Part shown: piece after piece, positions 1-64,000 of the stretch | Layout of the letters: each line of letters opens with the position of its first letter | Numbering within the stretch: position 1 is the stretch's first letter | Source: Marinobacterium halophilum | GTDB lineage: Bacteria > Pseudomonadota > Gammaproteobacteria > Pseudomonadales > Balneatricaceae | Reading direction: 5' to 3' | Assembly (NCBI RefSeq): GCF_003014615.1 | Contig: NZ_PYGI01000011.1 | Span: 1-64,000 of the forward strand | Length of the DNA: 64,000 bases | Notes under the pieces: model-generated | Told to the model about the DNA's origin: nothing | The model's input: only the letters and a program-made list of their open reading frames with translations | The model's database searches: none | Program-made: the position numbers and the translations under genes

Positions 1-48
1 GAACAACGCTGCCGTTTGGCAGAACCTGTTGTCTCAAGCGAGGCGCAT

Positions 49-100
49 ATTCTACCGCGTCTCATTTCAATGTCAACCTTTATTTTCGTTTTTTTGTTTC
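49..100 (-). promoter_or_regulatory. Promoter proximal to the left edge (likely rrn P3)
   Basis: Read on the minus strand there is a perfect -35 TTGACA (71-76), a 16-base spacer and a -10 TAGAAT (49-54), followed by a GC-rich discriminator. Directly upstream of the -35 (77-100) is an A-rich tract typical of an UP element. Transcription runs out of the window at base 1. The architecture is that of a stable-RNA promoter; an rRNA operon just outside the window is inferred, not seen. Confidence 0.7.
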
Positions 101-145
101 AGTGTCGAGCACTTCAACAACGAACCGGTGACATCAAGGAGGCAA

Positions 146-175
146 ATTCTACATCAGAAACTTATTCAGTTTCAA
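146..175 (-). promoter_or_regulatory. Second tandem minus-strand promoter
   Basis: Minus-strand -35 TTGAAA (170-175), an 18-base spacer and -10 TAGAAT (146-151). The sequence after the -10 resembles that of the two flanking promoters, so the three look like diverged duplicates. It fires in the same direction, toward base 1. Confidence 0.55.
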
Positions 176-243
176 GCACTTACTTCCTTCTCATTTGAGT
201 CTTCAGTGTTTCGCGAACCCTGTCGTCTCAAGCGAGGAGGCGA

Positions 244-300
244 ATTCTACAGACACCAGCGAGGGAGTCAACGCTTTTCTGTAAAAAAGTTTCAGATACC
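244..300 (-). promoter_or_regulatory. Third, most distal tandem minus-strand promoter
   Basis: Minus-strand -35 TTGACT (266-271), a 16-base spacer and -10 TAGAAT (244-249). An A/T-rich stretch (272-300) upstream of the -35 could be an UP element. Bases 1-300 hold no convincing gene, only these promoters. Confidence 0.65.
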
Positions 301-305
301 GCTAA

Positions 306-341
306 AACGTAAACAGGTACCCTGAGGCACCTGTTTACGTT
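306..341 (-). terminator. Terminator after tatC
   Basis: A perfect 13-bp inverted repeat (306-318 with 329-341) lies 24 bases past the tatC stop. On the minus strand it is followed by TTTT. It ends the hisI-hisE-tat transcript and separates it from the stable-RNA promoters. Confidence 0.8.
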
Positions 342-364
342 CTTCTATATAGGTAATCGCTTAC

Positions 365-1156
365 TCAACTGCGATTGTGTGTTTCTTCATCAATCGCAGC
401 ATCCAGCTCTTCATCATCGCTGTCGACAGGTGGTTTCACCAATACACGGCCCAGCAAGATACCCAACTCAAACAGCAGCCACATTGGTACAGCCAACAGA
501 CTCTGTGAAATGATGTCAGGTGGTGTCAGCAACATACCTACCACAAAGCAACCTACGATAACGTAAGCACGCTTCTCTCTCAGACTCCGAACTGTCACCA
601 CGCCCGACCAGAGCAACAACAGGGTCGCCACTGGTATCTCGAAGACAAGGCCGAACGCGAAAAACAGCTTAAGTACAAAGTTGAGGTAACTGCTGATATC
701 CGTCATCACCGCAATATTTTCAGGCCCGACGCTGGTGAAGAAGCCAAAAATCAGCGGAAATACTACAAAGTACGCAAAAGCGACACCCAAGTAGAACAGA
801 AAGATGCTGGATGCCAGCAAGGGCACAGCAAGGCGCTTTTCATGAGCATACAAGCCTGGCGCAATAAAACTCCACGCTTGATGTAGCAACAACGGCATGG
901 CCAGAAACACCGATGCTACAAGCGTCAATTTGAAGGGCGCAAAGAAAGGAGATGTCACATCGGTTGCGATCATACTGGTGCCTGCCGGCAGCAGTGCGGT
1001 TAACGGAGCCGACACCCAAGTGTACAAATCATTGGCGAAATAAAACAAACCAAGAAAAATCACCAGGACTGTAAGCACCGAGTACAACAAGCGCTGACGC
1101 AGCTCGACCAAGTGCCCTATGAGTGGCTGCTCCTGATCGGAATGTGCAGTATTCAT
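365..1156 (-). CDS. tatC: Sec-independent protein translocase TatC
   Basis: TatC is the polytopic inner-membrane receptor for twin-arginine signal peptides; with TatB it binds folded substrates before TatA forms the pore. The 263-residue product has the family N-terminal motif ([16 protein letters not shown]), about six hydrophobic helices, a conserved F(x)P-type periplasmic loop and the later LTPPD motif. The length is normal. Its ATG overlaps the end of tatB by 4 bases, so the two are translationally coupled. The DUF1513 protein at 54.9 kb is a likely substrate. Identity is secure from motifs and gene order. Confidence 0.97.
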
Positions 1157-1521
1157 TCATCACCCTTGCGATTACGCCCACTCTCGGCTTCTTGCTGGAT
1201 CTCGGTGCCGTCATGTTCGGCCTTATCTATCGCAACATCAGATGATTCAGTAGACGCAGCGTCCGGAAATGGCTGATGAAATGGCTGACGCATCTCTTCC
1301 AGCTCACGCTCCAGCTGCTCTTTCTGAATTGCTGTCGTACGCTTGAGTTCATCCACCCTCAATTCTTCACGAATTTCGGACTGGATTGAGGTCAACGAGC
1401 GGCGCATACGCCCCAGCCACAAACCACAGGTGCGCGCAGCCACAGGCAGTCGCTCAGGGCCAAGCACCAACAGCGCGACCACACCCACCACCAGCAACTC
1501 AAAGAAGCCAATATCAAACAT
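1153..1521 (-). CDS. tatB: Sec-independent protein translocase TatB
   Basis: TatB is a single-span inner-membrane protein that docks on TatC in the substrate-binding complex. The 122-residue product begins [21 protein letters not shown], with the TatB-typical Glu in the membrane helix, then the LGPERLP hinge and a long charged amphipathic and coiled region. The tail (about residues 80-122) is rich in Glu and Asp and probably unstructured. It lies between tatA (11-base gap) and tatC (4-base overlap), which separates it from TatA paralogues. Confidence 0.95.
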
Positions 1522-1532
1522 AAGGGTTCAGC

Positions 1533-1796
1533 TTACTTCGGTGTTTTACTGTCGGACTGGTTACGCGTTTCTTCGCCATCCTTGAACTGCGCATCGCCCT
1601 GCTCAGACGACAGCTTCTTATGCGGGTCAGCGTCAGCAGGCTTCTGCTCTGCATCATCGTCATTGACCGCTTTTTTGAAGCTTTTCAGAGCACCGCCCAA
1701 ATCACCACCGATATTGCGCAGTTTTTTGGTTCCGAACAGCAAAATGATAATCACCAGAACAATTACCAACTGCCAGATACTAATTCCACCAAGCAT
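1533..1796 (-). CDS. tatA: Sec-independent protein translocase TatA
   Basis: TatA is the pore-forming subunit of the Tat pathway. The 87-residue product has an N-terminal membrane helix ([16 protein letters not shown]), the [10 protein letters not shown] hinge and an amphipathic helix with [10 protein letters not shown], then an acidic tail. It is first of the tatABC set. A good promoter lies in the 98-base gap behind it, so the tat genes may be transcribed both with hisIE and on their own. Confidence 0.96.
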
Positions 1797-1835
1797 GCAG
1801 CCTCCTGCGAATACGTCTTGCGACGCTCAATTGAG

Positions 1836-1865
1836 ATAATAGGTTGGACACGTGCGACATGTCAT
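1836..1865 (-). promoter_or_regulatory. Candidate tatA promoter
   Basis: Minus-strand -35 ATGACA (1860-1865, 5 of 6 consensus), an 18-base spacer and -10 TATTAT (1836-1841), 40 bases before the tatA start in the hisE-tatA gap. Predicted by eye only. Confidence 0.5.
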
Positions 1866-1894
1866 TGAACGACTCTACTTCTGACATGTTGCAA

Positions 1895-2224
1895 TCAAGT
1901 ACTGCGCGACGCCTTTTCCTCAAGACCGGACAGATCGAACCGGCGCGCCAGTTCAGCCAGTACCGCTTCATGGCTTTCACCCAGATGAGACAGCATGACC
2001 AGGGAATGAAACCACAAGTCTGCTGTTTCATATATCAGGTCGGTATGATCACCACTAACCTCGGCATCTTTTGCCGCCAATAGTGTTTCGACACTTTCCT
2101 CACCTACTTTTTCCAGAATCTTGTTCAGACCCTTGGCATGCAGAGAGGCAACATAAGAGCTTTCTGGGTCAGCATGTTTACGCGCTTCAAGCACTTCATG
2201 CAGACGGGCAAGAACATCGGTCAT
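1895..2224 (-). CDS. hisE: Phosphoribosyl-ATP pyrophosphatase HisE
   Basis: HisE hydrolyses phosphoribosyl-ATP to phosphoribosyl-AMP and pyrophosphate, the second step of histidine synthesis. The 109-residue protein has the all-alpha MazG-like layout with [11 protein letters not shown], the metal-binding KVGEESVE helix and [10 protein letters not shown]. It is separate from HisI, as I recall for Pseudomonas, unlike the fused HisIE of enteric bacteria. The gap to hisI is 3 bases, so they share a transcript. Confidence 0.95.
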
Positions 2225-2227
2225 GGC

Positions 2228-2626
2228 TTAAGCCTTTTTCGTATATATCTCATCGGGATCACGGCGCACATCATCAACGGTCTCCCATTCGGAGCCGTTA
2301 CGCAGCACACGATAGAAGCAGCTCTCACGTCCAGTATGGCAGGCAATCGCACCCAACTGTTCAACACTGAGCAGAATGACATCCGCATCACAGTCCAGGC
2401 GCAATTCATGCAATTTCTGCACGTGTCCAGACTCTTCACCTTTACGCCACAGGCGATTGCGGGAGCGCGACCAGTAGATCGCCCGCTCTTCTTCCACCGT
2501 CAGGCGCAGAGCCTCTGCATTCATCCAGGCCACCATGAGGACTCGACCTGTCTGATGATCCTGCGCAATTGCCGGCACCAATCCCTTGTCATCCCACTTG
2601 ATCTGATCCAGCCACTCTACTGACAT
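2228..2626 (-). CDS. hisI: Phosphoribosyl-AMP cyclohydrolase HisI
   Basis: HisI opens the adenine ring of phosphoribosyl-AMP, the third step of histidine synthesis, and needs zinc and magnesium. The frame can extend upstream to 2728, but the family N-terminus begins at [19 protein letters not shown], so I place the start at 2626 (132 residues). Visible motifs are [26 protein letters not shown], and the metal ligands in DCDAD and the later [11 protein letters not shown]. Confidence 0.95.
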
Positions 2627-2690
2627 GCCTACCCCATTCTCGGTTACTGACTGTCGCGAAGCATAACCGATCCATGATGCCTCGACCAGT

Positions 2691-4331
2691 TCAGGCCCGC
2701 CAAAGCAACAGCCACCCCAATGACGCACTCGCGTACGCGTACCACGGCCACTGCTGCGCTGCTGCCTTCAATTCTGGTTGCGTCATGAACACCGCCCCTA
2801 ACAACAATGAGCCACCCAACAATAACAATCGGCGCTGGTGCTGCTGGCGCCGCAGCTGTTCACTCAATAATGCTTGCTGAGCACGGGCATCAGACTCGGA
2901 ATGCAGCTTCAACTGCTCCAGACTGTCGTACATCATCTGCGGCAAGTGCGGCAATTTTTCCAGCCACTCAGGAGCCTGGGCCTGCATATTACGGTAGACC
3001 GCCTTGATACCCATACGTTCCTGCATCCAGTTTTCCAGGAACGGCTTGGCCGTTTGCCAGAGATCCAGATCAGGGTAAAGTTGACGACCAAGCCCCTCAA
3101 TATTGAGCAGCGTCTTCTGCAGCAAGACCAATTGCGGTTGCACTTCCATATTGAAACGTCGTGCGGTCTGAAACAGCCCCAAGAGCACCATACCGAAAGA
3201 AATATCTTTCAACGGCTTTTCAAAGATCGGCTCACAAACACTGCGAATTGCCGTTTCAAAGGCATGCACATTCGTGTCGCGTGGTACCCAGCCGGAATCA
3301 ATATGCAACTGTGCAACCTGACGGTAATCGCGCTTGAAAAACGCCAGAATATTACGCGCCAGATAGCTCTGGTCCTCCGCATTCAGCGAACCGATGATGC
3401 CGAAATCGACCGCGATATATTGCGGATCAGAGGGGTTATTGCGGGAAACAAAGATATTGCCGGGATGCATATCCGCGTGAAAGAAACTGTCACGGAATAC
3501 CTGAGTGAAGAAGATTTCGACCCCACGCTCGGCAAGGGCCTTCATATCGGTTCCTTGTGCCTTGAGCTGGGCTACATCCGCCACTGGAATGCCATGAATA
3601 CGTTCCATGACCAGCACCTGCTGGCGCGTATAATCCCAGAATATTTCCGGTACATAAAGCACCGGAGACTGGTCAAAGTTACGGCGCAGCTGTGAGCCAT
3701 TGGCCGCTTCCTTGCGCAGATCCAACTCATCGAAAATGGTCTGCTCATATTCGGCTACCACTTCAACAGGCCTGAGACGTCTTCCTTCCGCCCACAGTCC
3801 TTGCACCAAACGCGCAAGCAAATATAGCAGTGCTACATCCTGGCGGATGATTCTACCAATACCGGGGCGAATAACCTTGACCACAACCGAACGCCCATTG
3901 TGCAAGGTCGCGGCATGTACCTGGGCCACGGATGCTGACGCCATCGGCTCAACTTCGAACTGGGCAAAAACCTGTTCGACCGGCTGTTTCAACTCTCGCT
4001 CAATGATTTTCTGCGCACGTTCGCCGGAAAATGGCGGTACACGGTCCTGCAGCTTGGCCAACTCTTCTGCCAGATCGTCCGGCAGCAGGTCTCGCCGTGT
4101 CGACAGCATCTGACCAAACTTGATGAAAACCGGGCCGAGAGCCTCAAGCGCCAAACGCAAGCGTTCGGCCTGGGAGCGTCGCGCAGGCAGGATGTAACGC
4201 CAGGGCAACAACCAGAACAGTGCCCGGATATACCAGGGCAACATCGGCTGGTTAAAGAATGTATCGAGTCGATAGTACGCGAAGATCCACGCGATCTTCA
4301 GCGAGCGCATTATGGTCCGCACAGCCAGCAA
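2691..4331 (-). CDS. ubiB: Ubiquinone biosynthesis kinase-like protein UbiB
   Basis: UbiB is an atypical ABC1/ADCK-family ATPase needed for ubiquinone synthesis at the inner membrane. The 546-residue product has the KxGQ motif ([16 protein letters not shown]), an Ala-rich nucleotide loop (ASASVAQVH), a kinase-like Lys (VVVKVIRPG), [10 protein letters not shown] and AVDFGIIG, then two C-terminal hydrophobic helices. The start is probably TTG at 4331: an AGGA sits upstream and the N-terminus LAVRTIMR aligns with the Pseudomonas protein as I recall it. The alternative is ATG at 4310. It starts 30 bases after the dgcP stop and may share that transcript. Confidence 0.94.
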
Positions 4332-4361
4332 GATCCTGTCCTGTTCAAGAAGCGGACTATT

Positions 4362-5927
4362 CTAGCCTGTTACTGCACGCTGTGTCTGGTTTCGGCCCTG
4401 CTCTTTGGCACGATACAGCGCTTTGTCAGCACGGGTAAACAAGGATTCCATATCGTCCCCTGCCTGCACCTCGGCGACCCCGAATGAAAGGGTTACGTCC
4501 ACGCGCTCACCCTTGAAGTTGAACGGACTGTCCTGGATAGCCAGGCGCAGCTTTTCCGTAGCCTGCCATGCCTCTTCGGCTTTGGTCGACGGGAACAGAA
4601 TGACGAACTCCTCACCACCAAAGCGGGCAATGAAGTCGCTGCTGCGCAAATTGTGACGCAGCACCTTGGCGGCCAACCGCAACACCCGGTCACCGGCCAA
4701 GTGACCCAACTGATCATTGATACGCTTGAAGAAGTCGATATCACCCACGGCCAGGGAATAATGGGTTTTATAGCGCTCCCAACGATCCATCTCGGCTTTA
4801 AGATGCTGCTCGTAGTCGATACGGTTCGGCAAACCCGTTAATGGATCCGTTCGCGCTCGCAACTGCTCTTCTTGCATGCGCGCGCGTGCCTTGCTCGTTT
4901 CCAACTCCATCTGGTCGACTTTTTTCAGCAGGTCGTCATAGCGCTGGCCCAGACGATTTTCGCGCTCCTGCTCATGCAGCTTGAAGTGCTCCATGCTGCG
5001 CATGATAGACGCAAGTTGCCGCGTGACGTTCTGCTTAAGCTGGCCCAGATCTTCCGAATCCTTGACCGTACGATGAATGTTACGTACATCACGGCGTACC
5101 ACATCATCCAGTGTGCGGTGCGCTGCACGCGCTTCCTCTTCATCACAGCGACTCTCTTCGAGGAACTGTTGTACATAGGCCAACTGGGAGTTCAGTGTCA
5201 TCAGGTAATTTTCAAAATCTTCCTGGCTATTGCCACCCACCAACCGGATAAGATCAGTCAACGTTGCAATAATGTCCGGCAGCTGTTTTAACTGCAGCCC
5301 TTGCTCCAGGCTAAGTACCAAATTACGCGCGCGTTCAACCCCCTCGGCAGGCACCTGGAGCACCTCCAGCAGACGCATCAGCCGACGGGCAATCTCTGCC
5401 TGCAACAACTCCAGATCCTGGTCGGCATCGGTGTTGAGTTCAAATTCACTGTCCGCAATGCCTGATGCTCTGGCCCCCAACATACTGTGCTGTAAGTCGA
5501 CCAGCTCGCCTATCAGAGCGACAAGCGAGTGCAGCTGTTCAGCTGCCGCCGGTGCCCGTACCTCAACATCGGTAATCACCGCTTCAATTGCAGGTACCCG
5601 GTTCAGCTGCCGCAGCTGCTGGCCCCAGCGCTGCAACACCCGCACCAAATTCTCGCGCTCACGATACCGGTCTTGATCATACTGCCCCAAGCTGGTTTTC
5701 ACCTGACGGACCAACACGGGAACTCGGATATTATCCTGTGCCTGCAGCGCGGCATTCAGCGCATCCAGCTCGGCATCAAGATCGGGTACGCTTCCCTGCA
5801 ATCCCATGCTCAGGTGACTGACCAGCGAGTTCAACTGTTCACGCAGACGACTATCCGCATGTCGCTGTTGATCAACTTCGAGTGTCAGGTCAGTATATTT
5901 TCGCTTCCAGATGGCCTGGTCGGACAC
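4362..5927 (-). CDS. dgcP: Diguanylate cyclase, DgcP-like
   Basis: A 521-residue soluble protein. The first 330 residues are mostly helical and Gln/Leu/Glu-rich with coiled-coil character. The GGDEF domain follows, with the active-site GGEEF near residue 437 and an RxxD inhibitory site (RSSD) five residues before it. Both features predict active, product-inhibited c-di-GMP synthesis. There is no membrane span. In P. aeruginosa the dgcP gene also lies beside dsbA, and DgcP is reported to act at the cell pole with FimV, hence the name. The likely start is GTG at 5927, with GAGG upstream. Confidence 0.85.
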   Translation of the reverse strand: MSDQAIWKRKYTDLTLEVDQQRHADSRLREQLNSLVSHLSMGLQGSVPDLDAELDALNAALQAQDNIRVPVLVRQVKTSLGQYDQDRYRERENLVRVLQRWGQQLRQLNRVPAIEAVITDVEVRAPAAAEQLHSLVALIGELVDLQHSMLGARASGIADSEFELNTDADQDLELLQAEIARRLMRLLEVLQVPAEGVERARNLVLSLEQGLQLKQLPDIIATLTDLIRLVGGNSQEDFENYLMTLNSQLAYVQQFLEESRCDEEEARAAHRTLDDVVRRDVRNIHRTVKDSEDLGQLKQNVTRQLASIMRSMEHFKLHEQERENRLGQRYDDLLKKVDQMELETSKARARMQEEQLRARTDPLTGLPNRIDYEQHLKAEMDRWERYKTHYSLAVGDIDFFKRINDQLGHLAGDRVLRLAAKVLRHNLRSSDFIARFGGEEFVILFPSTKAEEAWQATEKLRLAIQDSPFNFKGERVDVTLSFGVAEVQAGDDMESLFTRADKALYRAKEQGRNQTQRAVTG

Positions 5928-6002
5928 GCGTTACCTCGTAACGAAATATGCTTAGAGATGTTAAGAATTATAGAATATGCGCTTGCACGCTGAATAGAAA
6001 CG

Positions 6003-6030
6003 AAAAACCGCCCTGAACAGGCGGTTTCTT
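6003..6030 (-). terminator. Terminator after dsbA
   Basis: An 8-bp stem (6005-6012 with 6020-6027), a 7-base loop and a T-run on the minus strand, 24 bases past the dsbA stop. A TATAAT (5967-5972, minus strand) follows it and may be the -10 of the dgcP promoter. Confidence 0.85.
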
Positions 6031-6053
6031 ATACTGGGTCAAGCAAACGCCCT

Positions 6054-6677
6054 TCAGTTGGCTGCGCGTTCCTGCTCAACCAGATAGTTGACGACCTCAA
6101 GCATCTGCTGATGACCACCGGCAGACTGGGCCGTCACCCGGTACTTGCCATTCACAACCATGGCCGGCACTCCCGTGATCTCGTAACCACGCAATTTGGA
6201 GTCACCTTGCTTGAGTTTCATGTTGACCGCAAAAGAATCATACAGGCTGGTGAATTTTTCCGGTTCAATACCTAGCGGAGCGTAAAAGTCCGCCAACGCC
6301 TTGGGACCGGTAAAACGCTTGCGCTGCAAATGAATGGCATCAAACATCGGCTGGTGAGATGCATCAACCGTATCAGTTAACTCGGCAACATAATAGGCAC
6401 GAGCCAATGGCTCCCAGCTCCGCCCGAAAACAACCGGCAAACCAACGAACTCAACATCATCTGCCTGCTGCTTACGCCACTTGGCCAACAACGGCTCGAA
6501 CGTATTACAGTGTGGGCACAAATAGCCGAACACCTCGGTCACTTCAATGGTGTCGGTAGACGCCGTTTTGACCGGAAACGGCAGTTCAAAGTAGTGGACA
6601 CCGGCACGGTATTCCGCTGCCCATGTCCATGTTGCCATCAACGATAACGTCACCATCATCAGCACTTTTTTCAACAT
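6054..6677 (-). CDS. dsbA: Thiol:disulfide interchange protein DsbA
   Basis: DsbA introduces disulfide bonds into exported proteins in the periplasm and is reoxidised by DsbB. I place the start at 6677 (MLKKVLMMV..., 207 residues), behind an AGGA; the upstream frame reads through the promoter region. A signal peptide ends near TWTWAAEYRAG. The active site is CPHC near residue 53 (GYLCPHCNTFEP), and the cis-Pro loop is TGVPAMVVNGKY. It lies downstream of the cytochrome c4 gene on the same strand, but the c4 terminator suggests its own promoter. Confidence 0.96.
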   Translation of the reverse strand: MLKKVLMMVTLSLMATWTWAAEYRAGVHYFELPFPVKTASTDTIEVTEVFGYLCPHCNTFEPLLAKWRKQQADDVEFVGLPVVFGRSWEPLARAYYVAELTDTVDASHQPMFDAIHLQRKRFTGPKALADFYAPLGIEPEKFTSLYDSFAVNMKLKQGDSKLRGYEITGVPAMVVNGKYRVTAQSAGGHQQMLEVVNYLVEQERAAN

Positions 6678-6764
6678 ATGTCTTTTCCTGCTTATTGTGT
6701 TCAAACGTTCCGGATAGACCACTGCCTCTGTAGTTTAGTTCAGCGGCGCACCTTGTCACACAGA

Positions 6765-6789
6765 CAAAAAAGGCAGCCGAAGCTGCCTT
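6765..6789 (-). terminator. Terminator after cytochrome c4 gene
   Basis: A 6-bp GC stem with a TTCG tetraloop (6772-6777 with 6782-6787), then six T on the minus strand. Textbook Rho-independent form. Confidence 0.92.
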
Positions 6790-6815
6790 GATCACACTGC
6801 CGTCATACCCGGCAA

Positions 6816-7418
6816 TTAGTGCAGACCCTGCACGTACTGAGACACTGCCTGCATTTCAGCAGCACTCAGCTTGGATGCGATATCACGCATCATCTGCGCC
6901 GGATCGTTGTTGCGCTCACCCTTACTGAACTTGTTCAGTGTCGATGCGACATACTGCGCGTGCTGGCCGCTTAAAGACGGGTAGGCCGCACTGCCGATGC
7001 CTTTGCCGTTGGGGCCATGGCATGCGGTACATGCGGCAACACCTTTCTCGGCAACACCTGCACGGTAGATCGTCTGGCCCAGTTCAACCTGATCAGCTGC
7101 GGCCTGACCCAGCTGCACTTTTTTGCTGGCATAGTAGGCTGAGATGTCGGCCAGATCTTGGTCGTTCAGGTTGGTCAGCATCCCCGTCATTTCCGGTACC
7201 ATGCGGGCACCGCTCTTGATATCATTCAGCTGTTTCAGCAGGTATTTTTCACCCTGTCCAGCCAGCTTCGGGAAGTTACCGACAACACTGTTGCCATCTG
7301 CGCTGTGGCAGGCTGCACAAACGGCAGTCTTGGTCTGGCCTGCAGCCGCATCACCTGCCGCATGTGCGACGCCGGTGAGGCCGATGCTTACCAGTAAGCT
7401 GATCAGTAGTTTGTTCAT
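6816..7418 (-). CDS. Di-haem cytochrome c4
   Basis: Cytochrome c4 is a periplasmic or membrane-attached di-haem carrier passing electrons from the bc1 complex to terminal oxidases. The 200-residue product has a signal peptide ending GVAHAAG and two tandem class I domains, each with CxxCH (CAACH about residue 33, CTACH about residue 131) and a distal Met ligand (for example VPEMTGML). Size and duplicated layout fit the family. It is next to dsbA as in Pseudomonas. Confidence 0.93.
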   Translation of the reverse strand: MNKLLISLLVSIGLTGVAHAAGDAAAGQTKTAVCAACHSADGNSVVGNFPKLAGQGEKYLLKQLNDIKSGARMVPEMTGMLTNLNDQDLADISAYYASKKVQLGQAAADQVELGQTIYRAGVAEKGVAACTACHGPNGKGIGSAAYPSLSGQHAQYVASTLNKFSKGERNNDPAQMMRDIASKLSAAEMQAVSQYVQGLH

Positions 7419-7617
7419 TGACTAACCCAGACTCTTGCTTGACGAAATGTGTGTATATTCTCGTTGTTTTATCGCAAAACGACGAAAACAGCCAATTTCC
7501 ACTATTACCCTGACTGGAGACAGACTCTGTTCGCGGGTAAAATTGGTGCCATTATAAACTAATATCCCCACAAACTGGAACGGATATGTTCAGTTTGTCA
7601 CCACTGAGTCCCACATC

Positions 7618-8262
7618 ATGACCACGTCCGACCCTGTCATCCATTACAACCTTACCCGCTTCGAGATCAGTGCCTCAAAGCTGAATCAGTGCCCGCCGGA
7701 TCAGGGTGCCGAAGTTGCATTTGCCGGACGCTCCAACGCGGGCAAGTCCAGCGCCATCAACTCACTGACCCAACAGACAGGCCTGGCACGCACCTCCAAA
7801 ACCCCCGGCCGTACCCAGTTGATCAATTTTTTCAGCCTGAACGTCGAAGGCTTACGACTGGTCGACCTGCCCGGCTACGGCTACGCCAAAGTGCCGATTG
7901 CCATGAAGTTGCACTGGCAACGCCACCTGGATGCCTACCTGCAGCACCGCGAATGTCTGCGCGGCGTCGTGCTGGTCATGGATATTCGTCACCCGATGAA
8001 AGAGTTCGACGAAATGATGGTGCACTGGTGTGAAGCGACAGGTATTCCACTGCATGTCCTGCTGACCAAGGCCGACAAACTCAAGCGCGGTCCGGCGCAA
8101 AGTACGCTGTTGCAATTGAAAAAGGCGTTGAAGGCTCGACTCGGCGACAATGTCAGTGTGCAGACATTCTCCGCCCTGAAAGGTACCGGTGTTGATCAAC
8201 TGCGCGTGCGCATCAACAACTGGATGCTGGGCTCACCGGCCGAAGACGACGGCGACGCCTGA
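7618..8262 (+). CDS. engB: Ribosome biogenesis GTP-binding protein EngB/YsxC
   Basis: EngB is an essential GTPase for assembly of the large ribosomal subunit. The 214-residue protein has G1 GRSNAGKSS, the switch Thr in KTPGRTQ, G3 [10 protein letters not shown]4 TKADK and a G5-like SALKGTG. It is convergent with polA, the arrangement known in E. coli (polA-spf-yihA). About 195 bases with no gene precede it. Confidence 0.96.
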
Positions 8263-8270
8263 TTCGGATA

Positions 8271-8310
8271 AGAAAACCCCGGCAGGTAGAAGGGGAAACC
8301 ACCGCCGGGG
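8271..8310 (-). terminator. Terminator of the small RNA / polA
   Basis: GC-only 7-bp stem (8277-8283 with 8304-8310) with two more G-C pairs inside, a large C/T-rich loop, then TTTTCTT on the minus strand. Confidence 0.8.
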
Positions 8311-8380
8311 CAAATATGTCATGACAGGTGAGCCACGTGTCCACGCTGGCACAGACAATGGATTTTTCTTACGTGGCTCT
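8271..8380 (-). ncRNA. Candidate Spot 42/ErsA-like small RNA
   Basis: The engB-polA gap is where enteric bacteria keep Spot 42 (spf) and, as I recall, pseudomonads keep ErsA, on the polA strand. Here the minus strand shows a 9-bp stem (8371-8379 with 8330-8338) at the presumed 5' end, a TGTCATGACA palindrome, and a strong terminator (8304-8310 with 8277-8283, extended by GG/CC) followed by TTTTCTT. The terminator loop is C/T-rich (TTTCCCCTTCT) and unpaired, a plausible seed for Shine-Dalgarno sequences. The 5' end is a guess. It could instead be only a polA terminator with an extra hairpin. Confidence 0.6.
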
Positions 8381-8430
8381 TAAACTGTGACCGGCTTGAA
8401 AGCTAAAGTTCAGTGCTGATCAAAAAAAGA

Positions 8431-11187
8431 TCAGTGCGCCTGTTCCCAGTTATCCCCAACGCCCGCTTCGATCAACAGCGGTACCGCCAGTTCGGCTGCC
8501 TGTTCCATCAACGGTTTTACCTGTGCATAGAAGTTATCCACTTCTGACTCACGCACTTCGAACACTAATTCATCGTGAACCTGCATAATCATGCGGGCAT
8601 CCATCTCACCTTGCTCAAGCCAGTTATCCACAACAATCATGGCGTACTTGATAATGTCTGCGGCCGTACCCTGCATCGGCGCATTGATCGCGGTGCGCTC
8701 AGCGGCCTGACGCTTCATCGGGTTGCGGTTGTTGATATCCGGCAGATAGAGGCGACGGCCAAACAGCGTCTCAACATAGCCCTGATCACGTGCCTGCGCA
8801 CGGGTTTCATCCATGTAACGCTGCACCCCGGGGTAGGTGGCGAAGTAATGATCGATATAGGTCGCCGCTTCCTTGTTGCCAATGCCCAGCTGCTTGGCAA
8901 GACCAAAGGCCGACATGCCGTAAATCAGGCCGAAGTTGATCGCCTTGGCGCTGCGACGCTGATCAGCAGTAACATTATCCACAGTCGTGCCAAATACCTC
9001 TGCAGCCGTCGCCTTGTGGATATCTTCATCGTGGCGGAATGCATTCAGCAGACCTTCATCGCCAGACAGATGAGCCATGATGCGCAGTTCGATCTGTGAA
9101 TAATCCGCCGCTACAATCTTGTACCCCTCGGGGGCAACAAACGCATTACGGATGCGTCGACCTTCCGCCGTGCGTACCGGGATGTTCTGCAGATTCGGTT
9201 CCGAAGATGACAGTCGTCCGGTCGCCGTGACCGCTTGATGATAAGAGGTATGGATGCGGCCCGTGCGCGGATTGATCATCTGCGGCAGCTTATCGGTGTA
9301 GGTACTCTTGAGTTTGCTCAGACCGCGCTGTTCGATCAACAGCTTCGGCAACGGGTACTCCAGCGCCAGCTCCTGCAACACCTCTTCAGCGGTAGAAGGT
9401 GCGCCCTTGGGTGTCTTCTTCTTCACCGGCAGACCCATTTTTTCAAACAGGATCGCCTGCAGCTGCTTGGTAGAGTTGAGGTTGAACTCTTCACCGGCCA
9501 GCAGATAGGCTTCACGCTCGATCTCCTGCAAGCGTATCTCCAACTCGCGACTCTGCACACCCAGAATCCTGGCATCCACCAGCGCACCGCGATATTCCAT
9601 CCGCGACAGCACCGGAATCAACGGCCGTTCGATCTCTTCGAACACCTTGAGCAAATTGCCTGCTGCCGCCAGCTGCGGCTGCAGCTTCTGGTGCAAGCGC
9701 AAGGTGATATCGGCATCCTCGGCCGCATAGGGAGCGGCTTGCTCCAGCTCGATCTGGTTAAACGTGAGCTGCTTCTTGCCCTTGCCGGCAATATCTTCGA
9801 ATGACGTTGTGCTCATACCCAGGTGACGCTCAGCCAGCGTATCCATGTCATGACGGCTGGCGGTCGAGTTGAGCACATAGGATTCCAGCATGGTATCTGC
9901 ACCTATGCCCTGCAACTCGATGCCGTAGTGGCGCAGCACATTCATGTCGTACTTGATATGCTGGCCGATCTTTTTCAGTTCCGGGTCTTCCAGCAGCGGT
10001 TTCAGCTGTGCCAGTACAGCATCACGGTCGAGCTGCTCAGGTGCGCCCATATAATCATGCGCCAGCGGTACATACGCGGCCTTGCCCGGTTCCACCGCGA
10101 AGGAGATGCCGACCAACTGCGCTTCCATATAGTTCAGGCTGGTGGTTTCTGTATCGACGGCAAATGCCTCGGCGGTCTTCAACCGTTGCAGCCAGACATC
10201 CAGCGCAGCCTGCGTCAGCACCGTCTCGTATTCGGTCTCGATTGCCGGCTCGCTCACAGCGGGTGCTGCAGCCTCGGGGCCAGTGACAGAACCGGCATCC
10301 AGCTCACGTACCCAACTCTTGAACTCGTACCGACCAAACAGCTCCTTCAGCGCTTCGGTATCCGGTGCCGGCAAGCCGATGTCCTGCAGTGAAATATGCA
10401 GCGGCACATCGGTCTTGATCGTCGCCAGCAGATAGGACAGTTCCGCCGCGTCGCGATGCTCTTCCAGTTTTTTCGGCATCGACTTGGCACCACGAAAACC
10501 CAGCTCGGGAATCTTGTCCAGGTTTGCATACAGGTCACTGATCCCGCCAATCCCCTGCAGCAGTGCCAGCGCCGTCTTTTCGCCCACCCCCGGCACACCG
10601 GGAATGTTATCGACCTTATCCCCCATCAGCGCCAGCAAGTCGATCACCAGATGCGGTGGCACACCAAACTTCTCCTCGACCCCTGCCACATCCATCTTGG
10701 TATCGTTCATGGTGTTGATCAGGGTGACATGTTCGTCCACCAGCTGGGCCATATCCTTGTCCCCGGTGGAAATCACCACCTCGCGGCCTGCCGCACTGGC
10801 CTGGCGCGCCAGTGTGCCGATGACATCATCGGCCTCGACCCCCTCTTCAACAAACAGTGGCAGGCCCATGCCCCGCATGATGGCATGAATAGGTTCAACC
10901 TGAGTGCGCAGGTCATCCGGCATCGGCGGGCGCTGTGACTTATACTCGGTATAGATCTCGTCGCGGAAGGTCTTGCCCTTGGCATCGAAAATCACCGCGA
11001 CCGGACTGCCCGGATAATCCTTGAGCAGCCGTTTCATCATGGAGGTCACCACACGGATAGCCCCGGTGGGTGTACCGTCTGCGGTACGCAAATCCGCCTG
11101 CTGGGAAGCAAAAAAAGCGCGGTATAAATAGGAGGAGCCATCCACCAGAATGACAGGGGCCTGTTGTTCGCTCATGGGAGTATCCAT
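8431..11187 (-). CDS. polA: DNA polymerase I
   Basis: PolA fills gaps in repair and removes Okazaki primers. The product (about 918 residues) has the 5'-3' exonuclease domain ([45 protein letters not shown]), the 3'-5' exonuclease with intact DTETTSL, and the polymerase with DYSQIELR, the O-helix [14 protein letters not shown] and [10 protein letters not shown]. All three activities look intact. I prefer ATG at 11187 because a GGAA lies upstream; 11232 and 11175 are alternatives. Confidence 0.97.
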
Positions 11188-11271
11188 TAAAAACTGTTCC
11201 GGGGTTGTTCGTGCCTGCGACAAGGCCCACAATCATAGACAATTCGACCCCGAGTAACCAATTGGGAAGCA

Positions 11272-11556
11272 ATGATGCTGAAAAAACTGACCCTGGCCGC
11301 CATACTGGCGCTCTCTCCTTTGGCCCAGGCCGAAGTCGTGGATGACCCCGCGCTCACCGAGCCGGAAATCACCATCACCCACGATGGCGACAGCACCTAC
11401 TATGAGTACACCATCAACGGCCAGCTCAAAGAGATCAAGGTCGTGCCCAAGGTAGGCAAGCCCTACTACCTGGTGCCCGCCGATGGTTCACAGAAATTCA
11501 TCCGTGTAGAGGAATCACAGCTGCTGATTCCGAAATGGGTCATCTTCCGCTGGTAA
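11272..11556 (+). CDS. Exported DUF2782 protein
   Basis: A 94-residue protein with a signal peptide (LKKLTLAAILALSPLAQA) and a small beta-rich domain (YYEYTINGQLKEIKVVPKVGKPYYLV). This is the DUF2782 family found between polA and thrB in Pseudomonas; its function is unknown. It ends 6 bases before thrB, so they are probably co-transcribed. The second ATG at 11275 is an equally good start. Confidence 0.85.
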   Translation: MMLKKLTLAAILALSPLAQAEVVDDPALTEPEITITHDGDSTYYEYTINGQLKEIKVVPKVGKPYYLVPADGSQKFIRVEESQLLIPKWVIFRW

Positions 11557-11562
11557 CCGACA

Positions 11563-12534
11563 TTGGCCGTTTATACTGATATCAGCCGCGCCCAGCTCGA
11601 CACCCTGCTTGAGGACTATACCCTTGGACAGTTGGTCGACGTCAAAGGCATCGAAGGCGGCATCGAAAACAGCAACTTCTTCGTCACCCTGGAACAGGAT
11701 GGTCGGCAAACCGACTACGTGCTGACCCTGTTCGAGGAACTGAGTTACGAGGAGATGCCCTTTTTTGTCGAGCTCGGCCAATGGCTGCAGGCACGACGGG
11801 TACCGGTGCCCTACGCGATCAAGGACCGTAACGGCATTGCGTTGAAGCAGGCCTGTGGCAAACCGGCCTTCTTTCAGCCGCGCTTCCATGGCCGTCATCT
11901 GGAGCAACACGCGATCACGGCAGAACACTGCGCTGAAATTGGTGCCGCTCTGGCCCGTTTTCATCTGGCCGGCGAAGAGTTCTACCTGCGCCGTCAGGCT
12001 CAGAGAGGCGTGTTCTGGTGGCGTCGCGAAAGCCAGGCGATTCGGCATCTGCTGACAGCAGAGGATGCCGAGCTGCTGCAGCAGGAAGTGGCCCTGTTCG
12101 ATGACCTGCGCAGCCGCCCATTCGGCCTGCCGCTGGGTACCATCCATGGCGATCTGTTCCACGATAACGCGCTGTTCGTCGGCGACAAGCTGGAAGCGAT
12201 TCTCGACATCTACAACGCTGCTACCGCATTTCTGTTGTTTGACCTGGCCATCGTCGCCAACGATTGGTGCACCAACGCCCTCGGCCAGGTTGACCCGGTG
12301 CGGGAACAGGCGCTGACCCGTGCCTATGCCAATGTACGCCCGTTCAGCGATGAGGAAGCCGCCGCCTGGCCAACCCTGACACGCACGGCCGCCATGCGTT
12401 TCTGGCTGTCACGGCTGATCCCCTGGCTGGGGGTTGAACAGGCCTCTCGCAGCGGGGTCGCCACCAAACTGAAAGACCCGGACGAGTTCCGCCGTATCCT
12501 GCTCAATCGCATCAATACCCCCGCAGTCCTCTGA
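11563..12534 (+). CDS. thrB: Homoserine kinase ThrB
   Basis: ThrB phosphorylates homoserine with ATP, the penultimate step to threonine. This is the APH-like kinase type used by pseudomonads, not the GHMP type of E. coli. The 323-residue protein has GGIENSNFFVTL, the catalytic loop TIHGDLFHDNALF and the metal-site DIYNAAT. The family N-terminus (AVYTDISRAQLDTLL) requires a TTG start at 11563, since no ATG is near. Confidence 0.93.
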   Translation: MAVYTDISRAQLDTLLEDYTLGQLVDVKGIEGGIENSNFFVTLEQDGRQTDYVLTLFEELSYEEMPFFVELGQWLQARRVPVPYAIKDRNGIALKQACGKPAFFQPRFHGRHLEQHAITAEHCAEIGAALARFHLAGEEFYLRRQAQRGVFWWRRESQAIRHLLTAEDAELLQQEVALFDDLRSRPFGLPLGTIHGDLFHDNALFVGDKLEAILDIYNAATAFLLFDLAIVANDWCTNALGQVDPVREQALTRAYANVRPFSDEEAAAWPTLTRTAAMRFWLSRLIPWLGVEQASRSGVATKLKDPDEFRRILLNRINTPAVL

Positions 12535-12636
12535 TCATTGGCTCCGGTCTGGCCTTCGGCTTCAGGCCGGAGCGCACAGACTGGTATACTGCGTTCTTTG
12601 CATCTCGTTTTCTCTGATTCCAACTCGGCAGGGCCC

Positions 12637-14850
12637 ATGGACGTTACACACATCATCGACTCGCTCAACGACGCCCAGCGGCAGGCGGTTACCGCTGATC
12701 TGAACAACCTGCTGGTGTTGGCTGGCGCCGGCTCCGGCAAGACCCGGGTACTGGTCCACCGCATCGCCTGGCTGATCGAGACCGAGGGGCTCTCACCCTA
12801 CTCGATCATGGCGGTGACGTTTACCAACAAGGCCGCGCGAGAAATGCGTGGGCGCATCGAGCACCTGTTGGGCATCAACACCCACGGCATGTGGGTCGGC
12901 ACTTTCCATGGCCTGGCCCACCGCCTGCTGCGCGCGCACTGGCGTGACGCCGGTCTGCGCGACAACTTTCAGATCATGGACAGTGACGATCAACTGCGCC
13001 TGATCAAGCGCCTGAGCAAGGAGATGAATCTGGACGACAGCCGCTGGCCGGCCCGTCAGTTCCAGTGGTTCATCAACGCACAGAAAGACGAAGGCCTGCG
13101 CAGCGCCCATATCGAGCGCACCGGCGATCCGTACCAAACGATGATGCTCCGCGTGTACGAAGCCTACGAAGACGCCTGCGAGCGCGGCGGCATGATCGAT
13201 TTCGGTGAACTGCTGTTGCGGGCACTGGAACTGCTGCGCGACCGTGCACCTCAGCTGCTGCATCATTATCGCGAGCGTTTCCGCTACGTGCTGGTGGACG
13301 AGTTCCAGGATACCAACGCCATCCAGTACGCCTGGCTGCGCCTTTTGTGTGAAGGCGATCGCAAGCTGATGGCCGTGGGTGACGACGACCAGTCGATCTA
13401 CGGCTGGCGCGGTGCCCGCATCGAGAATATCCAGCATCTGGAAGAACACTTCCCCGGCACCGAAACCATCCGTCTGGAACAGAACTATCGCTCCACCGGC
13501 ACCATCCTGCAGGCGGCCAACGCGGTCATTCAGAACAACTTCGGTCGCCTCGGCAAGCAGCTGTGGACCGAGCTGGGTGATGGCGACCCGATCGCCCTGT
13601 ACAGCGCCTTCAACGAACAGGATGAGGCCCGTTTCATCGTCGACCAGATCCAGAAATGGGTCGAGGAAGGCAATCGTCGCGACGAATCCGCCATTCTGTA
13701 CCGTTCCAACGCCCAATCGCGCGTGCTGGAGGAGATGCTGATCCGCGCAGGTGTGCCTTATCGCATCTACGGCGGTCAGCGCTTTTATGACCGGCTGGAG
13801 ATCAAGAACGCCCTCGCCTATCTGCGTCTGCTCGCCAACCGCGACGACGACACCGCCATGGAGCGGGTGATTAACGTGCCTACCCGTGGCATCGGCACCC
13901 GTACCATTGAAGCGATTCGGGAGCATGCCCGTGGCGAAAACGTATCCATGTGGCGGGCCGCCAATGAGATCACCGAACTCAAGACCCTGCCGGCACGGGC
14001 CAACAACGCCCTGCAGGGCTTCGTCGACCTGATCAACGCGCTCGACTCGGGCACCCGCGAAGTTGAACTGCACGAACAGACCGAACATGTCATTGAGCAT
14101 GCCGGTCTGATCCAGCACCACGAAAAGGAAAAGGGCGAGAAGGCGCAGTCACGTATCGAGAACCTGGAGGAGCTGGTCACCGCCACCCGCCAGTTCGCCA
14201 GCCAATGGCAGGATGACAACGAAGAGGGCTTCAACTCACCGTTGGCGGCCTTCCTTGACCAGGCCGCATTGGATGCGGGTGAAACCCAGGCGGACGTCAA
14301 CACTGACAGCGTACAGCTGATGACCCTGCACTCGGCCAAGGGCCTGGAGTTCCCACTGGTGTTTCTGGCCGGTATGGAGGAAGGGCTGTTCCCGCACAGC
14401 ATGTCGGCGGAAGAACCGGGGCGTCTCGAAGAGGAACGCCGCCTCTGCTACGTGGGCATCACTCGCGCCATGCAGAAGCTCTACATCACCTATGCCGAAT
14501 CACGCCGCTTACACGGCAAGGAGACCTTCAACCGCGTCTCCCGCTTCGTCAATGAGATCCCTCAGGAGTTGATCGAAGAAGTCCGCCTCAACGCCACCGT
14601 GCGCCGCCCATACAGCTCCGGTCATCAGGACAACACCAGCAGCCTGTTTGCCGGCGGCTCATCCCTGTCCAGCGCCGAGGTGCCCAGCACCAACCTGAGT
14701 CTGGGGCAGGCGGTGATGCACCAGAAATTCGGTGTCGGCATGGTAACCAACTTCGAAGGCAGTGGCCCCAAGGCACGGGTTCAGGTGAACTTTGAAGAGG
14801 TCGGCAGCAAGTGGCTGGTGGTTGGTTTCGCCAAGCTGGAGCCGCTGTAA
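12637..14850 (+). CDS. uvrD: DNA helicase II UvrD
   Basis: UvrD is a superfamily 1A 3'-5' helicase for nucleotide excision and mismatch repair. Start at the ATG of MDVTHIIDSLNDAQR (737 residues); the open upstream frame is not conserved. Motifs: Q motif LNDAQRQAV, Walker A AGAGSGKTR, DEFQDTN, DDQSIYGWRG, QNYRSTGTIL, TLHSAKGLEFPLVF and VGITRAMQKLY. The Tudor-like C-terminal domain (MHQKFGVGMVTNFEG) distinguishes UvrD from Rep. Confidence 0.96.
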   Translation: MDVTHIIDSLNDAQRQAVTADLNNLLVLAGAGSGKTRVLVHRIAWLIETEGLSPYSIMAVTFTNKAAREMRGRIEHLLGINTHGMWVGTFHGLAHRLLRAHWRDAGLRDNFQIMDSDDQLRLIKRLSKEMNLDDSRWPARQFQWFINAQKDEGLRSAHIERTGDPYQTMMLRVYEAYEDACERGGMIDFGELLLRALELLRDRAPQLLHHYRERFRYVLVDEFQDTNAIQYAWLRLLCEGDRKLMAVGDDDQSIYGWRGARIENIQHLEEHFPGTETIRLEQNYRSTGTILQAANAVIQNNFGRLGKQLWTELGDGDPIALYSAFNEQDEARFIVDQIQKWVEEGNRRDESAILYRSNAQSRVLEEMLIRAGVPYRIYGGQRFYDRLEIKNALAYLRLLANRDDDTAMERVINVPTRGIGTRTIEAIREHARGENVSMWRAANEITELKTLPARANNALQGFVDLINALDSGTREVELHEQTEHVIEHAGLIQHHEKEKGEKAQSRIENLEELVTATRQFASQWQDDNEEGFNSPLAAFLDQAALDAGETQADVNTDSVQLMTLHSAKGLEFPLVFLAGMEEGLFPHSMSAEEPGRLEEERRLCYVGITRAMQKLYITYAESRRLHGKETFNRVSRFVNEIPQELIEEVRLNATVRRPYSSGHQDNTSSLFAGGSSLSSAEVPSTNLSLGQAVMHQKFGVGMVTNFEGSGPKARVQVNFEEVGSKWLVVGFAKLEPL

Positions 14851-14871
14851 AGCACGTATCGGCTAACGTAG

Positions 14872-15654
14872 CTAACCCAGCAGGCGCGGCAGCAAGAGCT
14901 CGCCCGCCTGCCACAATAGACGCAGCGCCAGTAGCGTCACCACCACACGAAACAGCCGGTTGAACCAGACCGAAGAAACCCGGTGCAGCAGGTTCAAGCC
15001 GATCCAGGTACCCAGCATGCCACTGAGGATCATCGCCGCAATCAGTGGTAACCAGTCGACGAACGAAAACCCAACCACCGAGAACACCACGCCCTTGAGC
15101 AGATGCTGGCCCGTCATGGCAGTGGCGAAGGTCGCGACCGTCTGCATCTTGTCATGACTGTGTCGATGCACGAATGCCGCCACCAGCGGCCCCGTCGCAC
15201 CGACAAACATCGAGAGAAAGGTCGTCAGGCCACCTGCCAACAGGGTTTTTATCGGAGTCAGTGTCTTGGCCGCCGGTTTGGCACCCCACACCATCCACAG
15301 AATGAAGCCACCGACAGCAAGCTGGATCAGTTCCAGCGGCAGTTGCACCACGACCAGTGACGCCAGTAAGGCCCCGAGCAGACCACCGAATAGAAAGCGC
15401 CGACACAACGACCAATCGATGTGCCGGCGAGTCATCAGCGCGCGATTGCCGTTGGACCCCAGCTGCACCAGACCATGCACCGGGATCAACGCCGCAATGG
15501 GTACCAGCTGTGCCATCACCACCAGTAGTAACACGCCCCCACCGATGCCCAGCGTCGCCGTCATCAGCGAGGTCAGCCCGGCCGTCAGGACCAGCCAAAG
15601 CGCATCCGGCAACAACAGGTCTGCTGGCAACAGCACCACGGACGGTGCGAACAT
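14872..15654 (-). CDS. TSUP-family (TauE/SafE) membrane permease
   Basis: A 260-residue inner-membrane protein with about eight hydrophobic spans and the glycine-rich ATLGIGGGVLLL near residue 37, typical of TauE/SafE anion permeases (sulfite, sulfoacetate and others). The substrate cannot be read from sequence. Its ATG shares a base with the stop of the EAL-HDOD gene (TGATG), so the two are translationally coupled. Confidence 0.82.
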   Translation of the reverse strand: MFAPSVVLLPADLLLPDALWLVLTAGLTSLMTATLGIGGGVLLLVVMAQLVPIAALIPVHGLVQLGSNGNRALMTRRHIDWSLCRRFLFGGLLGALLASLVVVQLPLELIQLAVGGFILWMVWGAKPAAKTLTPIKTLLAGGLTTFLSMFVGATGPLVAAFVHRHSHDKMQTVATFATAMTGQHLLKGVVFSVVGFSFVDWLPLIAAMILSGMLGTWIGLNLLHRVSSVWFNRLFRVVVTLLALRLLWQAGELLLPRLLG

Positions 15655-16901
15655 CAGCTCTCCTGCATCGCCTGCAGTACCTGTTGCGACCAGTTCAGGC
15701 TATGCCGATAGGCCACTTCATAAAACGGGCGCTCCAGCGCACGGCTGAGTTGATCGAACTCGCCGCGTTCATAGTGTTCAACCTGTTTCAGCAGCTCGCC
15801 ACAGGAGCCACTGCGATCGAGCAGCGCCGCTTTCATGTCCTGCTGCAACGGCACCTGATCCAACAGATCCGCCATTGCCATGTTGAGCAGCACATCCAGC
15901 TGCGACAACAGGCCTACGATGAAATGGTTGATCGGCTCATCACGGCCCATCATTTCAGCCAGCAGCTCACACATGCGTCCCCGAACCAGCATATTGCGGG
16001 TCAACTCATCCGGCTTGTTCTTGTCGGCGGCACTGAGGAACAGCAAGACCCAACGCTTGATCTGTTCGATGCCCAACAGGGTAATCGCATGCGACAGGGA
16101 ACTGATTTCACGGCGCAGGTTGAACGCAGCCGAATTGACTACGCGCAGAATACGGTAGGTCAGTGCCGGGTCCTGCAGCGCGATCTGCTCAATCGACTGG
16201 GCCGTGGCATTGGGACGCTGCAGCTCGGTCAGTATCTGCAACAACACCACCTTATTACCGGTTATTTTCTTGCCTTTGACCACTTCCGGCTTGCTGAGGA
16301 AGTAGCCCATATACAACGCGAAGCCCATTTCCAGACAGCGGCGGAACTCATCCTGGGTTTCCACCTTGTCCGCCAGCAGTTCAAGCTGATAAGGCCGCAA
16401 CCGCTGTAGCAACGGAGGAATGTTATCCAAACCCAGCAGCTGTATATCCAGTTTAAGCACATGCACGATATTCAGCAGCGGCTCAAACTTGGGATCGCGC
16501 GGGTCGTAATCCGCCAGTGCCAGACGGTAGCCTTGGCGGGCCAGATCCTTGACCCGAGCAATCAGCTCCGGTGTGATATTGGAATGTCCCAACAATTCAA
16601 GCACGAAGCTCTGCCGAGGCAGCTCCGGCAGGTCATTGTTGAGCAGAAAACTGTCGGTAACCTTGAGGAAGCAGGGTAGTGACTTTACCGCGCCGCCCTT
16701 GGTAATGCTGGAATAGGTTCCGAGAAGAACACCCAATGTCGCGTCGTCATCCTTCAGGCCGACGATAAAGTTGCCATCGGCGTCACGGAATAATAGTTCA
16801 AACGCGACAACATCCTGACTTTTGGTATACACAGGCTGACGCGCCATCAATACCTGAAGCGGCTGTTCCTCGGCCATGATCTGAGAGCCCGTCGATGCCA
16901 C
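15654..16901 (-). CDS. EAL-HDOD signalling protein with degenerate EAL site
   Basis: A 415-residue soluble protein of the YuxH-like class: an N-terminal EAL-type fold (about residues 20-210) and a C-terminal HDOD domain (about 215-400). The EAL signature is replaced by ELL (VVAFELLFRD) and the usual DDFG by ADYDPRD, so phosphodiesterase activity is unlikely; a c-di-GMP-binding or protein-docking role is inferred. The HDOD part shows LTYRILRVVNSAAF. GTG start at 16901 with a strong AAGGAG seven bases upstream. Coupled to the TSUP permease gene downstream. Confidence 0.85.
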   Translation of the reverse strand: MASTGSQIMAEEQPLQVLMARQPVYTKSQDVVAFELLFRDADGNFIVGLKDDDATLGVLLGTYSSITKGGAVKSLPCFLKVTDSFLLNNDLPELPRQSFVLELLGHSNITPELIARVKDLARQGYRLALADYDPRDPKFEPLLNIVHVLKLDIQLLGLDNIPPLLQRLRPYQLELLADKVETQDEFRRCLEMGFALYMGYFLSKPEVVKGKKITGNKVVLLQILTELQRPNATAQSIEQIALQDPALTYRILRVVNSAAFNLRREISSLSHAITLLGIEQIKRWVLLFLSAADKNKPDELTRNMLVRGRMCELLAEMMGRDEPINHFIVGLLSQLDVLLNMAMADLLDQVPLQQDMKAALLDRSGSCGELLKQVEHYERGEFDQLSRALERPFYEVAYRHSLNWSQQVLQAMQES

Positions 16902-17075
16902 TGCTGACTCCTTGCGGTTGCTGACTGTTCTATTTTTAAATAAGTCCTGAAGTATATCGACTCACTCAGAATCGTAACAGCCTCGATGTCGCTTATCGCC
17001 CACTCGGCACCACTATCGGATTCAGCGGTATACTCGAACGAACACTGACTCCCCTGAACAAAAGGAAACTGCACG

Positions 17076-17867
17076 ATGCGTTGTCACGAACTGGACTACG
17101 AACTGATCGGCTCGGAGATGCAGCTGGTCGAAGTTGAACTGGATCCCGGCGAAACCGTGATTGCCGAAGCCGGTGCCATGACCTACATGGAAGAAAACAT
17201 CACCTTTGATACCCGCATGGGTGACGGCTCCAACCCTGATGAAGGCTTTATGGGCAAACTGTTCTCTGCCGGCAAGCGGGCCTTCACCGGCGAGTCGATC
17301 TTTACCACCCATTTCAGCAACAGTGGCAGCGGCAAACGCCGCGTTGCCTTTGCCGCCCCCTATCCGGGCAACATCGTCGCCCTGAACATGGCTGAACTGG
17401 GCGAAAAGGTGGTCTGTCAGAAAGATGCATTCCTCTGCGCCGCGTTGGGTACCAAGGTCAGCATCAGCTTCAACCGCCGTCTCGGTGCCGGGTTCTTTGG
17501 CGGTGAAGGTTTTATCCTGCAGACCCTGGAAGGCGACGGCATGGCATTTATCCAGGCTGGCGGCACCGTGGTGAAAAAGGAACTCAACGGCGAAACGCTG
17601 CGCGTGGATACCGGTTGCCTGGTCGGTTTTACTGAAGGCATCGACTACGACATTCAGCGCGCCGGCAGCCTCAAATCAATGGTCTTCGGCGGCGAAGGCC
17701 TGTTCCTCGCGACGCTTAAAGGCACCGGTACCGTATGGCTGCAAAGCCTGCCGTTCTCACGCATGGCCGACCGCATCATCGCCCACGCCCCCGCCAGCGG
17801 AGGCAAGGACCAGGGCGAAGGCTCAGTGCTCGGCGGTATCGGCAGAATGATGGGCGGGAGCCGCTGA
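17076..17867 (+). CDS. AIM24-family (TIGR00266) protein
   Basis: A 263-residue protein of the AIM24/TIGR00266 family: a beta-rich fold with the N-terminal pattern [27 protein letters not shown] and repeated glycine-rich segments ([27 protein letters not shown]). No signal peptide or membrane span. The bacterial function is unknown. SD AAAGGAAA precedes the ATG. It stands alone. Confidence 0.85.
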
Positions 17868-18033
17868 ACAGTAGACGTGGTGAGATGCATGGGTGTGTGC
17901 CTGTGCATCGATTCGGCAGCAGATCAGCCCTGAACAGGCGTACGCGTACACGGATCCAGCACATGTGGGCGCTGAAAGCGGACAACCGATAATGAAATAC
18001 AGTGTGTAAGCGGGATAATGCAGAAGGAAAAAA

Positions 18034-18110
18034 TGGCGCGCCTGGAGGGATTCGAACCCCCGACCAACAGGATCGGAACCTGCTACTCTATCCAGCTGAG
18101 CTACAGGCGC
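18034..18110 (-). tRNA. tRNA-Arg(CCG)
   Basis: Cloverleaf on the minus strand: acceptor GCGCCTG/CAGGCGC, D-arm GCTCAGCTGGATAGAG, anticodon loop TTCCGAT (anticodon CCG, reading CGG), T-arm with GGTTCGAATCC, and an encoded CCA end. 77 bases. Confidence 0.96.
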
Positions 18111-18261
18111 GTAATAGAAGTGTTTGCGGGTACATATACTACGGATCAGACCGGCATTTGCCAAGCAAATTCTTGGCATCACGCATTCAGGCCCATCATC
18201 GCTACCGTGATCCTTTGGTCGTAAAACACACTATAAAAACGCTGGAGCTGCCCTAACGCAA

Positions 18262-18291
18262 TTTCCGTATGGGCAGGTTTGCCGGTATAAT
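18262..18291 (+). promoter_or_regulatory. Candidate promoter of cytochrome c5 gene
   Basis: TATAAT (18286-18291) with a weak -35 TTTCCG (18262-18267) and an 18-base spacer, giving a leader of about 110 bases. The rest of 18111-18407 shows nothing I recognise. Confidence 0.45.
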
Positions 18292-18407
18292 CCTTTGTCA
18301 GATTTTGTGAGCGCAGTCATGTCGGCATCTGGTCCTGCCCTGAATACTCAAGGCCGTCCGCCAGGCATCGCTGCCCCGACAACTTACCAAGTGATGAGGT
18401 CGTGACT

Positions 18408-18839
18408 GTGAAAAAATTTGCTGCCAAAGCTGCATCTGCACTCTGCGCATTCGGTCTGGGTATGGCGCTGACGGCGTCTGTTCAGGCAGCCACTTCAAAT
18501 GAAGCGATGATCGAGCGTATCAAGCCGATCGGTTCTGTCTGCGTACAAGGTGACGAAAACTGCGGCGGCGCTGCTGCTGCAGCCGCTACCAGCACCAGTG
18601 GTGCTCGCTCAGGTGAAGAGATCTATACCGGCAAGTGTGCCGCCTGTCACACCAGCGGTGTTCTGGGTGCGCCGAAGTTCGGCACCAACGAAATGCAGCT
18701 GCGCCTGGATGAGAAAGGCATGGAAATGCTGCTGTCTCACGCCATCAACGGCTTCAATGCAATGCCGCCGCGCGGCACCTGCGCTGACTGCTCCGATGAC
18801 GAGATCCAGGGCGCTATCGATCACATGCTGGCCAACTAA
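18408..18839 (+). CDS. Cytochrome c5 family protein
   Basis: A mono-haem periplasmic electron carrier of the c5 type (143 residues). A signal peptide ends near SVQAAT, an Ala/Thr/Ser-rich linker follows, then CAACH about residue 77 and a Met ligand in GFNAMPPRGTCADCSDDE. The extra Cys pair (CADC) is characteristic of c5. The start is GTG at 18408, eight bases from GAGG; GTG at 18402 is possible. A terminator follows. Confidence 0.92.
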   Translation: MKKFAAKAASALCAFGLGMALTASVQAATSNEAMIERIKPIGSVCVQGDENCGGAAAAAATSTSGARSGEEIYTGKCAACHTSGVLGAPKFGTNEMQLRLDEKGMEMLLSHAINGFNAMPPRGTCADCSDDEIQGAIDHMLAN

Positions 18840-18859
18840 TCTGGCTGCATGCATGCAAG

Positions 18860-18881
18860 AGGCTGCTTCGGCAGCCTTTTT
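18860..18881 (+). terminator. Terminator after cytochrome c5 gene
   Basis: 7-bp stem AGGCTGC/GCAGCCT with a TTCG loop followed by a T-run. Confidence 0.93.
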
Positions 18882-18923
18882 CATATCTGCCGACCACGGA
18901 TAGGCCGGCCATCAACATCAAGG

Positions 18924-19781
18924 ATGAAGACCATGTTCAAACATACCCCTCTGCTTCTGCTGCTCGGGCTGTCGATGCCTACAGCGGCTAACACCGTACC
19001 CGATCATACTGTCATGCAGGGTGTCGAAGTCGGCGCCGACCTGTCTATCCCCCATGATCTGGATAACTGGCTGATCAGTGAGAAGTATGACGGTGTCCGT
19101 GCCTATTGGGACGGCGACCAACTGCTGACACGCAGTGGCTATCCCATCGCCGTACCTGCCGTATTTACCGCCGGCTGGCCCCGCGAACACCTGGAGGGCG
19201 AACTCTGGATCGGTTATGGCGCATTTGAGCAGCTCTCGGCACTGGTCCGCAGCCACCAGACACCGGCATCCGCATGGCAGCCAGTACGTTTCATGCTCTT
19301 CGACCTGCCGCGCTGGCCCGGTACATTTGCCCAGCGCCAAAACCAGCTGGGCACTCTTCTGGACACCACTACCGCCACCAACCTGCAGCAGATTCCCCAA
19401 CATCGCGGTTCCAGCCAGGCTGAACTGGATGTCGTGTTTGCTGCAGTTGAAGCGCGCGGCGGCGAAGGCCTTATGCTGCACCGGGCCAGCGCGCTGTATC
19501 AGCTGCAACGCACCACAGACCTGCGTAAACTCAAACCGTTTCAGGATGCCGAAGCCAAGGTGATTGCTCACCTGCCCGGGAAGGGCAAATATACCGGTAT
19601 GATGGGGTCGCTGCTGGTTGAGCAGGCCGACGGCACACGCCTACGTATCGGCTCCGGTTTCAGCGATGCCGAACGTGCTGCACCACCGGCTATCGGAACC
19701 ATACTCACCTTCCGCTACAATGGCCTCACCCGTCACGGCAAACCACGCTTCGCACGCTTTTTGCGTATCCGGCCAGACTAG
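18924..19781 (+). CDS. ligE: Secreted ATP-dependent DNA ligase LigE
   Basis: Minimal ATP-dependent DNA ligase (about 285 residues) with an N-terminal signal peptide (KHTPLLLLLGLSMPTAAN). Motif I is SEKYDGVRAYWDG, with the nucleophile Lys near residue 54. Later motifs include ELWIGYG, GEGLMLH and the motif V region DLRKLKPF, then an OB-fold lacking extra domains. LigE proteins are periplasmic and are thought to aid DNA uptake or extracellular DNA handling. The start is 18924 or the ATG at 18933. Confidence 0.9.
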   Translation: MKTMFKHTPLLLLLGLSMPTAANTVPDHTVMQGVEVGADLSIPHDLDNWLISEKYDGVRAYWDGDQLLTRSGYPIAVPAVFTAGWPREHLEGELWIGYGAFEQLSALVRSHQTPASAWQPVRFMLFDLPRWPGTFAQRQNQLGTLLDTTTATNLQQIPQHRGSSQAELDVVFAAVEARGGEGLMLHRASALYQLQRTTDLRKLKPFQDAEAKVIAHLPGKGKYTGMMGSLLVEQADGTRLRIGSGFSDAERAAPPAIGTILTFRYNGLTRHGKPRFARFLRIRPD

Positions 19782-19880
19782 TACCGGGTCATGGAGTCGA
19801 CAGGCTGATGCTCAGGGGTCTGGTACCCGACTTGGGTCTGACGTAGGATCTCTGCTCGATCACAGGATACCGGCTTGCTC

Positions 19881-22010
19881 ATGAACCATCATTTCAAATC
19901 ATCGCTGACACGACGCCTGACGGTTGGGTTCACATTGTTGGTCGTGCTGCTGACGATCGTGCAGTTCTTACTGCTGGTCAGCAGCTTCCAGCAGTACAGC
20001 CGCTTTGCCAGTACCCGTGATACCAGCCATCTTGATGCAGCCCTGAAACACCATCTGGAGCAGGATGCCGAACTGCTCAGCAACATGCTGGCCGATCAGC
20101 TCAGTATTCCGCTACATTACCGTGATCTGAGCGCAGTCGGCATGCAACTGCAGCACTTTGCCAGCAGCCGCAGTTTGAGCTATGTCTATTTATTCGATGC
20201 CCATGGCAAACTGCTGCACGATGGCACCAATATACAGCCTGCAGGGCTGCCGGTTCACACACTTACCCCGTTATCACTCGGCACCCGCTTGCAACAACAA
20301 TGGCAGGCTACACAGCTGCACCAGTTACAGCCAATACAGATCGCGGGCACTACAGCTGGCCATGTTGCTATCGGCATGGATTTTTCGCCTGCACTGGATA
20401 ACCTGGCGGTATTGAATACCAATATGCAGGCCGAAACCCTGGCCAAAGAAAAGCAGATGCTGCACCAGCTGGTGCTGGTCACCCTACTGGTACTGCTGGT
20501 CACAATCTGGCTGATCTATCGTTTCTGCCGCCACCTGTTCAAGCCGTTGCAGCAACTGGCCGAGAAGAGCCTGCGCTACGGTGAAGGCGACCGGAGTATA
20601 CGGTTCGATACCGCCCAGCAAGATGAAATTGGCCACTTGAGTCAGGCACTGGAGCAGATGCGGCGCGGCCTGGAACAAAGCCACCATCAGACTCACCAGC
20701 TGGCCTACCTGGATAGTCTGACCCAGCTGCCCAACCGACACTGGTTCCAGCAGTCTCTGGACACGTTACTGCAACAGGCCCAGCGCCATAATCAGCGATT
20801 GGGCGTTCTCTTCATTGATCTGGACCATTTCAAGGAGGTCAATGACACCGCCGGACACGACATGGGCGACCTGCTGCTGTTCGAAGCGGCTGCCCGCCTG
20901 CGCACTTTGCTGTTGACGCTCGAACTGTCCAACCCTGACAGTGACGAGGTGCTGCTTGCACGTCTCGGTGGCGACGAGTTCGTGACCCTGTATCCTGACC
21001 TGGACAACAGTGAGCAGGCTGCAGACCTGGCGCGACGCATTGCCGAGGTTCTGGACGAGCCCTTCCTGATTGACGGTCGCTATTTCAAGATTTCCAGCAG
21101 TATCGGCATCACCGTCTACCCCGACGACGGCGTCACCAGCAATGAAATCCTGAAGCATGCCGATATTGCCATGTACGCCGCCAAACAGAGTGGCCGTAAC
21201 CAGTATGCCTTCTTCTCCTTGCAGATGAACCAGCAGCTGCAGCAACGGATCGACATCCTGCAGGGCGTGCGAGCCGCACTGGAGCATGGGCATTTCCATC
21301 TGGAGTATCAGCCCGTGGTCGAACTGGCGACCGGCACGATTCGTGGAGCCGAAGCGTTACTGCGCTGGCAGCATCCCGAACAGGGACTCATCTCGCCCGC
21401 GCTGTTCATCCCTACCATTGAAGATTCAGACCTGATAGAGCCGGTTACCCGCTGGGTCGCCCATCAAGCCGTGCAGGATTTGCTTGAGCTGCAGCAGCCA
21501 TACCCCGGTTTCGTCGTCTCGATCAACATTTCCGGCGCGGCCCTGCATCAGGACAGTACCCGTGATTTTCTTACCGAACTCACTCAAAACGCACAGGTGC
21601 CGGCCAACTGCCTCAGTATCGAATTGACTGAAACCAGCATGATCAAGCACCTGGATGATTGCCGTCAGACACTGACTCAATGGAAGGCAGCCGGCATGAA
21701 CATCTGGATCGACGATTTCGGCACCGGCTATTCATCCCTGAGCTACCTGCACCAACTGCCGATCGACGGCCTCAAGATCGACCGCAGCTTCGTCCGTGAA
21801 TTACATCCCGGACACGGCAACTCACTGGTCGCCACCATTCTGACCCTGGCCAAATCGATGGATCTGAAAGTCGTGGCCGAGGGGATTGAAACCGAAAGCC
21901 AGCGCGCCTGCGTCGCACAGCTAGGCAGCGGCTACGGGCAGGGGTTCGGTCTGTATCGGCCGATGCCGTTTACAGCCCTGAAGCAGGTGTTGGCGGCAGA
22001 GCAACGTTGA
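19881..22010 (+). CDS. Membrane GGDEF-EAL protein with HAMP domain
   Basis: A 709-residue bifunctional c-di-GMP enzyme. Layout: membrane helix about 13-33, periplasmic sensor about 34-192, second helix about 195-215, HAMP about 216-270, GGDEF with intact GGDEF near residue 363, EAL with GAEALLRW near 491 and DDFGTGYSS near 611. Both catalytic signatures are intact, so the net direction is unknown. I see no RxxD inhibitory site before GGDEF. The ATG at 19881 is preferred over TTG at 19875. It stands alone between ligE and convergent hisF. Confidence 0.92.
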   Translation: MNHHFKSSLTRRLTVGFTLLVVLLTIVQFLLLVSSFQQYSRFASTRDTSHLDAALKHHLEQDAELLSNMLADQLSIPLHYRDLSAVGMQLQHFASSRSLSYVYLFDAHGKLLHDGTNIQPAGLPVHTLTPLSLGTRLQQQWQATQLHQLQPIQIAGTTAGHVAIGMDFSPALDNLAVLNTNMQAETLAKEKQMLHQLVLVTLLVLLVTIWLIYRFCRHLFKPLQQLAEKSLRYGEGDRSIRFDTAQQDEIGHLSQALEQMRRGLEQSHHQTHQLAYLDSLTQLPNRHWFQQSLDTLLQQAQRHNQRLGVLFIDLDHFKEVNDTAGHDMGDLLLFEAAARLRTLLLTLELSNPDSDEVLLARLGGDEFVTLYPDLDNSEQAADLARRIAEVLDEPFLIDGRYFKISSSIGITVYPDDGVTSNEILKHADIAMYAAKQSGRNQYAFFSLQMNQQLQQRIDILQGVRAALEHGHFHLEYQPVVELATGTIRGAEALLRWQHPEQGLISPALFIPTIEDSDLIEPVTRWVAHQAVQDLLELQQPYPGFVVSINISGAALHQDSTRDFLTELTQNAQVPANCLSIELTETSMIKHLDDCRQTLTQWKAAGMNIWIDDFGTGYSSLSYLHQLPIDGLKIDRSFVRELHPGHGNSLVATILTLAKSMDLKVVAEGIETESQRACVAQLGSGYGQGFGLYRPMPFTALKQVLAAEQR

Positions 22011-22057
22011 GCTGTACCTGAACGGGCCAGTTCAACAAGCAGGAAACTGAAAGAGTG

Positions 22058-22084
22058 GTCGGGGTCGTGAACACGACACCCGAC
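22058..22084. terminator. Hairpin between convergent GGDEF-EAL gene and hisF
   Basis: A GC-rich stem of about 12 bp (22058-22069 with 22072-22084, one bulge) lies between two convergent genes. The T-run is poor on both strands, so termination is uncertain. Confidence 0.4.
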
Positions 22085-22095
22085 AAAAGCCGATT

Positions 22096-22869
22096 TTACA
22101 GACGCACTTCAATCCCGTGGTCACGCATGTACTGCTTGGCCTGAGGAATACTGTACTCGTTGAAGTGGAAAATCGACGCGGCCAGCACGGCATCTGCCTT
22201 GCCTTCGATACAGCCTTCGACCAAGTGGTCCAGGTTGCCGACACCGCCAGAGGCGATCACCGGCACATGTACCGCTTCACTGATGGCACGGGTGACACCA
22301 AGGTCGTAACCGTTCTTGACGCCATCCTGATCCATCGATGTCAGCAGGATTTCACCAGCACCCAGATCAACCATCTTCTTGGCCCATTCAACCGCATCAA
22401 GACCAGTGGGCTTACGGCCACCGTGGGTGAAGATCTCCCACTTGTCCGGCTCGCCTTCGACCGACACTTTCTTGGCATCAATCGCCACTACGATGCACTG
22501 GCTGCCGAAACGTTCGGCCGCTTCGCGCACGAAGTCCGGGTTGGTGACCGCTGCACTGTTGATCGACACCTTGTCGGCACCGGCGTTGAGCATGGTGCGG
22601 ATATCCTCGCAGGTGCGGATGCCGCCACCCACCGTCAACGGAATGAACACCTGAGAAGCCATCTTCTCCACAGTATGCACCATGGTGTCACGGCCTTCAT
22701 GCGTCGCGGTGATGTCGAGAAAGGTGATCTCATCGGCACCCTGCTCATCATAGCGCTTGGCCACTTCAACCGGGTCACCGGCATCGCGGATATCGAGGAA
22801 CTTGACCCCCTTCACCACGCGGCCGTTTTCCACGTCCAGACAGGGAATAATGCGTTTTGCCAGTGCCAT
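22096..22869 (-). CDS. hisF: Imidazole glycerol phosphate synthase subunit HisF
   Basis: HisF is the cyclase half of IGP synthase, using ammonia from HisH to form IGP and AICAR. A 257-residue TIM barrel with [17 protein letters not shown], the catalytic Asp pair (CLDV near the start; [12 protein letters not shown]) and phosphate loops VGGGIRT and ASGGVGN. Last gene of hisB-hisH-hisA-hisF; 13 bases after hisA. Confidence 0.97.
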
Positions 22870-22882
22870 ATCACTACACCTC

Positions 22883-23623
22883 TTACTTGGCGGTCAGCTC
22901 GTCGCTCAGAGCCTGAGCTTCGGCTACATCCAGTGTACCTTCATAGATGGCACGACCGGTAATGGCACCGAGAATGCCCTGATCGGCCACTTTAGCCAAC
23001 GCGCGGATATCTTCGATGTTGGTCACGCCGCCGGACGCAATCACCGGAATCCCGGCTTCGCGAGCCAGTTCGACGGTCGCTTCGACGTTCACACCCTGCA
23101 TCATGCCGTCACGGCTGATGTCGGTGTAAACGATGGCGCTGACGCCGTCGTTCTTGAACTGCTTGGCCAGTTCGACCGCCTTGACGTCGGTGATCTCGGC
23201 CCAGCCATCGATTGCCACGTAACCGTCCTGTGCATCCAGGCCCACAATGATGTGGCCCGGAAACTGCTTGCACATTGCAGTCACGAATTCGGGTTCTTTT
23301 ACCGCCTGAGTACCAATGATGACGTACTGCACACCGGCATCCAGGTAGGCCTGGATGATCTCGGCGGAGCGGATGCCACCCCCGATCTGGATCGGCAGAT
23401 CCGGGTAGGCTTCGGCGATCTGCTTGACGATCTCGCCATTGACCGGCTCACCGGCGAACGCACCGTTCAAGTCCACCAGATGCAGACGACGACAGCCCGC
23501 TTCAACCCACTTGGCAGCCATTTCGACCGGGTTGTCGGAGAATACGGTGGAATCGTCCATGCGGCCCTGACGCAGGCGAACACAGGCACCATCTTTGAGG
23601 TCAATCGCGGGAATAATCAGCAT
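22883..23623 (-). CDS. hisA: ProFAR isomerase HisA
   Basis: HisA isomerises ProFAR to PRFAR. A 246-residue TIM barrel: [14 protein letters not shown] with the general-base Asp, [22 protein letters not shown] with the second catalytic Asp, and ASGGVTN. The repeat relation to HisF is plain. A 61-base gap separates it from hisH. Confidence 0.97.
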
Positions 23624-23684
23624 ATCGAGTCAGATCCAGAGTAGTCAGTCAAAAGTCAGTCAAAAATTCGGGCGCATGCAAAGC

Positions 23685-24332
<648 letters not shown>

Positions 24333-24335
24333 GGC

Positions 24336-24929
24336 TTACAGGCACCCTTTGGTGGACGGCATGATGTCGGCAGCGCGCTGATCGACTTCAACAGCCATCC
24401 GAATCGCACGGCCGAATGCCTTGAAGATGGTTTCCGCCTGATGGTGGGTGTTTTTGCCCTTGAGGTTATCAATGTGCAGCGTCACCATGCCGTGGTTAAC
24501 GAAGCCATGGAAAAATTCGCTGAACAGATCCACATCAAAACCGCCGACACGACCACGGGTAAACTCCACATCCATCGCCAGGCCAGGACGGCCGGAGAAG
24601 TCGATGACCACACGGGACAGGGCTTCATCCAACGGTACGTAGGCGTGGCCATAGCGACGGATACCCTTCTTGTCGCCCAGCGCCTGCTTGAATGCCTGAC
24701 CAAGGGTAATACCGATATCTTCCACGGTGTGATGATCGTCGATATGCAGATCGCCGATGGCGCTGATCTCCATGTCGATCAGGCCATGTCGGGCGATCTG
24801 ATCCAGCATGTGATCCAGAAAAGGCACACCGGTATCCACATCCAGTTGCCCGGTGCCATCAAGGTTTACAGCAACGGTAATCTGGGTTTCCAGCGTGTTG
24901 CGGGTTACCTCAGCTTTACGCTCGGCCAT
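24336..24929 (-). CDS. hisB: Imidazoleglycerol-phosphate dehydratase HisB
   Basis: HisB dehydrates IGP using manganese. It is monofunctional (197 residues), without the phosphatase domain of enteric HisB. Repeated metal motifs are visible: [21 protein letters not shown], then [13 protein letters not shown] and [16 protein letters not shown]. Start at 24929 ([12 protein letters not shown]), behind GGAGAGAG. It is first of hisBHAF and divergent from asmA across about 148 bases. Confidence 0.96.
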
Positions 24930-25077
24930 CTCTCTCTCCACCTGCGATTCACGAAAACCCCTAGTATACATTCAACCGCGCCTTAACGGCAGGTTCATCC
25001 GCCGACATAACAATGAATACGGCAGATCCGCTATACTCTTACCCAGTCTCACGTTCAGGGAAATGACAGGACCATCT

Positions 25078-27237
25078 ATGAAAGCGATCAAGCTGATTCT
25101 CGCCCTGCTGCTGGTGCTTTTACTCCTTATGGGAGTGGCATTGGTGGCTATCACCACACTGATAAACCCCAACGACTACAAAAACGAAATCCGGGATGCG
25201 GCACTGAAGCAGGCCGGTATCGAGTTGCAGATCGAGGGCGATATCGCCTGGTCCTTCTATCCCTGGCTGGCATTGCAACTGAATCAGGTCGGTGTCGGCT
25301 ATCCCGATAAACCGGCGCTGGGCCAGCTGGCACGGGCCGAAGTTTCAATCAGCATTCCCGCAATCATCAGCGGTGAACTGCAGATGAACCGTCTGCTGGT
25401 CGACGGTCTGAAACTGGACCTGCTGCAGAATGCCGATGGCAGCAACAACTGGACTCCGGCAGCGGCAGTCAGCCAAACCAGCGATGCTGCCGAAACGGCT
25501 GGCCGCGACAACGTCGACGAAGAAGCACGCCAGCCACTGACGCTCGATATCGAGGCGGTCGAGATCCGCAATGCGGCACTGACCTACACCGATGCCGCGC
25601 AAAACAGCCGTATTGAGCTGACCGAACTGAACCTGAGTTCCGGCCGCATCAGCGATGGCCTTGCCTTCCCGCTGCAGCTGAGTGCTGCCCTGCGTCAGTT
25701 CAGCGGCGACCAGTTACAACTGAGCAGCACTGCAGAGTTGAACACCGAGGTCACGCTCAATCTGACCGCCAACCACTATCAGCTCAACACACTGACCACC
25801 CAGCTCGACCTGATCGAGGGTGCCAGCTTGCCGGCGGCACTGACCCTGACACTGGCCGCCGATCTGGATGCGCGAATCAACGAGCAGCAGGTCGAGGTCA
25901 GCAACTTGAGCATCAATGCCGACCCGTTGGCGATCAACGGCGCGATCAGCCTGCGCAACTTCAGCCAACCCGAGCTGAGCGGTCAGCTGAGCAGCAACAC
26001 CTTCAACCTGAAACAGCTGCTGACCACCCTGGGCCAGAGCGCACCCGAGACTGCCGACAGCAAGGCACTGACCGCATTGGCATTCAACGCTACCCTCGGC
26101 GGCCCTGCCGGCACCGTGCAGCTCAAACCGCTGAGCCTGCAACTGGATGACACCCGCTTCAACGGTGAAGCCAGCGTGGTACTCGCCTCCCAGATGATTG
26201 CCCTGAAGCTCAAGGGTGATGCACTGAATGCCGACCGCTACCTGCCCCCGGTTGCCACCAGCGGCAGCAACAGTGCGACAGACAGTCAGGCCAGTGCCGC
26301 CAAGCCAGCAGCCACACAGGGCTGGCCCAAGGATGAGATTATTCCACTGGAACCGCTGCGCGCGCTTAATCTGAGCGCTGATCTGGATCTGGACAGTCTG
26401 ACTGTCAACGGTATCGCACTGGGTCAACCGGGCCTGAGCCTGAGCGCCGACAGCGGCCTGATCCGTCTGACCCGCTTCAAAACCCGTGCGTTCGATGGTC
26501 AGATCAATGCCACTGCCCGCATCGATGCCCGCAAGACGCCATTGCAACTGAGCATCAGCAAACAGATCAGCAATGTGGAAGTCGGCCAGGTACTCAAGAC
26601 TCTGGCCGACAACGATGCGCTGGCCGGAAAGTTCAGCGCCAAAGCTGACCTGACCCTGCGCGGTCAGTCGGTGCATGCCTGGGTTAATTCATTGAGCGGC
26701 ACCGCCAGCCTCAATATGGCCGAAGGTGTACTCAAGGGTATCGATGCTGCCCAGTCCATGTGTCAGGGCATCAACAATCTGTCCGCCCTGTGGATCAACG
26801 CCGAGCGCGTCGACCAGACCACCCCCTTTGCCGACCTCAGCGCCAGCTTCAACCTGCGTAATGGTGTCGTCAGCAACAACGACCTGGGTGCCAAGCTCGA
26901 TGCCATGCGCGTGGCGGGCCGTGGCAGCATCAATCTGCCGCAGCAGACACTGGATTACCGTGTCGGCTTGACCATCGAAGACAACCTGTTCAACCAGAGC
27001 TGCTCGGTTAACGACCGCCTGGAAGGCGTTGAAATCCCGGTCAACTGCAAGGGCGGTTTCAATGATGAGCCCGCCAAACTGTGCCGTTTGGATACCAGTT
27101 TTATCGGCGACCTGCTCAAGGCTGAAGCCAAGCGCAAGGTAGAAGAGAAAGTCGGCAACCAACTGGAAGAAAAACTGAAGGAAAAACTGGGCGAAGACGG
27201 TGCCGGCAAGGTACTGCAGGGGTTGTTTGGCCGATGA
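25078..27237 (+). CDS. asmA: AsmA family protein
   Basis: A 719-residue protein anchored by one N-terminal helix ([19 protein letters not shown]), with the AsmA N-domain ([31 protein letters not shown]) and a C-terminal AsmA-2 region ([16 protein letters not shown]). AsmA-like proteins are repeat-beta-groove proteins thought to move phospholipid between membranes. Ala/Thr/Gln linkers lie near residues 120-145 and 400-420. The downstream mutY overlaps by 4 bases. Confidence 0.92.
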
Positions 27238-28277
27238 CACCTGAACAGTTCCATGGTGCCGTGCTGGACTGGTTCGACCGGCACGGCCGCCATAACCTGC
27301 CCTGGCAGGCCGAAAAAACCGCCTATTTCACCTGGATCTCCGAGATCATGTTGCAGCAGACGCAGGTGAAGACGGTGATCCCCTATTTTCAACGTTTCAT
27401 CGAACGCTTCCCGACCGTGCATGATCTGGCCGATGCCGATCAGGACGAAGTGCTGCACCTGTGGACCGGGCTGGGCTACTACGCCCGCGCCCGCAACCTG
27501 CACAAGACCGCACGTATCGTCAGCCGTGAACGGGGCGGTGAATTTCCGCACACTGTCGAGGAGATGGAAGCCCTGCCCGGTATAGGCCGCTCCACCGCAG
27601 GTGCCATCGTATCCATCTCGACCGGTAACCGCGCCGCCATTCTCGACGGCAACGTCAAGCGGGTGCTGGCACGCTTCTATGCCGTCGAAGGCTGGCCGGG
27701 AACGCCTGCGATCATGAAGGAACTCTGGGCCTGCGCCGAGCACAATACCCCGCATCACCGGGTCGGCGATTATACCCAGGCGATGATGGATCTGGGGGCA
27801 ACGCTCTGCACCCGCAGCAAACCCAGCTGCCTGCTCTGCCCGCTGCAGACGCATTGCGAAGCCCGCGCACTGAACCTGACCGACCGCCTGCCGTCACCAC
27901 GGCCAAAGAAAATACTGCCGGTAAAGCAGACGCTGATGCTGTTGATCAGCAACGCCGAGGGCGATGTGCTATTGCAACAGCGTCCGCCTACTGGCATCTG
28001 GGGCGGCTTGTGGAGTCTGCCGGAAGTGGCTGATCTGCGCGATGCAGCAACCACTCTGGGAATGGAGCTTGACCCTGCCGCCACCGAGGTGCTGGAACCG
28101 CTGCGTCATACCTTCAGCCACTACCATCTTGATATCACCCCGGCACGTGTAGTCGTAAAAGACCCCACAAACTCTGTCATGGAAGGTCCGCCGGCTCTCT
28201 GGTATAACGTGGAGCAACCTGCAAATATTGGTCTGGCAGCACCGGTCAAGCGCCTGCTTGAACGCTATGTCAGCTGA
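27234..28277 (+). CDS. mutY: Adenine DNA glycosylase MutY
   Basis: MutY removes adenine mispaired with 8-oxoguanine. The 347-residue protein has the catalytic Glu region [13 protein letters not shown], helix-hairpin-helix [12 protein letters not shown], catalytic Asp in [12 protein letters not shown], and a [4Fe-4S] cluster with Cys spacing 6-2-5 ([17 protein letters not shown]). The C-terminal NUDIX-like domain ([11 protein letters not shown]) reads oxoG. ATG overlaps asmA by 4 bases; yggX follows at 14 bases. Confidence 0.97.
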
Positions 28278-28291
28278 ACCGGAGATCCCTG

Positions 28292-28564
28292 ATGACACGC
28301 ACTGTTTTCTGCCGCAAGTACCAACAGGAACTGGAAGGACTGGAACGCCCCCCTTACCCCGGCGCGCTGGGCCAGAATATCTTCGACAACGTCTCCAAAC
28401 GGGCATGGCAGGAATGGACCGATCATCAGACCATGCTGATTAACGAGAAGCACCTGAGTCTGATGGACCCTGAAAGCCGCAAGTATCTGCAGCAGGAGAT
28501 GGAAAAATTCCTCTCCGGTGATGACTATGATCAGGCGGACGGTTACGTGCCTCCTGAAAAATAA
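28292..28564 (+). CDS. yggX: Probable Fe(2+)-trafficking protein YggX
   Basis: A 90-residue cytosolic protein ([21 protein letters not shown]) of the YggX family, linked to protection of iron-sulfur clusters from oxidation. The conserved Cys is at residue 7. The pairing with mutY, an iron-sulfur enzyme, is conserved in many gammaproteobacteria. Confidence 0.95.
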
Positions 28565-28577
28565 TCGCAATAAGTGC

Positions 28578-28606
28578 TTGACCGGGGCGACTTTTTTCGA
28601 TTAAAT
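28578..28606 (+). promoter_or_regulatory. Promoter of tRNA-Phe
   Basis: -35 TTGACC (28578-28583), 17-base spacer, -10 TTAAAT (28601-28606), then a GC-rich discriminator of the stable-RNA type, 12 bases before the mature tRNA. Confidence 0.75.
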
Positions 28607-28617
28607 ACGCCCCCGTT

Positions 28618-28693
28618 GCCCAGATAGCTCAGTCGGTAGAGCAGGGGATTGAAAATCCCCGTGTCGGCGGTTCGATTCCGTCTCTGGGCACCA
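28618..28693 (+). tRNA. tRNA-Phe(GAA)
   Basis: 76-base cloverleaf: acceptor GCCCAGA/TCTGGGC, D-arm GCTCAGTCGGTAGAGC, anticodon loop TTGAAAA (GAA), T-arm GGTTCGATTCC, encoded CCA. Confidence 0.97.
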
Positions 28694-28704
28694 CCTGATT
28701 CCAG

Positions 28705-28732
28705 AAAAAGCCTCGCATATGCGAGGCTTTTT
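28705..28732 (+). terminator. Terminator after tRNA-Phe
   Basis: Perfect inverted repeat (AAAAAGCCTCGCAT and its complement) with flanking A and T runs, so it could work on both strands. Confidence 0.92.
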
Positions 28733-28923
28733 CGTATCTGATTACCCGTTAAAGATCATGTTTTACGCGACTACAGCTCCCTATATATTGTCGCAGATCA
28801 GAAACGAGTTCATCACTCCTCCTGCACTCCCTCTTTGTCACCGGGCCGGTAGCCAAAAAATGGCAAAAAAATGTTATGTTGCCCATACCCGAACAGGTGT
28901 TAGCGGATACAGGTAGTCATGCC

Positions 28924-29952
28924 ATGCACGAACAGACAGGCCCAGTGGCCAGGATCCCACTGAAAGGGCAGACCGCGAACATTTTACTGCTATTGATGTT
29001 ATTGATCGGCCTGCTGCTTTCAGCCAAGCCCGGCCATGCTCTCGAATCGACTGCAGGCAGCCCGCGCATTATCTATATTACGTCAGATACACGCATTCCA
29101 TTCTGGAACGTTTTATCCCGCGGCATCCATCGTCAGGCTACGGCATTGGGCTATCAGGTCGAAACCCTGAATGCACAGAACAATGCCCGTACGGAGCTGG
29201 AGCTGGTTGCCGGTGCAATCCGTCAGCAGGTCGACGGCATCATCATTTCACCGACCAACTCGTCCGCTGCAGCAACACTGATCAAACTGTCAGCCAAGGC
29301 CGATATTCCCGTGGTCATTGCGGATATAGGCGCCGATTCGGACCGCTACGTCGCGTACATCTCGGCTGACAACCGGGGGGGAGCCTATGCGATCGGCACT
29401 ATTCTCACCCGGGCACTGGAACAACGCGATTGGCAGCAGGGGCGGGTTGGTATCATCGCCATTCCGCAAAAGCGCCTTAATGGTCAGCAACGTACCGCCG
29501 GCTTCATGCAGGCACTTGACGAAGCCGGCATCCAGAACGCCGCCATGCGCCAGCAGGTGGATTTTTCCCATGACGAGACCTATCGTTTCACCCGTGAACT
29601 GATTACCACTGTCCCCGACCTGCGCGCCATCTGGCTGCAGGGCTCAGACCGCTATCAGGCCGCACTGGATGCACTGGCCGACACTGGCAAACAAGATGAC
29701 GTCCTGCTGGTTACGTTTGATGCCGAACCGGATTTCCTGCAACTGATTCCCGACGGCGTATTGGTCGGTGCCGCCATGCAACAGCCCTACCTGATGGGCG
29801 AAAAAGCGGTCATGGCCCTGCACGACCACCTGCAAGGCAAGGCCGTGATACCGGAACAAAAGCTCCCGGTATTGGCCATCTCGGCCGACAATATAGGCGC
29901 CAATCTGGCACTCATTCGGCGCAATGTACTGGGATTGGAGACAACGCCCTGA
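28924..29952 (+). CDS. Periplasmic sugar-binding-type protein (RbsB/LacI fold), c-di-GMP partner
   Basis: A 342-residue exported protein; the signal peptide (about residues 19-38) ends GHALES. The mature part is a type I periplasmic binding protein of the ribose/autoinducer class: YITSDTRIPFWNVLSRGIHRQA, QQVDGIIISPTN, IPVVIADIGADSD, the ISADNRGGAYAIGTILTRAL segment and LRAIWLQGSDRYQAALDAL. No ABC transporter genes are near. Its stop shares a base with the next gene's ATG (TGATG), so it probably presents its ligand to that membrane GGDEF-EAL protein. The ligand is unknown. Confidence 0.85.
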   Translation: MHEQTGPVARIPLKGQTANILLLLMLLIGLLLSAKPGHALESTAGSPRIIYITSDTRIPFWNVLSRGIHRQATALGYQVETLNAQNNARTELELVAGAIRQQVDGIIISPTNSSAAATLIKLSAKADIPVVIADIGADSDRYVAYISADNRGGAYAIGTILTRALEQRDWQQGRVGIIAIPQKRLNGQQRTAGFMQALDEAGIQNAAMRQQVDFSHDETYRFTRELITTVPDLRAIWLQGSDRYQAALDALADTGKQDDVLLVTFDAEPDFLQLIPDGVLVGAAMQQPYLMGEKAVMALHDHLQGKAVIPEQKLPVLAISADNIGANLALIRRNVLGLETTP

Positions 29953-32033
29953 TGCCCATGCTTCGCACTCAGCGCTCATCCTCTCTTTATATGCTGCTGG
30001 TCTGTATCGTCCTGCCCACCATTTTCATCACCGTCTCCAGCGGCGCCGCGTTCAACTATTTCACCGCCAAACAGCGCATCAACCACGACATGGAGCGCAG
30101 CGCCGCACAAAGCCTGCAGACCCTGCAGCAAAATATTGCAGGCCTGATAGAGGCCTACGCGGTCAACGAATATGAACAGATCATTGCCACCGAGGTTGGC
30201 CTGCATAATAACTGTGGCATCCTGCTGGACGACTATAATCTCGGCACCATCCTCGGCAAGCCCGCTTACATGACCGGCAGCCTGCGCTTGCCGGACGGCA
30301 CCGTCAGCGCCTTTGATGCCGACCTTACCGAGCACCGGCGTCGGCTCGACCACTGCTATGCGGCCGGCAGCATGCCCGTGCTTGCCAGCGATGGCAGCCC
30401 CATCGGCCTGATCCACCTGTATACCTCAAACGAAGCACTTGATGCCAAACTGAAAGCGATCATCCACGACTCACTGCTCAATACTCTGATCATCTGTACC
30501 CTGATGGTGGTCGCACTGCTGGTACTGACGCGCAGCGTCATTCTTAAGCCTCTGGCCAGCATGATCGCCGCCATACGCACCACTGACAAAGACGGCATAC
30601 CAATCAACATGATGCCTGACCGGGGGCCTCATGAAGTGCGTACTCTGGCCCAGAGCATCAACACAATGATCACCTCGATCCGTAATTCCCGTATCGACCT
30701 GCAGGCACAAAAAGATGCTCTGGACTATATGGCACATCATGATGCGCTCACCGGGCTGGCCAACCGTACCCTGTTCACCGAGCGCCTGAGCAGCGCCATT
30801 CCCCGCGCCGCCCATGCACAGCAGATGCTGGCCGTCCTGTTCATCGACCTTGACCATTTCAAGACCATCAACGATTCACTCGGCCATAATACTGGCGACA
30901 AGGTACTCAACATCATCACCAACCGGTTGAGCCGTGTCCTTCGCGCCGGCGACACGCTCGCCCGCCCCGGTGGCGATGAGTTCACCATCATGCTCGAAGG
31001 GTTGGACAATATTGCGCAGGTCACAGCCTGCGCGAACACGATTCTGCAGGCGATCACCCGTCCACTGCAGATCGAACAGACCGAACTCTACATCAGCTGC
31101 AGCATAGGCATCAGCCTCTTTCCTGATCACGGCAGCAGTGCGACCGAGCTGCTGATGCAGGCCGATGCTGCCATGTACCAGGCCAAGAGCGAGGGCCGCA
31201 ACAGTTACCAGTATTTCAATACCGACTTGACCCAGCAGGCACGGGAACGCCTGTCATTGGAAGCACAACTCCGCAGCGGCCTGCAAAATGGCGAACTGAG
31301 TCCGTATTTCCAACCGCAGGTTGATGCCGCCAGCGGACAGCTCATCGGCTTTGAAGCGCTCGCACGCTGGCACCACCCCGAACAGGGCATGATTTCACCG
31401 GCACGCTTTATTCCGCTGGCTGAAGTCACCGGCTTGATCCATCAACTGGATTTGGTGATCATCCGCCAGGCGATGCTGCAGTTCGCGAACTGGTATACCC
31501 GCGGCCTAAACCCCGGAGTACTGTCGGTCAACCTGACCGTCCGTCATTTTCAGCACCAGCAGTTTGTTACTACGCTGCAGCAGCTGATGACAGATACCGG
31601 ATTCCGCCCCGAATGGCTGGAAATCGAAGTGACAGAAAGCCAGCTGATGACCAAGCCGGAAGCCGCCATTGAAGTCCTGCGTCAGATTCACCAGACCGGT
31701 ATCCGCATCGCCCTGGATGATTTCGGTACCGGTTACTCATCACTGTCCTATCTGAAGCGCCTGCCGATCACCAAACTGAAGATCGACCAGTCATTCGTGC
31801 GTGACTTGCCCCATGATGAAGAGGATGCCTCCATTACCTGCGCGGTGATTGCACTGGCCGATAGTCTGGGTTTGGAAATCATTGCCGAAGGCGCGGAAAC
31901 GGCAGAGCAGGTCGAATTCCTGCTGGCACATGGATGCCGACAGATCCAGGGCTACTTCTACTCACGTCCGTTGCCTGCCGTTGCTGCCGAAGCCTTCATG
32001 CTCAACGACGCCGGTCTGATTCGGGAAGCCTGA
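29952..32033 (+). CDS. Membrane GGDEF-EAL protein coupled to a binding protein
   Basis: A 693-residue inner-membrane protein. One helix lies about residues 13-35, a periplasmic domain about 36-175 (with a Cys pair in NNCGILLDD and DHCYAAG), then a second helix (about 178-200) and a HAMP-like linker. GGDEF is intact near residue 340 with an RxxD inhibitory site (RAGD) five residues before it. EAL is intact (GFEALARWHHP near 468, DDFGTGYSS near 589). Both activities are possible. Coupling to the upstream binding protein suggests ligand-controlled c-di-GMP turnover, similar in principle to NspS/MbaA or LuxP/LuxQ. Confidence 0.92.
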   Translation: MPMLRTQRSSSLYMLLVCIVLPTIFITVSSGAAFNYFTAKQRINHDMERSAAQSLQTLQQNIAGLIEAYAVNEYEQIIATEVGLHNNCGILLDDYNLGTILGKPAYMTGSLRLPDGTVSAFDADLTEHRRRLDHCYAAGSMPVLASDGSPIGLIHLYTSNEALDAKLKAIIHDSLLNTLIICTLMVVALLVLTRSVILKPLASMIAAIRTTDKDGIPINMMPDRGPHEVRTLAQSINTMITSIRNSRIDLQAQKDALDYMAHHDALTGLANRTLFTERLSSAIPRAAHAQQMLAVLFIDLDHFKTINDSLGHNTGDKVLNIITNRLSRVLRAGDTLARPGGDEFTIMLEGLDNIAQVTACANTILQAITRPLQIEQTELYISCSIGISLFPDHGSSATELLMQADAAMYQAKSEGRNSYQYFNTDLTQQARERLSLEAQLRSGLQNGELSPYFQPQVDAASGQLIGFEALARWHHPEQGMISPARFIPLAEVTGLIHQLDLVIIRQAMLQFANWYTRGLNPGVLSVNLTVRHFQHQQFVTTLQQLMTDTGFRPEWLEIEVTESQLMTKPEAAIEVLRQIHQTGIRIALDDFGTGYSSLSYLKRLPITKLKIDQSFVRDLPHDEEDASITCAVIALADSLGLEIIAEGAETAEQVEFLLAHGCRQIQGYFYSRPLPAVAAEAFMLNDAGLIREA

Positions 32034-32036
32034 GCC

Positions 32037-34343
32037 TCAAGTCCGCTCCAACAGATCCGGCCCTGGCATGCCGATCAGTTCTCCCTGGGCAAAATCGATC
32101 CCCAGCTGTTGCACCTGCTCCAGCACGGCGGCCGAATGTACAAATTCGGCCACGGTCTGGATGCCAAGGCTGTGGGCAAAACTGACAATGCCCCGTGTTA
32201 CCCGCCGCGCGTTCACATCGGTGTGCAGGTGACGAATCAGACTGCCATCAATCTTGAGCAGATCGACATCAAGACGCAGCAGATGTGCGAAATTGGAATA
32301 GCCGGTGCCAAAATCATCAATGGCGATACGGCAGCCCCGCGTTTTCACGTCCTCGATGAAATGGCGCACCTGGTCGTAGTTATCGATGCCGTCGGATTCC
32401 AGAATTTCAAAGATCAGCCGTGGGCCAACACCGGTCATGTCCAGCTGCTCCAGAATAAACGCGGTCAGCGCACCGTCTCGCAAATCGCCGTAGGCCAGAT
32501 TGATCGAAAATTGCAGTTCGGAATCGGCAAAATGATGGCAGCATTTCTCGATCATCAAGCGGGTAATCTGACGGTCCAGGCGCAGTTGGCGCGCTACACC
32601 CAGAAAATGGCCGGGGCTGATCGCGCGGCCCTCTTCATCGAGCATGCGTACCAGACATTCATATTTTTCCACCTGTCCGGTCGCGGTATTCAGGATCGGC
32701 TGATACCAGGGCTGCAATCGATCGGTACGCAAGGCCTCGCGCAAGCGGTTGGCCCAACGCAGATTGAACGCGAACTGCTGCTCCAGTGAATGGGCGTTGT
32801 CATGAATCCGGTAATTCAACCCATGCTGACGCGCCTGCTTCAACGCTTCTTGAGCCTCATTGATCAGGTCACACTGCTGCACCGGACGGTCCGGAGTTGA
32901 TACCGCCGCGCCCAGGGTCGCACTGAGGTTGATATCATGCCCGTGCCAATGCAGCTGCTGCGCCTGTACAAAATGCAACAGGCGTTGCAGTTCAGCACCC
33001 AACGCGTCGACGGCCAGCGGCGCAACCAGCAAGACGAATTCATCGGCCCCCAGCCGATACAGGCGTTGCCCCGGCGGTGAGGATGCCTGCAGCCGTGCCA
33101 CCAGCGTCGTCAGGATATAGTCACCGCAGGCATGACCCAGCAGCCCGTTCAGCTGCCGAAAGCGATCGAGATTAAGCAGAATCAAGGCCGCCTGCTGCCG
33201 CTGTTGCAGATCCAGCAGCAGCCGGGCCCGGTTGGGCAATCCGGTGAGTTCATCCGTGTAGGATGCCTGCAACTCCCGCATCAGTGCCGCCACCTTGAAC
33301 AACACCAGCCCCGATAGCAGCAGAATGCCCAGCCCGCCCAACAGCAGAATACGCAGATTGGTGCTGCGCATGGGTGCCAACACGGCGTCGATCTCATCAC
33401 GGGGAACCCCGATGCCGAATACCATGCCGCCACGGGTGGTAGCATGAAACAGCGCGAAGTCGCGACCCTCTACGTGTATGTGGCTGCGTCCGTCCTTTTG
33501 CACAGGCGCCAGCTGCTGCTCAACCGCTGCCATCAGCTGTTCGGCATACCGGGCGTCCTTAATTTGACTCAGACTGGAAAGTCGGCGGCCATTGCGGTCG
33601 ATCAGCCAGGCAAAACTGCCGGGCGTCATCTCGATACGGCTGACCCGCTCAATCAGCGTATCGGCATGCCAGTCGGCACTGACCAAGCCAAGCAGCGCCC
33701 CGTCCGCTGTTCTGAGCGGGCGGATAAGGCTGATCACCGCAGCATCCGTCAGGGGGTTGTAGTAAACCGGCGTCCAATAGTGATCCTTCTTATCCACACC
33801 TTGTTCACGCCAGTCAGGGCCCAGCGCCAGCGGGAACCAGATCTGCTGCCGGTAATCCTGCCAGTGTAGATCGGCACCCGCGTATACCTGTGTGCCGGTT
33901 CCACTGCGATATGCCAGCGCACCAAAGGGCTGCTGTGGTCGAATCACATCCGAGCGATACCAGACACCGCTACCGAAGGCAGCCGGGAAGCGTTGCAACC
34001 GCTGCAGCAACTCCTGCTCCAGATTATGCACTGACATCCCGCCTTCGAGGTTAAGCCGGGCAAACAGTGCCGCCTGCTGCACCAGATCAGCGGTATATTG
34101 TTCCAGCCGCTGATGCTCGGCATTGATACGATCCAGATGGGCATGAAAACCATCCTCGATCTGCTGCTGCCGCACGGCTGACATCGCCTGTTGGGAATAT
34201 TTCAGGTTCAGTGACGACATGATCCAGAGCCCGGCCAGAAACAAACCCACCAGCAGCACTAAACCCCACATAATGGATTGCTTGGAAGGGTCCAGACGCT
34301 TTAACCCGGGCAGTATCCGTTCCAGATGCCGGGACACACTCAC
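32037..34343 (-). CDS. dCache-type GGDEF-EAL protein, probable phosphodiesterase
   Basis: A 768-residue inner-membrane protein. First helix about 25-45; a large periplasmic region (about 46-330) with a double-Cache look (VWYRSDVI, WTPVYYNPLTDAAVISLIRPL, FAWLIDRNGRRLS); second helix about 335-355. The GGDEF site is degraded to GADEF (near 430) with no inhibitory site. The EAL motif is ECL (KYECLVRM near 561) but keeps the Glu, and DDFGTGYSN is intact near 675. It probably hydrolyses c-di-GMP. GTG start at 34343 overlaps the lipoprotein gene by 4 bases. Confidence 0.88.
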   Translation of the reverse strand: MSVSRHLERILPGLKRLDPSKQSIMWGLVLLVGLFLAGLWIMSSLNLKYSQQAMSAVRQQQIEDGFHAHLDRINAEHQRLEQYTADLVQQAALFARLNLEGGMSVHNLEQELLQRLQRFPAAFGSGVWYRSDVIRPQQPFGALAYRSGTGTQVYAGADLHWQDYRQQIWFPLALGPDWREQGVDKKDHYWTPVYYNPLTDAAVISLIRPLRTADGALLGLVSADWHADTLIERVSRIEMTPGSFAWLIDRNGRRLSSLSQIKDARYAEQLMAAVEQQLAPVQKDGRSHIHVEGRDFALFHATTRGGMVFGIGVPRDEIDAVLAPMRSTNLRILLLGGLGILLLSGLVLFKVAALMRELQASYTDELTGLPNRARLLLDLQQRQQAALILLNLDRFRQLNGLLGHACGDYILTTLVARLQASSPPGQRLYRLGADEFVLLVAPLAVDALGAELQRLLHFVQAQQLHWHGHDINLSATLGAAVSTPDRPVQQCDLINEAQEALKQARQHGLNYRIHDNAHSLEQQFAFNLRWANRLREALRTDRLQPWYQPILNTATGQVEKYECLVRMLDEEGRAISPGHFLGVARQLRLDRQITRLMIEKCCHHFADSELQFSINLAYGDLRDGALTAFILEQLDMTGVGPRLIFEILESDGIDNYDQVRHFIEDVKTRGCRIAIDDFGTGYSNFAHLLRLDVDLLKIDGSLIRHLHTDVNARRVTRGIVSFAHSLGIQTVAEFVHSAAVLEQVQQLGIDFAQGELIGMPGPDLLERT

Positions 34344-35137
34344 GGAGCCAGATCCAGCTGCTGATGTACCTGCTTGCGCGCGCTACGACGTTGGGACAGG
34401 CTCAATTCCCCTGCCAACACTGCTGCACGGTCACGCGCACCGGCATATTCATACCAGGCCCAGGCCAGCGCCGGATCGCGGACGCCTGCCACACCTTCCA
34501 GTGCCAGTTCAGCCAATCGAATCTGTGCATCGCGATCCTGCTGCTGTGCGGCCCGCAGCCACCAGTGGCGCGCGTCGCCATACTGCTGCAACGCCGCCAG
34601 GCTGGTGGCCAAGGCACTCTGTGCCCGCCGGTTGCCCGCTCGCGCAGGTGGCTCACAGGCACGGATCGCATCGGCGTGATTGTGAATCCCCGCCAGCAGA
34701 TAGCATTCATTGGCCGTGGTATCCCAGGCAGGGTTAGCCACGGGTTGTATCGGTTCCGGCAACGGCTCTGTCACCACGGCCGACTTGCGGGCTACGCGGA
34801 CGGCAAACGCTTCCACCTGTCGTGGACAGGAATACTGGTAACCGGCCCGATAGCGCGCCAACACCTGCTCGGTCACATCACGCTCGGCAAAGCGTTGCGC
34901 TACCGCCAGACAACGCTGTTCACGCTCAGCAGCGACCCGCTCCCGGTCAGCACGGCGCGTTTCATCCTGCTCATGCGTACGCAAAAAGGTCGTCAAAGGG
35001 TCGATATAGGGCTGATTGAACAGCGCCTGCACCCGTTGTTCTTCCGCGTCATACGCCAATTTGGAGCTCTCCAGCGCCGCACACCCGCTCAACATCACTG
35101 TCATCAGCAAGGGCAGCATGAACTTGGCCATTCGCAT
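34340..35137 (-). CDS. Sel1-like repeat lipoprotein
   Basis: A lipoprotein of about 265 residues. The lipobox is LSGC (Cys about 18) after a hydrophobic signal (FMLPLLMTVML). The middle is helical and charged. The C-terminal half (about 150-240) has TPR/Sel1-like helices: RRAQSALATSLAALQQYGDARHWWLRAAQQ, then RLAELALEGVAGVRDPALAWAWYEYA. Start at 35137 (MRMAKF) is preferred over 35185, which would put residues before the signal. It overlaps the downstream phosphodiesterase gene, suggesting the two form a functional pair. No known name. Confidence 0.8.
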   Translation of the reverse strand: MRMAKFMLPLLMTVMLSGCAALESSKLAYDAEEQRVQALFNQPYIDPLTTFLRTHEQDETRRADRERVAAEREQRCLAVAQRFAERDVTEQVLARYRAGYQYSCPRQVEAFAVRVARKSAVVTEPLPEPIQPVANPAWDTTANECYLLAGIHNHADAIRACEPPARAGNRRAQSALATSLAALQQYGDARHWWLRAAQQQDRDAQIRLAELALEGVAGVRDPALAWAWYEYAGARDRAAVLAGELSLSQRRSARKQVHQQLDLAP

Positions 35138-35283
35138 GATCGACACGGGGTCTGGATGATGTTTGTACATGGAAGCAGAGAACATAGGCGTTGTTGATCA
35201 TTCCGATAACAGGGCTGCAGACGGTTCAACAGCACATCCACTCAAATTTCAGAGCGGTGCGACATGAACAGACTCTTGTCATG

Positions 35284-35718
35284 AGTTGATAATACCCGAA
35301 GGACGGCATGATCGCCTATTCGTACGCCGGATGGACGGCCGTCGCCCTGCTGGTTCAGCACTTAATCTATACACAGGTTTAGGCACACCCTCAGCACCTC
35401 CTGTTGATAACAAAAAACACACCGGAGATGCTGGATCAAACCATGGTGGCCTGTTGATAACCATGGCTTACTTCTATCCCCATTACCCTTGCATGGACCT
35501 GTGCATAACCTTTGCACAAGGTCGTTACATCAGGATTGAACCTGCAGCCAGCCTGAGACGAAGAAAACCGGTTGTTTTTTGATCAGCTGCTGGGATAAAG
35601 CTGGTTATGCACAACTTACACCCAAATATTTTGATATGCCATCCCGGTTCCTGTTATCCGGGATAGTCCTGCCTAAGCCTGTGTGTAAAAAAGAATGTGC
35701 ATAACCTTCTGTGGATAA
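35284..35718. other. Cluster of DnaA-box sequences in a gene-free region
   Basis: The stretch 35138-35876 has no convincing gene. Inside it are four exact TTATNCACA boxes: 35500-35508, 35605-35613, 35696-35704 and 35710-35718 (one plus, three minus). Two TTATCAACA boxes lie at 35402-35410 and 35452-35460. Weaker matches are at 35367-35375 and 35680-35688 (one mismatch) and 35284-35292 (two mismatches). This density far exceeds chance. No strong AT-rich unwinding element and no Dam-site cluster is obvious, and no dnaA or gidA is near, so a datA-like titration or regulatory site is more likely than an origin. Confidence 0.7.
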
Positions 35719-35876
35719 TCGTAGTATTTTCCTGCCCGAATTGGGCTTATTTACCATGGCCAATACTGTCGCCTCACACATACATCGTATTTAACCGACT
35801 GGCTTAAGCTGATAAATTGAATCCATGTGCGCAAAGCGCGTATATTCAACAATATCAGGGAGATAAGGAAATACCG

Positions 35877-37322
35877 ATGCGAACACGACACACGCTAAAA
35901 GGACTTGCGCTGGCCTCCGGCTTACTACTGCTCTCCGGTTGCCAAACACTTTCCAGCAAACAGAGTCTGGATGATTTCAATCAGCAGTACGGACAAGGCA
36001 ATTATCAAGCAGCGGCCGATTTTGCCCTCACGTCCGGCGGTATCAATGCCGAAGGCGAGGGCGGTAACCTGCTCTGGTCACTCCAGGCCGGCTCGGCCCT
36101 CAAGGCCAGCGGCCAGTTCGCCTACAGTACCAAGGTGTTCGATCACGCTGAAACCATGATGAAGGCGGAAGATACCGAGAATATCGGCCGTAAAGGCCTT
36201 GAGAAAGTCACAGCGACTCTGATCAACAACAACCTCAATCGCTACGACCCGACAGTCTATGACGGCGTCATGGTGAACACCTACAAGGCCTTGAACAGTA
36301 TCTTCCTGCAGGATCTGCAGGGCGCACGTATCGAGTTCAACCGTGCCGCCGACCGCCAGCGCCGTGCCGAAGAAACCTTCAAGACGCGAATCGAAGAACA
36401 GAAAGCGAAACTGGCCGAGACCCGCGAGCAAACCGAAGGTGAGCAGGCCGCCAACTCACAGCTCGACTTTGGCAAAAGTGAACAGGCCTCGCGCCAGGCA
36501 ATTGATGAAGCTTTTGCCGAGCTGGATGACTGGAAAGCCTATCCCGACTTCGTCAATCCCTATACCGATTACCTGCACGGCCTCTACTTCATGCTGGCCA
36601 GCGCAGACCGTGCCGACTACGGCAAGGCGCGCGAGTCCATGCGCCGTGTCCGCGGTATGGTCTCGGACAACGACGCTGTCAAAACCGATTACATGGTGAT
36701 CAACAAGCTGCGGACCGGAGCCTGGCGCAAGCACAAGCTTAATCCCGCGGTTTGGGTCATCTTTGAAAACGGTGAAGCGCCTACAATCGACGAGATCCTG
36801 GTGCCGCTGCCGTTGTTCCTGATCAGCGACAAGGTCGAGTACGCGCAGATTGCACTGCCGAAACTGAAAGAACGTGCACGCGCCTATCCTTATCTGGAAA
36901 TCCGTTCCGGCGGCAAGCGCCTGGGCAAAACCGAGCTGTTGGCCAGCATGGATCGGGTGATCCAGACCGAGTTCAAGCGTGAATTCCCGCTCAAGGTTAC
37001 CGAGGCTATTGCCAGCACCCTGACCAAGGCCTTTATTCAGTATCAAGCGAAGAAGGAACTGGGGCTGGCGGGTAGCCTGGTAGCAGGGATCTATCAAGCC
37101 GCCACCACTCGTGCCGATACCCGCAGCTGGAGCAGCCTGCCTAAGGAAGTTCAGGTTTCGCGTGTGCGTAAACCCGCCAACGGTACGCTGGAATTGCATG
37201 CCCCCGGACTGTCGGAACCGCTGAAAGTCGAACTGCCAAAAACCCGTTTTTCTGTTATTTATGTCAAGGCAAGTGCACCAGGAAGCACACCTGTGTATCA
37301 GGTCGCAGGCTTTGACGCCTGA
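35877..37322 (+). CDS. COG3014-type lipoprotein
   Basis: A 481-residue lipoprotein (lipobox LSGC, Cys near residue 21) at the head of a five-gene operon. The N-terminal half has TPR-like helices (GNYQAAADFAL, STKVFDHAETMM). A charged coiled coil lies about 165-200, then a mixed domain containing VWVIFENGEAPTIDEILVPLPL. I recall it as the uncharacterised COG3014 family; no function is known. Start at 35877, with AAGGAA nine bases upstream; the frame is open back to 35817 but without a signal peptide. The DnaA-box cluster lies just upstream. Confidence 0.8.
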   Translation: MRTRHTLKGLALASGLLLLSGCQTLSSKQSLDDFNQQYGQGNYQAAADFALTSGGINAEGEGGNLLWSLQAGSALKASGQFAYSTKVFDHAETMMKAEDTENIGRKGLEKVTATLINNNLNRYDPTVYDGVMVNTYKALNSIFLQDLQGARIEFNRAADRQRRAEETFKTRIEEQKAKLAETREQTEGEQAANSQLDFGKSEQASRQAIDEAFAELDDWKAYPDFVNPYTDYLHGLYFMLASADRADYGKARESMRRVRGMVSDNDAVKTDYMVINKLRTGAWRKHKLNPAVWVIFENGEAPTIDEILVPLPLFLISDKVEYAQIALPKLKERARAYPYLEIRSGGKRLGKTELLASMDRVIQTEFKREFPLKVTEAIASTLTKAFIQYQAKKELGLAGSLVAGIYQAATTRADTRSWSSLPKEVQVSRVRKPANGTLELHAPGLSEPLKVELPKTRFSVIYVKASAPGSTPVYQVAGFDA

Positions 37323-37343
37323 TTATTCGTAAGGAGACGAACC

Positions 37344-37760
37344 ATGCAGATTCGTATCGGCGTGCTGGCAACAGCCGCCCTTGCGCTGTGGGGCTGCCAG
37401 ACTCAGCCACAACAACCCACACAATATCCCCAGCTTCAGATCGGCCCTCGTGCCCAATCATATCTGCAGATCGAAGCGGTACAGGAAGGCTATGCCTCCA
37501 GCAACCTGCTGCGTGCCGGCGTACGCCTGTACAACCGCAGCAGTCAGGAACAGACCCTGCGCTACCGCTTCAGCTGGTTTGATGCCAACGGTTTCGAACT
37601 CAAGGGCATGGCCGGGCGCTGGGAGCAACAGCCACTGCGTCCCGCCGAACCGGTGATGATTGATCGTGTGGCGCCCAGTCCCAAAGCGGTCAGTTACCGC
37701 ATTCAGTTATTTGATCCCCGCACACCTGTAGCCAACTCTACACAAGGAATTGATGGATGA
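37344..37760 (+). CDS. YcfL-family lipoprotein (DUF1425)
   Basis: A 138-residue lipoprotein (ALWGC lipobox, Cys 18) with a single beta-sandwich domain: RAGVRLYNRSSQEQTLRYRFSWFDANGFEL. In E. coli ycfL lies beside lpoB, and the same pairing is seen here with a 4-base overlap (ATGA). Function unknown. SD AAGGAG precedes its ATG. Confidence 0.83.
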   Translation: MQIRIGVLATAALALWGCQTQPQQPTQYPQLQIGPRAQSYLQIEAVQEGYASSNLLRAGVRLYNRSSQEQTLRYRFSWFDANGFELKGMAGRWEQQPLRPAEPVMIDRVAPSPKAVSYRIQLFDPRTPVANSTQGIDG

Positions 37761-38374
37761 GCCCTCGTAACACTCTGATCAAGGCACTCGCACTGACCAC
37801 CGTCCTCGGCCTCGCGGCCGGTTGTACCCCGCAAACCCGGCTGCTGCCACAGGGCGGCGTCGACCAGCCGGTCACCATGGGCCTGAGCGGATCCGATTTT
37901 GCCCAGGCCGCCTCCGATGCCGTGCAGTCCATGCTCACCTCCGGTGCCGTCGACCGTACCGACGGCAAGAAGAACATCATGGTGGTGTCCACGGTACTCA
38001 ATGACACCATGCAGCGCATCGATACCGACCAGCTGGTGAAGAAGATCCGCGTGGACCTGTTGCGTAGCGGCAAGGTGCTGACCACCACTGCAATTGGCCT
38101 CAACGGTGCTGAAGACAAGATGACTCAGGCCTATGCCGAACTGAGCCAGTCGCGCAAGGTCGACCGCTCAACCGTCGTTCGTCAGCGCCTGGCCGCACCG
38201 AACATGAGCCTGTCCGGCAAGATCATTCAGCGTAACAACCGCGTCGACGGCAACAAGCAGTTGGTGGAGTACTACTTCCAGCTGACCCTGACCGACCTGT
38301 CCAACGGTTTGGCCATCTGGGAAGATGAAACACCGATCCGCAAGCTCGGTAGCGCCAAGGGAACCTCCTGGTAA
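37757..38374 (+). CDS. lpoB: Penicillin-binding protein activator LpoB
   Basis: A 205-residue outer-membrane lipoprotein (LAAGC lipobox, Cys about 23). LpoB spans the periplasm to stimulate PBP1b. Family features: GLSGSDFAQAASDAVQSML, VVSTVLNDTMQRIDTDQL, LRSGKV and a C-terminal strand set LVEYYFQLTLTDLSNGLAIWEDE. The disordered stretch after the Cys is short compared with E. coli. Whether the partner is PBP1b here is inferred. Confidence 0.85.
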   Translation: MSPRNTLIKALALTTVLGLAAGCTPQTRLLPQGGVDQPVTMGLSGSDFAQAASDAVQSMLTSGAVDRTDGKKNIMVVSTVLNDTMQRIDTDQLVKKIRVDLLRSGKVLTTTAIGLNGAEDKMTQAYAELSQSRKVDRSTVVRQRLAAPNMSLSGKIIQRNNRVDGNKQLVEYYFQLTLTDLSNGLAIWEDETPIRKLGSAKGTSW

Positions 38375-38388
38375 CGTAAAGGAATACG

Positions 38389-39852
38389 ATGATGAAAATT
38401 CTTTTTAAAAAGACCGCGCTGGCATTTGCACTGAGCAGCCTGGCCCTGGGTGTTCATGCACAGGGCACCACCGCAGCAACTGAGCGTCAACCTGAAACAC
38501 CATTGACAGCACCTCAGGCAGAGGCCCCTCAGACAACTGCGCAGACAGAAGCCGTTGAGATTGCTGCCGCAGACGCCGCAGAGCCTGCACCGGTCGATCC
38601 CGGTATGAAGTTGATGGAACAGATCGATGAATGGAAATATGGTGCCGGCGCTGGCCTAACCGAACGCGCTGACAATAGCGCTATTTTCATGGCTGAAGGC
38701 ATCGCCTTTGTCAAAGTCACGCCGGATGCAGCTGACTGGGCTGATCACCGTCTGATGGCCTACAAAGAAGCACTGATGCATGCCCAGGCACAGTTTATCG
38801 AGTTTGAAGGCATCAGCACGCGCGCTGAAACCGTCAGCAAGTTATTTGAAGACAAGAGCCAAATGCCCAAGTTCTTGCCCAAAGAACTGCAGAGCTCCAG
38901 CAAGCTCGAGGAAGTGCTGAATAAGGCCGTTGCACTGGCCGGTGGCAAACTGGATGAGCAGCTCAGCGAGCTGGGCATTAACCCGGATGAGTTCACTGCA
39001 GCCCCGCCAGAAAAACGTGCCCGTCTGCTTGAGAATTCCATAAGTGAGCAGATCTCGACCCGCGCCCGCGCCAGCCTGACCGGTTTGATGCCAGTCAAAA
39101 CCTTTGAAGCCAATGATGCTCAAGGCCGACACGCCATTGCCGTGATTGTGGTCGCTTCGGACAAAATGCGCCAGTTTGTGTACGACATGAAGCAAAGCAA
39201 GGGCGATCTGGCACCCAACCCTGAAAAGGTCGGCGGTCCCTCACTGCGTGAGCGCTTTAACGACAACAAAACCGCACTGATTCACGAGTTCGGCATCCGT
39301 AAGATGTTCGATGAAAATGGCTATCCGGTGCTAGTCTCCTTTGGCCAGGCAGGTACCGGCTATAACGGCTCTGATTTCAACCGCCAGATGAATGCACGCA
39401 AGGGTGCCTTCCTGTACGCCAAGGGTGATGCCTACGCCAACTTCGCCTACTTACTGAACTCTGTTGGTAATGCCGAACTCAGTACCAGCAGGAAAAGCAT
39501 GGATGCTACCGACGGCGTAGTACGCGCTGAAAGAGATAGCGTGGTCGAGTCGGAAGAACAACGCATCGAAATGGTGAAGGCGATCAACAATGAGATTTCT
39601 GCCCGTGGCAGTATCTCCGATCTGCCGGGCACCCGCCAGTTGATTCGCTGGACGGCAAAGCACCCGCTGCATGGCAACGAGATCAACGGGGTTGTCTATG
39701 TATGGCACCCTGTTTCGGAGCAGAACGCCCGCGACATGCGTGATTTCAAACCCAAGCGCACTGAACAGGTTCAAATCCAGGAACGCAAAGCCACTACCGG
39801 CACCTCCGGCGTCAGCCAGAGCCGTGACCTGATGTCAGCTGACGATTTCTAA
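38389..39852 (+). CDS. Exported protein of unknown function in the LpoB operon
   Basis: A 487-residue protein I do not recognise by name. A cleavable signal peptide (KKTALAFALSSLALGVHAQG) is followed by an Ala/Pro/Thr/Glu-rich disordered stretch (about 25-75). A long domain follows, with segments such as AEGIAFVKVTPDAADWADHR, QAQFIEFEGIS and ALIHEFGIRKMFDENGYPVLVSFGQ; the last part resembles the protein before it in having mixed alpha/beta segments. No membrane span. Always read with its neighbours: 14 bases after lpoB and 10 bases before the CsgG-like gene. Confidence 0.75.
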   Translation: MMKILFKKTALAFALSSLALGVHAQGTTAATERQPETPLTAPQAEAPQTTAQTEAVEIAAADAAEPAPVDPGMKLMEQIDEWKYGAGAGLTERADNSAIFMAEGIAFVKVTPDAADWADHRLMAYKEALMHAQAQFIEFEGISTRAETVSKLFEDKSQMPKFLPKELQSSSKLEEVLNKAVALAGGKLDEQLSELGINPDEFTAAPPEKRARLLENSISEQISTRARASLTGLMPVKTFEANDAQGRHAIAVIVVASDKMRQFVYDMKQSKGDLAPNPEKVGGPSLRERFNDNKTALIHEFGIRKMFDENGYPVLVSFGQAGTGYNGSDFNRQMNARKGAFLYAKGDAYANFAYLLNSVGNAELSTSRKSMDATDGVVRAERDSVVESEEQRIEMVKAINNEISARGSISDLPGTRQLIRWTAKHPLHGNEINGVVYVWHPVSEQNARDMRDFKPKRTEQVQIQERKATTGTSGVSQSRDLMSADDF

Positions 39853-39862
39853 GGACGGAACC

Positions 39863-41056
39863 ATGCGATCATTACTGAAAACGCTGGTAGCACTAACCGC
39901 TCTCGTCTGGACCTGCTTCAGCTTCGCGGCAGAGCAGGTCGTGGACGCGGCGGGCTATGGCAGCAGCCGCAATCAGGCGATCAGCGATGCCCTGGTACAG
40001 GGCTTGCGTCAGGCTACCGGGGTCAGCATCGACAGCCGCGAGGTGATGCAAACCCTATCGGGTCGTGCCAGCGTCAGCAACAATGAAGGTGAGCAGTTCA
40101 ACAGCTCGTTCGAAGTTGCACAGCGCGGTGATCTTAGCCTGAAAACCAAGGGTCTGGTGTCACGCTACGACATTCTCGCGGTAGAGCCACAGGATGACGG
40201 CAGTTTCCGTGCCGATGTCAGCGTACATGTGCTCAAGTATGACAAGCCGGGTTTGCCCGCCGATAGCCGCCGCACTCTGGCGGTGATGCCATTCCACAGT
40301 GACAAGCGCAGCTTCTCACTATTGGGTGACAATACGGCGGCAACCAAGCTGGAGTCCGAACTGCGCAATCGCGTACTCGATCAGTTCACCCAGTCCCGTC
40401 GGATGAACGTGCTCGACCGCGAATTCGGTGCCGAATTCCAGGCAGAAAAAGCGATTTGGCTCAGCGATGATGCCGCATTGGCGGAGAAAGCCAAAACCGG
40501 CAACGTACTGGGTGCCGACTATATCGTCGTTGGCAATATCCGCAATGTGCGCAGCACCCGACATGTGAAAACCCTGCAGCTGACCGGCGAAACCATCGTC
40601 AGTTATAGCGGCAGCGCACAGCTGGACTACAAGATCGTACTGGCCGCTACCCGACAGGTGAAATGGTCCGACTCGATCAATCTGAAGTTCGGTGACAGCG
40701 ATATCCGCGCCATGCTCAAGCAGTACGGCTCGTCCCAGGCCGGTATCACCGCCGAACTGGCCGAGCAGCTGGCCCAGAAGGCCTTGGCCAATATCTACCC
40801 GATGCGCGTCGTGGCGGTAAAGGGCAAGACCGTCGTGCTGAACCAGGGCGGAAAAACGCTCAAGAAGGGCGACCTGCTGGACGTGTACTTTTTGGGTGAC
40901 GAGATGTTCGATCCCTACACCAACGAGTCACTCGGTCAGCTGGAAGAGAAGATCGCGGTGGTCAAAGTGGTCAGAGTCAGTGCGAAAACCACCTATGCCA
41001 AGGTGGTAGAGGGCGATGCCGAACTGATCGAACAGGACTTCATCGTGCGTCGCTAA
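39863..41056 (+). CDS. CsgG/HfaB-like exported protein
   Basis: A 397-residue protein with a signal peptide ending FSFAAEQ and no lipobox Cys. The N-terminal part (VVDAAGYGSSRNQAISDALVQGLRQATG) resembles FlgT/LPP20-like modules. The middle has the CsgG/TolB-N pattern: RRTLAVMPFHSD, SELRNRVLDQFTQSRRMNVLDREF, then NVLGADYIVVGNIRNV. The C-terminal beta domain (VVAVKGKTVVLNQGGKTLKKGDLLDVY) is FlgT-like. No lipid anchor or pore-forming segment is obvious, so curli secretion is unlikely. LpoB shares this TolB-N fold, which hints at a joint complex. Confidence 0.75.
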   Translation: MRSLLKTLVALTALVWTCFSFAAEQVVDAAGYGSSRNQAISDALVQGLRQATGVSIDSREVMQTLSGRASVSNNEGEQFNSSFEVAQRGDLSLKTKGLVSRYDILAVEPQDDGSFRADVSVHVLKYDKPGLPADSRRTLAVMPFHSDKRSFSLLGDNTAATKLESELRNRVLDQFTQSRRMNVLDREFGAEFQAEKAIWLSDDAALAEKAKTGNVLGADYIVVGNIRNVRSTRHVKTLQLTGETIVSYSGSAQLDYKIVLAATRQVKWSDSINLKFGDSDIRAMLKQYGSSQAGITAELAEQLAQKALANIYPMRVVAVKGKTVVLNQGGKTLKKGDLLDVYFLGDEMFDPYTNESLGQLEEKIAVVKVVRVSAKTTYAKVVEGDAELIEQDFIVRR

Positions 41057-41083
41057 TAGCCCTGCGTGACATCAAGATACGAC

Positions 41084-41111
41084 AAGGTGGTCTACAGGCC
41101 ACCTTTTTTTA
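41084..41111 (+). terminator. Terminator of the LpoB/CsgG operon
   Basis: AGGTGG/CCACCT stem with an 8-base loop and a run of seven T, 28 bases after the last stop. The following 200 bases (41112-41320) show nothing I recognise. Confidence 0.9.
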
Positions 41112-41320
41112 TCTTCTCGCTGACACCGGATGATACTTCATGCGGGGCGACTGACGATCATGTAAGCACGGCATATTCCTATGCGCAACGGGGCGACACG
41201 GCACTTACGGCACAATATATAAGGTGAAAACGGGTAATATGACAGTTGCACTGATAAACAGCGTGACTGTTTTTTTGATCTGATTTTTTGGAGTGATCCC
41301 GCTTCAGGACGAAGCAAGGA

Positions 41321-41407
41321 TGGTGCAGATGGGGAGACTCGAACTCCCACGCCCGTGAAGGCACTAGCACCTGAAGCTAGCGTGTCTACCAATTCCACCA
41401 CATCTGC
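41321..41407 (-). tRNA. tRNA-Leu(CAG), copy 1
   Basis: 87-base class II tRNA on the minus strand with a long variable arm; anticodon loop TTCAGGT (CAG, reading CTG); T-arm AGTTCGAGTCT; encoded CCA. The visible sequence is the same as copy 2. Confidence 0.96.
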
Positions 41408-41485
41408 ATTGGGTGTGACGTTTTAACGTGCGTTACCACTCAAATTGTCGCTTTCGAAGGGCCTTTTATCCAGTCGGACAAGAGG

Positions 41486-41572
41486 TGGTGCAGATGGGGA
41501 GACTCGAACTCCCACGCCCGTGAAGGCACTAGCACCTGAAGCTAGCGTGTCTACCAATTCCACCACATCTGC
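41486..41572 (-). tRNA. tRNA-Leu(CAG), copy 2
   Basis: Same 87-base class II tRNA as copy 1, 78 bases upstream of it in transcription order. Both probably come from the promoter at 41589. Confidence 0.96.
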
Positions 41573-41588
41573 TTCGAAAGTGGGCCGC

Positions 41589-41617
41589 ATTATATCGGCC
41601 CCCTTTTACCTTGTATA
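41589..41617 (-). promoter_or_regulatory. Promoter of the tRNA-Leu pair
   Basis: Perfect minus-strand -10 TATAAT (41589-41594) followed by a GC-rich discriminator; the -35 is weak (TATACA, 17-base spacer). It sits between the znuA stop and the tRNA genes. Confidence 0.6.
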
Positions 41618-41634
41618 GCCTTTTTTCAATTTTG

Positions 41635-42621
<987 letters not shown>

Positions 42622-42649
42622 CGGGACAAGCTCTCGGTTACGCCATCAA

Positions 42650-42668
42650 TAAGTTATACTATAACAAA
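42650..42668. promoter_or_regulatory. Zur box between znuA and zur
   Basis: A perfect palindrome, GTTATA-C-TATAAC (42653-42665), matches the gammaproteobacterial Zur operator. It sits midway in the 73-base divergent gap and can control both znuA and zur-znuCB. Confidence 0.85.
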
Positions 42669-42694
42669 ACATCGAAAAGACGAACTCGAACATT

Positions 42695-43180
42695 ATGGAA
42701 AACCTGGCTTTTGAGTCTGGCCACAACCATCAACACTGCATCGATCAGGCCCTGCAGTTGGCTCGAACCCTGTGCCGCGAGCGCCAACAGCGCCTGACAC
42801 CGGTACGTGAACTGGTGTTGAAACTGATCTGGCAGAGCCACCAGCCGATCGGTGCTTATGAACTGCTGCCGGCACTGGCCGAGGCGGGTTTCAACTCGGC
42901 ACCGCCAACCGTATACCGGGCACTGGAGTTTTTGCAGGAGCAGGGGCTGGTCCACCGCATCGCCTCTCTGAATGCCTTTGTCGGCTGTCCGCACCCAACC
43001 CAGGCACACCAGGGCTGTTTCCTGATCTGCCGCCAGTGCCATTCCACCTCGGAGCTGGACGCAGGCCCTGTACACGCCACCCTGCAATTGAGCGCCCAGG
43101 CTGTCGGCTTCAGCATCGAACAGGAGACCGTCGAAGTCACCGGCTTGTGTCCCAACTGCCGTGACGGGGAGGGGGGCTGA
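42695..43180 (+). CDS. zur: Zinc uptake regulator Zur
   Basis: A Fur-family repressor of zinc uptake. The 161-residue protein has the winged helix ([47 protein letters not shown]) and zinc sites [11 protein letters not shown] and [10 protein letters not shown]. The early HNHQHC and QAHQGC segments are typical of Zur rather than Fur. Its stop shares a base with the znuC start. Confidence 0.95.
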
Positions 43181-43968
43181 TGCCTGAGCACAACCCGGAC
43201 CTGATCCGGCTGGAACAGGTCAATGTCCAGTTCAACAAGCAGACCGCGCTGAACACCGTCGACCTGCATTTGCATGACAACTGCATCACCACATTGATCG
43301 GCCCCAACGGAGCTGGCAAGACAACACTGGTGCGGGTGGTACTGGGACTGATCAAACCTTCCTCCGGCAATGTATGGCGTAAACCCGGTCTCCGCATCGG
43401 CTACATGCCGCAGAAGCTGCATATCGACCGCACCCTGCCATTGTCAGTGGAACGTTTCCTGCAAATTCCAAAAAAACTCGATAAGCAACTGATGCACAAG
43501 GCATTGGATGACGTGGGTGCCGCCCATCTGCTGAAACATTCCATCCACAATCTTTCCGGTGGCGAGACCCAACGGGTACTGCTGGCACGGGCCCTGTTGC
43601 GTGACCCGCAATTGTTGGTCCTGGATGAGCCGGTACAGGGCGTCGACCTGAACGGACAGCTGGAGCTGTATCAATTGATCGCGGACATCCGCAAGCAGCG
43701 CCGCTGTGGCGTGTTGATGATCTCCCATGACCTGCATCTGGTGATGGCGTCCACCGACCATGTGATCTGCCTGAACCAGCACATCTGCTGCTCCGGCAAC
43801 CCGGAACATGTGAGCAACGATCCCGCATTTATCGAGCTGTTCGGTCCGGCTCAGGCCAGCACCCTGGCACTGTATAACCACCATCATGGGCACCAACACG
43901 ATGCCCACGGCGATATCATCGTCGATCACCCGCAACCCGACGACTGTAACGGACATCACTGTGGCTGA
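43180..43968 (+). CDS. znuC: Zinc ABC transporter ATP-binding protein ZnuC
   Basis: The cytoplasmic ATPase of ZnuABC (262 residues). Walker [11 protein letters not shown]-loop YMPQ, signature [15 protein letters not shown], Walker B LLVLDEP, D-loop GVD and switch ISHDLHLV. The tail is His/Asp-rich ([13 protein letters not shown]), probably metal-binding. TGATG junction with zur; overlaps znuB by 8 bases. Confidence 0.96.
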
Positions 43969-44758
43969 GTTTCTTATTCTCGCTTTGGCCGGCGGCATTG
44001 GCATCGCCGCGCTGGCAGGCCCGCTGGGCGCTTTCGTGGTGTGGCGGCGCATGGCTTACTTTGGCGATACTCTGGCGCACTCGGCACTGATGGGCATCGC
44101 GCTGGGCTTTCTGTTTGATATCAACCTGAATCTGGCCGTAGTTGCCTGCTGCGTGCTCCTGTCCGTCATGCTGGTGTCATTGCAGCGCCAGCATCTGGTC
44201 GCTACGGATACACTGCTCGGCATCATGGCACACAGTGCGCTGTCGCTGGGCCTGGTGGCCGTGGCGCTGCTGGATAATGTGCGCATCGACCTGCTGGAAT
44301 ACCTGTTTGGTGACCTGTTGGCGATTGCACCCAGCGACCTCTACTGGATTTACGGGGGCGGCGCGCTGGTGCTGCTGCTGCTGTGGCGATTATGGAACCC
44401 GTTGCTGGCAATCACCATTAACGAAGAGTTGGCACAGGTGGAAGGTGTGCCCGTGGCACGCACCCGACTGGCGCTGATGCTGTTGATCGCGGTGGTGATT
44501 GCGGTGGCAATGAAGCTGGTCGGCATCCTGTTGATCACCTCGCTGCTGATCATCCCGGCGGCGGCAGCACGACGGCTGGCCAGCACACCGGAACAGATGG
44601 CGGTGTTCGCCTCGCTGCTGGGCATGCTGGCCGTTGTCGGCGGGATCAGCGCGTCCTGGTTCTGGAATACACCGGCAGGACCGTCGGTGGTCGTCACCGC
44701 ACTGATTGAATTCCTGCTGCTGTACACACTGCCGATCCGGGCACTCCAGCAGCGATGA
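43961..44758 (+). CDS. znuB: Zinc ABC transporter permease ZnuB
   Basis: The permease of ZnuABC: 265 residues and about eight hydrophobic helices, with [30 protein letters not shown] and the later [10 protein letters not shown] coupling segment. The start is GTG at 43961 inside the end of znuC; the longer upstream frame reads znuC in another frame and is not conserved. Confidence 0.95.
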
Positions 44759-46101
44759 ACAGCAACGCCCGCTGGCCCGATCGGGCTACCCATCGTCGCG
44801 TCTGGGCACTGGCCTGGCCGATGATGCTGTCCAATATCACCGTGCCGCTGCTGGGACTGGTCGACACCGCAGTGATCGGCCATCTGCCCGACCCGCATCA
44901 CCTCGGTGCCGTGGCCGTGGGCAGCATGATTTTCTCCATTCTGTACTGGGCCTTCGGCTTCCTGCGCATGGGCACGACAGGCATGGTAGCGCAGGCATGT
45001 GGCCGTAATGATAGCGAGCGCATCCGTACCCTGCTGGGCCAGTCGCTGGTATTGGGTGCCGGCATCGGCCTGGTCATTCTGCTGTTGCGCACACCACTGA
45101 CCGCACTGGCGCTACAACTGATGGAACCGGAACCGCTGGTGCTGGCCTCAGCTGCCGAATACACCGCCATCCGTGCTTTCGGTGCACCAGCGGTCCTGTG
45201 CAACTTCGCACTGTTAGGCTGGTTTGTCGGCAATCAGAACACGCGTATCGCGCTGATTCTGCTGACCAGCACCAACCTGCTTAACATGCTGCTCGATCTG
45301 TTGTTCGTGTTCGGTTTTGGCATGGCCGCCGACGGGGTCGCACTGGCGACCGTCTGTGCCGAATACTTCAGCCTGGCGCTGGGGCTCTGGTTCTGCCGCC
45401 GTCTGCTGGGAAAAATGCCGGGGCATTGGGCCTGGCAGCAGCTGCGCCGCCTGAGTGATTATCGCGAGCTGATCAGCGTCAATCGCTATCTGTTCGTACG
45501 TACCCTGTTGCTGCTGATGACCTTTGCCTTCTTCACTGCCCAAGGAGCCCAGCAGGGCACCACCATCCTCTCGGCCAACGCCGTGTTGCTCAACTTTCTG
45601 CTGCTCATATCCAATGCGCTGGACGGCTTTGCCCATGCCACCGAAGCACTCACCGGCAAGGTACTGGGCCAAAGGCGACGACAGGGGTTCTACCAGGTAC
45701 TGATCTGCGCCACGCTCTGGTCGGCCGTCAGTGCTGTCCTGCTGACCCTGGCATTCTGGCTTGGCGGCGAGCCGATCATCTATCTGCTGACCGACATCCC
45801 CGACGTTCGCGAGGCGGCGGTACGCTATCTGCCGTGGATTATCCTGTTGCCGCTGATCGGCACCTGGAGTTTCCTGCTCGACGGCATCTTCATCGGTACC
45901 ACTCAGGTCAAGGTGATGCAGAACACCATGCTGGTGTCGGTGCTACTGGTGTTCATGCCGGTCTGGTGGCTGAGCCAATCCTTGGGTAACCATGGCCTCT
46001 GGCTGGCGTTCATGTCGCTGTTCGCCGCACGCGGCCTGAGCGGTGCCTGGGTATTTTGGCGCCTGAATCGGCGTGATGCCTGGTTTGAAGACCGACGTTG
46101 A
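44755..46101 (+). CDS. MATE-family exporter (DinF-like)
   Basis: A 448-residue membrane protein with 12 predicted spans in two similar halves: WALAWPMMLSNITVPLLGLVDTAVIGHL, GTTGMVAQACG and the second-half NALDGFAHATEAL. It belongs to the DinF branch of MATE sodium- or proton-driven exporters. Overlaps znuB by 4 bases, so it is expressed with the zinc importer and may be Zur-controlled; a link to zinc is inferred only. Confidence 0.9.
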   Translation: MNSNARWPDRATHRRVWALAWPMMLSNITVPLLGLVDTAVIGHLPDPHHLGAVAVGSMIFSILYWAFGFLRMGTTGMVAQACGRNDSERIRTLLGQSLVLGAGIGLVILLLRTPLTALALQLMEPEPLVLASAAEYTAIRAFGAPAVLCNFALLGWFVGNQNTRIALILLTSTNLLNMLLDLLFVFGFGMAADGVALATVCAEYFSLALGLWFCRRLLGKMPGHWAWQQLRRLSDYRELISVNRYLFVRTLLLLMTFAFFTAQGAQQGTTILSANAVLLNFLLLISNALDGFAHATEALTGKVLGQRRRQGFYQVLICATLWSAVSAVLLTLAFWLGGEPIIYLLTDIPDVREAAVRYLPWIILLPLIGTWSFLLDGIFIGTTQVKVMQNTMLVSVLLVFMPVWWLSQSLGNHGLWLAFMSLFAARGLSGAWVFWRLNRRDAWFEDRR

Positions 46102-46164
46102 GTGGCATAAAGCGCGATTAGCAGCCAGACTCCCTCAACGGCAATGATAGCGAGGGAGGCTTGC

Positions 46165-47253
46165 ATGCACCGTCTGTTACTGATCACGACACTGGGGATC
46201 GCCGGCTACAGCCAGGCTCTGCCACTGGAGCAGCTGCAACTGCCACCGGGCTATCACATTGAAATTGCTGCCGAGGTGCCCAACGCCCGCCAGATGGCAT
46301 TGAGCCCGACCGGTACCCTCTATGTCGGCACCCGCCGTGATGGTCGCGTATTTGCCCTGCAGGATCGTGATGGTGATCAACGCTATGAAACCCGGCATAC
46401 CCTGCTGTCGGGACGGCGCATGCCCAATGGCGTGGCGTGGAGCGATGGCGATCTCTATATCGCCGAACTGACGCAGCTGGTACGTTTGCCCGATATCGAC
46501 CAACGACTGGACAGCCCGCCTGCGCCAGAAACCCTGCTCGACGGCCTGCCCGATATCACTCATCACGGCTGGAAATATCTGAAGCAGGGGCCGGACGGCG
46601 CGTTCTATTTCACCCTGGGCGCACCCTGCAACGTCTGCCTGGAAAGCGACCCGCGCTTTGCCAGCATCCTGCGTCTTGACCCGGAAACCGGCAACGCCAG
46701 GCCTTGGGCACGCGGCGTCCGCAACTCGGTTGGCTTTGCCTGGCATCCCGAAGACAACAGTCTCTGGTTTACCGACAATGGCCGCGACCATCTTGGCGAT
46801 GATCAGCCTGATGATGAGCTGAACCGGGCCGAGCGGGGCGGGCTGCATTTCGGCTTTCCATTCGTGCATGGCGATAGCCTGCCGGACCCGCGCTTCGGCT
46901 CAAGTGCAGAGGTGATCAACAGTGAAACACCCGTGGCTCTGCTCGGTGCCCATGTGGCCGCACTGGGCGTTACCTTCTATAGCGGTCAGCAATTTCCTGA
47001 TACCCCGCATACCAGCCTGTTCATGGCTCAGCACGGGTCATGGAACCGCTCCAGTAAAGTCGGCTATCGCGTCATGCGGGTGGATACGACTGGCGCGGCC
47101 GTCACTGGCATCACGCCTTTCATTACGGGCTGGCTGCAAGAGGAGACGGCTTGGGGGCGTCCTGTTGATGTGCTGGTGGAGGCCGATGGCGACCTGCTGA
47201 TTTCCGATGACAAGGCGGGGGTCATCTATCGAGTCTGGTACCAGACTGACTGA
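46165..47253 (+). CDS. PQQ-dependent sugar dehydrogenase-like protein
   Basis: A 362-residue exported protein (signal about 1-17, GYSQALP) with a six-bladed propeller of the soluble glucose/sorbosone dehydrogenase type: GYHIEIAAEVPNARQMALSPTGTLYVGTR, NGVAWSDGDLYIAEL, VRNSVGFAWHPEDNSLWFTDNGRDHLGDD and FMAQHGSWNRSS. PQQ and calcium use are family properties; no PQQ synthesis genes are here. GGAGG precedes the ATG. The following 104 bases show nothing. Confidence 0.85.
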   Translation: MHRLLLITTLGIAGYSQALPLEQLQLPPGYHIEIAAEVPNARQMALSPTGTLYVGTRRDGRVFALQDRDGDQRYETRHTLLSGRRMPNGVAWSDGDLYIAELTQLVRLPDIDQRLDSPPAPETLLDGLPDITHHGWKYLKQGPDGAFYFTLGAPCNVCLESDPRFASILRLDPETGNARPWARGVRNSVGFAWHPEDNSLWFTDNGRDHLGDDQPDDELNRAERGGLHFGFPFVHGDSLPDPRFGSSAEVINSETPVALLGAHVAALGVTFYSGQQFPDTPHTSLFMAQHGSWNRSSKVGYRVMRVDTTGAAVTGITPFITGWLQEETAWGRPVDVLVEADGDLLISDDKAGVIYRVWYQTD

Positions 47254-47357
47254 ACAGAAAACACATAAGGCCTAGCCGGTCGCCGAGCATGTCGATGACA
47301 GCGGATATACCGGCGATAATAGCGATACGCTGAGCCTGGTCTCCTGCGACTGACGTG

Positions 47358-47960
47358 CTACAGCCTAATGGTCTGCCCCATGGCCCGACAGGCCTGATGG
47401 CGAGGGCAGTGACGTACATGATCATTCACCAGCCCCACCGCCTGCATGTAAGCATAGGCGATGGTCGGACCGAAAAAGCGCACGCCTTCACGCTTGAGAT
47501 CCTTGGCCAGCTGCTGCGACAGGGCGGTTTGAGCCGCAATCTGCTCCAGCCGATCGCAGTTGGACTGGATCGGCTGACCATCCACATAACGCCAGAGAAA
47601 ACGGGCGAAGCTGCCATGGTGTGCCTGCAATTCAAGGAACACCCGTGCATTGCTGATTGAGGCTTCGATCTTGGCACGGTTGCGAATGACCCCGGGGTCG
47701 ACCAGCATGGCAGCAATCTCGGTCTCGCCGAAATGAGCCACCTGCTCAGGGTCAAAACCGGCATAATGCCGACGATAGCCCTCGCGCTTATCCAGTACCG
47801 TGCGCCAACTCAGACCGGCCTGCGCCGACTCCAGTACCAGAAACTCGAACAGTATCCGATCATCGGTTTGGGGTACGCCCCATTCCCGATCATGGTATTC
47901 CTGTTCCAGTGCGCTGTGCATCGCCCAGCCACAGGACATGGGCGATGAAGGTACGCTCAT
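47358..47960 (-). CDS. tag: DNA-3-methyladenine glycosylase I
   Basis: Tag excises 3-methyladenine from alkylated DNA. The 200-residue protein has YHDREWGVP, the FEFLVLESAQAGLSWRTVL helix, RNRAKIEASISNA, and the zinc-binding ends (early Cys in SCGWA; late HCPRHQAC). A helix-hairpin-helix enzyme of normal length. Lies 21 bases beyond yheV on the same strand. Confidence 0.95.
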   Translation of the reverse strand: MSVPSSPMSCGWAMHSALEQEYHDREWGVPQTDDRILFEFLVLESAQAGLSWRTVLDKREGYRRHYAGFDPEQVAHFGETEIAAMLVDPGVIRNRAKIEASISNARVFLELQAHHGSFARFLWRYVDGQPIQSNCDRLEQIAAQTALSQQLAKDLKREGVRFFGPTIAYAYMQAVGLVNDHVRHCPRHQACRAMGQTIRL

Positions 47961-47981
47961 GATGCGCGGGCGACGACGGGG

Positions 47982-48257
47982 TCAGTGATCACGGCGAAAA
48001 CTGCCGGGATCCATGATGCGGATCGGCTGCGGGCTGTCATCCGCTTTCGATTCCGGCGCGTGTTCTGAACGCTCGCCACTGACTCGGGTTTCGATCTGTT
48101 CAGGGTCTGGGCGGCCGTCCAGGCGCAGGGAATCGGCGAAGCCGCATTTGATGCACTCACGGTGCTCCCGTTCTTCGTCACGGTACATGCGTACCGAGTC
48201 CATGGCCGCACAGCGCGGGCACACCACGCCCGCAATGAAACGCTTGGTTACACTCAT
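47982..48257 (-). CDS. YheV-family zinc-ribbon protein
   Basis: A 91-residue protein with two CxxC knuckles (VVCPRCAAMD and HRECIKCGFAD), i.e. a zinc ribbon of the YheV/DUF2387 type, and a charged disordered tail. Start at 48257 (MSVTKRF) with GAGG eight bases before. Directly after prlC, the arrangement I recall from E. coli and Pseudomonas. Function unknown. Confidence 0.88.
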   Translation of the reverse strand: MSVTKRFIAGVVCPRCAAMDSVRMYRDEEREHRECIKCGFADSLRLDGRPDPEQIETRVSGERSEHAPESKADDSPQPIRIMDPGSFRRDH

Positions 48258-48268
48258 GTTCAATCCTC

Positions 48269-50299
48269 TCAACGGATGCCGGAATGGCGCAGCAGGGCAT
48301 CAACACTGGGCTCGCGACCACGGAAGGCAACAAACAGGTCCATCGGATCACCCGAACCGCCCTGTTCCAGCACCTCCTGACGGAAGGCCAGACCGGTATC
48401 GGTATTGAAGATGCCTTCCTCTTCAAAGCGGGAGAAAGCATCGGCAGACAGCACTTCAGCCCACTTGTAGCTGTAGTAACCCGCTGCATAACCACCGGCA
48501 AAGATATGGCTGAAACCGTGCTGGAAACGGTTTTCTGCCGGCGGACGGATCACCGCCACCTGCTCACGCACCTTGTCCAGCAACGCCTGCACATCGGTCT
48601 GACCCGGTTGGAATTCATGGTGCAGGCGGAAATCAAACAGCGAGAACTCCAGCTGGCGCATCATCATCATGCCGGACTGGAAATGCTTGGCCGCCAGCAT
48701 CTTGTCGAGCAGTGCTTGCGGCAGCGGCTCACCGGTTTGGTGATGACCGGAAATCAGCGCCAACGCTTCCGGTTCCCAGCACCAGTTCTCCATGAACTGG
48801 CTGGGCAGCTCTACCGCATCCCAGGCCACACCATTGATGCCACTGATATCTGCCTCTTCCATACGTGTCAGCATGTGATGCAGACCATGGCCGAACTCAT
48901 GGAACAGGGTGGTGACCTCATCATGGGTCAGCAGCGCCGGCTGGCCAGGCAGGGGCGGGGTGAAGTTGCACACCAGATAGGCGACCGGCAACTGCAGTTC
49001 AGCCTCACTCAGGCGGCGACGCACGCGACAGTCATCCATCCAGGCACCGCCACGCTTGCCGCTGCGCGCGAAGGGGTCGAGGTAACAGTAGGCAAAAGTC
49101 TCGCCGTCACGCTTGAGCGCGAACAGGCGCGCATCCGAGTGCCAGCTGTCAAAACCCTGTTGCTCTTCCACGTGCAGATCGAACAGGCGACCGGCGATGC
49201 TGAACATGCCATCCAGTACCTTGGGCAACGGGAAATAGGGACGCAGCTCCTGCTGAGAAATATCAAATGTGGCCTGCTTCAGTTTTTCACCATAATAGGT
49301 GACATCCCAGGCCTGCAGTTCATCAATACCATCCTGTTCGCGGGCAAAGGCCTGCAGAGCAGCCACTTCCTGTTCCGCTACCGGACGGGTTTCACTGGCC
49401 AGGTCTTCAAGGAAACTGACAACCTGCTGCGGCGACTGCGCCATCTTGGTGGCCAGCGAATAATCGGCGTAGGTTGCAAAGCCCAGCAGCTGTGCCAATT
49501 CGTGACGCAGTGCCAGAATTTCGTTCATCACCTCGGAGTTGTCCCATTCGCCCGCTTTCGGCCCCTGGTCGGACGCACGGGTACTGAAGGCACGGTACAA
49601 CTCTTCGCGCAGGGCACGGTTGTCGGCAAAGGCCATCACCGCGTAATAGGCAGGGAAATCCAGCGTGATCACCCAGCCGTCTACATCCTTGGCCTTGGCC
49701 GCTTCCTTGGCCGCCGCGATGGCATGTTCCGGCAGACCGGACAGCTCAGCCTCGGTGCTGACCTCTTTCCACCAGCCCTGAGTTGCATCGAGTACGTTCT
49801 CGGAGAATTTCGTCGTCAGCTCGGACAGGCGCTGCTGCAGCTCGGCATAACGTTTCTGTTCGGCTTCCGGCAAGGCGATACCGGACAGGCGAAAAGCACG
49901 CAGGGCGTTGTCGACCACCTTGCGCCGTGCCGATGTCAGCTGCGTGTAGTCATCACTGCCCGCCAGCGTCTCGAACGCCTGAAACAGACCCTGATGCTGG
50001 CCCAGTTCGGTCCAGTATTCGGACAGTTTTGGCAGACACGCATTGTACGCCTCGCGCCAGGCATCGGAATTCATCACCGCATTGAGATGGGAGACCGGTG
50101 ACCAGGCCTGTGCCAATTCATCATTGAGCTGTTCCAGCTCGGCGACCAGCGCCCAGCCACTGACCGCAGCATCGGCAGTCAACGCAGCGATACGGGCACG
50201 GTTGCGTGCCAGCAGTTCGTCGATGGCGGGCTCGGCATGCTCCGGCAAAATACGGCTGAACGGCGGCAGCAGGTGGCGTTCGAGCAGGGGGTTGGGCAT
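48269..50299 (-). CDS. prlC: Oligopeptidase A
   Basis: A cytosolic M3-family zinc metallopeptidase that degrades short peptides, including signal-peptide fragments. The 676-residue protein has the HExxH zinc site in TLFHEFGHGLHHML, the downstream Glu in INGVAWDAVELPSQF and the C-terminal FSHIFAGGYAAGYYSYKWAEVL. Length fits OpdA. GGAGAG precedes the ATG. It heads prlC-yheV-tag and is divergent from the carbonic anhydrase gene. Confidence 0.96.
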   Translation of the reverse strand: MPNPLLERHLLPPFSRILPEHAEPAIDELLARNRARIAALTADAAVSGWALVAELEQLNDELAQAWSPVSHLNAVMNSDAWREAYNACLPKLSEYWTELGQHQGLFQAFETLAGSDDYTQLTSARRKVVDNALRAFRLSGIALPEAEQKRYAELQQRLSELTTKFSENVLDATQGWWKEVSTEAELSGLPEHAIAAAKEAAKAKDVDGWVITLDFPAYYAVMAFADNRALREELYRAFSTRASDQGPKAGEWDNSEVMNEILALRHELAQLLGFATYADYSLATKMAQSPQQVVSFLEDLASETRPVAEQEVAALQAFAREQDGIDELQAWDVTYYGEKLKQATFDISQQELRPYFPLPKVLDGMFSIAGRLFDLHVEEQQGFDSWHSDARLFALKRDGETFAYCYLDPFARSGKRGGAWMDDCRVRRRLSEAELQLPVAYLVCNFTPPLPGQPALLTHDEVTTLFHEFGHGLHHMLTRMEEADISGINGVAWDAVELPSQFMENWCWEPEALALISGHHQTGEPLPQALLDKMLAAKHFQSGMMMMRQLEFSLFDFRLHHEFQPGQTDVQALLDKVREQVAVIRPPAENRFQHGFSHIFAGGYAAGYYSYKWAEVLSADAFSRFEEEGIFNTDTGLAFRQEVLEQGGSGDPMDLFVAFRGREPSVDALLRHSGIR

Positions 50300-50399
50300 C
50301 GGTTCTCTCCATCAAGGGTCGGCATTGCAGGGTCAACACTTCAATTATTATACAATGGGGTCCGGCAAACGTTATTTCAATCAGAACAAGGAGACCGTC

Positions 50400-50945
50400 A
50401 TGAATGTGCGTACCTATCAGGGGATGACCCCCATACTGGCCGAGAATGTCTTTGTCGATCCGAGCGCCGTGGTACTGGGCGATGTAGAGATCGGCGAACA
50501 CAGTTCTGTCTGGCCGATGACGGTCATCCGCGGCGACATGCACCACATCCGCATCGGCCGCTACTCCAGCATGCAGGACGGCGCAGTACTGCACATCACC
50601 CATGCCGGCCCCTACAACCCGGATGGCTTCCCACTGATCATCGGCGATCACGTTACCGTAGGCCATCAGGCGATGCTGCACGGCTGTACTCTTGGCAGCC
50701 GCATTCTGGTTGGTATGGGTGCCATGATCATGGACGGTGCCATAGTGGAAGATGAGGTCATCATCGGTGCCGGCAGCCTGGTACCGCCGGGCAAAACACT
50801 GAAAAGCGGCTATCTCTATGTCGGCCGCCCGGCAAAACCGCAGCGCGAATTGACGCAGAAAGAAAAGGAATTCTTCACCTATACCGCAGAGAACTACGCT
50901 CGCCTGGCCGGTAAGCATAATGCCGAGACTTGGGCACAACGCTAA
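50400..50945 (+). CDS. Gamma-carbonic anhydrase-like protein (YrdA)
   Basis: A 181-residue left-handed beta-helix with hexapeptide repeats. Metal ligands: His in DMHHIRIG, then His residues in VTVGHQAMLHGC; RGDMHHIRIG matches the YrdA/PaaY group. Activity is inferred from the family. The ATG at 50400 follows AAGGAGA. A longer open frame upstream overlaps prlC and is not real. Confidence 0.92.
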   Translation: MNVRTYQGMTPILAENVFVDPSAVVLGDVEIGEHSSVWPMTVIRGDMHHIRIGRYSSMQDGAVLHITHAGPYNPDGFPLIIGDHVTVGHQAMLHGCTLGSRILVGMGAMIMDGAIVEDEVIIGAGSLVPPGKTLKSGYLYVGRPAKPQRELTQKEKEFFTYTAENYARLAGKHNAETWAQR

Positions 50946-50965
50946 AACCGTGCACCTGAATACTC

Positions 50966-50987
50966 GCCGGCCTTGTGCCGGCTTTTT
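50966..50987 (+). terminator. Terminator after the carbonic anhydrase gene
   Basis: GCCGGC stem (50966-50971 with 50977-50982), CTTGT loop and five T. Confidence 0.88.
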
Positions 50988-51011
50988 GCTTACGACTCAA
51001 ATAACACTATT

Positions 51012-51030
51012 GATAACGATTTGCATTTAG
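51012..51030. promoter_or_regulatory. Fur-like box before the imelysin operon
   Basis: GATAACGATTTGCATTTAG matches about 12 of 19 positions of the Fur consensus and lies 41 bases before the first imelysin gene. Predicts iron repression of the operon. Confidence 0.65.
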
Positions 51031-51070
51031 TTTAATTTAGTCAGCACCTCAACCCACCCAGGGAGCTGTC

Positions 51071-52384
51071 ATGTCACTGAAACGCCTTCTGCTGCCCGCC
51101 GCCATTGCCGCTGCGGTCTTGACCCCGTTCACACCCGTTGCCATCAGCCAGGCTGTTGCGGCACCGCAGGCTGTCATTGCTCAAGCCACCGGCGTGAACC
51201 AGCACTACGCCGATATTGCCGAAGCCGTTTTCGCTGACTCTCTGACGGCAGCCCTGCAGTTGCAGCAGGCGATCGAGACTTTGCTGGCCACACCCTCTGA
51301 CGCCACCCTGACCGCCGCACGCGAAGCCTGGGTAGCCGCACGTGTCCCCTACCAGCAGTCCGAGGTGTTCCGTTTCGGCAATGCCATCGTTGACGACTGG
51401 GAAGGCAAGGTAAACGCCTGGCCGCTGGATGAAGGGCTGATCGACTACGTTGATGGTGACCGCTACGGCAGCGAGTCCGACATCAACCGCTGGTACAGTG
51501 CCAATATCATTGCCAACCCGGTACTGAACATTGGCGGCCAGCAAGTCGATGCGTCGACCATCAACACCACCCTGCTGGCCGAAACCCTGCACGAGATCGA
51601 CGGTGTCGAAGCCAACGTAGCTACCGGCTATCACGCCATCGAGTTTCTGCTCTGGGGGCAGGATCTGAACGGCACCCGGCCAGGAGCCGGCGAACGCCCG
51701 GCCACCGATTTTGATACCGAAAACTGCAGCAACGGCCACTGCGAACGCCGCCGCGATTACCTGCGCGCCGCAACAGCACTGCTGGTCAACGACCTGACCG
51801 AGATGGCCAACAACTGGAAGCCGGGCGGGCCGGCCCGGCAGCAGCTAGCCGCCAAGGGTGAGCTCGGTGCATTGGCCACCATCACCACCGGCATGGGCAG
51901 CCTGTCCTACGGTGAACTGGCCGGTGAACGCACCAAATTGGGCCTGATGCTGCACGACCCGGAAGAGGAGCACGACTGCTTCTCCGACAACACCCACTGG
52001 TCACACTTCCATGACGCACTGGGCATTCGCAACGCCTACCTGGGCGAGTACAGCCGCATCGATGGCAGCCAGCTGACAGGCCCGTCGCTGTCCTCACTGG
52101 CCAAGGCCACCAACCCGGCACTGGACCAGAAGATGCGCGACCATCTGAATACCACCCAGGCTGCCGCCCAGGCGATGGTCGATGCGGCTGCCAAGGGTGA
52201 AACCTTTGATGTACTGATCGCGGCCGGCAACACCGAAGGCAACGCCAAGGTACAGGCCTTCGTCGATGCCCTGACCGCACAGACTCAGGTCCTCGAAGAG
52301 GTCATGACCACGCTGGGCATCGCGGATGTGGAACTGGAAGGTTCCGACAGCCTGGACAACCCGTCGGCCGTGCTCGGCGGCTGA
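51071..52384 (+). CDS. Imelysin-family protein (IrpA-like)
   Basis: A 437-residue exported protein (signal peptide about 1-31, ending AVAAPQ) of the imelysin/peptidase M75 family. The GxHxxE motif is present as GYHAIEFLLWGQD near residue 187, along with ARVPYQQSEVFRFG and DCFSDNTHWSHFHDALG. Imelysins are iron-regulated proteins, more likely involved in iron binding or uptake than proteolysis. First gene of the locus; GGGAG precedes its ATG. A second imelysin lies two genes on. Confidence 0.93.
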   Translation: MSLKRLLLPAAIAAAVLTPFTPVAISQAVAAPQAVIAQATGVNQHYADIAEAVFADSLTAALQLQQAIETLLATPSDATLTAAREAWVAARVPYQQSEVFRFGNAIVDDWEGKVNAWPLDEGLIDYVDGDRYGSESDINRWYSANIIANPVLNIGGQQVDASTINTTLLAETLHEIDGVEANVATGYHAIEFLLWGQDLNGTRPGAGERPATDFDTENCSNGHCERRRDYLRAATALLVNDLTEMANNWKPGGPARQQLAAKGELGALATITTGMGSLSYGELAGERTKLGLMLHDPEEEHDCFSDNTHWSHFHDALGIRNAYLGEYSRIDGSQLTGPSLSSLAKATNPALDQKMRDHLNTTQAAAQAMVDAAAKGETFDVLIAAGNTEGNAKVQAFVDALTAQTQVLEEVMTTLGIADVELEGSDSLDNPSAVLGG

Positions 52385-52391
52385 AATCTCA

Positions 52392-53825
52392 ATGGCCCGT
52401 TGTCCACTCCGTATGCCCGGCTGGAGCCGCCTGTGGCTGGCACTGTCGCTGACAGCGAGCATCCCGCCGGCCGCCACGGCAGTGGCGGGGGAACCGGACC
52501 GGGCAACTCCCGGCACCTCTTTTTCCGCGACCGAGCGCAAGGCGTTCATGCAGCCGAGCGATGGTTTGCCCTTCGAGCAGCGCATGACCTTTGTGCTGGG
52601 CCGCGCCATTTTTGAAAAGCTCTGGGTATCGTCACCGTCGTCCACCACGGCAAGCGATGGCCTGGGTCCGCTGTACAACGCCCGTTCCTGCCTGCAGTGC
52701 CACCGCAACAACGGTCGTGGCCTGCCACCAGACGCGCAGGGCAGCACCAACCGCAACGGCATTCTGCTCCGTCTGGGCGTGCCGGGTGCAGGCCACGCCA
52801 GCGCACAAGGCGTCACCCCGGAACCAACCTATGGCACCCAGCTACAAACCTTCGCCACGTCCGGCCTAGCGGCTGAAGCACAGCTCCGCCTGACCTACCG
52901 CACGCATACCGTCGCACTCAGCGGCGGCGAGCAAGCAGAACTGCGCCAGCCGGTCTATCAACTGGTCAACCCTGCCTATGGCGCACTGCATCCGCAGACT
53001 CGGCTGTCGCCACGACTGGCTCCGGCCATGATCGGGCTGGGATTGCTGGAGTTGATTCCCGAGGCCGACATTCTGCGTCGTGAAGATGCGGATGACCGCA
53101 ATGGCGACGGCATCTCCGGTCGTGCCAATCGGGTTTACCACCCCGACCATGATCAGCCTCAGCTGGGCCGGTTCGGCTGGAAAGCAGGGCAGCCCGACCT
53201 GCGCCTGCAGAACGCCAGTGCGCTGAATACCGATATCGGCATTTCCAACCCTGACTACCCACGCCCGAGCGGTGACTGCACCTCGGCACAGCCTGCCTGC
53301 CTGAACGCTCCCAACGGCAACACGGCCGCTCAGGGTGGCCTTGAAGCTTCCGCCGAGATGATGGCGGTACTGCTGTTCTACACACAGCATCTGGCGGTTC
53401 CACCACGGCGTAACGTCCAGCATCCCGAAGTGAAGGCAGGGGAGCGGTTGTTCAATGAGACCGGTTGCAGCCAGTGCCACACGCCCACCCAGCGCACCGG
53501 TCCCGATCCTGACCGTCCGGCACTGAGCAACCGGTCAATCCAGCCCTATACCGACCTGCTGCTGCATGATATGGGCGCAGGCCTGGCCGACCACCGCCCC
53601 GAGTTTGCCGCCAATGGCCGTGAATGGCGCACTCCGCCGCTCTGGGGATTGGGCCGCCACCAGGCGGTCAGCGGTGAGCGCGCCCTGCTGCATGACGGCC
53701 GTGCTCGCACCCTGACTGAAGCAATTCTATGGCACGGCGGTGAAGCCGGGAACGCACGCGAACAGTTCCGTCAACTGGCCCCCGAACAACGCAACCAACT
53801 GATCCTGTTTCTGGAGTCTCTCTGA
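52392..53825 (+). CDS. Di-haem oxidoreductase (DUF1111, DHOR family)
   Basis: A 477-residue exported protein (signal to about residue 33) with two haem c motifs: CLQCHRN near 100 and CSQCHTPT near 359. Conserved features include FGWKAGQPDLRLQNA and a C-terminal RTPPLWGLG-like segment (WRTPPLWGLGRH). This DHOR group is peroxidase-like and habitually lies between imelysin genes; the substrate is unknown. Start at 52392, 7 bases after the first imelysin. Confidence 0.92.
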   Translation: MARCPLRMPGWSRLWLALSLTASIPPAATAVAGEPDRATPGTSFSATERKAFMQPSDGLPFEQRMTFVLGRAIFEKLWVSSPSSTTASDGLGPLYNARSCLQCHRNNGRGLPPDAQGSTNRNGILLRLGVPGAGHASAQGVTPEPTYGTQLQTFATSGLAAEAQLRLTYRTHTVALSGGEQAELRQPVYQLVNPAYGALHPQTRLSPRLAPAMIGLGLLELIPEADILRREDADDRNGDGISGRANRVYHPDHDQPQLGRFGWKAGQPDLRLQNASALNTDIGISNPDYPRPSGDCTSAQPACLNAPNGNTAAQGGLEASAEMMAVLLFYTQHLAVPPRRNVQHPEVKAGERLFNETGCSQCHTPTQRTGPDPDRPALSNRSIQPYTDLLLHDMGAGLADHRPEFAANGREWRTPPLWGLGRHQAVSGERALLHDGRARTLTEAILWHGGEAGNAREQFRQLAPEQRNQLILFLESL

Positions 53826-54901
53826 TGCAATCAAACCCTACCCGCATGTGGCCGCTCTGGCTGCTCGCCAGTGCATTGATCCTGATGGCGGGCATGGTCC
53901 ACGCCGCCGGGCCGGCACCGGACTGGTCGACCTTCAATCATCAGGCCGTACAGCAACATATCCTGCCACGCTATGCACAACTGGACAGCAGCACCGCCAG
54001 GCTGGCCGCCAGCACCGAAGCCCTGTGTCAGGCCCCCTCCATCGACACGCTGGAACAGGCGCGTCGCGACTGGCATGACGCCATGCAGGCCTGGCAGGGC
54101 ATTCAGCATGTGCAGTTTGGCCCGGTGCAGTTTCTGATGCGCAGTTTCGGCCTGCAGTTCTGGCCCGACCGCAAGAACATCGGTGCCCGCCAGCTGCGCC
54201 AGGCACTGACCTCAGAACAGCCCTATGATGCCGAATTTTTCCGGCAGGCCAGCGTCTCCATTCAAGGTTTTCCCGCGCTGGAGCGCCTGCTGTTCGCCGA
54301 TGACGCACTGGAGCACCTGCAACGCGGTCGTCATTGTGAACTGACCCGCACCATTGCAGGCCATGTGGCGCAGATGAGCCACGCCATCCACAGTGAGTGG
54401 CAGGCACAGGCCAGTGGCGAGTTTATCGCCGACCAGGATACCGACATTGCCGCTGAACTGGCGGTCGAGCTGATGGCTTCGCTGGTGGAGCCGATTGAAG
54501 CGGTGCGCGACAGCAAACTGCTCAAACCGATGGGGGACACGGCTGCGGCGGCCAGACCCAAATTGCTGGAAAGCTACCGCAGCGGCAGCTCGCTGGCCAA
54601 CATCCGCAGCAACCTGGCCGCCCTGGATACGCTTTATCAAGGCACCGAACCGAGCGTGGATGACCTGCTGCAGCAGGCCGGTGCCGCTGAACTGGCAGAA
54701 GCGATCCGCACCCGTTTTGCCACGATCCAGCACAAGCTGAGCCAAATCGACATACCGTTAAGCACCGCGATCACCCAACCGGACACACATGCTGAACTGA
54801 TGGCAATCACCACCCAACTCAAGCAGCTGAGTGAACAGCTGGACAGCGCCATGGACGTACTCGGCATCCAACTGGGGTTCAACAGCCGTGATGGAGACTG
54901 A
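53825..54901 (+). CDS. Second imelysin-family protein
   Basis: A 358-residue exported protein (signal ending MVHAAGP). An imelysin fold in which the GxHxxE site is changed to GFPALERLLF (near 155-165), the IPD form usual for the second member of these operons. Other motifs: RRDWHDAMQAWQGIQHVQFGP and ARPKLLESYRSGSSL. Its ATG shares a base with the DHOR stop (TGATG). Probably periplasmic, working with the first imelysin and DHOR. Confidence 0.9.
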   Translation: MQSNPTRMWPLWLLASALILMAGMVHAAGPAPDWSTFNHQAVQQHILPRYAQLDSSTARLAASTEALCQAPSIDTLEQARRDWHDAMQAWQGIQHVQFGPVQFLMRSFGLQFWPDRKNIGARQLRQALTSEQPYDAEFFRQASVSIQGFPALERLLFADDALEHLQRGRHCELTRTIAGHVAQMSHAIHSEWQAQASGEFIADQDTDIAAELAVELMASLVEPIEAVRDSKLLKPMGDTAAAARPKLLESYRSGSSLANIRSNLAALDTLYQGTEPSVDDLLQQAGAAELAEAIRTRFATIQHKLSQIDIPLSTAITQPDTHAELMAITTQLKQLSEQLDSAMDVLGIQLGFNSRDGD

Positions 54902-56006
54902 TCGCCGCCGCTTTCTCGGCCTGCTGGCCGCTGGCCTGCTGTTGCCCGCCACCCGAGTATTGGCCACCGACCACACCCATAACCTGCTGGTCAGTGCTGC
55001 CAGCGACCGCCACCAGCACTGGTTGCTGGTGACCGATGTCGAGGGTCAGACCCGCCTGCGCCACCCGCTGCCCGAACGTGCCCACCATGTAGAGCTGCAC
55101 CCTCAGCAGCCCTGGGCAGCCGCCGTGGCACGCCGCCCGGGCCGTTTCATCGAAGTGGTCGACTATACAAGCGGGCAGCAGGTCAAACGGATCGACGCCG
55201 GTGACGGCCACCATTTTTATGGCCATGCCCTGTTTACGCCGGATGGACGCTGGCTGGTCAGTACCGAGAATGAGGTGGCCAGCGGGCAAGGGCAGGTCGT
55301 CATCCGTGATGTAAACAACCACTTCGCCCAGGCAAGCCGCATACCGAGCTTTGGGGTCGGACCGCATGAGTTGTTATTGAATGGCGGCGAAGTGATTGTC
55401 GCCAACGGCGGCATCCTGACCCGCCCGGACCGGGGCCGTGAGAAGCTCAACCTGGACAGCATGCAACCCTCACTGGCCTACATCGACCTCAAGTCCGGAA
55501 CGCTGCTGGAGCAGGTCAACATGACTGCCGAAAATCATCAACTCAGCATCCGCCACATCGACCGCAACGCTGAGGGAACAGTAGTGATTGCCCTGCAATC
55601 GCAGGGGCCTGTCGACGCCAACAAACCATTGGTCGCGCTGCATCGGCGTGGCAAGCCGCTGAAACTGCTGCGCGCACCGGAGCCGATCAACAACCAGATG
55701 GAACAGTACGCCGGCAGTGCCCGCATCGACCGCTCCGGCACGATCGCCGCAATCTCCGCTCCACGCGGCAACCTGATTACCTTCTGGGATATCAAGCAGG
55801 ACCGCTTTCTCACCGCCATGCGCTGCCGCGACGGCTGCGGCCTTGCCGCCACGGACCGGGCCGGGGAGTTTCTGGTCAGCTCAGGCATCGGCCATCTGTA
55901 TCGCATGCGGCCGCAGGACGGGCTACGTGAACGCCTGCCTCTGGACCCGCTGGCCGCCCGTCTGGCCTGGGACAACCATCTGAATATGCGCTTCGGCCCG
56001 GTATAG
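54891..56006 (+). CDS. Tat-exported DUF1513 protein
   Basis: A 371-residue protein with a twin-arginine signal (DRRRFLGLLAAGLLLPA), so it should be exported folded by TatABC. The mature part is a beta-propeller: HHVELHPQQPWAAAVARRPGRFIEVVDY, GHALFTPDGRWLVSTEN, FGVGPHELLLNGGEVIVANGG. DUF1513 accompanies imelysin/DHOR operons. Function unknown. Overlaps the second imelysin by 11 bases. Confidence 0.9.
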   Translation: METDRRRFLGLLAAGLLLPATRVLATDHTHNLLVSAASDRHQHWLLVTDVEGQTRLRHPLPERAHHVELHPQQPWAAAVARRPGRFIEVVDYTSGQQVKRIDAGDGHHFYGHALFTPDGRWLVSTENEVASGQGQVVIRDVNNHFAQASRIPSFGVGPHELLLNGGEVIVANGGILTRPDRGREKLNLDSMQPSLAYIDLKSGTLLEQVNMTAENHQLSIRHIDRNAEGTVVIALQSQGPVDANKPLVALHRRGKPLKLLRAPEPINNQMEQYAGSARIDRSGTIAAISAPRGNLITFWDIKQDRFLTAMRCRDGCGLAATDRAGEFLVSSGIGHLYRMRPQDGLRERLPLDPLAARLAWDNHLNMRFGPV

Positions 56007-56008
56007 GC

Positions 56009-57115
56009 ATGCGGGCAATATACTGGCTGGCGATTTCCACCCTGGGCCTGTGCGGGGAGCTCCCAGCTCAGGCAGCTGCTTTCTCCGCAGACGTTTATCG
56101 GCAGCCCCAACAGCGTTGGCCAGAGGCGGTCATCCATAAGGAAGCAGGCCCGGTATCTGAGCTGGCCCCTTTGCCTGAACTACCACCGGCTATATGGCAC
56201 ACAGAAGCCACCGAAACACTGGGCCGGCAGTTGTTTTTCGACCCTCGGCTGTCCGGCTCCGGTCAGATTGCCTGCGCCAGCTGCCATGACCCGGATTTAG
56301 GCTGGGCCGACGGTCGACGTTTTGCCTTTGGCCACAACCGTCAGGCAGGCAATCGCAATAGTATGAGCATTCTCAATGCCGCCTGGTTTGACCAACTGTT
56401 CTGGGATGGCCGTGCCAACGGATTACTCGCCCAGGCACTACAGCCAATTACTAACCCCATAGAGATGAACGCCGAGCTGGAGCAGGTACTGGCCAAGCTC
56501 AATCGCATTCCGGGTTACCGCACCTCTTTTGCTGAAGCTTTCGGACCTGGGCCCATTGATGCCGACCAGCTGGCCAAGGCACTGGCTGCATTTGAGCGCC
56601 GTATCGTTTCCCGCCCTAATCGTTTAGACCGTTTCATTTCCGGGCAATACAACGCCTTGGATGACCGAGAAATTTTCGGTCTCCACCTCTACCGTACCAA
56701 AGCTGGCTGCCTCAACTGCCACAGCGGTGCCTTGTACTCGGACCGCCGGTTTCACCACACAGGTTTGAGCTACTACGGCCGTCAATATCAGGACAGCGGC
56801 CGCGAGCAAGCCACGGGCAGGGCAGAGGACCGAGGCAAGTTCCGCACGCCCAGCTTACGTGACCTGGCCTACACATCCCCATGGATGCACAATGGGTTCT
56901 TTCCCAATTTGCGCGGTATTCTCAATATGTACAATGCCGGCATGATCGGCAATAGCCAATTGCATCCGGAATTGCCACCCCTATCGCCACTGATTCAGCC
57001 CCTACAGCTCACCCCCTCTGAACTTGAGGCGCTTGAAGCCTTTTTACACACTCTGAGCCAGAGCCCGATTGTCGTACGGTCGCCCATTCTGCCAAAGAGC
57101 CCACCCAAGAACTGA
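56009..57115 (+). CDS. Cytochrome c peroxidase/MauG-family di-haem protein
   Basis: A 368-residue exported protein (signal about 1-22) with two haem c motifs: CASCHDPDLGWADGR near 91 and CLNCHSGALYSD near 235. Family patterns include LGRQLFFDPRLSGSGQIACASCH, LFWDGRANGL and FRTPSLRDLAYTSPWMHNGFFPNL. It belongs to the CCP/MauG superfamily; hydrogen peroxide reduction or oxidation of a protein or metal partner are both possible. It lies 2 bases after the DUF1513 gene, ahead of the TonB receptor, and so extends the usual imelysin set. Confidence 0.9.
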   Translation: MRAIYWLAISTLGLCGELPAQAAAFSADVYRQPQQRWPEAVIHKEAGPVSELAPLPELPPAIWHTEATETLGRQLFFDPRLSGSGQIACASCHDPDLGWADGRRFAFGHNRQAGNRNSMSILNAAWFDQLFWDGRANGLLAQALQPITNPIEMNAELEQVLAKLNRIPGYRTSFAEAFGPGPIDADQLAKALAAFERRIVSRPNRLDRFISGQYNALDDREIFGLHLYRTKAGCLNCHSGALYSDRRFHHTGLSYYGRQYQDSGREQATGRAEDRGKFRTPSLRDLAYTSPWMHNGFFPNLRGILNMYNAGMIGNSQLHPELPPLSPLIQPLQLTPSELEALEAFLHTLSQSPIVVRSPILPKSPPKN

Positions 57116-57155
57116 ATGATACAGACGGTATAATCAGAACCATAAAAACACAAAT

Positions 57156-57174
57156 GGAAATGATTCTCGAAATC
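57156..57174. promoter_or_regulatory. Fur-like box before the TonB-dependent receptor
   Basis: GGAAATGATTCTCGAAATC matches about 12 of 19 positions of the Fur consensus, in the 140-base gap before the receptor gene. Confidence 0.65.
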
Positions 57175-57255
57175 AGTTAGATTGGCTTTAGTGGCTTGTT
57201 AAATACTATCCCTGACGACTGGCCACTCTATCAACCTGCTTGCAAAGGAAGTTCC

Positions 57256-59655
57256 ATGCGTGCCCTGATGTCCTTAACACCACTGATCGCCATACTCGCT
57301 GGTCTCCATGCTGCATCCGTCTCCGCCAACCACCCTCCATCCGTGACCGCTGCCACACCTTGTCGCGACAACTCTACTGATACGGCCTGCCCACAGGTGC
57401 TGCCCGCTATTAAGGTCAGAGGTCAAGCATTGCCTGCAGGCCTCCAAGTACTGAATCATGAGCTGATCGAGCAACTTCCCACCGGCGAAGGGAACTTGGC
57501 CGATTTGCTGCGCATCAATCCAGCGGTAGACTTCTCCCGCAGTAGCCGCGGATCAGCTAACAGCGGTGTCATGCGCCCGGAAGAGTTTTCCTTCCACGGT
57601 CAGGCCTACTATCAAAATCTTTTCATGATCGATGGTATTGGGGTCAACAACGACATCAACCCTGCTTCAGGCAACAGCGATTTCGGTACTCCCGGACTGA
57701 CTAGGCCCACAGGTGGCAGCTCACCTCAGGGCTATTATCTCGATGTCGGCTTGCTTGATCAGGTCGAGATCTATGACAGCAACGTGCCGGCCAGTTTTGG
57801 CGGTTTCACCGGCGGGGTGGTCAGCGCCAAAATGAAACGTTACGACGGCGGCGATTTTGTTGACCTGCGCTACGGTATTCAGCGTGATGAATGGGAATCC
57901 TTCCATATCGCCCCCCGGGACGTGGATGACTTTGATAATGCCGCCGGTTATGACGCCGAATTTACCCCAATTTACCGCAAAGACAGTTACAGTCTGTCGG
58001 CACAACAGGGCTTGACCGCACGCAGTGGCCTGACTCTGGGGCTGAGCCGCCGTAGTTCCGCCTTCCTGCAAACCACCCCAGACGGAGATCCGGTCTATTT
58101 CAATGACCGCATCGACAACATACACGCTCGCGTTGATACCCAATGGAGTGAGCGACTGGATACGGGGATCAGTCTGCGCTATTCGGAGCGCCACCACGAT
58201 GGCATCACCTCGCCAGTCTATGACGACCCTTATACCAAAGACCACAGCGGCATCGGCTTGGGCGGCAACCTGGAGTATCAATTGGCAGCTGGCCAAACTT
58301 TTACCCTCGACATGGGCCTGGATCGTAACGAAGACACTCTGGACTCAGCCCGTTCAATCTCTGTGATCGACCTGTCCAGTGGTGAAAAATACGGCGGCTT
58401 CGGCGATATCGATCAGCACCAGACCCGCCTGAGCCTGGCCCCCAAGCTGGAACTGAGGCCCGTACACAACGGTAACCTTGAACACCGTATCACCCTCGGC
58501 GGTGAACTGCGTTATGTGGATGCACGCTACAGTCGACCGGAAAATGTGGACAACTATTTTTATCTGGCCTCCGGAAGCCTGTCACGTCATAGCCGCTACG
58601 CCCGAGGCGATGTCGCCGTGAACTACCTGAGCCAAGCGCTGTATGTGGATGATCGCATCCGCTGGCATAATGTCGATCTACGTCTAGGTCTGCGTGCCGA
58701 CTACAACGGCTGGCTGGGCAATCTCGACTTTGCCCCCCGGCTCAGTGCTGATTGGGATCTATTCGGCAACGGCCACACCCGACTGCTGGCCGGTGCCAAC
58801 CGCTACTATGGCCGCAGTTTTCTGCAATATGCCATCAACGATGCCCTTCAGGGTCTGTACACCCAAACGACCTACCGACCCGATGGCACAGTGCTTCGAA
58901 TCAAACAGGGTGTCGACAGCTCTGGCCAACTGGATCTGTCGACACCCTATTCAGACGAGCTAATGCTGGGCTGGGTCCAGCAAGCAGGCCCCTTCAATAG
59001 CACGCTCAAGCTCGTACGACGCGACAGCCATGATGGTGTACGCAAGGTGGACCACAATGATCTGACTTACTACGATAACGGTGGCCTCAGCAACACCACC
59101 AGTATCACTTGGGAACTGGACCACGCCGATCACCCATTGCGCATCGGTAACAGTGCTACCGTGGCACGACTGGCACTGGGCTGGAAAGACAGTACCAGTA
59201 ACAGCCAAGATGATGATGGTTACGAAGGCAAGATCGATACCAATCCGGTTTTCTACCAAGGCCGCCTGATCGACAGCAGCGACCTGCCCGCCTGGGATTA
59301 CAATATTCCGCTCAGCGTTAGTTTGAGTAGCATTACCCAAGTAGCGACCTGGAATCTGACCTGGTCCAATGTCGTCAACCTGCGCAACGGCGGTGTTATC
59401 GCGCGCGACACTCGCGATAACACCGCTGACGGTTACGATATCTATGACGATGTGGCCCTGAACGATCTGGTTACCCTAGACACCAAACTACAATGGAAAC
59501 CCAAACTCTGGTCAGACCACCAGGGTTACCTGATGGTCGAAGTGAGCAATGTGTTCGACGATGTAATCAGCACCAAAACCGGTGACTCACAATATATCAG
59601 TGACCTATACACCCCCGGCCGCAAGGTCTGGCTGGAAATGGGGCTGCGTTTTTAA
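57256..59655 (+). CDS. TonB-dependent outer-membrane receptor
   Basis: A 799-residue protein with a signal peptide ending SVSANHP, a TonB-box-like LPAIKVRG, a plug domain (LLRINPAVDFSRSSRG, FMIDGIGVNND, LDQVEIYDSNVPASFGGFTGGVV) and a 22-strand-type barrel ending in Phe (VWLEMGLRF). No N-terminal signalling domain. The substrate is unknown; Fur control and its neighbours point to iron or an iron chelate. Start at 57256 behind AAAGGAAG. Base composition looks more A/T-rich than in the imelysin genes. Confidence 0.92.
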   Translation: MRALMSLTPLIAILAGLHAASVSANHPPSVTAATPCRDNSTDTACPQVLPAIKVRGQALPAGLQVLNHELIEQLPTGEGNLADLLRINPAVDFSRSSRGSANSGVMRPEEFSFHGQAYYQNLFMIDGIGVNNDINPASGNSDFGTPGLTRPTGGSSPQGYYLDVGLLDQVEIYDSNVPASFGGFTGGVVSAKMKRYDGGDFVDLRYGIQRDEWESFHIAPRDVDDFDNAAGYDAEFTPIYRKDSYSLSAQQGLTARSGLTLGLSRRSSAFLQTTPDGDPVYFNDRIDNIHARVDTQWSERLDTGISLRYSERHHDGITSPVYDDPYTKDHSGIGLGGNLEYQLAAGQTFTLDMGLDRNEDTLDSARSISVIDLSSGEKYGGFGDIDQHQTRLSLAPKLELRPVHNGNLEHRITLGGELRYVDARYSRPENVDNYFYLASGSLSRHSRYARGDVAVNYLSQALYVDDRIRWHNVDLRLGLRADYNGWLGNLDFAPRLSADWDLFGNGHTRLLAGANRYYGRSFLQYAINDALQGLYTQTTYRPDGTVLRIKQGVDSSGQLDLSTPYSDELMLGWVQQAGPFNSTLKLVRRDSHDGVRKVDHNDLTYYDNGGLSNTTSITWELDHADHPLRIGNSATVARLALGWKDSTSNSQDDDGYEGKIDTNPVFYQGRLIDSSDLPAWDYNIPLSVSLSSITQVATWNLTWSNVVNLRNGGVIARDTRDNTADGYDIYDDVALNDLVTLDTKLQWKPKLWSDHQGYLMVEVSNVFDDVISTKTGDSQYISDLYTPGRKVWLEMGLRF

Positions 59656-59696
59656 CCCGACTGCACCCGCGTTAACAGGATGACGAAGCTCGCTTA

Positions 59697-62069
59697 TCAT
59701 GCCTTTGCCTTGGCCAGTTCGCGCAAGCGCTTGACCACCAGCGCATTGATGCTGCGCTGGGTGAAGTGGCCATCGGCCTTGCGCGCCCCGGCGGTACGCC
59801 CCATCAGGAGTTCAAGGCACTCATCGACGCTGCTCACCGCATGAATATGGAAAAGCCCGTCTTCCACGGCTTGCACCACTTCGGCCTTGAGCATCAGATT
59901 GCGGCCGTTGGCCTTGGGAATCACACAGCCCTGCCAACCGGTCAGGCCACGGGTTTTGCACAGATGAAAGAAACCCTCAATCTTCTCGTTGACGCCACCA
60001 ATGGCCTGCACCTCACCGTACTGGTTGATCGAACCAGTGATGGCAAACTGCTGCCGGATGGGAATGTGGGTCAGGGCGGAGATCAGGGTACAGATCTCCG
60101 CCAGTGAAGCACTATCGCCGTCCACATAGCCATAGGACTGCTCCATGGCCAGACTGGCTGACAGGGTCAGCGGGAAATCACCGGCATAGGTATGGCCGAG
60201 AAAACCGGACAGGATCAGTACCCCCTTGGAATGGATCGGCTGACCCAAGGTCACTTCACGCTCGATATCGACGATGCCCTTGTTGCCCGGATGTACGGTG
60301 GCGGTGATCCGGGCCGGGCTGCCGAAGGAAACATCGCCCACCTGCAGCACGGTCAGCCCGTTGGACTTGCCGATCGCCTCGTCATCGGTATCGATCAATA
60401 CCGTTTCGTTGAGGATGCTCTCCAGTATTTTTTGTGACAGCCGTCCGGTACGGCGCTCCTTCGCTTCCAGCGCCAGCTCCACATGCTCGGCGTTGATCTG
60501 AGTATCACCCTGTTCACGGCGACGGAAGTCGGATTCACAGAGGAGATCCACCAGCTCGCCCACGTGGGCGGAAAGCAGATCCTGATCCCCGGCCAGACGC
60601 GAACTGTGCTCTACCAGCCGAGCGACCGCACGACGGGTCAGGGGCGCCAGGCTCTCTTCGGTCGCCAGCGTCTTCATCAGCCGCGCATATTGCCGGATGG
60701 AGTGGGGCGTACGGTGTACATCCTCGTCAAAATCCACCACCACCCGGAACATCTTCTCGAAATCGTGATCCAGCTCCTGCAGCAGGTAATAGGTGTCACG
60801 TTCGCCCACCAGTACCACTTTGACCTTCAGGTTTGCAGGCTGCGGGCTCAAGGTAATGGCGCTGATCCCGGCATATTCACTGACCGGATTTTCGATGCGG
60901 ATCTCATGCGCCTTGAGCGCACGCTTGAGCGCGGCATAGACGAACGGTTGCTCCAGCAGCTTCTCTGCCTCCAGCACCAGGTAGCCGCCATTGGCACGGT
61001 GCAGGGCACCGGAGCGGATCAGGGTGTAGTTGGTGACCATGGAGCCCATTTCGCTGACGTATTCGACTCGGCCGAACAGGTTTTCGTAGCTGGGGTGCGA
61101 CTCGTACACCACCGGCGCGCCCTTGGTCTTGTTGTTGTCGACCAGCAGGTTGAGACCATAACTCTGTTCCAGATACTCGCGGCGTACCACATCGCTTTTC
61201 GCCTCCAGTGCACCGTCTTCGCCGACCAGGTCTCCGGCGTTACGGATCAGGTCAGCTTCGACGTGCTTGAGGTAATCAACGATACCGCCGATATTCGCAT
61301 ACTTGTCGCGTACAGGCTGGATCAGTGGCTCCACCGCCTGACGACCGGTTTCTCGGTCCAGCACCCGCATCTGTTCGGCCGCCTCGCGCCGCCATATCGG
61401 CAAGCCGGTCAAACTGTCATTGAGCATCTCCTCCAGCTCGGCGATATGGGCCTGAAAGGCATCGCGCTCCGCTTCGGGCAATTGGGAGAAAACCGCCTCG
61501 TCCATGGCCTGACCATTGGCCACCGGCGTGAACCCCACGGTAGCGCCGTCACGGTAGACCGCAATGTTGTATTCACGCCCCTTGCGCTCAACACGGTTCA
61601 GCGCGTCGTCGTAGTGGCGGTTGAATTCGCGTTCGATCTGGCTCTTCATGCGCTGGTAGGCCGGGCCTTCGAAGGCTGCGGGCAGCTCGGCCAGAATGGC
61701 ATCGAGCAGGTGGCGGATATCACGCTTGAGCTGCGTCGCCTTGCCCGCCGGCAATTCCAGAACCACGGGATAGCGGTTGTCGTTGAGGTTGTTCAGGTAG
61801 CACCAGTCGCTGGGCTTGTGCTGCTTCTTGGCCGATGTTTTCAGGCTTTCCATGGCGAAGGAGAAACGGCCGGTATGCGGGTTGCCCATTACGAACAGGT
61901 TATAGCCGGGGCGCTGCATGCCGATGCCGAAGGCCATGGCTTCAATGGCACGGTCCTGACCAAAAAATCCGGCAAAGGGTTCCAGAGATTCCGTGGTCTT
62001 GAAGGGCAGGAGTTCCGGGTCGCAGGTACGATAGAGCGCCTCAGGCGCCAATGGCAGGTGCTTGTCCAT
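59697..62069 (-). CDS. Lon-like ATP-dependent protease (LonB/YcbZ type)
   Basis: A 790-residue protein. N-terminal AAA-like part with FFGQDRAIEAMAFGIGMQRPGYNLFVMGNPHTGRFSF, where the Walker A is atypical (NPHTGRFS lacks the GKS/T Lys). A helical insert follows, then NGGYLVLEAEKLLEQP and VVLVGERDTYYLLQ (Walker-B-like region). The C-terminal S16 protease domain has VDGDSASLAEICTLISAL with the catalytic Ser and the Lys in GGVNEKIEGFF. Substrates unknown. Distinct from housekeeping Lon. Confidence 0.88.
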   Translation of the reverse strand: MDKHLPLAPEALYRTCDPELLPFKTTESLEPFAGFFGQDRAIEAMAFGIGMQRPGYNLFVMGNPHTGRFSFAMESLKTSAKKQHKPSDWCYLNNLNDNRYPVVLELPAGKATQLKRDIRHLLDAILAELPAAFEGPAYQRMKSQIEREFNRHYDDALNRVERKGREYNIAVYRDGATVGFTPVANGQAMDEAVFSQLPEAERDAFQAHIAELEEMLNDSLTGLPIWRREAAEQMRVLDRETGRQAVEPLIQPVRDKYANIGGIVDYLKHVEADLIRNAGDLVGEDGALEAKSDVVRREYLEQSYGLNLLVDNNKTKGAPVVYESHPSYENLFGRVEYVSEMGSMVTNYTLIRSGALHRANGGYLVLEAEKLLEQPFVYAALKRALKAHEIRIENPVSEYAGISAITLSPQPANLKVKVVLVGERDTYYLLQELDHDFEKMFRVVVDFDEDVHRTPHSIRQYARLMKTLATEESLAPLTRRAVARLVEHSSRLAGDQDLLSAHVGELVDLLCESDFRRREQGDTQINAEHVELALEAKERRTGRLSQKILESILNETVLIDTDDEAIGKSNGLTVLQVGDVSFGSPARITATVHPGNKGIVDIEREVTLGQPIHSKGVLILSGFLGHTYAGDFPLTLSASLAMEQSYGYVDGDSASLAEICTLISALTHIPIRQQFAITGSINQYGEVQAIGGVNEKIEGFFHLCKTRGLTGWQGCVIPKANGRNLMLKAEVVQAVEDGLFHIHAVSSVDECLELLMGRTAGARKADGHFTQRSINALVVKRLRELAKAKA

Positions 62070-62169
62070 GCGCGTACTCCACTAACAGAGAGATGTCCCT
62101 CTGTTATACCGCCTCGCGTTTGCAGGATGCAAGACGGCCAGTAGAAAACGCGTTCAGATTCAGTGGACT

Positions 62170-62204
62170 AGCCTGACCTGAACACGAATGTCTCAGGCCA
62201 GGCT
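62170..62204. other. Hairpin downstream of aroE
   Basis: An 11-bp stem with one mismatch (62171-62181 with 62193-62203) between aroE and the Lon-like gene, just past the aroE stop. No clear T-run, so its role is uncertain. Confidence 0.35.
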
Positions 62205-62214
62205 GGAAGCTGTT

Positions 62215-63045
62215 TCAGCCCGCCTGCAGGGCTGCGCGCAGATCAGCAATCACCGGTGCGGTATCCGGCCGCACCCCGCGCCAGATGCGGAAGGATTCTG
62301 CAGCCTGCTCGACCAGCATCCCCAGGCCGTCAATGACCCGCCCGGCATTCAGCTCCGCCGCCCAGCGACAGAAGGGCGTCGGCTCGGCCGCATACATCAT
62401 GTCGTAACAGGCGGTTGTCGACCCCACCGTGGCGGCGGGAATTGGCGGCAGTTCACCCTGCAGGCTGGCCGAGGTACCGTTGATGATGACATCAAACGTC
62501 TCGGCAGGAACCTGCTCAAAACCACACGCCTGCACACGGCCATCGTCGGCAAACAGCTCGGCCAGCGTTTCGGCTCGGGCCGGTGTACGGTTGGCAATCA
62601 GGATCGACGCCACGCCGGCGGCCAACAGCGGCTGCAACACGCCACGCACGGCACCACCGGCACCCAGTACCAGTACCCGCGCATTGCTCAACTGTACGCT
62701 GTTGTTATCGGCCAGATCGCGCACCAGCCCGAGTCCATCGGTGTTGTCACCGGCGATACGACCGTCCTCAAGCCGGTACAGGGTGTTCACCGCACCGGCC
62801 AGCTCGGCGCGGTCGCTGCGCCACTGCGCCAGTGCCCAGGCCCGCTCCTTGAACGGCACGGTAATGTTAAGTCCCTTGCCGTCGCCCTGCAGAAAGCACT
62901 GCACCGCCGTCTCGAAGACGGCTTCCTCGATGTGTTCAGCGGTATAGATCAGATCCTGCCCGGTCTGCCCGGCAAAGCGGGCATGGATCTGCGGTGACTT
63001 GCTGTGCGCGATCGGGTTGCCGAACACGGCATAGCGGTCATTCAT
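62215..63045 (-). CDS. aroE: Shikimate dehydrogenase AroE
   Basis: AroE reduces 3-dehydroshikimate with NADPH in the aromatic pathway. The 276-residue protein has AVFGNPIAHSKSPQIHARF (shikimate site), the catalytic Lys in ITVPFKERAW, GDNTDGLGLV, the nucleotide loop VLGAGGAVRGVL and IINGTSASL. Start at 63045; the frame is open further upstream into hemF but the family N-terminus is here. One base separates it from the hemF stop. Confidence 0.96.
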   Translation of the reverse strand: MNDRYAVFGNPIAHSKSPQIHARFAGQTGQDLIYTAEHIEEAVFETAVQCFLQGDGKGLNITVPFKERAWALAQWRSDRAELAGAVNTLYRLEDGRIAGDNTDGLGLVRDLADNNSVQLSNARVLVLGAGGAVRGVLQPLLAAGVASILIANRTPARAETLAELFADDGRVQACGFEQVPAETFDVIINGTSASLQGELPPIPAATVGSTTACYDMMYAAEPTPFCRWAAELNAGRVIDGLGMLVEQAAESFRIWRGVRPDTAPVIADLRAALQAG

Positions 63046-63046
63046 C

Positions 63047-64000
<954 letters not shown>

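Follow-up and report, generated by a model that had tools for sequence, protein, structure and literature searches.

The stretch of DNA analysed here (the window; 64,000 nucleotides of a Marinobacterium halophilum contig) carries, between the start of one lipoprotein gene (35185, reverse strand) and the next lipoprotein gene (35877, forward strand), an interval without a convincing gene, in which just two overlapping open reading frames of 61 and 98 aa were seen. This interval contains a cluster of DnaA boxes (35367..35718, no strand assigned), supported by box counts, random placements and a comparison across the genus, which is the densest in the genome and which we interpret as a probable datA-like locus. 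Four exact TTATNCACA boxes lie within 219 bp, at 35500 (-), 35605 (+), 35696 (-) and 35710 (-), and with two TTATCAACA boxes at 35402 (-) and 35452 (-) they span 35402-35718; an earlier note on this DNA had described four exact boxes and the two TTATCAACA sequences in gene-free DNA, and their positions were confirmed. Read from znuA to mutY, the orientation used for all elements below, the cluster begins with an upstream pair of exact boxes, TTATCCACA at the znuA-side end (35710..35718, -) and TTATGCACA as a direct repeat after a 5 bp spacer (35696..35704, -), followed by an additional box, TTTTACACA (35682..35690, -), which fits TTWTNCACA and aligns with a box of the relatives that is mostly degenerate there, and by another exact TTATGCACA (35605..35613, +). 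An IHF-like motif, AAACAACCGGTT (35566..35577, -), precedes box B, an exact TTATGCACA (35500..35508, -), and box C, CTATCCCCA (35474..35482, +), which is degenerate here and reads TTATCCCCA or ATATCCACA in several relatives. Boxes with one mismatch complete the array: box D, TTATCAACA (35452..35460, -), the second TTATCAACA (35402..35410, -), and two extra boxes, TTAGGCACA (35379..35387, +) and CTATACACA (35367..35375, +). The DNA of the cluster is somewhat AT-rich (46% GC vs about 57%).

Exact boxes number eight in the 64-kb window, against 1.08 expected from shuffles, and the genome total of TTATNCACA is 142 in 3.65 Mb, or about one per 26 kb with all sites listed. The cluster is the sole place in the genome where four of these boxes fall within 300 bp. 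In this genome-wide comparison with oriC, of the kind that the earlier note had proposed, a density of three boxes per 600 bp was reached elsewhere by oriC, by pyrE/5S rRNA and by three intragenic places (polA, metE and one more). The three exact boxes of polA lie inside its coding sequence (window 8624-9103). Because TTATCCACA is over-represented throughout the genome (84 occurrences vs 13 for the reversed control), box counts need to be judged against that background, and the cluster stands out even so. This excess is what speaks for the cluster having arisen by chance where TTATCCACA is so frequent, a reading that is hardly credible, since placing all 142 sites of the genome at random never brought four together in 219 bp (0/20,000 trials), and that is refuted by the retention of the cluster in eight genomes.

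The operon of lipoprotein genes next to the cluster (35877-41056; DUF1425, LpoB-like, DUF6844 and others) begins with a gene at 35877..37322 (+), a neighbour outside the element that is present in four of the eight genomes of the genus, and two tRNA-Leu(CAG) genes (41321..41572, -) read toward the cluster from beyond the operon, which in the window genome (G000) places 5 kb of operon between the tRNA-Leu genes and the cluster. Four genomes have the operon beside the cluster (G000, G002, G004 and G007); a search for its first gene found none in the other four (G001, G003, G005 and G006), all of which retain the cluster, and in these operon-less genomes tRNA-Leu reads toward the cluster and directly adjoins it. 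The opposite flank varies too, being occupied by a GGDEF-EAL gene, by another GGDEF gene or by an FAD oxidoreductase. The interval from mutY to tRNA-Leu/znuA (28.9-41 kb of the window, and its counterparts) is variable in gene content and resembles an insertion hotspot on the side of a tRNA.

On the contig, dnaA lies at 83.3-84.9 kb, about 49 kb from the cluster, and mnmG/gidA begins at 90.0 kb; the earlier note had reported neither dnaA nor gidA, which is true of the window, but both genes are encoded just past its right end. The gene order past dnaA, with names taken from translations, is rnpA, yidC, mnmE, an intergenic region, mnmG, rsmG, parA, parB and the atp genes, and the mnmE-mnmG intergenic region holds nine boxes at ≤1 mismatch, three of them exact. 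Over the first 90 kb or so of the contig the GC skew stays below or close to zero, and from about 92 kb onwards it is positive, the skew switch and the mnmE-mnmG-parAB neighbourhood occupying 89-94 kb of the contig. As the skew flips at mnmE-mnmG, oriC is placed there, and the cluster therefore lies about 54 kb from oriC, which is about 3% of a replichore; the corresponding distance is ~51 kb in G001 and ~75 kb in G007. Along the contig the GC skew shows no change at 35 kb, and none of the genes next to the cluster within the window was recognised as coding for an initiator. Hda is encoded in the genome; SeqA was not found in it. A 315-aa frame that is not dnaA itself matches the C-terminal domain of DnaA weakly (G000:C9:43939-44058; L002).

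Eight genomes of the genus (G000-G007) were compared by synteny; they are related, so the counts are not independent. Within 14-104 kb of DNA near the locus per genome, boxes at ≤1 mismatch were counted in windows of 400 bp, and the richest box window falls in the znuA/tRNA-Leu to mutY interval in all eight genomes, with 10 (G000), 6 (G001), 5 (G002), 8 (G003), 6 (G004), 4 (G005), 8 (G006) and 7 (G007) boxes, where for G002 and G004, whose contigs break, the interval was inferred from shared neighbours. The boxes of G001 and G006 are degenerate, their top 400-bp windows containing no exact box. As a positive control, the same method applied in a 100-160 kb scan around the origin also finds oriC and the dnaA promoter. 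Sampling the complete genome of G001 in forty-six 20-kb pieces (920 kb) gave three windows with at least six boxes, namely oriC, this locus and the pyrE-rRNA locus. In these samples exact TTATNCACA thins out with distance: up to 1 Mb from dnaA there are ~1.1-1.3 per 20 kb, and farther away ~0.11 per 20 kb (Spearman -0.45, p=0.002). A DNA similarity search with the intergenic region gave two weak matches in 57 genomes; it finds little because the sequence of the cluster has diverged, and synteny was used instead. A comparable intergenic cluster at this position was absent in five genomes of other genera, whose secondary clusters are mostly intragenic, and on this sample of five the locus appears to be genus-specific. 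One of these five, G009, does carry a group of DnaA boxes between genes at a distance of 7.9 kb from dnaA (G009:C1:7919-8191; L136), a possible analogue.

With box B as the anchor, the elements of the eight genomes align over a block of 210 bp that contains no indels and has a median pairwise identity of 47%, and its two best-conserved 9-base windows are boxes B and C (75-79% identity vs 42% for the rest); owing to the anchoring on box B, the unbiased test of conservation is box C alone. These two boxes face each other 17 bp apart in 8/8 genomes. The pattern WAWCAACnnnTT, an IHF consensus derived from E. coli GeF-seq (PMC8407004), was tried after the block had already been seen to be conserved; it occurs in five of the eight elements, against 0.02 expected per element, a probability that is partly post hoc, and is missing from the other three. 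In G000, G004, G006 and G007 the motif precedes box B by exactly 69 bp. Neither the standard IHF consensus WATCARnnnnTTR nor the Fis consensus gave consistent sites across the elements. We treat IHF binding at the cluster, suggested by this motif, as a lead and not as a result; the fixed spacings of 17 bp (B/C) and 69 bp (IHF-like motif) suggest that an ordered complex may form there.

The earlier note had considered four roles for the cluster, namely titration of DnaA as at datA, reactivation of DnaA as at DARS, an origin, and a tie of the downstream envelope operon to the cell cycle. In the last of these DnaA would regulate the transcription of the divergent lipoprotein genes or of the envelope operon, and the position of the boxes between two divergent lipoprotein genes in the window (35185, -; 35877, +), together with the operon adjoining the cluster in G002, G004 and G007, is in accord with it. 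However, the cluster is kept in the four genomes in which the first gene of the operon was not found, operon-bearing relatives in other genera have few or no boxes upstream of the operon, and in G005 the cluster comes directly after the adjacent EAL gene, on its 3' side and away from its promoter. As the operon is present in only four of the eight genomes, the cluster is not primarily its promoter; a tie to the operon as the main role is unlikely, half of the genus keeping the cluster with no such operon next to it, and what is conserved is a cluster in a fixed position rather than a promoter. A secondary origin, or the remnant of a plasmid-derived origin at a tRNA integration site, could account for the DnaA boxes, the lowered GC content, the tRNA-Leu neighbour and the variable gene content, but a full oriC exists at mnmE-mnmG, where the skew flips while it stays steady at 35 kb, the genes adjoining the cluster in the window include none recognised as an initiator gene, and the element occupies the same place in 8/8 genomes, which makes an origin at this site very improbable.

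A DARS-like element regenerating ATP-DnaA would share with DARS2 the many boxes and the IHF-like motif. DARS-like sequences are known in many proteobacteria and have already been reported across the group (PMC5742627, PMC10380432). The DARS core as measured in E. coli consists of a box, 5 bp, an inverted box, 3 bp and a box; this geometry has no match on the contig of the cluster at up to 3 mismatches, whereas DARS-like cores were found at two other places in G000 (C1:168493-168527, beside nth; C6:10733-10767, beside a cation-efflux gene), both with counterparts in most or all genomes of the genus, and we therefore give a DARS function of the cluster very little chance. The core pattern is present in 86 of 96 genomes of the order, far fewer matches being obtained with the reversed control, and some of the matches may be boxes of oriC or of the dnaA promoter. 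A different alternative is that the cluster is a purely passive sink for DnaA, in which neither IHF nor geometry nor any effect on the nucleotide plays a part. This would be a minimal version of the datA-like reading, with which it overlaps; the features that are kept are box number and position, and a second cluster (pyrE-rRNA) and the enrichment of boxes in the 1 Mb nearest the origin agree with it, but the conserved 17-bp and 69-bp spacings suggest an ordered complex, and we regard titration of this bare kind as possible, if somewhat doubtful.

The boxes, their density, their conserved position, the internal spacing and the independence from neighbouring genes, all observed directly, are probably best explained by an autonomous, non-coding, origin-proximal DnaA-binding locus with a mode of action like that of datA in E. 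coli. The datA-like option fits because the cluster is origin-proximal and non-coding, its place is kept across the genus, and the boxes are its best-conserved positions; from the sequence we infer that DnaA and IHF bind at the cluster and that it exerts a negative control on initiation, whereas a promotion of ATP hydrolysis by the cluster would be a guess. In such a mechanism, the firing of oriC would be followed almost at once by the copying of the cluster by the fork (54 kb), and the strong and weak boxes, now present in two copies, would capture DnaA; IHF might bend the stretch that separates the outer boxes from the B/C pair. DnaA would thereby be titrated and its ATP hydrolysis perhaps promoted, the amount of free or active DnaA at oriC would fall, and oriC would not refire.

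A second DnaA-box cluster lies between pyrE and an rRNA operon (G000:C8:146489-146568, L005 about 9990-10070; G001:C1 about 105151-105550, L224). Boxes at this locus also occur in G002, G004 and G005; none were found in G007, and the contigs end early in G003 and G006. At the pyrE contig end of G000 the 5S gene is truncated, which is why a search for rRNA families gave nothing at gathering score; in the complete genome of G001 the 5S gene is intact. With the pyrE-rRNA cluster, the locus in the window is one of a small set. We offer as a speculation, which we ourselves rather doubt, that the genus evolved its own origin-proximal loci for withholding DnaA (tRNA-Leu; pyrE-rRNA), unrelated by descent to datA and placed downstream of stable-RNA genes, so that transcription of tRNA and rRNA could set the availability of DnaA in a genome in which SeqA was not found. 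If this were true, DnaA control coupled to stable RNA would be a convergent design and not a peculiarity of E. coli. A cluster near oriC that is conserved in position and divergent in sequence would let dosage-timed withholding of DnaA be tested as a general control, and the same locus would allow such a test where SeqA seems to be missing. The datA locus is well studied in E. coli; for the order to which this bacterium belongs, the open literature searched yielded no report of a similar locus.

Compared with the genome's own oriC (the mnmE-mnmG intergenic region), the cluster has a similar box density, including boxes of the TTATGCACA type, but it lacks a skew switch and is not beside dnaA or mnmG. 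With DARS1 and DARS2 of E. coli it shares its non-coding nature and several DnaA boxes, and with DARS2, which has IHF sites, the IHF-like motif, but the defining core geometry of these elements is missing at the cluster and found elsewhere in the genome. Box clusters of Bacillus subtilis and Streptomyces coelicolor have been described as datA analogues outside oriC that repress untimely initiation (cited in PMC10950094); they belong to unrelated phyla and loci, and we liken the present cluster to them by description, claiming no common ancestry. The datA locus of E. coli (the DDAH locus) consists of clustered DnaA boxes and a single IHF site, and it lies on the origin side, downstream of the tRNA-Gly genes glyV-X-Y (PMC10950094, PMC5742627). 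Its defining traits include an IHF site placed between essential boxes, transcription that reads through from the tRNA operon, and the stimulation of ATP hydrolysis on DnaA, by which initiation is repressed. The cluster differs from it in its flanks (znuA/tRNA-Leu/mutY vs orn/glyVXY/queG), in its distance from oriC (~54 kb vs ~470 kb), in the order of its boxes and in having no consistent match to the standard IHF consensus, and in the window a 5-kb operon parts it from the tRNA genes; since box order, distance from oriC and gene context all differ, the cluster is not an orthologue of E. coli datA. What the two have in common is a non-coding cluster of DnaA boxes that lies outside oriC but in the origin-side part of the chromosome, a possible IHF site between the boxes (here a sequence motif), and, in the relatives without the operon, a place downstream of tRNA genes.
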